Below are positions 1 to 24,520 of a DNA stretch of 24,520 nucleotides, in pieces. Origin of the DNA: a virus; IMG/VR virus record IMGVR_UViG_3300047550_000413, positions 1 to 24,520 of that record; one strand, given 5' to 3'. Within the stretch, counting starts at the first letter, position 1. The number at the start of each line of letters is the position of its first letter. Both the position numbers and the translations under genes were made by a program. The notes beneath the pieces are model-generated. The model was not told the origin of the DNA, searched no databases, and was given only the letters and a program-made list of their open reading frames with translations.

Positions 1-1024
1 TTCTGGTTCATCTGTTACGTACGCTGGTGGTGGCGGCGGCGGCGCTGATGCAAGCGCGGGCAGCGGCGGCGCAGGCGGCGGCGGTAATGCTGGCGGCGCT
101 GGCGCAGGAACCGCAGGAACCGCTAATACTGGCGGTGGCGGTGGTGGCGGCGGCGGTTCTGCAAACCCCGGCGCCGCTGGCGGCTCCGGCATCGTCATCA
201 TCAAATACAACATCGGCTCTGCCACGATCTTCACCTTCAAGTCCTCGCAGAAGTGGACTGCACCTGCGGGTGCGGTGAGCGTGGATTACCTCGTTGTCGC
301 GGGGGGCGGTGGTGGTGCAAGTGCCGCTGGATTAGTTGCGGCGGGTGCTGGTGGTGGCGCTGGTGGTTTCCGCACAGGTACTGCATTAAGTATTACCGCA
401 GGAACGGAATACACCATTACTGTCGGAGCAGGCGGGAATGGTGGAGCTAGTAGCGGAGCAGCCAGTAATAACGGATCAAAAGGTTCAGATTCTGTTTTTT
501 CAACGATAACCTCAACGGGTGGCGGATACGGCGCAAGATCAGGAAACGGCGGTGGCATTGGCGAAACGGGTGGGCCGGGTGGCTCTGGTGGCGGCAGCGG
601 AAACGGGACACCAAGTTCTGGAAACACTCCTAGCACCAGCCCATCGCAAGGCAACAATGGCGGTTATTCAACAAATACCGGCGATTATGGTGCGACGATG
701 GGCGGCGGCGGCGGCGCAACCGCTGCTGGGTCAAACGGCACATCTCCCGGCACCGGAGGAAATGGTGGCAACGGCACAGCATCTAGCATAAGCGGCTCAT
801 CAGTTACTTATGCAGGTGGCGGCGGTGGTGCTGGCAATACGACGAAAGGAAATGGCGGCACAGGTGGCGGCGGCGATGGTGGCACCAGCGGCTCACAAGG
901 CGGAGCAAGTGGAACCGCAAATTTAGGTGGCGGTGGCGGCGGATCATCGGGAAATGGCCCGGCCAGCCCAGCAGGGGGAAATGGCGGCTCCGGCATCGTA
1001 ATTCTCAAGGTCAATTTCACATGA
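1..1024 (+). CDS. Glycine-rich tail fibre/adhesin, 3' part (5' end outside window)
   Basis: The frame is open from base 2 to the TGA at 1022-1024, giving 340 residues with no start, so the true start lies upstream. An internal GTG at 275 sits in mid-domain and is unlikely to be the start. The protein is dominated by poly-glycine tracts, interrupted by short strands: a W-T-A-P-A-G then Y-L-V-V-A-G-G-G-G-G motif near residues 83-105, and a G-G-S-G-I-V-I-(I/L)-K ending found twice, near residues 60-68 and at the C terminus. These are hallmarks of glycine-rich domains in phage tail fibres and adhesins. In T4-type gp38 adhesins such tracts pack as polyglycine II helices with receptor-binding loops, so host recognition is the likely role by inference. 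The window shows the end of one domain and one complete second domain. The stop overlaps the next start (ATGA). Confidence 0.8.
   Translation, partial: SGSSVTYAGGGGGGADASAGSGGAGGGGNAGGAGAGTAGTANTGGGGGGGGGSANPGAAGGSGIVIIKYNIGSATIFTFKSSQKWTAPAGAVSVDYLVVAGGGGGASAAGLVAAGAGGGAGGFRTGTALSITAGTEYTITVGAGGNGGASSGAASNNGSKGSDSVFSTITSTGGGYGARSGNGGGIGETGGPGGSGGGSGNGTPSSGNTPSTSPSQGNNGGYSTNTGDYGATMGGGGGATAAGSNGTSPGTGGNGGNGTASSISGSSVTYAGGGGGAGNTTKGNGGTGGGGDGGTSGSQGGASGTANLGGGGGGSSGNGPASPAGGNGGSGIVILKVNFT
179..195 (+). repeat. Direct repeat copy 1 in the glycine-rich adhesin gene
   Basis: This 17-base stretch encodes the G-G-S-G-I-V domain ending and is identical to bases 983-999, 804 bases downstream and in the same reading frame. 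It marks the end of a glycine-rich domain unit. Confidence 0.75.
983..999 (+). repeat. Direct repeat copy 2 in the glycine-rich adhesin gene
   Basis: Identical to bases 179-195 and in the same frame; it encodes the closing G-G-S-G-I-V segment of the last glycine-rich domain. A related protein-level repeat, S-S-V-T-Y-A-G-G-G-G-G-A, occurs at nucleotides ~2-40 and ~791-829. Confidence 0.75.
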
Positions 1025-1269
1025 AAACTTATCAACTGATGGGAATTGATACGGCGATGCACTTGCTGCGTCCCGGTGCAAAGTGGGAGATCAGCAACCG
1101 CGAGATCACCCGCTGGGAAGACCCGCGACCGAAACCGTCGTGGGACGAGATCATGTTCACGATTGAGAAGATCAAGGAACTTGAGGACGCGGTGCCGACG
1201 ATCCTGTTGCCCGAGCAGGCAAAGGCGTTTGAGGAATACGTCAGCCAGATTGAAAAGGCGGTCGCGTGA
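1021..1269 (+). CDS. Small XkdW-like tail-associated protein
   Basis: An 82-residue protein with an N-terminal segment containing L-R-P-G-A-K-W and a W-x-D-P-x-P-x-P-S-W-D-E-I segment, followed by a helical C-terminal half. This arrangement resembles small XkdW-type proteins often encoded directly after phage tail fibre genes; some are thought to be fibre assembly helpers. No catalytic motif is visible. Its ATG overlaps the adhesin stop (ATGA) and its stop overlaps the next GTG start, so it is probably translationally coupled to both. A role in adhesin folding or assembly is inferred from position only. Confidence 0.6.
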   Translation: MKTYQLMGIDTAMHLLRPGAKWEISNREITRWEDPRPKPSWDEIMFTIEKIKELEDAVPTILLPEQAKAFEEYVSQIEKAVA

Positions 1270-1865
1270 ATCTGTATTCCATATTCCCGACAGCGGTTGC
1301 CAAGTTTGAACTCGGTCGTGAGTACACCGCCGAGGAAAGCGCCTTTGTGGACTCGCAAGAGACGCACAAGAACCAAGGCAACACAACAAGCAATGACCGC
1401 TATGTGCTGCGCCATGACACGATGGCAAACCTCAAGGCGTTCGTAGAGGCGAGCGTGGGCGAGTACCTGCGCTCCATCTACGCGCCGAAGAACGAGGTGG
1501 GCCTACGCATCACGCAGTCGTGGCTGAATTACTGCAAGCCCGGCGAGTGGCACCACAAGCACGCGCACCCGAACTCGTTTATCTCGGGCGTCCTTTACAT
1601 GAAGGCCGCACGCGAGCGCGACAAGATTTACTTCTACCGCGACGGCTACAAGCAGATCAGCCTGCCAACGAACAACTGGAACCTGCACAACTCAGAGTCG
1701 TGGTGGTTTGAGGTCGGTGCGGGCGACCTGATGATTTTCCCCTCGCACCTGACGCACATGGTGGAATCCGTGCAGCAGGAGCGGGTTTCGCTGTCGTTTA
1801 ACACTTTCCCGGTCGGATACGTTGGTGAGGAAGAAAGTCTCACCGCTTTGCATTTGGAGAATTGA
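1266..1865 (+). CDS. 2OG-Fe(II) oxygenase family protein
   Basis: A 199-residue protein matching the small phage 2-oxoglutarate/Fe(II) oxygenase type (2OG-FeII_Oxy_5-like). The first metal-binding region is around H97-x-H99-x-H101 followed by P-N-S-F-I-S-G-V-L-Y-M. The second is I-F-P-S-H-L-T-H (H161/H164), followed by E-R-V-S-L-S-F-N, in which R173 would bind the 2-oxoglutarate carboxylate. Family members hydroxylate protein or other substrates using O2 and 2-oxoglutarate; the phage substrate is not known. The start is GTG at 1266, overlapping the previous stop (GTGA). Its place after the glycine-rich adhesin suggests modification of a fibre or of host material, which is inference. Such genes are common in aquatic phages. 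Confidence 0.85.
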   Translation: MNLYSIFPTAVAKFELGREYTAEESAFVDSQETHKNQGNTTSNDRYVLRHDTMANLKAFVEASVGEYLRSIYAPKNEVGLRITQSWLNYCKPGEWHHKHAHPNSFISGVLYMKAARERDKIYFYRDGYKQISLPTNNWNLHNSESWWFEVGAGDLMIFPSHLTHMVESVQQERVSLSFNTFPVGYVGEEESLTALHLEN

Positions 1866-1866
1866 T

Positions 1867-2250
1867 ATGGCGCACTTTGCCCGCATTGACGAAAACAACG
1901 TGGTTCAACAGGTCATCGTTGTAGCCAACAAAGACACGGCTGACGTTGACGGCAACGAGAGCGAGGCCATCGGCGTAGCGTTCTGCCAGAAGCTGCTCGG
2001 CGGTAACTGGAAGCAGACCTCCTACAACGCCAACTTCCGCAAGCATTACGCCGGGATCGGCTACACCTACGATGCGGGCCTTGATGCGTTTATTCCGCCG
2101 CAGCCGTATCCGTCGTGGTCACTCGATGCCGACTGCAACTGGCAAGCCCCTGTGCCGATGCCGTCTGACGCTGGCACGGGTGAACCGCCGAAGATGTATT
2201 CTTGGGATGAGGCCGCACAGGCATGGGTTGTATCTGAGACCGGGATGTAA
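1867..2250 (+). CDS. Conserved small phage protein (MAHFARID type), function unknown
   Basis: I place the start at ATG 1867 because GGAGA at 1856-1860 lies 6 bases upstream. A longer reading from a GTG at 1822 would overlap the oxygenase gene and lacks such a site. The 127-residue product has an N-terminal segment A-H-F-A-R-I-D-E-N-N-V-V-Q-Q-V-I-V-V, a central G-x-W-K-Q-T-S-Y-N and Y-A-G-I-G-Y-T-Y-D, then F-I-P-P-Q-P-Y-P-S-W and a C-terminal Y-S-W-D-E...W. I recognise this pattern from many aquatic phages, where it sits near tail fibre genes. Its biochemical function is not known. It may be a minor structural or fibre-associated protein, judged by position alone. Confidence 0.75.
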   Translation: MAHFARIDENNVVQQVIVVANKDTADVDGNESEAIGVAFCQKLLGGNWKQTSYNANFRKHYAGIGYTYDAGLDAFIPPQPYPSWSLDADCNWQAPVPMPSDAGTGEPPKMYSWDEAAQAWVVSETGM

Positions 2251-2252
2251 TC

Positions 2253-3920
2253 ATGGCTGATTCACGCGCAAACGAAGTTCTCGAGGGCTACGATCGGCTG
2301 AAAGGCAGTCGTGGTACTTGGGAGCAGCATTGGCAGGAAGTTGCCGAGCGCGTGTGGCCGTCGATGGCCGAGATGACGGGCTGGCGCACTCCCGGCGAGA
2401 AACGATCGGAAAAGATTTTCGACTCGACCGCACAGCGCGCCCTGCCTCGGTTTGCGGCGGCGATGGATTCGATGCTGACGCCGGCCACTCAGGTGTGGCA
2501 TGGACTGCATACCGGCATCCCTGAGCTTGATGAGAACGTCGCGGTGCAGCGTTGGTGTGATTCCCTGCGCGACATCTTGTTCCGTCAGCGATATGCGCCG
2601 ACCGCTAACTTTGCGAGTCAGGCGTTTGAGTGTTACATGAGCCTCGGTGCGTTCGGCACCTCTGCGCTCTTTATCGACGAGATTCCCGGCGTGACGCTGC
2701 GTTACCGCGCGATCGCGCTCTCTGAGATTGTGGTTGATCTTGACCATACTGGTCGGGTCGATACGGTTTATCGATGCTTCCAGCTTACGGCGCGGCAGGC
2801 GATGCAGGTGCCGGGGTGGAAAGACAAACTCCCCCGCGGCATCAAGTCGGCAGCGGAATCCCGCGCCAACGACATGTTTGAGTTTGTGCATTGCGTGAAG
2901 CCAAACATGGACTACAAGTCTGGCCGCGCGGGGCCGGAGGGCATGGCCTACCAGTCTCGATACGTCGCGCGCGAGGGCAACGTACTGCTCGCTGACGGCG
3001 GCTATCGGACGATGCCGTATGCGGTAGGTCGCTATGTGACTGGGCCTCGAGAGATTTATGGGCGGTCTCCAGCGATGGAGGCGTTAGCGGATATCAAGTC
3101 TCTGCAAGAGATGGAAAAGACCATGCTCCGTATGGCGCACCGTATGGTCGACCCGCCGCTCATCCTCACGGAGGAGGGGGCGTTAAACGCCTTCTCCGTG
3201 CGCCCTAATGCATTGAACTACGGATACCTCCGCGAAGACGGCACTCCGCTGGTGCAGCCGTTGCAGGCTGGCGGTAACCTGCCGATCGGCATCGAGATGT
3301 CGGATCAGAAGCGCAAGGCGGTGAACGATTCTTTCCTTGTGACGCTGTTCCAAATCCTTGTCGAGAACCCGCGAGTAATGACGGCGACCGAAGTGTTGCA
3401 GCGCGCGCAGGAGAAGGGCGCCCTGCTTGGGCCGACGATGGGTCGCCAGCAGTCGGAGTTCCTTGGCCCGATCATTGAGCGTGAACTCGACTTGCTCTCG
3501 AGGTCTGGTGCGCTGCCGGTGCCGCCTCCGCAGCTCATGGATTACGTCATGTCGGGCGGTGAAGTGCTGCCGAAGTACACCGGCCCGCTCGCAAGACTGA
3601 TGCGTGCCGAAGAAGCCGCCGGCATTCTGCGAACGATCGAAGCGATCCTGCCTGTCGCGCAGGCGTCTGGCGATATGACCGTGCTACGCCGTATCAATGC
3701 GGATCAGGCGGTCAAGGTGATTGCCGAGGCTAACAACGTCCCAGCGAAGGCGCTGCGTACCGATGAGGAGCTTGAGGCGATGGACGCCGCGCAGGCAGAG
3801 GCCGCGCAGATGCAGCAACTACTCGCGGCTGCTCCGATCGCTGGGCAGGCAGCAGAGAGATTCGCGAAGGCAGAGCAGATTGCCGCCTCCGCACCAAGAC
3901 GCGCAGTACCGGGAATCTAA
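2253..3920 (+). CDS. Portal (head-tail connector) protein, T7 gp8-like
   Basis: 555 residues, close to T7 gp8 (536). The N-terminal region (L-K-G-S-R-G-T-W-E-Q-H-W-Q-E-V-A near residues 16-31, then F-D-S-T-A and L-T-P-A-T-Q-V-W-H near 56-84) is typical of the podovirus head-to-tail connecting protein family. The centre carries Y-G-R-S-P-A-M-E-A-L-A-D-I-K and the following M-x-P-P-L type segment (here V-D-P-P-L-I-L), both characteristic of this family. The C-terminal ~60 residues are Ala/Gln/Glu-rich and helical, as expected for the crown/barrel. The protein would form the dodecameric ring at one head vertex through which DNA is packaged and ejected. It begins 2 bases after the previous stop, with only a weak ribosome binding site, so it probably depends on coupling. 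No terminase gene lies beside it, which is unusual. Confidence 0.93.
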   Translation: MADSRANEVLEGYDRLKGSRGTWEQHWQEVAERVWPSMAEMTGWRTPGEKRSEKIFDSTAQRALPRFAAAMDSMLTPATQVWHGLHTGIPELDENVAVQRWCDSLRDILFRQRYAPTANFASQAFECYMSLGAFGTSALFIDEIPGVTLRYRAIALSEIVVDLDHTGRVDTVYRCFQLTARQAMQVPGWKDKLPRGIKSAAESRANDMFEFVHCVKPNMDYKSGRAGPEGMAYQSRYVAREGNVLLADGGYRTMPYAVGRYVTGPREIYGRSPAMEALADIKSLQEMEKTMLRMAHRMVDPPLILTEEGALNAFSVRPNALNYGYLREDGTPLVQPLQAGGNLPIGIEMSDQKRKAVNDSFLVTLFQILVENPRVMTATEVLQRAQEKGALLGPTMGRQQSEFLGPIIERELDLLSRSGALPVPPPQLMDYVMSGGEVLPKYTGPLARLMRAEEAAGILRTIEAILPVAQASGDMTVLRRINADQAVKVIAEANNVPAKALRTDEELEAMDAAQAEAAQMQQLLAAAPIAGQAAERFAKAEQIAASAPRRAVPGI

Positions 3921-3923
3921 GTC

Positions 3924-4232
3924 ATGGCGAGCGATGAAGTTCTAGCAGTTCGGTTGGATCTGCTCCACGAAGATGTGAGCGAGATTAAGACCGCCCTTGG
4001 CAAACTCTCTGACGCGATCACTAAACTCGCGTTGGTTGAGCAGAGCCAGTTGCAGACGGCCGAGGCGCTTGAGCGCGCGTTCAAGTCAATCGAGCGCATT
4101 GAGGAGCGTCTGCGGGCGTTAGAGGAGACCAAGCCAGACACCGAAAGATCAACTCGATGGATGGATAGAGTCGGCGGCATGGTAGCCACAATCATCGTGG
4201 CCGCAGTCCTAAAGGCCATAGGTATTTTCTGA
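3924..4232 (+). CDS. Coiled-coil membrane protein, XhlA-like; putative lysis accessory
   Basis: A 102-residue protein with a long charged helical region with heptad-like spacing (about residues 5-70) and a single C-terminal hydrophobic segment (about 83-102, G-G-M-V-A-T-I-I-V-A-A-V-L). This layout matches haemolysin XhlA-type phage proteins, which are tail-anchored and act with holins in some Bacillus systems. It lies 3 bases after the portal gene and shares TGATG with the next small membrane gene. Together with the following holin and endolysin this supports a lysis role, though the assignment rests on topology and neighbours rather than on a diagnostic motif. Confidence 0.6.
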   Translation: MASDEVLAVRLDLLHEDVSEIKTALGKLSDAITKLALVEQSQLQTAEALERAFKSIERIEERLRALEETKPDTERSTRWMDRVGGMVATIIVAAVLKAIGIF

Positions 4233-4387
4233 TGGAAATGTTCGAGGTCTTTACTCGAGCGTGGCCGGTAATACTTGCGCTCATCACGCTCATCATTGTG
4301 CTATCGAAACTCGATCTGCGAGTGGCGGTTCTTGAGGAAAAGGTCAAGGCGCTGTTCGACCTGATCAACAAGAGGTCAGACAAATGA
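4232..4387 (+). CDS. 51-residue membrane protein in the lysis cassette
   Basis: A short gene starting at ATG 4232 (overlapping the previous TGA) and ending at TGA 4385-4387 (overlapping the holin ATG at 4384). The product starts M-E-M-F-E-V-F, has one hydrophobic segment at about residues 10-25 (A-W-P-V-I-L-A-L-I-T-L-I-I-V-L), then a charged helix (about 26-51) with leucines/valines at heptad-like spacing. Its topology mirrors that of the preceding gene: here the membrane segment is N-terminal and the coiled coil C-terminal. The two could pair in the membrane. It is too short for a normal inner-membrane spanin. Function is inferred only from location among lysis genes. Confidence 0.65.
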   Translation: MEMFEVFTRAWPVILALITLIIVLSKLDLRVAVLEEKVKALFDLINKRSDK

Positions 4388-4869
4388 TGACGATGATTTC
4401 GACATTCCTGTCATTCCTTGCAGGCGGTCTGCCCAAGATTCTCCAGATCTTTCAAGATCGGCAGGACAAGAAGCATGAACTTGCGCTGGTGGCCGCGCAA
4501 AAGGAGCGAGAACTGGCGCTTGCTGAGAAAGGCTTTATCGCGCAAGCCAGAGTCGAGGAGATCAAGCTCGAGCAGATCCAAACTCAGACCGCAGGCGAGG
4601 AGCGACAGGCGCTCTACGCTCACGATATTGAGATCGGTAAAGGCGCGAGCCAATGGATGATCAATCTGCGCTCGTCTGTGCGACCGGTCGTCACCTACAT
4701 CTTTGTGCTTGAACTGGTCGCGTTAAACGTGGCCGGAGTCTGGTACGCCTACACAACGGGAATCCCTTTTGCTGTGGCGATGGATAACGTATTCTCGGAT
4801 GACGAGATGCTGATCCTGTCCTCAATCATTGCCTTTTGGTTTGGTAGTCAAGCATTCGCTAAAAAATGA
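4384..4869 (+). CDS. Holin of the 3TM (gene-transfer-agent) type
   Basis: 161 residues. An N-terminal hydrophobic or amphipathic segment (about 4-23) is followed by a long charged helix rich in Lys/Glu/Gln (about 24-85), then two clear membrane segments at about 101-123 (after S-V-R-P) and 141-157, the latter containing A-F-W-F-G-S. The S-x-R-P-V-x-T-Y entry and the F-W-F-G-S-(R/Q)-A ending are typical of the GTA_holin_3TM family. The protein would permeabilise the inner membrane to release the endolysin. The start region reads ATG-ATG-ACG-ATG, offering several starts, with AGAGG at 4371-4375 placed 8 bases before the first. The gene overlaps both neighbours by 4 bases. Confidence 0.82.
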   Translation: MMTMISTFLSFLAGGLPKILQIFQDRQDKKHELALVAAQKERELALAEKGFIAQARVEEIKLEQIQTQTAGEERQALYAHDIEIGKGASQWMINLRSSVRPVVTYIFVLELVALNVAGVWYAYTTGIPFAVAMDNVFSDDEMLILSSIIAFWFGSQAFAKK

Positions 4870-5375
4870 GGGTCTCTGACGCCGCCAAGGCGATGATCAA
4901 ACATCACGAGGGTGTACGGACGCGCCCGTATCGGTGTCCGGCCCTGCTATGGACGGTCGGGGTCGGCCACGTCATAGACCCAAAACACACAAGCATTCCA
5001 TTCAATGAGCGCCGCAATTTACCGATACCCGATGGCTGGGATCGCATCCTCTCGATGGGAGAGGTGGACGCTATCCTGTCTCAAGACCTTGCGCGGTTTG
5101 AGCGCGGCGTGGCCAGACTTTGCCCTGCTGCTCTTGGCGATCAAGGCGTCTTCGATGCTCTGGTTTCCTTCAGTTTCAATGTGGGCCTCGGCAACCTGCA
5201 ACGCTCTGGGCTGCGGATGAAAACGAATCGTGGCGAGTTTGAGGAAGCGGCGCAGGAGTTCCTGAAATGGACAAAGGCCGGAGGAAAGGTTCTGCCGGGA
5301 CTCGTAAAAAGAAGGCGCGACGAGATGGCGATGTTCCTGTCGTCCAGATCTACGAGGGCGCGTGGTACCGAATAA
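4866..5375 (+). CDS. Endolysin, GH24 lysozyme (muramidase)
   Basis: 169 residues with the phage GH24 arrangement: H-H-E-G at 13-16, then P-Y-R-C-P, then W-T-V-G-V-G-H-V. The spacing E15-x8-C24-x5-T30 fits the known E-8-D/C-5-T catalytic layout, with Cys in the position that is Asp in T4 lysozyme. A second conserved block, D-A-L-V-S-F-S-F-N-V-G, sits near 97-107, and a C-terminal L-P-G-L-V-K-R-R-R-D-E-M near 143-154 is also typical of the family. It cleaves the glycan strands of peptidoglycan. There is no signal peptide or SAR anchor, so it should need the holin. Its start overlaps the holin stop (ATGA) and has no clear ribosome binding site, suggesting coupling. Its 3' end overlaps the next gene by 109 bases. 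Confidence 0.92.
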   Translation: MRVSDAAKAMIKHHEGVRTRPYRCPALLWTVGVGHVIDPKHTSIPFNERRNLPIPDGWDRILSMGEVDAILSQDLARFERGVARLCPAALGDQGVFDALVSFSFNVGLGNLQRSGLRMKTNRGEFEEAAQEFLKWTKAGGKVLPGLVKRRRDEMAMFLSSRSTRARGTE

Positions 5376-5530
5376 AGGGGTACACGCATACCGAATGCTG
5401 CGACTGTGCGTTAGTTCACCGCGAGGAGATTCGACTTGTCGATGGGCATCTCGAGTGGCGGGCTACGAGAGACGACAAGTTGACGAACAAACGCCGAAAG
5501 GAACTCGGCATTATTATCAAGAGGGTTTGA
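5267..5530 (+). CDS. Small CCxC-H phage protein, putative metal binder
   Basis: 87 residues. The start at ATG 5267 lies inside the endolysin gene but is supported by AGGAG at 5254-5258, 8 bases upstream; no other ATG or GTG in this frame lies between it and the core. The N-terminal ~20 residues are very basic (K/R-rich). The core reads W-Y-R-I-K-G, then C44-C45-D-C47-A-L-V-H51, then G-H-L-E-W-R and an R/K-rich end. The C-C-D-C-x-L-x-H block recurs in a family of small phage proteins whose function is unknown to me. The Cys/His cluster suggests metal binding, but only four ligands are visible. It is followed directly by the phosphoesterase gene. Confidence 0.7.
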   Translation: MDKGRRKGSAGTRKKKARRDGDVPVVQIYEGAWYRIKGYTHTECCDCALVHREEIRLVDGHLEWRATRDDKLTNKRRKELGIIIKRV

Positions 5531-5531
5531 A

Positions 5532-6530
5532 ATGAGCGTGCCGAGTTGCTCCGATGAGGAGTTCATACAGCTTTGGAAACGACTAAAAAGCGGGGCCAAA
5601 GTCGCGCAAGAACTTGGGGTGTCGTCACGGTCTGCACTTGCAAGGCGTCGACGTCTTGAGTCTGCATACGGAATCGCACTTAACTCGGCCGTGTTCGATA
5701 ATTCAAAGTCACCGACAGATATGCGCGCTGCACGGCTTAACGAACTCGCCGAGATACGGCAGAGGAAATACCACAAGGACATGCACAAGACGCTGACCGA
5801 TGGCGTCGTTCTGGTGGCGAGCGATTGCCACTACTGGCCGTTGGTGGTGACGGTCGCGCATCAGGCGTTCTGTACGCTCGCGAAGAAACTCCAGCCGAAG
5901 ATGATTGTGTTAAACGGCGATATCCTCGACGGCGCTCGCATCTCGCGTCACGCGCGAATTATGTGGGAGAAACAGCCAGAGCTGAAGGATGAGATCGGTG
6001 CGGTGCAGGACAGATGCGCCGAGATCGAGCGGGCGGGGAACGGTGCGACGTTGGTTCGCACGATCGGCAACCATGACGCTCGGTTTGAGAACTATCTATC
6101 TGGCCGTGTCGGCGAGTTTGAGGAAATGACCGGCATGACCCTGCTCGACTATCTCCCGCGCTGGGAGGCGGGCTGGGCGCTACATCTCAATGCGAACACG
6201 GACGGGTGGACGACGATCCGGCACAGGCCGGTGTCTGGCGGCGTTCACTCAGCCTACAACTCGACCCTACGGGCTGGCGTTCACTACGTCCACGGACACC
6301 TGCATAAGCTGCAAGTGACGCCGTGGGCCGATTACCGTGGGCGTAGATATGGCGTAGATACAGGAACGATGGCCGACCCATACGGCCCGCAGTTTAACTA
6401 CACCGAAGCCGGACCGGTGAACTGGGCGTCAGGGTTTGCGGTGCTGACGTTCAATAACGGCAGATTGCTCGAGCCCGAGGTTTGCGTAGTCCAAAACGGT
6501 GAAGCATGGTTCCGCGGCCAGAAAGTGTGA
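5532..6530 (+). CDS. Calcineurin-like metallophosphoesterase with N-terminal helix-turn-helix
   Basis: 332 residues. Residues ~8-45 look like a helix-turn-helix (G-A-K-V-A-Q-E-L-G-V-S-S-R-S-A-L-A-R-R-R-R-L), as in sequence-specific DNA binders or small terminases. Residues ~90-320 carry the metallophosphoesterase motifs in order: D98-x-H100, G129-D130-x-x-D133, G179-N180-H181-D182 and G255-H256-L-H258. All expected metal ligands are present, so activity on phosphodiester or phosphomonoester bonds is likely; the substrate is unknown, and nucleic acid is suggested by the DNA-binding-like domain. GAGGG at 5521-5525 lies 6 bases before the ATG. It sits among late genes, between lysis and scaffold genes. 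It could act in DNA processing for packaging or in host DNA metabolism; both are inference. Confidence 0.88.
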   Translation: MSVPSCSDEEFIQLWKRLKSGAKVAQELGVSSRSALARRRRLESAYGIALNSAVFDNSKSPTDMRAARLNELAEIRQRKYHKDMHKTLTDGVVLVASDCHYWPLVVTVAHQAFCTLAKKLQPKMIVLNGDILDGARISRHARIMWEKQPELKDEIGAVQDRCAEIERAGNGATLVRTIGNHDARFENYLSGRVGEFEEMTGMTLLDYLPRWEAGWALHLNANTDGWTTIRHRPVSGGVHSAYNSTLRAGVHYVHGHLHKLQVTPWADYRGRRYGVDTGTMADPYGPQFNYTEAGPVNWASGFAVLTFNNGRLLEPEVCVVQNGEAWFRGQKV

Positions 6531-6709
6531 TCTGGCAAGCGCCGGAGAAATGCCGCACCTGCGTGTGGTGTTGCCCGTGGAATGGTCAGGGTTACGGCTG
6601 CGCGCATGACACGGTCAATGGCCTGCTCGGCGGCGTGGTGCGCTGCGGCGGCAAATATCACAAGGAATGGCAGCCGTGGGTCATGCCAAACATTGAGGAG
6701 ACTCCATGA
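6506..6709 (+). CDS. Small Cys-rich protein, putative zinc or Fe-S binder
   Basis: 67 residues, overlapping the phosphoesterase 3' end by 25 bases and sharing ATGA with the next gene. It contains C16-x2-C19-x2-C22-C23-P, then G-C32-A-H34-D, and C47-G-G-x-x-H52. The paired Cys blocks resemble a zinc-binding fold, but I do not recognise a named family. Tryptophans (W10, W21, W25 and two near the end) are plentiful for its size. Only a weak ribosome binding site (GGTGA) precedes the ATG. The dense, stop/start-linked packing supports it as a real gene. Confidence 0.65.
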   Translation: MVPRPESVIWQAPEKCRTCVWCCPWNGQGYGCAHDTVNGLLGGVVRCGGKYHKEWQPWVMPNIEETP

Positions 6710-7008
6710 GTATTAGCGCGATGATGCGGGCTCGGGTGCGTCAGGTCATGCACCGGACTCGGGCCTACAAGCGGATGTTTCTTGATCCCAAGAGCAACCA
6801 GCTATCCGATGACGGGCAGATCGTACTCGCGCACCTCAAGCGATTTGCAAAACTTAACAAACCCCCTATATCACCGGGTGCCGCAGGGGATCTATTTCAG
6901 ATCGGCCGCATGGTTGGCCGGCAGGAAACGGTGCAGATGATTGTCGAGGCGCTGCACTTGGACGAACGAACCTTGACTAATTTGCAAGAGGAATACAGAG
7001 ATGACTGA
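6706..7008 (+). CDS. Bbp19-like phage protein
   Basis: A 100-residue protein with the pattern Y-K-R-M-F-L-D-P (residues ~21-28), D-G-Q-I-V-L-A-H-L-K-R-F-A, and G-R-M-V-G-R-Q-E-T-V-Q-M-I-V-E-A-L-x-L-D. This matches my recall of the Bbp19 family, encoded next to scaffold and capsid genes in BPP-1-like podoviruses. Its function has not been established; position suggests a late or head-related role. GAGGAG at 6695-6700 lies 5 bases before the ATG, a strong site. It overlaps the scaffold gene by 8 bases. Confidence 0.75.
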   Translation: MSISAMMRARVRQVMHRTRAYKRMFLDPKSNQLSDDGQIVLAHLKRFAKLNKPPISPGAAGDLFQIGRMVGRQETVQMIVEALHLDERTLTNLQEEYRDD

Positions 7009-7858
7009 CGATCAAGGGTCTGCACCAGCAGGCAACCCGACTGCCCCGGCAGCGGCTCCAGCATGGTACGCGCCGGAAGGGCTCGATCAGAACACTACAA
7101 GCCAGCTCGGCGAGCTGGTCAAGGCGAAGGGATGGAAGGGGCCGGCCGATGCGCTCCTGTCCTACCAGAACCTTGAGAAAGTCTTTGGCGCTGACAAGGC
7201 GGGTAGAACGATTCTCGCGCCGAAGTCAGACGACGACGAGGACGGCTGGAATGCCGTCTATAACCGCCTAGGAAGGCCGGAGAGCGCCGACAAGTACGAA
7301 CTCCCTGTGCCGGAAGGGGACGACGGATCTTTCGCTCAGTCGGTCGCTCCGGTGCTGCATGAGCTTGGTCTTACCGCCAAACAGGCCCGCGGGCTTGCCG
7401 AGTGGTGGAACGATGCGTCAAGCAAGCGGATCGAAATGGAGTCGGAAAGTTTTGCCGCCAAGTCTGAGGCTGAGTACAAGGAACTCCAGCGAGAATGGGG
7501 CGCGGCCGCCAGCCAGAACGAGGAACTCGCCAAGCGGGCGGTTCTGAAGTTCAGCAAGGAAGCCGGCATCGACGATCAGGCGTTTGAGGCGATGGAGCAG
7601 GCGGTCGGTACTGCAAGGCTGATGAAGCTCTTTCATGCGATCGGCTCGCAGTTCGCGGAAAGCGATTTCATCTCAAGTGACATGCCGGCAGCCGGGGCGA
7701 TGAGCCCAGCGCAGGCAAAGAACAAGATCGCCGGAATGTTTGCCGATGAGGAGTTCATGGCTCGGTACATGAACCAAGATGCTCGGGTGCGTCAGGGTGC
7801 GATTGAGGAGATGACTCGACTACACCAGATGGCTAACCCAGAACTGTTGCAGGAATAA
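7001..7858 (+). CDS. Capsid scaffolding protein
   Basis: 285 residues, acidic and mostly helical, with an Ala/Pro-rich disordered start (residues 1-25). Then come A-W-Y-A-P-E-G-L, a K-A-K-G-W-K-G-P-A-D-A-L-x-S-Y-Q-N-L-E-K block (~43-61), Y-N-R-L-G-R-P-E-S-A-D-K-Y-E-L-P (~86-101) and a helical C-terminal domain. These blocks are typical of scaffolding/head assembly proteins of many podoviruses. It would direct procapsid assembly and then leave. Its place immediately before the capsid gene agrees with T7 gp9-gp10 order. AAGAGGA at 6986-6992 lies 8 bases before the ATG. It is followed by a 221-base untranslated leader. Confidence 0.88.
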   Translation: MTDDQGSAPAGNPTAPAAAPAWYAPEGLDQNTTSQLGELVKAKGWKGPADALLSYQNLEKVFGADKAGRTILAPKSDDDEDGWNAVYNRLGRPESADKYELPVPEGDDGSFAQSVAPVLHELGLTAKQARGLAEWWNDASSKRIEMESESFAAKSEAEYKELQREWGAAASQNEELAKRAVLKFSKEAGIDDQAFEAMEQAVGTARLMKLFHAIGSQFAESDFISSDMPAAGAMSPAQAKNKIAGMFADEEFMARYMNQDARVRQGAIEEMTRLHQMANPELLQE

Positions 7859-7909
7859 CCGCATAGCAGTACCATCCGAGTTGAGTGATTCTCCCAGAGA
7901 TCGATACTT

Positions 7910-7937
7910 GCCGGGAGGGATAACCTCCCGGCCTTTT
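7910..7937 (+). terminator. Rho-independent terminator-like hairpin after the scaffold gene
   Basis: A perfect 9-bp GC-rich stem (7910-7918 with 7924-7932) with loop GATAA, followed by C and four T. The T run is short, so termination may be partial. A further 7-bp outer stem (7890-7896 with 7937-7943) encloses it, and pairing of that stem would sequester the last T of the U tract. The position between scaffold and capsid genes fits control of their ratio. Confidence 0.6.
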
Positions 7938-8067
7938 GGGAGACAGGGCAAGTCGCGAGACCCCGCTGACAGTCGGAAAGACGGCCGCTCGGCTTGAGCG
8001 TATCAGGCAAGGATTCTGGCCCCGGTAACGGACAAGCCATCCGAGAACAGTATGTCATTTTGTTTTT

Positions 8068-8073
8068 GGAGGG
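8068..8073 (+). promoter_or_regulatory. Strong ribosome binding site of the capsid gene
   Basis: GGAGGG lies 6 bases before the ATG at 8080 and follows a T-rich, unstructured stretch. It is among the best matches to the Shine-Dalgarno consensus in the window, as expected for the most abundant virion protein. Confidence 0.8.
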
Positions 8074-8079
8074 CTAATC

Positions 8080-8967
8080 ATGGCCGATAATATTGCAAGC
8101 GTTTATGCCGTACAGTACGGCACGAACATCTCGCTGCTTTTGCAGCAGAAGGGCTCCAAGCTGCGCGGTACCGTGCAGACTGGTTCGTACAAGGGCAAAC
8201 AGTCGGAAGTTGTGACGCAGTACGGTGCGACGAGCGCCCGTGCGGTCTCGACCCGCTACCAGCCGATCGTTCCGGTCAACACCCCGAACGACCGCCGCTG
8301 GGTGTTTCCTGAGGACTATGACTGGGCTGATCTGATCGACAGCTTCGACAAGCTCCGTCTCCTCGCTGACCCGCAGTCTGCTTACTCGCAGAACGGGCTC
8401 TACGCGATGGGCCGTGCGATCGACGATGTGATCATCTCGGCGTTCTACGGTACCGCCAAGACTGGCGAGGCCGGTGGCACCAGCACGACGTTCCCGACCG
8501 CCACGCAGCAGGTTGCTGTGAACTACGCTGCCTCTGGCAACGTGGGCCTCACGGTTGACAAGCTCCGCGAGGCGCGCCGTATCCTGATGGAGAACGAGGT
8601 CGACCTCGATGCCGAGCCGGTGTATTGCGCCATCTCGGCCGAGCAACACGACGATCTTCTCGGTCAGATTCAGGTGACCAGCGACGACTACAACACGGGC
8701 ATGCCTGTGTTGCAGGACGGCAAGGTTACCCGGTTCCTCGGGATTAACTTCATTCACACGGAGCGGTTGCCGACTAGCTCGAGCCACCGTCGTTGCCCGG
8801 TGTGGGTGCCTTCGGGCATGCACCTTGGCATGTGGAATGACATCATGTCCAATGTCACGCAGCGTCGCGATCTTTCCTCGCACCCGTATCAGGTTTACCT
8901 GATGGGTACGTTCGGTGCCAGCCGCACCGAGGAAAAGAAGATCGTCGACATTCTCTGCGCGGAATAA
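8080..8967 (+). CDS. Major capsid protein (HK97-fold, podovirus type)
   Basis: 295 residues. The pattern A-V-Q-Y-G-T-N-I-S-L-L-L-Q-Q-K-G-S-K-L-R (~10-29), P-I-V-P-V-N-T-P-x-D-R-R-W-V-F-P (~62-77), D-L-I-D-x-F-D-K-L-R-L-L-x-D-P (~84-98), the A-x-x-R-A-x-D-D-V-I-I-S-A-x-x-G type helix, and D-L-D-A-E-P-V-Y-C-A-I-S matches phage capsid proteins of the BPP-1-like group. It would form the icosahedral shell with HK97 fold. Context is decisive: scaffold upstream, cement-like protein downstream, its own leader and a strong ribosome binding site. Base usage is strongly biased to C-ending codons, as expected for high expression. No decorating Ig-like domain or frameshifted longer form is seen. Confidence 0.93.
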   Translation: MADNIASVYAVQYGTNISLLLQQKGSKLRGTVQTGSYKGKQSEVVTQYGATSARAVSTRYQPIVPVNTPNDRRWVFPEDYDWADLIDSFDKLRLLADPQSAYSQNGLYAMGRAIDDVIISAFYGTAKTGEAGGTSTTFPTATQQVAVNYAASGNVGLTVDKLREARRILMENEVDLDAEPVYCAISAEQHDDLLGQIQVTSDDYNTGMPVLQDGKVTRFLGINFIHTERLPTSSSHRRCPVWVPSGMHLGMWNDIMSNVTQRRDLSSHPYQVYLMGTFGASRTEEKKIVDILCAE

Positions 8968-8981
8968 GGGAGTAAACGAAA

Positions 8982-9479
8982 ATGGCAGTTGTAGCAGTTA
9001 AGTCGACCCTTATCACCAACGCAGACGCGACGCCGGTTGTTTTCAACAGCCCGCGCGTTGATGGTGGCCCGGAGCGAGTGGCAGTATCGACGGCAGACAT
9101 CACCTCGGGTGATAGCATTGCCTCGACCTACCGCATGTTCCGTGTGCCGTCGAATGCGGTGATGACGGATCTGAAGATCTATTCGCCGGATATCGGCACC
9201 ACGACCATTGCTGACATTGGCCTCTATGCGGCTGATGGCGGCGCTGTGGTTGATGCGGACTTCTTTGCCTCGGCCCTGTCCCTCAAGGACGGCGCGCTGA
9301 ACGGCACGGACGTTCTGCATGAGGCTGCGGTGTTCACGATCGCGAACTCCGGTAAGGAACTGTGGAGCGCGCTTGCGCTCACCAGCGACCCCGGCGTGTT
9401 CTACGATGTGACGCTCACCTTGACGGCGGCGGCTGACGCCACCGGCACGGTTAAGCTCCTCGGTCGCTACACGGCGTAA
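8982..9479 (+). CDS. Capsid cement/decoration protein, Bbp16-like
   Basis: 165 residues, beta-rich, with little charge in the core. It carries blocks such as N-S-P-R-V-D-G-G-P-E-R-V-A-V (~25-38), S-T-Y-R-M-F-R-V-P-S-N-A-V-M-T-D-L-K-I-Y-S (~48-68) and I-G-L-Y-A-A-D-G-G. The pattern of R-V-P-x-x-A-x-V-x-x-L-x-I-Y-S in a small protein right after the capsid gene matches Bbp16-type cement proteins, which clamp the BPP-1 shell. AGGGAG at 8967-8972 lies 9 bases before the ATG. A strong hairpin follows the gene, so capsid and cement form one expression unit. Confidence 0.72.
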   Translation: MAVVAVKSTLITNADATPVVFNSPRVDGGPERVAVSTADITSGDSIASTYRMFRVPSNAVMTDLKIYSPDIGTTTIADIGLYAADGGAVVDADFFASALSLKDGALNGTDVLHEAAVFTIANSGKELWSALALTSDPGVFYDVTLTLTAAADATGTVKLLGRYTA

Positions 9480-9484
9480 TGAAC

Positions 9485-9519
9485 AGGGGCGGGTCGGGAA
9501 ACCGGCTCGCCCCTCTCTT
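9485..9519 (+). terminator. Stable 13-bp hairpin with GAAA tetraloop after the cement gene
   Basis: Bases 9485-9497 pair with 9502-9514 (two G-T wobbles, the rest Watson-Crick), closed by a GNRA-type loop GAAA at 9498-9501. The following tract is CTCTCTTG, not a clean T run. It may be a weak terminator, an RNA-processing site or an mRNA stabiliser at the end of the capsid-cement unit, analogous in position to the terminator after T7 gene 10. Confidence 0.6.
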
Positions 9520-9533
9520 GACGGAGAGCCAAC

Positions 9534-9728
9534 ATGGCAGATCGTTTTTATGGAATTGACCGCGGCGAGCAAGGCGTTGCCAACGTGACTGAGGGCTCAA
9601 GCTCTACGGCCACGACCGACGTCGAAGTGCGCGTCGACCTCGCGGCAAACATGAGCAAGATGGAAGTCCTGCTCGCGCTTGAAGCGATCAAGGAAGCGAT
9701 TACGCAGGACACTTGGCCTCCGGCCTAA
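9534..9728 (+). CDS. Conserved small phage protein between cement and tail genes
   Basis: 64 residues starting M-A-D-R-F-Y-G-I-D-R-G-E-Q-G-V-A-N-V-T, then V-E-V-R-V-D-L, then a helix M-S-K-M-E-V-L-L-A-L-E-A-I-K-E-A-I. I recognise the overall pattern from small proteins encoded after cement genes in related podoviruses, but no function is known. GGAG at 9523-9526 lies 7 bases before the ATG. The TAA (9726-9728) is 18 bases before the GTG start of the tail gene, so terminating ribosomes would reach the hairpin that covers that start. Confidence 0.7.
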   Translation: MADRFYGIDRGEQGVANVTEGSSSTATTDVEVRVDLAANMSKMEVLLALEAIKEAITQDTWPPA

Positions 9729-9730
9729 TA

Positions 9731-9751
9731 GCCGCGGGAGACGCCCGTGGC
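9731..9751 (+). promoter_or_regulatory. Hairpin covering the ribosome binding site and GTG start of the tail tubular A gene
   Basis: Bases 9731-9738 pair with 9744-9751 (8 bp, one G-T wobble), with loop AGACG. The left arm plus loop contains the GGGAG site (9736-9740) and the right arm contains the GTG start (9747-9749), so both are hidden when the stem forms. The upstream gene stops at 9728, close enough for a terminating ribosome to open the stem, which predicts translational coupling. Confidence 0.55.
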
Positions 9752-10349
9752 AACAAGTGACGTCGCTATCGCTAACCTCGCGCTCACCAAGATTGGTGAC
9801 CTGCGAATCATTAGCCTCTCGGAAAACACTAAACCTGCCCGAGAGGTTAATGCTGTCTATTCGATGCTGCGCGACAAGTTGCAGCGTACCTATAACTGGC
9901 GGTTTTGCGTAAAAAGGGCGGTTCTGGCGGCTGAGTCGACAGCTCCAGTTTTTGATTACAGCTACCAATATCCCGTACCGTCCGACTGTCTGCGAATCTT
10001 GCAGATCAATGCCTACTACCCAGCGCCGGATCTTTCCGACCTGATCAGCAGCGGTGGGCAGGAATATGTGCTTGAGGGCGGCAAGATTCTGACCCGTAGT
10101 TCTGGGTCGATGAATCTGCGTTACCTTGCGCGCATCTCTGACCCGACTAAGTTTGATACGTCGTTTGATGAAGCATTCGCGTCATCGATCGCTTACAACG
10201 TGGCCGAAGCGTTGACCCAGTCTGACGGCAAGAAGAATGCAGCTCTCCGTGATTACCGCATGGCGCTATCGGAAGCGATCCGCGCCAATGCTATCGAAAA
10301 CCCACCGGAGTCTATTGCCGACACGACTTGGCTGACCGTGAGGCTCTAA
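9747..10349 (+). CDS. Tail tubular protein A (T7 gp11-like)
   Basis: 200 residues, close to T7 gp11 (196). It begins A-T-S-D-V-A-I-A-N-L-A-L-T-K-I-G-D, then N-A-V-Y-S-M-L-R-D-K-L-Q-R-T-Y-N-W-R-F-C, then Y-P-V-P-S-D-C-L-R-I-L, all typical of the gatekeeper/adaptor family. It would form the ring between portal and nozzle. The start is GTG at 9747, supported by GGGAG at 9736-9740 and by family N-terminal sequence. Its start is folded into a hairpin (separate entry), suggesting translation is tied to the upstream gene. The stop overlaps the next start (TAATG). Confidence 0.92.
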   Translation: MATSDVAIANLALTKIGDLRIISLSENTKPAREVNAVYSMLRDKLQRTYNWRFCVKRAVLAAESTAPVFDYSYQYPVPSDCLRILQINAYYPAPDLSDLISSGGQEYVLEGGKILTRSSGSMNLRYLARISDPTKFDTSFDEAFASSIAYNVAEALTQSDGKKNAALRDYRMALSEAIRANAIENPPESIADTTWLTVRL

Positions 10350-13210
10350 TGCCAAACGCTAACCCGGCCGTCGTCAGTTTTAACGGTGGCGAAGTTGGGG
10401 CCATGATGAGTGGCCGCACCGACTTCGATAAGTACGCATCGAGCGCGTACCGTATGCGGCGGTTCATCCCGACCGCGCAGGGGCCGGCTAAGAGATGCCC
10501 CGGCACTAAGTTCGTTCTGCAAACTCGCTACCCAAACAAAAGGGTCTGGTTGCAGCGGTTTGAGTTTGCGTTCGATCAGGCATACGTCATTGAGTTTGGC
10601 GATCAGTATTGTCGGTTCTATACCGATCGCGGCGTCATTCTTGAGTCTGGCCTTGATATCTCAAACATCACAAAAGCCGATCCCGGCGTTCTAACGTATG
10701 TTGGAACAGATCCGGCCAACGGCGATTGGATGTACATCAATGGCGTACAGGGCATGAGTGAGGTCAATGGCCGATACGTCAAGGTCACAAATCTCAATAC
10801 CGGCGCTAAGACGTTTGAGCTTTACGACGTCGATGACGTTCGGATTGACACGACGGATTACGGCACGTTTTTGGGCAACGGCACTATCCAGCGTGTATAT
10901 ACAATTTCGTCCCCGTATGCGATCGACGATCTCTTTACCGATGAAGGGACGGCTGCACTTTCTGTCACGCAATCCGGCGACATTTTATATCTAGGGTGCG
11001 ATGGATACGCTCCGCGCACGCTGACCCGTAGCGGTAACACAAGCTGGGCCTTTGCTGAGTATGCGCCGACTGACGGCCCGTTCCAGCGAGAGCCTGATAC
11101 GAAAGTCACCTTTACGTTGTCTGGCACGACAGGATCGGTGACGGTTACGGCAGGCAGTCCGATATTTGAGACTGGCGCGGACGGGATGCTGCTGCGATTG
11201 CAGCCGGTCAATATCACGACGACGCAATGGGAAACCGCGAAGTCGATCTCGAGCGGAGAGATTCGCAAGTCGAGCGGTAAGTTTTATGAGGCACAGAATT
11301 CTGCGACGACAGGTTCCGTGCGACCGATCCATGAGGAAGGTCAGGATTACGACGGCAATACCGGCGTGCTTTGGAAGTTCCTGCATCCCGGTTATGTGGT
11401 GGTAAAGATCACCTCGGTGACTAGTACATCGACCGCGACCGCGACGGTTATTGGCCCCGGCGTTGCGCCGACTGAATTGCTGTCTGGCGTTTCTTGCGCG
11501 TACCGCATAGGCGCGTGGGGAACCAAGATGGGCGCGTCCTATCCGTACAAAGTTTGCTTTTGGCGCGATCGATTGTTCTGGGCTGGCGGGCAGAATATCT
11601 ACGGGTCTGTGGCCGGTGACTATGGTTCGCACGCCCCCGACACGATGGGCGAGATTCTTGCTGACAACGCGCTCAATCTCACGCTCGCGGTCGGTAACGT
11701 CGACAAGATTCGTTGGATGCGACCGGGCAATGCGCTGATCGCTGGTACAGCAGGTGCTGAGATTGCGATTCGCGAAAACGTGACGACGGCTGCGCTCGGG
11801 CCTGAGAACGTGAAGTTTGATCTGCAATCGGCTGAGGGTTCGATGGAACTTGAGCCGGTGCTGGTTGAGGACTCGATTTTGTTCCCGCGCGTGGGCGGGC
11901 GCAGGATCATGGAACTGCGGTTTGATATCCAGTCTGATGCGTGGGTGCCTCGGGACATGAGTGTGCTTTATCCCGAGATCACGCGCTCCGGCATCATCGA
12001 CATGGAATATCAGAAGGAACCTGACGACATCATCTGGTGCGTTCTTGCGAACGGCAAACTGATCGGCATGACCTACGACCGAGAACAGAATATCTATGCT
12101 TGGCACCAACATGAGTTGGCCGGCGTTGATGCAAAGGTTGAGGCGGTGCAGGTTATTGGCAGTCCGGCAGGTGACGTCGATGACGTTTGGATTGTGGTAT
12201 CTCGCACCGTGCAGGGCGATCTCTCGTATGAGATGGCGACGGAATCCGGTGACAATCTAATCACCGAAGGCGGCAATCAGCTTGTGACTCAGGCTGACAT
12301 CGATCTGACCCGGCGCAGCATCGAGTATTTTGCACAAGGTTACGAAGATGGCGAGGACATTCAGGGCGCGGTGTATCTCGATTCCGCTCTTGAGTTTAAT
12401 CCGCTGGAGACCGTGAGTTTGTTTTTGGGTAACGGTTACAACACGGTCGGGTCAACGGCGGTTGCATTTACTGTAACTACACCGGATGAGTTGGCTACCG
12501 AACTCGGGGACTACTTGGCGACCGAGGCCGGGGATATTCTTTCGACAAACGATGCGACATTCTCGGCTGACGATGCGGGCCGGGACATCATTTATCGGTA
12601 CTACGATTCGACTAGCGAACAATGGCGCAGCGCGCGAGCCACGATTACGAACCAGATCGATCAGGACAACGTGCTGGTCAAGATCATTGCTGCGTTCCCG
12701 ATTAACGATATTCCCGCTGGCGAGTGGCGTTTGACGTCGACCAAGTTGCGCGGGATGTATCACCTTGAAGGCGAGACCGTTACCGCTCTGGCAGATGGCG
12801 CGCAGATCACCGACCTTGTGGTTGAGGATGGCACGGTAACGCTGCCTGTCCCGGCGTCGAGAGCGATCGTGGGATTGCCTTATACGTCGACGCTGGCGAC
12901 CCAGCGCATTGAGGCGGGCGCTGCCGTAGGTACGGCGCAGTCCAAGATCAAGCGCATCCACAAGCTCGGCGTGCGTTTGTATGCAAGCCTCGGCGGCAAG
13001 GTTGGATCAAGCGCGACGAATCTTGACCTGATCCCGTATCGGATCGGGTCTGACCTGTTGGATGAAGTGCCGCCGGTATTGACGGGGGACACCGATGTTC
13101 TTGGCTTCCCCGGTGGCTATGAGACGGACGGCAGGATCTGGGTGGTTGCGGATCAGCCGCTACCGCTCACGGTGGTGGCTTTGTATCCAGAGCTTGAAAC
13201 GGCGGGCTAA
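10349..13210 (+). CDS. Tail tubular protein B / tail nozzle (T7 gp12-like)
   Basis: 953 residues from ATG 10349, which overlaps the previous TAA and has GAGG at 10340-10343. A TTG 21 bases further upstream is less likely. The N terminus (S-F-N-G-G-E-V-G, M-S-G-R-T-D-F-D-K-Y, A-Y-R-M-R-R-F-I-P, Q-G-P-A-K-R-C-P-G-T-K-F) is diagnostic for the nozzle family. Later, K-V-C-F-W-R-D-R-L-F-W-A-G and I-R-W-M-R-P-G-N-A-L-I-A-G-T (~390-465) match its central beta-propeller-like part. T7 gp12 is 794 residues, so this is ~160 longer; the extra length seems to lie in beta-rich inserts, such as the tract near residues 225-350. It forms the tip of the tail and binds fibres. Confidence 0.92.
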   Translation: MPNANPAVVSFNGGEVGAMMSGRTDFDKYASSAYRMRRFIPTAQGPAKRCPGTKFVLQTRYPNKRVWLQRFEFAFDQAYVIEFGDQYCRFYTDRGVILESGLDISNITKADPGVLTYVGTDPANGDWMYINGVQGMSEVNGRYVKVTNLNTGAKTFELYDVDDVRIDTTDYGTFLGNGTIQRVYTISSPYAIDDLFTDEGTAALSVTQSGDILYLGCDGYAPRTLTRSGNTSWAFAEYAPTDGPFQREPDTKVTFTLSGTTGSVTVTAGSPIFETGADGMLLRLQPVNITTTQWETAKSISSGEIRKSSGKFYEAQNSATTGSVRPIHEEGQDYDGNTGVLWKFLHPGYVVVKITSVTSTSTATATVIGPGVAPTELLSGVSCAYRIGAWGTKMGASYPYKVCFWRDRLFWAGGQNIYGSVAGDYGSHAPDTMGEILADNALNLTLAVGNVDKIRWMRPGNALIAGTAGAEIAIRENVTTAALGPENVKFDLQSAEGSMELEPVLVEDSILFPRVGGRRIMELRFDIQSDAWVPRDMSVLYPEITRSGIIDMEYQKEPDDIIWCVLANGKLIGMTYDREQNIYAWHQHELAGVDAKVEAVQVIGSPAGDVDDVWIVVSRTVQGDLSYEMATESGDNLITEGGNQLVTQADIDLTRRSIEYFAQGYEDGEDIQGAVYLDSALEFNPLETVSLFLGNGYNTVGSTAVAFTVTTPDELATELGDYLATEAGDILSTNDATFSADDAGRDIIYRYYDSTSEQWRSARATITNQIDQDNVLVKIIAAFPINDIPAGEWRLTSTKLRGMYHLEGETVTALADGAQITDLVVEDGTVTLPVPASRAIVGLPYTSTLATQRIEAGAAVGTAQSKIKRIHKLGVRLYASLGGKVGSSATNLDLIPYRIGSDLLDEVPPVLTGDTDVLGFPGGYETDGRIWVVADQPLPLTVVALYPELETAG

Positions 13211-13638
13211 TGCTCGAGGTGGTCAAGTTCAAGCCGGAGCATCTCGACGAACTGAGATTGCAACCGGCGCAGGAGTATCTGGCGGCGTTTGTAGGCCGAC
13301 CGGGATACGGCAAGGAGCTGGTTGAGGCCGGCCCCTGCTACACCGGCAGGCGAGATGGCAAGGTCATCTGCTGCGCTGGGGTGGTGGAGTTATGGAAGGG
13401 CAGGGCGTCTGCGTGGGCGCTGCTGTCTTGGGACGCGGGCAGAAGCATGAGACCGCTGCACCGCGAGGTTGAGAAGTTTCTGGATCGCTGCGGTATTCGC
13501 AGGATAGAGGCGTATGTGTATCCGAACTTTGAGCCGGGACACAGATGGGCGAGAATGCTCGGGTTTGAACAGGAAGGGTTGATGCGAGCGTTCGGCCACG
13601 ACGGCAGCGATATGGTCATGTATTCGAGGGTTATGTAA
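13210..13638 (+). CDS. GNAT-fold protein in gp13 position, putative virion protein
   Basis: 142 residues, against 138 for T7 gp13, and in the gp13 place of the gene order. The C-terminal half (R-I-E-A-Y-V-Y-P-N-F-E, then W-A-R-M-L-G-F-E-Q-E-G-L-M-R-A-F) has the look of a GNAT acetyltransferase. The expected acetyl-CoA loop (R/Q-x-x-G-x-G/A) is not evident; in its place is W-D-A-G-R-S-M-R-P-L-H-R-E-V. It may therefore be structural rather than enzymatic. The start overlaps the nozzle stop (TAATG) and lacks a clear ribosome binding site, indicating coupling. Confidence 0.75.
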   Translation: MLEVVKFKPEHLDELRLQPAQEYLAAFVGRPGYGKELVEAGPCYTGRRDGKVICCAGVVELWKGRASAWALLSWDAGRSMRPLHREVEKFLDRCGIRRIEAYVYPNFEPGHRWARMLGFEQEGLMRAFGHDGSDMVMYSRVM

Positions 13639-14219
13639 TGGCAGCAGCAGTACCATTTCTTCCGTTTATTGCAGGAGGCGCAGCCGCGACGGCGTCTTTG
13701 ATGGCGACTGCACAACAGCGCGCCGTTAGCAAAGGCGAAGAAAGCAGATTGAAAATGGAAGCCGATGTTGCTCGTCAGCAAGCCGGCCTTGAGTCAGAAG
13801 CCATTGGCCGAGAAACGCGGCGTCAGTTTGGGGAAACTCGGGCGGCTGCTGCGCAAGCCAGTCTTTTAGATTCTGTAACATTTGGAGATGTTTACAGACA
13901 GTCTGCTGCGGCCGCACAACTTGATCGCATGATGGTTGAATATCAAGGCGAGACCCAAGCACAGGCATTATTAAACGAAGCCCGTTTTGTTAAAGCGGCC
14001 AGACCGTCGTGGGCTCTTGGGGTTTTGCAAGCCGCTTCTGCTGGGCTTGGCGCTTATGCTGGGTCTGGCGGTTCCTTAGAACGTGCGCCAAAACTAGAAG
14101 AAGTTAAGGTTACCGGCCGCAGAATTAAAGTGCCTTCTGCCATGAGAATGACAACTTCTGACATATCCAGAGCGGCTAGATCGCCGCGTTCTTATGGCTC
14201 CGGTCTCATTGCTAGGTGA
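13638..14219 (+). CDS. Internal virion protein (T7 gp14-like)
   Basis: 193 residues, close to T7 gp14 (196). It has a hydrophobic Ala/Gly-rich start (P-F-L-P-F-I-A-G-G-A-A-A-T, residues ~6-18), a long Ala/Gln/Glu helix (~25-120) and a second hydrophobic stretch, L-G-V-L-Q-A-A-S-A-G-L-G-A-Y-A-G (~126-142). This layout fits gp14, which inserts in the outer membrane during ejection. GAGGG at 13626-13630 lies 7 bases before the ATG, which overlaps the previous stop (TAATG). The base composition becomes AT-richer here and in the next gene's 5' part than in the tail genes before. Confidence 0.82.
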   Translation: MAAAVPFLPFIAGGAAATASLMATAQQRAVSKGEESRLKMEADVARQQAGLESEAIGRETRRQFGETRAAAAQASLLDSVTFGDVYRQSAAAAQLDRMMVEYQGETQAQALLNEARFVKAARPSWALGVLQAASAGLGAYAGSGGSLERAPKLEEVKVTGRRIKVPSAMRMTTSDISRAARSPRSYGSGLIAR

Positions 14220-14222
14220 TAT

Positions 14223-16304
14223 ATGGCAAAGCTTGAGTTCTACAGACAGCAGGTCATTCCGCGCATCGCTACTCCAAGCAGTCGCGGGATTGCGGCTGCC
14301 GGCGCTCAAGCAACACAAACTGCTGAAGCACTTATCCAAGCCGTTTCAACCGTTGGAGAAGTGGCAAAAAGACGAAGCCTTGAAATTGAAAAAGCTAAAG
14401 AAGACGAGGCCGCTATTGATGCAGCATCTCGCGCAATAAACATTAAGGCAAAGTGGGCTGAAACATCTGCTGCACTTGAAAAAGAAGCGATAGATAAAGA
14501 CCAGTTAGATGGTTTTACAAGTAGAGCAAGAAAAGCCTACGATGACATTGTTTCCCAAGAAGTTTCTGGAGCCAAGACAAATAGATCTCGCGCTTGGCTT
14601 AACCAAAGAGCATCTGAATACGGAATAAACGTATTTGAAAGCTCTTTGCGCTGGGAGGCTAATTCCAAAATAAATCGCGACATCACCAAAGCAGAGCAGT
14701 CATTTGAGTCTGGACGCCTTATTGTTTCTGCAAAACCGCAAGATTATGAAGCGGTCAGGAATGATGTTGGACTCCAGTTTGCAATTCTGCCGGCAGACAA
14801 ACGAGAAAGGGCATGGGCGAAAGCACGAAGCAATCTGGCTCTCGACGCTGCACTTTCATCGATGCGGGCAAATCCAACTGCGATTCAGAAAGAACTGAAA
14901 TCCGACCCCGGCAAGTCGAAATTTGCTTTCATTAATGATCTTGATCAAGACGATCGCAATCGACTGAGCACGCAGACCGAAGCAGAGATTGAGCAGATCA
15001 AGCGAGAGCAAGAGCGTCGCAGGGCAGAGTTGCGAGACGTTTTGCGGGACGACGTTGCAAACCAGACCGCGCTGATGAGTGTTGGCGTTGTTCCGCAAAA
15101 CCCGATTCCGCGGTCAAGGTTTGTCGCTGCCGGCATGGGCGACGATTACGATAGTTATTCGGAAACATTCAAGTTAGCTCCAATGATGAACTCGCTTGCC
15201 AACGTGAACCGGCAAAGCGCGATAGCCAAGATTGAGAGTTTGAAGCCGACGACAGAGAAAGGCGCTGCCGATGCGGTCAAGCGATACGATTTTGCGTTAA
15301 GAAACTACACAAACATTGTCAAACAGCAAGAGGACGATCCCGGCGCATTCCTAATCCAGAACTCACCGTCTCTGCGCTCTGCATACGAAGCAATCAGTTC
15401 TGCTCAGACGCCAGAAGCCGCCATGTCTGCCGCGCAGAATTACGGCAGGCTGGCTGTAACTGAGGCCAGAAATATCGGCATTCAAAATCCTGCGATTCTG
15501 CCGAAGAATGTTGCCGACGACATCGTCGCCAGAGTCTATGGCCGGTCGCAGGATGATAAGTCTTTAGTCGGTTCTGCGGTCATCCTTGCCGAGCGACAAA
15601 AGTGGGGCAAGTATTGGCCGAACGTGTTTGCTCAAGTTGCTAAAGAACTACCGGGATCTGCCGCGGTGATTGGCGCTGGAATGCGCCAGAAGCCCGCGGA
15701 TCGGTTGATTGAACTGTCTGCGCTTTCCGAAAAAGATCTCAATGCTTTATTGCCTTCAGGCAAAGCGCCAAAAGATGTTAGAGACAGAGTCAATGACGTT
15801 ATGACCGACGTATTCGCCTCGTTCCAAGGGCAGAGCGGCGATGGATCTATGATCGCGATGCTTGAAGATGCGGCATATCGACTTGCGGTCGATTACGTCA
15901 GGGCTGGGAAAAGCGTCAACGATGCAGCCGATCTTGCGTATTCCGAGGTTGTTGGTGAGCGGTACGTTTTTGCGGAAATTGAGGACAGCATGATTCGCGT
16001 CCCAAAGCAGAGCGCGATGTCTAACAGCGTCCTACGGACAGGGCTGACAACTGCAAAGAATGCAGCCGTGAAAGAATTAGGATTTAGCCGGCTTCGAGAT
16101 GCTTATTGGCAGACATTGCCAAGCGATGATCGCGTCGCCTTGATGTACGACAACGAGCCCGTGCTTGACAATAGCGGCCGCCGCGGCAGACCCGGCAAGC
16201 CAGTTATTTATACATGGGAAGAATTAAGAAATATCGATGAAACTCTTAAAGAGCGAGAAAGGCGTGGCGAGTTTCTCACCCCTGTTGCTAGGGGAATTAA
16301 ATGA
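14223..16304 (+). CDS. Internal virion protein (T7 gp15-like)
   Basis: 693 residues, compared with 747 for T7 gp15, and predicted almost entirely helical. The N terminus reads A-K-L-E-F-Y-R-Q-Q-V-I-P-R-I-A-T-P-S, followed by coiled-coil-like segments (~25-130). No enzymatic motif, signal peptide or membrane segment is visible. In T7, gp15 and gp16 form the tube crossing the periplasm and inner membrane through which DNA is pulled in; the same role is inferred from size, helix content and its place between gp14- and gp16-like genes. AGGTG at 14214-14218 precedes the ATG at 14223. The first ~650 bases are AT-rich (one 60-base block, 14461-14520, is 35% GC against 60% in 12121-12180). The stop overlaps the next start (ATGA). 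Confidence 0.82.
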   Translation: MAKLEFYRQQVIPRIATPSSRGIAAAGAQATQTAEALIQAVSTVGEVAKRRSLEIEKAKEDEAAIDAASRAINIKAKWAETSAALEKEAIDKDQLDGFTSRARKAYDDIVSQEVSGAKTNRSRAWLNQRASEYGINVFESSLRWEANSKINRDITKAEQSFESGRLIVSAKPQDYEAVRNDVGLQFAILPADKRERAWAKARSNLALDAALSSMRANPTAIQKELKSDPGKSKFAFINDLDQDDRNRLSTQTEAEIEQIKREQERRRAELRDVLRDDVANQTALMSVGVVPQNPIPRSRFVAAGMGDDYDSYSETFKLAPMMNSLANVNRQSAIAKIESLKPTTEKGAADAVKRYDFALRNYTNIVKQQEDDPGAFLIQNSPSLRSAYEAISSAQTPEAAMSAAQNYGRLAVTEARNIGIQNPAILPKNVADDIVARVYGRSQDDKSLVGSAVILAERQKWGKYWPNVFAQVAKELPGSAAVIGAGMRQKPADRLIELSALSEKDLNALLPSGKAPKDVRDRVNDVMTDVFASFQGQSGDGSMIAMLEDAAYRLAVDYVRAGKSVNDAADLAYSEVVGERYVFAEIEDSMIRVPKQSAMSNSVLRTGLTTAKNAAVKELGFSRLRDAYWQTLPSDDRVALMYDNEPVLDNSGRRGRPGKPVIYTWEELRNIDETLKERERRGEFLTPVARGIK

Positions 16305-19300
16305 GCTTTGAAGGGCTTTTATCAATTCGCCGCCCGTATGAGAGGCAAGTTGAAGTACGCGAACCAACCCTTGGTGAGGAGCTAATTGAGGTTGGCCGCG
16401 AGACGCTGGAATTTAGCCCAACGCAATCCATTGTCAGGGGACTTGAGCTTTCAGAGGCGCGCAGAACCGGAAACATCCTGTCAGCAGAAAGCGCAAGAGC
16501 GCAGCTCGGATCGGCAGGACTCCGCGAACAACTGACTGTTCCTGATCAGGGCATTACCCAAGAGGCTCTCGATATACTCATTCGCCGCAAGCGGATTGAG
16601 AACAGGCGCGCCGAACTGTATTCCAGAAGCCCCGGCGGGTTTGGCCGCGGAACTGCAAAAGTGGCCGCCAGTCTCGGGTATTCGCTTTTCGATCCAATCA
16701 ATATTGCAACGGCGTTTGTGCCGGTAATTAGCCAAGCGAAGTATGCAGCCATGCTCCGAGCGCAGGCTGGACTGTTAGGCCGCACCGGAGTTCGAGCTGG
16801 CGTTGGCTTTGTCGAAGGCGCTGCTGGCGCTGCGTTGGTTGAGCCGCTGATCCTAAGCACGGCCCAAGCCGAGCAGGCCGAATACGATGGCGTCGACTCC
16901 CTGCTTAATATCGCATTTGGAGGCGTTTTGGGCGGCGGTCTCCATGCCGTGGGAGGGGCAGGGTATGAAGCTGTCCGTCGCCTCAGAGGGCTTGAGGCGC
17001 TGCCTCCGCGCAATGATGTCGATGCTGCCGTCCAGCAGGCCATTATTGAGTCACGGGAAACGCTGCCGGCGGCCCCCGATGTGCCGCCTCCGGTTCGCGT
17101 CGAGACTGCCAAGCGATTTGAACCGACGAACGTCCAGCCTGTGGACGCTTACACCGAGTCGGCCCAAAAGATCCTGAAAGAACTAAACAGCATTTACGAC
17201 CTTGATCCGAATAACTCTAAGCAGGTATCCGTTGCGACCGGCGAAAAAGCGGTATCGATTACCGAGTTTATTCGCCGAACCGGAGGCATCATCGATCAGG
17301 GTGGTGAACTGGCTGCGCGTGACGTCAACAACAAGACCGCGCCGGGGCTTGTCCGCAAGGATACGCCAGAAAACAGACAGACCTCTGGCATGGACTCGGT
17401 TCGCGAGCGACTGTTTGAGGCCGGCTATTTCCCTGACAAGGCCGATTACAACAACATCACCGATTCCGAGATTTTTGATGCGTTGATGGAGGACATTGGC
17501 GGCAACAAGATCTGGCAAGGATCGGTACGCAACAAGCTCTCCAGTTTCATTTATGGCCGCGATTACATCTCCCGCATGGAAGCTGAGGGTTTCAGCCGGG
17601 ATATGTCCGTGGCGCAGATCGCCGATCGCCTGCGATCTATGGATGACGAGGCGCGTGCCGAATTTGATGTTGCTCGCGAGATTGATCCAGAGACCCTGCG
17701 CGAGTATGAGGCGTTTGCGGAACGACTCAATGCTGAGAACGCGGCTGCCAATGTCGCCGAATCGCTTAACCCTGCAACTCGCCGTGCCGCACTCGAGACT
17801 GGCGTCGCGCAGGCTATGGACGCTCGGAATATCAACGTCGACCCAATCGTCGAGCTTGATCCGTCGCTTGCCCGTGGTGGCCCAGACTTCCCAATCCAGT
17901 CTGCCCGTAATGCCGCGATCGAAAACTTCCGTCCTGATCAGGCTGCATTGGTGGACTTTGAAGCGGCCGCCGAGACGCCAGATCCGAGTCGCGTCCCGAT
18001 GCTGGATGCCGCCGATGCTGCGCTTGCCGATGCTCGAGCGGCTGCTGACGAGGCCGTCAATACGGTAAACGCTGAGGGCGAGTTCCGTCGCAGCCTTATG
18101 GTGCAAGAAGAGCCACAGCAGTACGGCGACGTCCCGGTTACTGTGGACAATGTCGCCAACGTCGAGGCGGCCTTTGAGCTTGCTCGCAGCAAAGAGTTCC
18201 CAAACAACCGCTCCTTCAAGAAAGAAATCCAAGACGCGGTTAATGCCGCCGCGGGCGATGCCGGTGTTGACCTTGCGGAAATGACTCCAGAGGTTGAGCG
18301 GTATTTGATTCGCATGGCCGTGCGCGAGGCGCGTGTTGCCTTACGCGACAACGCGAACGCCGTCGGCTGGTACAACGAAAAGGTTACCAAGGCGCTTCGC
18401 ATCATCTCGCTGATTCATCCTGAAATCCTCAAGAGCCGTGAGGATAGGTTCGCGTTTACTTGGGCGCTGGCCGTTACGTCAAACGGGTTGAAGGTTGATA
18501 AGAATTTCGAGCTTGCAATGCGAGCGTATGAGAGCTGGAAAAAGACCGGCCGCATGCCGACAGATATAGGCATTGGCACGGCCTCTGGCGCTATCAACGA
18601 CTCTCTCGAGCTTTACAACGTGATGCTCAAGCAGCACGGATTCGATGCGCTTGAGAACTTCATGCGGTCGAAAGACACGGTTAAGAACATCAACGCATTC
18701 TCTGGGCTTGAAGTCGGCGGTGAAAACCTCTCGACCCAAGTCTACGGCTCGGCCATTCTTGGCCCGAAGATCGGCAACGGATTTTTCTCAAACCTGTACG
18801 GCAACTTTGAGCAGCTTACGATTGACCGTTGGCTCATGCGTACATGGGGCCGGTGGACTGGAACGCTCATCGAGGAAAACCCGACGCAGGTTGCCGCCAA
18901 GAAAAAGTCCCTTGTTTCACTTGTCAAACTGTTAGACAAGGATCAGCGCAAGGCGCTTGAAGGCATACTCGGCAAGAAGATTGCTCTGGGCCGGCCAGAT
19001 GAAATTGCTTTTGCGATTGCCAAGGCCAGCACCAAAAAGCCAAACAGGGCGGCTATTAACAAGATCGGCGCTGGATTTTCGGAAGAAACATTACGTTCTA
19101 TCGTCGGCCCCTTGAAGAAAGGAAAGGTTAGAGTCGGTCTAGGCGATGAAATACGGAAAACCGGAAACGCGCTTTCCAAATATATCGACGGCCAGAAGGA
19201 AGCCCCTTCCGGGCCGCCAGAGCGCGCCCGTCTCCGTAAGGTCTTTGGCGTAGCCCTAGAACAGTTACAGAAAGACAATCCAGAGTTAACAATGGCTGAC

Positions 19301-22300
19301 ATGCAAGCTTTGCTCTGGTATCCTGAGAAGAGGTTATATGATGCAGCGGGTGCAGCAGATGAAGCAGTCGAAGCCGGGTATGCAGACGATGCAGCCCCAG
19401 ACTACGCCAATGCAGCAGCCAAACTCGCCGAAGGACGAGGAATCTCCAGAGATCGAATCGACGGAGCCACTCGAGCAGTTGATAAAGAGTTACAGGCCGA
19501 GCAACGCACAAGACGAACAGGACGAGCTGGTAAGCGAATTTCTAAATCAGAAGCGTTCACAGTAAATGAGCAGCTCCAACTGTATCTCGATCTCGGGCCA
19601 GTTCCGACTCAAAGCGGCCCGCGAGCTGTCGCAGCCCAGCGCGCCGCAGTCAAAGCGGTGGATGATCTACGATCCTCCTCCGACCTACTTGCACTCTCCT
19701 TGTCGCGTGATTTCGCTGAAAGACAGAGAGCCTCCCTTGTCGGGCAAAAAGTAGCCTCGACCGAGGACTTTGCCACACTTGCTCAGGTCTACCGTGATCC
19801 GCGGTTTGAGACATTGCGCTATGTCTTTACTGACGAAAACGGAAACATTGTCGGGCAGATAGGAGCAACATCTCGTCTGCCGGCTGCCGCCGCTGGATGG
19901 ATAGGGCCAGAGGCCACCGACTTCTTAAACGAGCTTATCGACCGTGCATACGGAATCGGCGCGCGCGGTGTTTATCTTTTGCATAATCATCCAAGCGAGA
20001 TCGCCAGACCAAGTTCTGCTGACATCGAGTTCACTACAGACGTCGCCAAGTTCTTCAAGAGACGCGGGATGGAATTCCGCGATCATGTGATTATCGATAC
20101 CAATGAGTATTCCGTAATCAAGGCAGACGGAGCGTCCGAGACAATCAAGAAAGATTTTGGTCAGCCGAGCCTTTTGCGCCTCAAGAAAATGGCAAGCACA
20201 CCAATCAAAAACGGTGAAACACTTGCCGCTCTTGCCCGCGAACTGAAATTTGATAACAAGTCGACGGTACTGATTGCGACGAATAATAGATACATTGTCC
20301 AAAACATCGTTGAAGTACCGCAAGAAAAGATCATGTCTTACGGCAGCACGCCGCAAGGCAAAGCTAGTGCAATGTTTGCCTTGCGTAAGTTCGCGCTGAC
20401 AAGTGATTCATCGTTTATTTTCGCGGTGACCAAAGACCATGCGTCGGCTCAGGCGATGCGTAACGTGGCGCTTGACACAATTTTCATCGACGAGAGCGGT
20501 CGCGCAGTTTCTGTTGGTGCGAAACAAGATCGTGGTGGACGGATCATTCCGCGAGACCGACGAGCTAGAATTTCGCCGGAAACCAGCGAAGCGTTTTTGC
20601 CATTACGCGATCTTGATGCCGCCGAGGCCATGCGACAGAAAGGCGTGTTTGAGGAAGGTGCTGCCTACAATGCTGGCGATGCCAAGGATCAGATGCGCCC
20701 GTTCGATGACGCGATCGCCCGCGCAGACATTTACGCTCAAGCGGTACGCGCTGCCGCAGACCGTGTTGGCAATGACGCCGCCGCGCGGAGCGCAATGCAA
20801 GCGGCATCTAAAGGCCAGCTCACGGCGATGGAGATCGACACGCTTCTGGCTCGGCTGAAGGAAGAAAATACGCGCGTTCGCTCTACACTCAAGAAAGCGC
20901 AAGAGCAGTTCACGGCTGCCGACAAGATCGACTCGCTTGAGGGCGATGCGACCCGCGCAGCCAATTCGCTCGCCAACAACATTAAACTCGACGCAACAAT
21001 CGCCGCCCGCAATGCCGCGCTCAGTCTCGCAGCGCGCACCAAAGCGGTCGGCCGCATCCTGACTCAGTTTGCAGACAATCCGTCTGAAGGTCTGCTCTCT
21101 CTGCTTGGCGGTTCATCGTTCGCCCGGTTTGGCTCCAAGGATTCAGCATTCCATTGGCAGCGCACTTACTTCACTCGCTGGACTAAGGGCATGCTTGCGG
21201 AGATGGAGAAGGATGGGCTTGTCGAGGGGTTTGCCAGCGACGCCTACTCTCGCGATGTTGCCCGCGCTCTGTACCAGATGGGCCGCGATGCGCCTCGCCT
21301 TGAGGGGCTCGACCCAACCGCGGTCAAGATCGCCAAGATTGTTTACAAGTACCGCGAAGATTCCCGCAATACCCGCAACCGATTCGGCGCGTGGATTCGT
21401 GACCTGACCGGATACATCACCCGCCAACAGCACGACTTTATGAAGATCCGTGCGGCAGGCGATAAAGAATGGAAAGACTTTGTGCGTCAGCGCATTGACG
21501 TTGAGCGCACCCTGAAGCCGGGGCAGAACCTTGAGGAGTTCCTCGATGTAGTCTATGCCGATCTTTCTGCTGGCCGCCATTTGTCGGCGATTGATGACGA
21601 GGCCGCCGCCTACACGGCACCGGGCTCGCTTGCGCGCCGCGCCTCGCAGTCGCGTGTTATCTACTTCAGGGATGCGGATGCTGAGTTTGATTATCTGACC
21701 GAGTTTGGCGTCGGCAAACTGAACGAGGCAATCCTTGGCGATCTTGGCCGTGCAGCGCAGCAGGCTGGCCTCATGCGAGTCCTTGGCCCGAACCCCGGTT
21801 ACACGCTCAAGGCGGTCATGGCCGAGGTTGAGGCCGCGATCGTTCGCACTCCAGAGCTGCGCGAAAAGTTTGCCGGAACGCGAGATACCGCAGAGGCGCT
21901 GCTCTCGATGCTCGACGGTCGAGCCAACGTCCCCGGCGGGGCGATGGCCGCTCGCGTCGGATCGAACGTGCGCGTGGTTCAGTCAATGGCAAAACTCGGT
22001 GGCGCAGTTATCTCGGCGGTTACCGACCTTCCCGTATACGCCAGCCAGATTAAGTATCAGGGCCGCGGCGGCCTGTTCTCTGGTATTGCCGAGGGAATTA
22101 GCGGCCTGCTTCAAGGGCGCGCCAAAGGCGAACGCAAGCGCATTCTCGGAATGATTGACACGGTGGCTGATAACCTTGTCGGAAGCGTCGCTACTCGATT
22201 CGATTCAGATGATCTGATGTCTGCCGGGTCTGCCGATCTGATGCGAGTTTTCTTCCGGTTGAATGGATTGCAATGGTGGACAGATACCCTGCGAGAGAGC

Positions 22301-23299
22301 ATGGAGCTTGGCACGGCTAACTGGCTGGGTTCGCTTCGCAATACATCGTTTGACGGGCTCGACTCTAACGCCAAGCGGCTGTTCGATCAGTACGGGATTA
22401 CCGCTCCAGAATGGGATGTTATCCGGCAGGGATTCATCGAGGCCGCCGATAAACGCACTTATGTTGTGCCAGAACGAATCAATCAACTCGACATTGAAGC
22501 ATTCCGCGAATACCTGACCAAGATCGGCCGTGAACCTACGGACGCTGCGGCGGCCAATGCGCGCCGAGACCTTGCCGATCGGCTGCGTAACTTCATCATC
22601 GATCAGGCCATGACCGCGGTAATCGAGCCCGATATTCGGTCGCGTTATTTCTGGGTTCGAGGTCAGCGGCCCGGTACGTTTTGGGGCGAGATCGCTCGTT
22701 ACGTTGCACAGTTTAAGGGGTTCCCGACCGCGCTTACTCGGCAGGTATTTGGTCGCGAGGTCTATGGTCGTGGCTATGGTTCGCTGCCTGAATACCTCAA
22801 GTATGGCAAGGGCGACATGCTCGGCCTCGCGCAGATGATCCTAATGATGACGGCGTTCGGTTATATCGCGATGTCGGCCAAGGATCTGCTCAAAGGCAAG
22901 ACACCTCGAGATCCAGAGAATGTTCAGACATGGCTGGCCGCCATGCTGCAAGGCGGCGCGCTCGGCATCTATGGTGACTTCCTGTTGGGGCAATCCAACA
23001 GGTACGGACGAAACATTGTTGACACGCTGGCTGGCCCGACGTTCGGAGTAATTGGCGACCTCGATGAACTGCGCCAACGGGCGATGCGTGGGGATGATGT
23101 GGCCGCTTCAGCGTTCCGCATACTGATCGCCAATACCCCATTTATGAATCTGTTTTATAGCCGTATAGTTCTCGACTACCTTGTGCTTTACCAGATTCAA
23201 GAGGCGTTGAACCCCGGTTACCTGCGACGCATGGAGCGTCAAATAGAGCGAGAGCAAGGGCAGGAGTTCCTGCTCGCGCCTTCAGAAGCTGCGCAATGA
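16301..23299 (+). CDS. Giant internal virion/ejection protein (gp16-like) with RadC-like JAB domain
   Basis: 2332 residues, far above T7 gp16 (1318). In order: a helical N terminus with two Gly/Ala-rich hydrophobic stretches (~125-215, including F-D-P-I-N-I-A-T-A-F-V-P-V-I); a module with E-F-I-R-R-T-G-G-I-I-D (~310-375) known to me from large phage and conjugative 'polyvalent' proteins; Ala-rich helices (~430-620); a module with G-P-K-I-G-N-G-F-F and T-I-D-R-W-L-M-R-T-W (~690-1030); a RadC-like JAB/MPN domain (~1150-1290) with H1228-N-H1230-x7-S1238-x2-D1241; a possible second JAB-like half (~1300-1405) lacking the HxH; coiled coil (~1430-1560); and a helical C-terminal part with a membrane segment at ~2173-2195. 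I see no SLT transglycosylase motif. AGGGG at 16290-16294 precedes the ATG. The ejection role is inferred from gene order and C-terminal type. Confidence 0.83.
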   Translation: MSFEGLLSIRRPYERQVEVREPTLGEELIEVGRETLEFSPTQSIVRGLELSEARRTGNILSAESARAQLGSAGLREQLTVPDQGITQEALDILIRRKRIENRRAELYSRSPGGFGRGTAKVAASLGYSLFDPINIATAFVPVISQAKYAAMLRAQAGLLGRTGVRAGVGFVEGAAGAALVEPLILSTAQAEQAEYDGVDSLLNIAFGGVLGGGLHAVGGAGYEAVRRLRGLEALPPRNDVDAAVQQAIIESRETLPAAPDVPPPVRVETAKRFEPTNVQPVDAYTESAQKILKELNSIYDLDPNNSKQVSVATGEKAVSITEFIRRTGGIIDQGGELAARDVNNKTAPGLVRKDTPENRQTSGMDSVRERLFEAGYFPDKADYNNITDSEIFDALMEDIGGNKIWQGSVRNKLSSFIYGRDYISRMEAEGFSRDMSVAQIADRLRSMDDEARAEFDVAREIDPETLREYEAFAERLNAENAAANVAESLNPATRRAALETGVAQAMDARNINVDPIVELDPSLARGGPDFPIQSARNAAIENFRPDQAALVDFEAAAETPDPSRVPMLDAADAALADARAAADEAVNTVNAEGEFRRSLMVQEEPQQYGDVPVTVDNVANVEAAFELARSKEFPNNRSFKKEIQDAVNAAAGDAGVDLAEMTPEVERYLIRMAVREARVALRDNANAVGWYNEKVTKALRIISLIHPEILKSREDRFAFTWALAVTSNGLKVDKNFELAMRAYESWKKTGRMPTDIGIGTASGAINDSLELYNVMLKQHGFDALENFMRSKDTVKNINAFSGLEVGGENLSTQVYGSAILGPKIGNGFFSNLYGNFEQLTIDRWLMRTWGRWTGTLIEENPTQVAAKKKSLVSLVKLLDKDQRKALEGILGKKIALGRPDEIAFAIAKASTKKPNRAAINKIGAGFSEETLRSIVGPLKKGKVRVGLGDEIRKTGNALSKYIDGQKEAPSGPPERARLRKVFGVALEQLQKDNPELTMADMQALLWYPEKRLYDAAGAADEAVEAGYADDAAPDYANAAAKLAEGRGISRDRIDGATRAVDKELQAEQRTRRTGRAGKRISKSEAFTVNEQLQLYLDLGPVPTQSGPRAVAAQRAAVKAVDDLRSSSDLLALSLSRDFAERQRASLVGQKVASTEDFATLAQVYRDPRFETLRYVFTDENGNIVGQIGATSRLPAAAAGWIGPEATDFLNELIDRAYGIGARGVYLLHNHPSEIARPSSADIEFTTDVAKFFKRRGMEFRDHVIIDTNEYSVIKADGASETIKKDFGQPSLLRLKKMASTPIKNGETLAALARELKFDNKSTVLIATNNRYIVQNIVEVPQEKIMSYGSTPQGKASAMFALRKFALTSDSSFIFAVTKDHASAQAMRNVALDTIFIDESGRAVSVGAKQDRGGRIIPRDRRARISPETSEAFLPLRDLDAAEAMRQKGVFEEGAAYNAGDAKDQMRPFDDAIARADIYAQAVRAAADRVGNDAAARSAMQAASKGQLTAMEIDTLLARLKEENTRVRSTLKKAQEQFTAADKIDSLEGDATRAANSLANNIKLDATIAARNAALSLAARTKAVGRILTQFADNPSEGLLSLLGGSSFARFGSKDSAFHWQRTYFTRWTKGMLAEMEKDGLVEGFASDAYSRDVARALYQMGRDAPRLEGLDPTAVKIAKIVYKYREDSRNTRNRFGAWIRDLTGYITRQQHDFMKIRAAGDKEWKDFVRQRIDVERTLKPGQNLEEFLDVVYADLSAGRHLSAIDDEAAAYTAPGSLARRASQSRVIYFRDADAEFDYLTEFGVGKLNEAILGDLGRAAQQAGLMRVLGPNPGYTLKAVMAEVEAAIVRTPELREKFAGTRDTAEALLSMLDGRANVPGGAMAARVGSNVRVVQSMAKLGGAVISAVTDLPVYASQIKYQGRGGLFSGIAEGISGLLQGRAKGERKRILGMIDTVADNLVGSVATRFDSDDLMSAGSADLMRVFFRLNGLQWWTDTLRESMELGTANWLGSLRNTSFDGLDSNAKRLFDQYGITAPEWDVIRQGFIEAADKRTYVVPERINQLDIEAFREYLTKIGREPTDAAAANARRDLADRLRNFIIDQAMTAVIEPDIRSRYFWVRGQRPGTFWGEIARYVAQFKGFPTALTRQVFGREVYGRGYGSLPEYLKYGKGDMLGLAQMILMMTAFGYIAMSAKDLLKGKTPRDPENVQTWLAAMLQGGALGIYGDFLLGQSNRYGRNIVDTLAGPTFGVIGDLDELRQRAMRGDDVAASAFRILIANTPFMNLFYSRIVLDYLVLYQIQEALNPGYLRRMERQIEREQGQEFLLAPSEAAQ
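19338..19565 (+). CDS. Candidate nested gene inside the giant ejection protein gene
   Basis: A 75-codon open frame in a different frame from the host gene, starting at ATG-ATG (19338/19341), with AAGAGG at 19328-19333, 4 or 7 bases upstream. The product is hydrophilic: a Met/Gln/Pro-rich first half (M-K-Q-S-K-P-G-M-Q-T-M-Q-P-Q) and an acidic second half (E-S-P-E-I-E-S-T-E-P-L-E-Q-L-I). After its TAA another ATG follows at once (19566), opening a further 61-residue frame. The host frame here is itself low in complexity (Ala/Asp-rich linker) but continues into recognisable domains on both sides, so the host frame is certainly coding. This nested gene is possible, not shown. Confidence 0.25.
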   Translation: MMQRVQQMKQSKPGMQTMQPQTTPMQQPNSPKDEESPEIESTEPLEQLIKSYRPSNAQDEQDELVSEFLNQKRSQ

Positions 23300-23309
23300 G
23301 GAATAGAAC

Positions 23310-24458
23310 ATGACCGTCTCATCCTTGGTATACAAAATCAGTTACGCCGGCAACGGAACCAGTACCGCATTTGCGGTGCCTTTCTACTTCCTTGCCAATA
23401 GCCAACTGCTAGTCACGCTGCGCTCTGCTGCCGGGGTTGAGACGATCCAGCTCCTTGATGTGAATTACACGGTGACCGGAGCCGGGGTACTGACCGGCGG
23501 CACGGTGACGATGACTGTCGCGCCTGCGACTGGCGCAACGGTTACGATCTCGCGCAACGTCCCGATTACACAGACGACAGACTTCCAGCCGAACGATCGG
23601 TTGCCTGCTGAGACGCTGGAGCAGACGGTCGACAAACTGACCATGATCTGCCAGCAGCTCGCAGATTCGTCAGACCGCGCGCTTAGATTCCCGATCTCGG
23701 ACACCTCGACGGATACCGAACTTCCGACCTCGACGGCGCGTGCAAACAGATACCTGCGCTTTAACAGCAGCGGCAATCCGATCGCCGCATCGATTATTGC
23801 CGACATTACCGCATCGGCGTCTGACCTTGCTAACGCAGCCAGCACGATCAACACGACCGAAAAAGTCACCGGGCGTCTGGTGTGGGATACCACTAACCAG
23901 CAACTCGTTCGCGCTGCTGGGCCTGCTGCGGGTGACGGGTGGGATGTTGTGGCCTCGGGTGGCGGCACGGTAATCACGTTGCCGATCACCTCGATCACCG
24001 GCATGGGGACTGGCGTTCAGACGTTCCTGATTACGCCGACCTCTGCAAACCTGCGCTCGGCTGTTACGGATGAAACTGGCACGGGTTCCCTTGTCTTTAA
24101 CACTAACCCGACGATCGACGGCGCGACCTTCACGGGCAACGCGCAAACGACGTCGGTGGCTGCGGCAAGTTCAGCCGGCACGCTCTCGATTAACTGTAAT
24201 GACAGCAACGTCTTTACGGTATCGATGACTGAGAACGTCTCGACGTTGACTCTATCGAACGCATCGGACGGCCAGACAATCAATGTCAGGTTCACGCAGG
24301 ATGCGACGGGCGGCCGCACAATAACGTGGCCGGCATCCTTCAAGTGGGCAGGTGGGTCTGCCGGATCGCTGTCGTCTGGCGCGAATGAGGTCGACTTCTT
24401 GGTTGCGACATACATCGGCTCAAGCTGGTATGCGTCGCTCTTGAAGGCGTTTGCCTAA
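23310..24458 (+). CDS. Tail fibre protein with T7 gp17-like N-terminal domain
   Basis: 382 residues. Residues ~1-140 (Y-A-G-N-G-T-S-T-A-F-A-V-P-F-Y-F, then D-V-N-Y-T-V-T-G, T-I-S-R-N-V-P-I-T-Q-T-T-D-F, F-P-I-S-D) match the virion-binding N-terminal domain of T7 tail fibres. The middle is a helical and repeat-type stem. The end (D-E-T-G-T-G-S-L-V-F-N-T-N-P-T, then I-T-W-P-A-S-F-K-W-A-G-G and S-S-W-Y-A-S-L-L-K-A-F) is a common fibre C-terminal module. It probably attaches to the tail and bears or adapts other fibres, since it is shorter than T7 gp17 (553). GAGGAA at 23298-23303 lies 6 bases before the ATG. Its stop overlaps a further start (TAATG). Confidence 0.9.
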   Translation: MTVSSLVYKISYAGNGTSTAFAVPFYFLANSQLLVTLRSAAGVETIQLLDVNYTVTGAGVLTGGTVTMTVAPATGATVTISRNVPITQTTDFQPNDRLPAETLEQTVDKLTMICQQLADSSDRALRFPISDTSTDTELPTSTARANRYLRFNSSGNPIAASIIADITASASDLANAASTINTTEKVTGRLVWDTTNQQLVRAAGPAAGDGWDVVASGGGTVITLPITSITGMGTGVQTFLITPTSANLRSAVTDETGTGSLVFNTNPTIDGATFTGNAQTTSVAAASSAGTLSINCNDSNVFTVSMTENVSTLTLSNASDGQTINVRFTQDATGGRTITWPASFKWAGGSAGSLSSGANEVDFLVATYIGSSWYASLLKAFA

Positions 24459-24520
24459 TGACTTTCGCTGCGCGCAGTCTGCTGAACGTCGGGCCGCCGG
24501 GGCCACCGCCCCCGCCACCC
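24458..24520 (+). CDS. Start of a Pro/Gly-rich gene, cut by the window end
   Basis: The ATG at 24458 overlaps the tail fibre stop (TAATG). The 21 visible codons read M-T-F-A-A-R-S-L-L-N-V and then G-P-P-G followed by six prolines, still open at the window edge. The overlap mirrors many gene junctions in this phage, which supports a real start. The G-P-P-G plus poly-Pro run could begin a collagen-like or low-complexity fibre segment; only a fragment is visible, so nothing more can be said. Confidence 0.5.
   Translation, partial: MTFAARSLLNVGPPGPPPPPP

Follow-up and report, generated by a model that had tools for sequence, protein, structure and literature searches.

A 2OG-Fe(II) oxygenase-fold protein encoded with a glycine-rich phage fibre: a candidate fibre-modifying enzyme

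Why should a phage encode a 2OG-Fe(II) oxygenase-fold protein in the same run of overlapping genes as a Gly-rich fibre, and could the one act on the other? The locus that raises this question lies in the IMG/VR virus record IMGVR_UViG_3300047550_000413, which spans 24,520 bases and is classed as lacking end repeats; the window is this whole stretch of DNA. Profile matches identified head-tail connector, capsid, tail and lysis genes, and the virus, judged from these genes, looks podovirus-like. The contig starts inside the Gly-rich fibre/adhesin gene, of which only the 3′ part is present (2–1024, + strand; PF21722 1.3e-33, 117.4 bits with a cut-off of 24.3; phrog_2295 7.6e-60). It is followed on the same strand by a gene for an 82-aa accessory protein (1021–1269; phrog_21526), the oxygenase gene (1266–1865; 199 aa, GTG start), and a gene for a 127-aa accessory protein (1867–2250; phrog_7759); the connector gene (PF12236) comes next. 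The junctions between the Gly-rich and 82-aa genes and between the 82-aa and oxygenase genes are four-base overlaps, ATGA and GTGA, and four-base stop/start overlaps are the usual sign of coupled translation. A promoter/terminator scan gave three terminator-like matches and no promoter-like one, below the numbers obtained from shuffled sequence.

That the ORF at 1266–1865 encodes a 2OG-Fe(II) oxygenase had been proposed in an original prediction made from the DNA letters, and this was borne out by profile matches to PF13759 (4.7e-18; 65.9 bits, cut-off 27), phrog_81 (1.8e-40) and TIGR02466 (67 bits, cut-off 62.5); Cupin_2 was also matched, weakly and below its cut-off. The structure model (pLDDT 88.6) exhibits the double-stranded beta-helix fold, with Z values of 14–20 to 2OG oxygenases. 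Its top PDB neighbours in a fold search were 2rg4 (Z 19.6) and 3bvc (Z 19.5), solved structures of uncharacterised bacterial proteins from Oceanicola and Roseovarius, which have HxH in common with the window oxygenase at 19–22% identity. The next neighbours were PHD2/EGLN1, OGFOD1 and Pseudomonas PPHD (Z 15.5), AlkB (15.0) and algal P4H (14.6), and the window oxygenase thus shares its fold class with protein hydroxylases at Z 14.6–15.5. Rows differing by less than 1 in Z were counted as tied; AlkB and PHD2 are tied, so the fold does not decide between a protein and a nucleic-acid substrate.

The presumed metal-site motif of this protein departs from the usual one. At the HxD/E position of known 2OG oxygenases, the alignment places His99-x-His101 (codons at 1560–1568, + strand), followed by His164 as the presumed distal metal ligand (1755–1757, +) and by Arg173 of an R-x-S motif (1782–1784, +), which we take from the superfamily to be the 2OG carboxylate ligand. 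His99, His101, His164 and Arg173 are all invariant in 30/30 aligned relatives. In the extended family, His at position 101 was retained in 24 of the 26 readable rows (window included), the exceptions being Asn in L374 and Met in one syn9 row, and most PF13759/TIGR02466/phrog_81 members examined have the same HxH...H...R positions as the window oxygenase. Read from sequence, the motif is HxH...H in place of the canonical HxD/E...H facial triad of Fe(II)/2OG oxygenases. PHD2/EGLN1, OGFOD1 and PPHD have HxD...H. This is also the P4H triad (PMC2767507), whereas in the window clade the catalytic Asp of collagen-type prolyl 4-hydroxylase is a His. According to the available text of the same study, an Asp-to-His variant of the human prolyl 4-hydroxylase (D414H, i.e., 3-His) showed no detectable activity (PMC2767507), suggesting that the family either uses a 3-His centre or carries out chemistry different from that of P4H.

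The Gly-rich neighbour is probably a polyglycine adhesin, i.e., a host-binding fibre, as its structure model indicates. The model of the Gly-rich domain (239–1021) has pLDDT 85.4 and resembles the Bxb1 tail tip, at Z 16.1 with 185 residues aligned and 31% identity, as well as the Pam3 fibre, at Z 15.4; the Bxb1 and Pam3 rows span Z 14.6–16.1, and the ALK glycine-rich domain follows at Z 6 to 7. The two marks of a polyglycine (brush) adhesin, PF21722 and the polyglycine-lattice fold, are therefore both present. A profile search of the domain against PDB sequences returned no match up to E 0.1, whereas the fold search did match. Pam3 gp24 and the Bxb1 tail tip are polyglycine adhesins to which the window domain folds alike, and Salmonella phage S16 gp38 is another adhesin of this kind. 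Pam3 gp24 was described as a fibre with a dedicated chaperone, and the distal ends of such loops were proposed to be receptor-binding (PMC9608196); the available text of that paper does not contain the term oxygenase.

The association of the two genes was counted in 299 sequences including the window, which hold 180 distinct oxygenase genes and come from three relative scans, one control scan and three phage records. Each of the three relative scans kept its best 80 matches, two of them out of 514 relatives each, which makes these a sample and not the whole family; the loci of the third scan share no less than 78% identity with the query and are not independent. A Gly-rich ORF was defined as one of 120 aa or more in which some 100-aa segment reaches 33% Gly, with its end no more than 1.5 kb upstream of the oxygenase, and 35 of the 180 oxygenase genes were dropped for having less than 1.5 kb upstream. 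The original prediction had named co-occurrence of the oxygenase with such fibres as a check, and the check was passed: a Gly-rich ORF precedes 140 of 145 distinct oxygenases among the matches listed, compared with 3/80 control loci in which one occurred anywhere. These controls (mean 12.2 kb) were fetched with the window's other tail gene, which encodes a T7-tail-fibre-N-terminus-type protein (23310–24458, + strand; PF03906 2.5e-4, below cut-off; phrog_1640 5.5e-39), and 0/80 carried the oxygenase. Grouping at 70% identity gave 15 clusters, 13 of them testable and 9 positive among the matches listed; the four negative clusters comprise L263 together with a single relative, two cyanophage S-B64 genes, and L288, in which the Gly-rich ORF (27% Gly) is more distant. 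Oxygenases of the PF13640 type (P0001) failed as an independent replicate and were kept as a negative control: a Gly-rich ORF, at a looser 30% threshold, lay within 3 kb in 13 of the 64 loci that had 2 kb or more upstream, and at least three of those 13 are contigs already in the sample.

The association was also followed in the reverse direction. A search with the window's Gly-rich domain brought up 71 loci, 18 of which were too short; the oxygenase was found in 41 of the other 53, counted anywhere in the fetched locus and in L366 by weak matches only, and was absent from 12. When the search was widened to the full records behind these 12 loci and five more, PF13759 exceeded its cut-off in two and PF13640 in one, while 9 of the 12 records, several of them short, contained neither. 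Among 253 distinct Gly-rich genes, the oxygenase lies within 1.5 kb downstream of 181, elsewhere in the locus for 38 and nowhere in the locus for 34. The accessory genes were used as markers as well: the oxygenase was present for 134 and absent for 20 of the 154 phrog_7759-type genes that have a Gly-rich gene upstream, and when the 82-aa gene served as query, both partners were present in 76/76 loci that extend far enough to either side; the 82-aa genes of these 76 loci are close kin, all at least 89% identical. A tblastn search of phage records with the Gly-rich N-terminus of DSL-LC04 returned only its own record, perhaps because low-complexity sequence was masked.

The linked genes behave as a portable unit. 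In DSL-LC04 and MW202483, both titled complete genome, PF21722 genes adjoin the oxygenase, and the neighbours outside the cassette vary, i.e., the PF12236 connector in the window, a P22-like portal and coat in MW202483, and other modules elsewhere; the genes upstream of the Gly-rich gene also vary between loci. A phrog_7759-type 127-aa gene is found 3′ of the oxygenase in many loci. Two loci (L003 and L036) contain two oxygenases each, every one with its own upstream Gly-rich gene (one in L036 about 1 kb off). In addition, the oxygenase cluster co-varies with the type of the Gly-rich C-terminal tail (mutual information 1.96; mean 0.77 and maximum 0.94 in 1000 shuffles), although relatedness alone could give the same co-variation, and a single ancestral cassette may have given rise to every linked case.

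Several loci show further features of their own. A 125-aa ORF with no Pfam match (start ...KAQRNDFP.FYAEY) occurs in L011 (8429–8806) and other loci, often directly after the oxygenase. In L288 (1272–4090), a Gly-rich ORF is followed by a gene that appears phrog_7759-like by eye and by three oxygenases, two of them PF13640 and the third PF13759, among which lies a 166-aa gene without a Pfam match. In MW202483, the gene annotated as 'baseplate wedge protein gp6' (L163, 8639–9487) is a Gly_rich_2 protein (PF21722 1.1e-22). A 202,665-base large phage record (L367) carries nine Gly-rich genes within 10.6 kb, with no PF13759 or PF13640 matches.

Published work assigns phage 2OG oxygenases to DNA repair, to nitrogen/2OG metabolism or to secondary metabolism (PMC3037559, PMC11288001, PMC9602691, PMC12542629), one 2OG-Fe oxygenase was grouped with DNA replication genes (PMC9004378), and a PF13759 member of large DNA viruses is listed as a hypothetical protein (PMC10598087); the available text of the literature cited here gives no established function for PF13759, TIGR02466 or phrog_81. 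The window gene could accordingly have an auxiliary part in metabolism or DNA repair, e.g., by altering 2OG/nitrogen metabolism or in the manner of AlkB, and have come to lie in a fibre cassette by chance. Such a role would be in line with this literature, with the AlkB match at Z 15.0 and with the replication and metabolic genes that surround distant relatives, but a free rider would have varied neighbours, and here the Gly-rich gene stands directly upstream in nearly all cases counted among the matches listed (140/145), the pair is present twice in two loci, and the two genes can overlap at the Gly-rich stop codon. We consider this explanation unlikely.

Those distant relatives set the limits of the link. 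No Gly-rich ORF was found, even at 30% Gly, in the regions of the cyanophages S-B64, syn9, S-RIM2, P-SSM2, P-HM1, S-CAM9 and P-RSM6, and in all of these except syn9 and P-RSM6, i.e., five of seven, the oxygenase relative lies among replication or metabolic genes. In syn9 (L370) and P-RSM6 (L375), it belongs to a cluster of several 2OG oxygenases with two genes annotated as tryptophan halogenase, one of which, in syn9, matches PF04820 (1.4e-99). A gene annotated 'tail fiber assembly' precedes the syn9 cluster by a few genes; these are possibly another protein-tailoring cluster. The loci from bacterial genomes have a Gly-rich ORF in one case of five (L301, at 22% Gly). An extension of the link to all PF13759 was therefore rejected (cyanophage regions 0/7, bacterial loci 1/5), and, as far as the compared loci indicate, the link is a property of the clade of the window oxygenase, the one clade tied to Gly-rich adhesins among the PF13759 members examined. 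Two observations concern the cyanophage regions themselves: in S-RIM2, a 167-aa 'tail fiber protein' with only 5% Gly is encoded between two oxygenases (L371, 7991–8491), and in S-B64, an open 2OG oxygenase frame without a feature in the record annotation lies downstream of photosystem genes (L164, 9989–10597).

The oxygenase might instead modify another product of the module or a host component, e.g., the 82-aa or 127-aa helper, the fibre stem or a surface receptor, which we regard as decidedly unlikely. Helpers are indeed usual in the cassette, phrog_7759 being common and an 82-aa homologue lying between the Gly-rich gene and the oxygenase in 134/159 pairs, but no 82-aa gene was found between them in the other 25: 17 of the 159 pairs have oxygenase and Gly-rich gene touching or overlapping each other without it, and 8 further pairs gave no 82-aa match. 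These 17 direct contacts make the Gly-rich gene the steadier partner of the oxygenase. Against this explanation, too, the genes upstream of the Gly-rich gene vary by locus. In addition, a 35.7-kb record (L329) has the adhesin together with both helpers, a 79-aa one and a phrog_7759-like one, but neither PF13759 nor PF13640, an apparent natural loss of the oxygenase as read from its genes.

That the protein does not work as a 2OG oxygenase at all, and instead either carries out some other chemistry at a 3-His metal centre or has lost activity and serves as a fibre-folding chaperone, would agree with the HxH...H found in 30/30 relatives and in 2rg4 and 3bvc, with the inactive P4H variant D414H (PMC2767507) and with the sub-threshold Cupin_2 match, but is very unlikely given that the fold is that of 2OG oxygenases and that the metal-site His residues and the R-x-S Arg are invariant, although a scaffold could do without them.

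On balance, we lean towards a fibre-dedicated oxygenase-fold enzyme that acts on the polyglycine adhesin with which it is encoded. The linkage, the folds and the conserved motif positions are computational observations, and the protein hydroxylases PHD2, OGFOD1 and PPHD, found among the nearest characterised folds, favour this reading. The cassette would be a portable fibre unit composed of a polyglycine-lattice adhesin, usually the 82-aa helper, the oxygenase and often the 127-aa helper. From these observations we infer an active, 2OG-using enzyme that would be made late, together with the adhesin, and would oxidise, most likely hydroxylate, at least one side chain in the exposed distal loops of the adhesin before virion assembly; the modified loops would then tune or stabilise the host-binding tip. 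The idea of a phage enzyme that hydroxylates its own fibres, contained in the original prediction, is thus favoured insofar as co-occurrence points to an enzyme serving the Gly-rich fibre, but its specific version, prolyl or lysyl hydroxylation, is not supported, the metal motif being HxH...H.

A candidate for the target, and the first place to look, is the conserved GNTPSTSPSQGNNGG loop (GNTPSTSPSQG[NS]NGG), found in the window as NTPSTSPSQG (623–652, + strand; model residues 129–138). This part of the domain was modelled with low confidence (block means of 56 and 63, and values below 50 at residues 130–132), as would fit an exposed flexible loop. The motif GxGNTPSTSPSQG[NS]NGG is common to linked Gly-rich genes, and a 2OG oxygenase occurs in the locus or record of 169/171 motif-positive compared with 57/82 motif-negative Gly-rich genes (Fisher 7e-12, a value that ignores kinship between genes). 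However, even P.QG is missing from 20/181 oxygenase-linked Gly-rich genes, and since some linked adhesins lack the motif, the loop cannot be the sole substrate; conversely, L329 keeps the loop motif without the oxygenase. The Pro motif was accordingly rejected as defining the substrate, given these 20 genes and an association uncorrected for kinship. Choosing the substrate residue by composition was likewise rejected: between 181 linked and 72 other Gly-rich genes, no residue type was markedly enriched.

A more specific reading, which we put forward tentatively and hold to be possible but doubtful, is that in aquatic phages a 3-His relative of protein hydroxylases, dedicated to tailoring the fibre, oxidises exposed, conserved loops (e.g., GNTPSTSPSQGNNGG) on polyglycine-lattice adhesins, a virus-made post-translational modification of the receptor-binding tip; the same tentative grade covers, jointly with that reading, a metal site that departs from the textbook HxD...H of 2OG hydroxylases. 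No published proposal linking such an oxygenase to fibre hydroxylation was found in the literature searched, which covered few subscription journals. If one clade does modify its co-encoded adhesin, some phage oxygenases would have been misfiled as metabolic helpers, and phage host binding would have a chemical layer that sequence-based host prediction misses; the HxH metal site would then be a question for enzymologists. The claim names a gene pair to express and weigh.

A known parallel is the prolyl and lysyl hydroxylation of collagen, in which, as proposed here, a 2OG enzyme completes a fibre rich in glycine. The differences are that the window clade has another metal motif and that the Gly-rich ORF has no G-X-Y repeat beyond chance: its longest G-X-Y run is 6, while its own shuffles gave a mean of 5.5 and a maximum of 11, so the Gly-X-Y substrate expected near a collagen-type prolyl 4-hydroxylase is not found in this ORF. 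The original prediction had rightly placed the oxygenase two genes after the Gly-rich gene, but the 'last gene', whose start reminded it of collagen-like fibres, is a 21-codon fragment cut by the contig end (24458–24520, + strand, overlapping the previous stop), which reads MTFAARSLLNV, then GPPG, then a P run. Homologues of the preceding gene, in its C-terminal part, are carried by 15 loci, and in 13 of these the next gene has a [MVL]-[ST]-F-[AG]-A-R leader followed by a short stretch that is mostly Gly-, Ser- or Thr-rich; the window P run therefore looks like a linker at that place, and the collagen-like fibre was dropped. An exact-pattern scan for the window's own end leader gave no match. 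We considered, but do not claim, that the first and last ORFs of the window are two ends of one Gly-rich gene; against this, most Gly-rich genes of relatives begin with another leader (MSGIM...).

Elsewhere in the window, the stretch 16301–23299 encodes a 2332-aa protein, presumably an internal virion protein, which contains a RadC-like JAB domain (PF04002, 2e-11) at residues 1211–1274.
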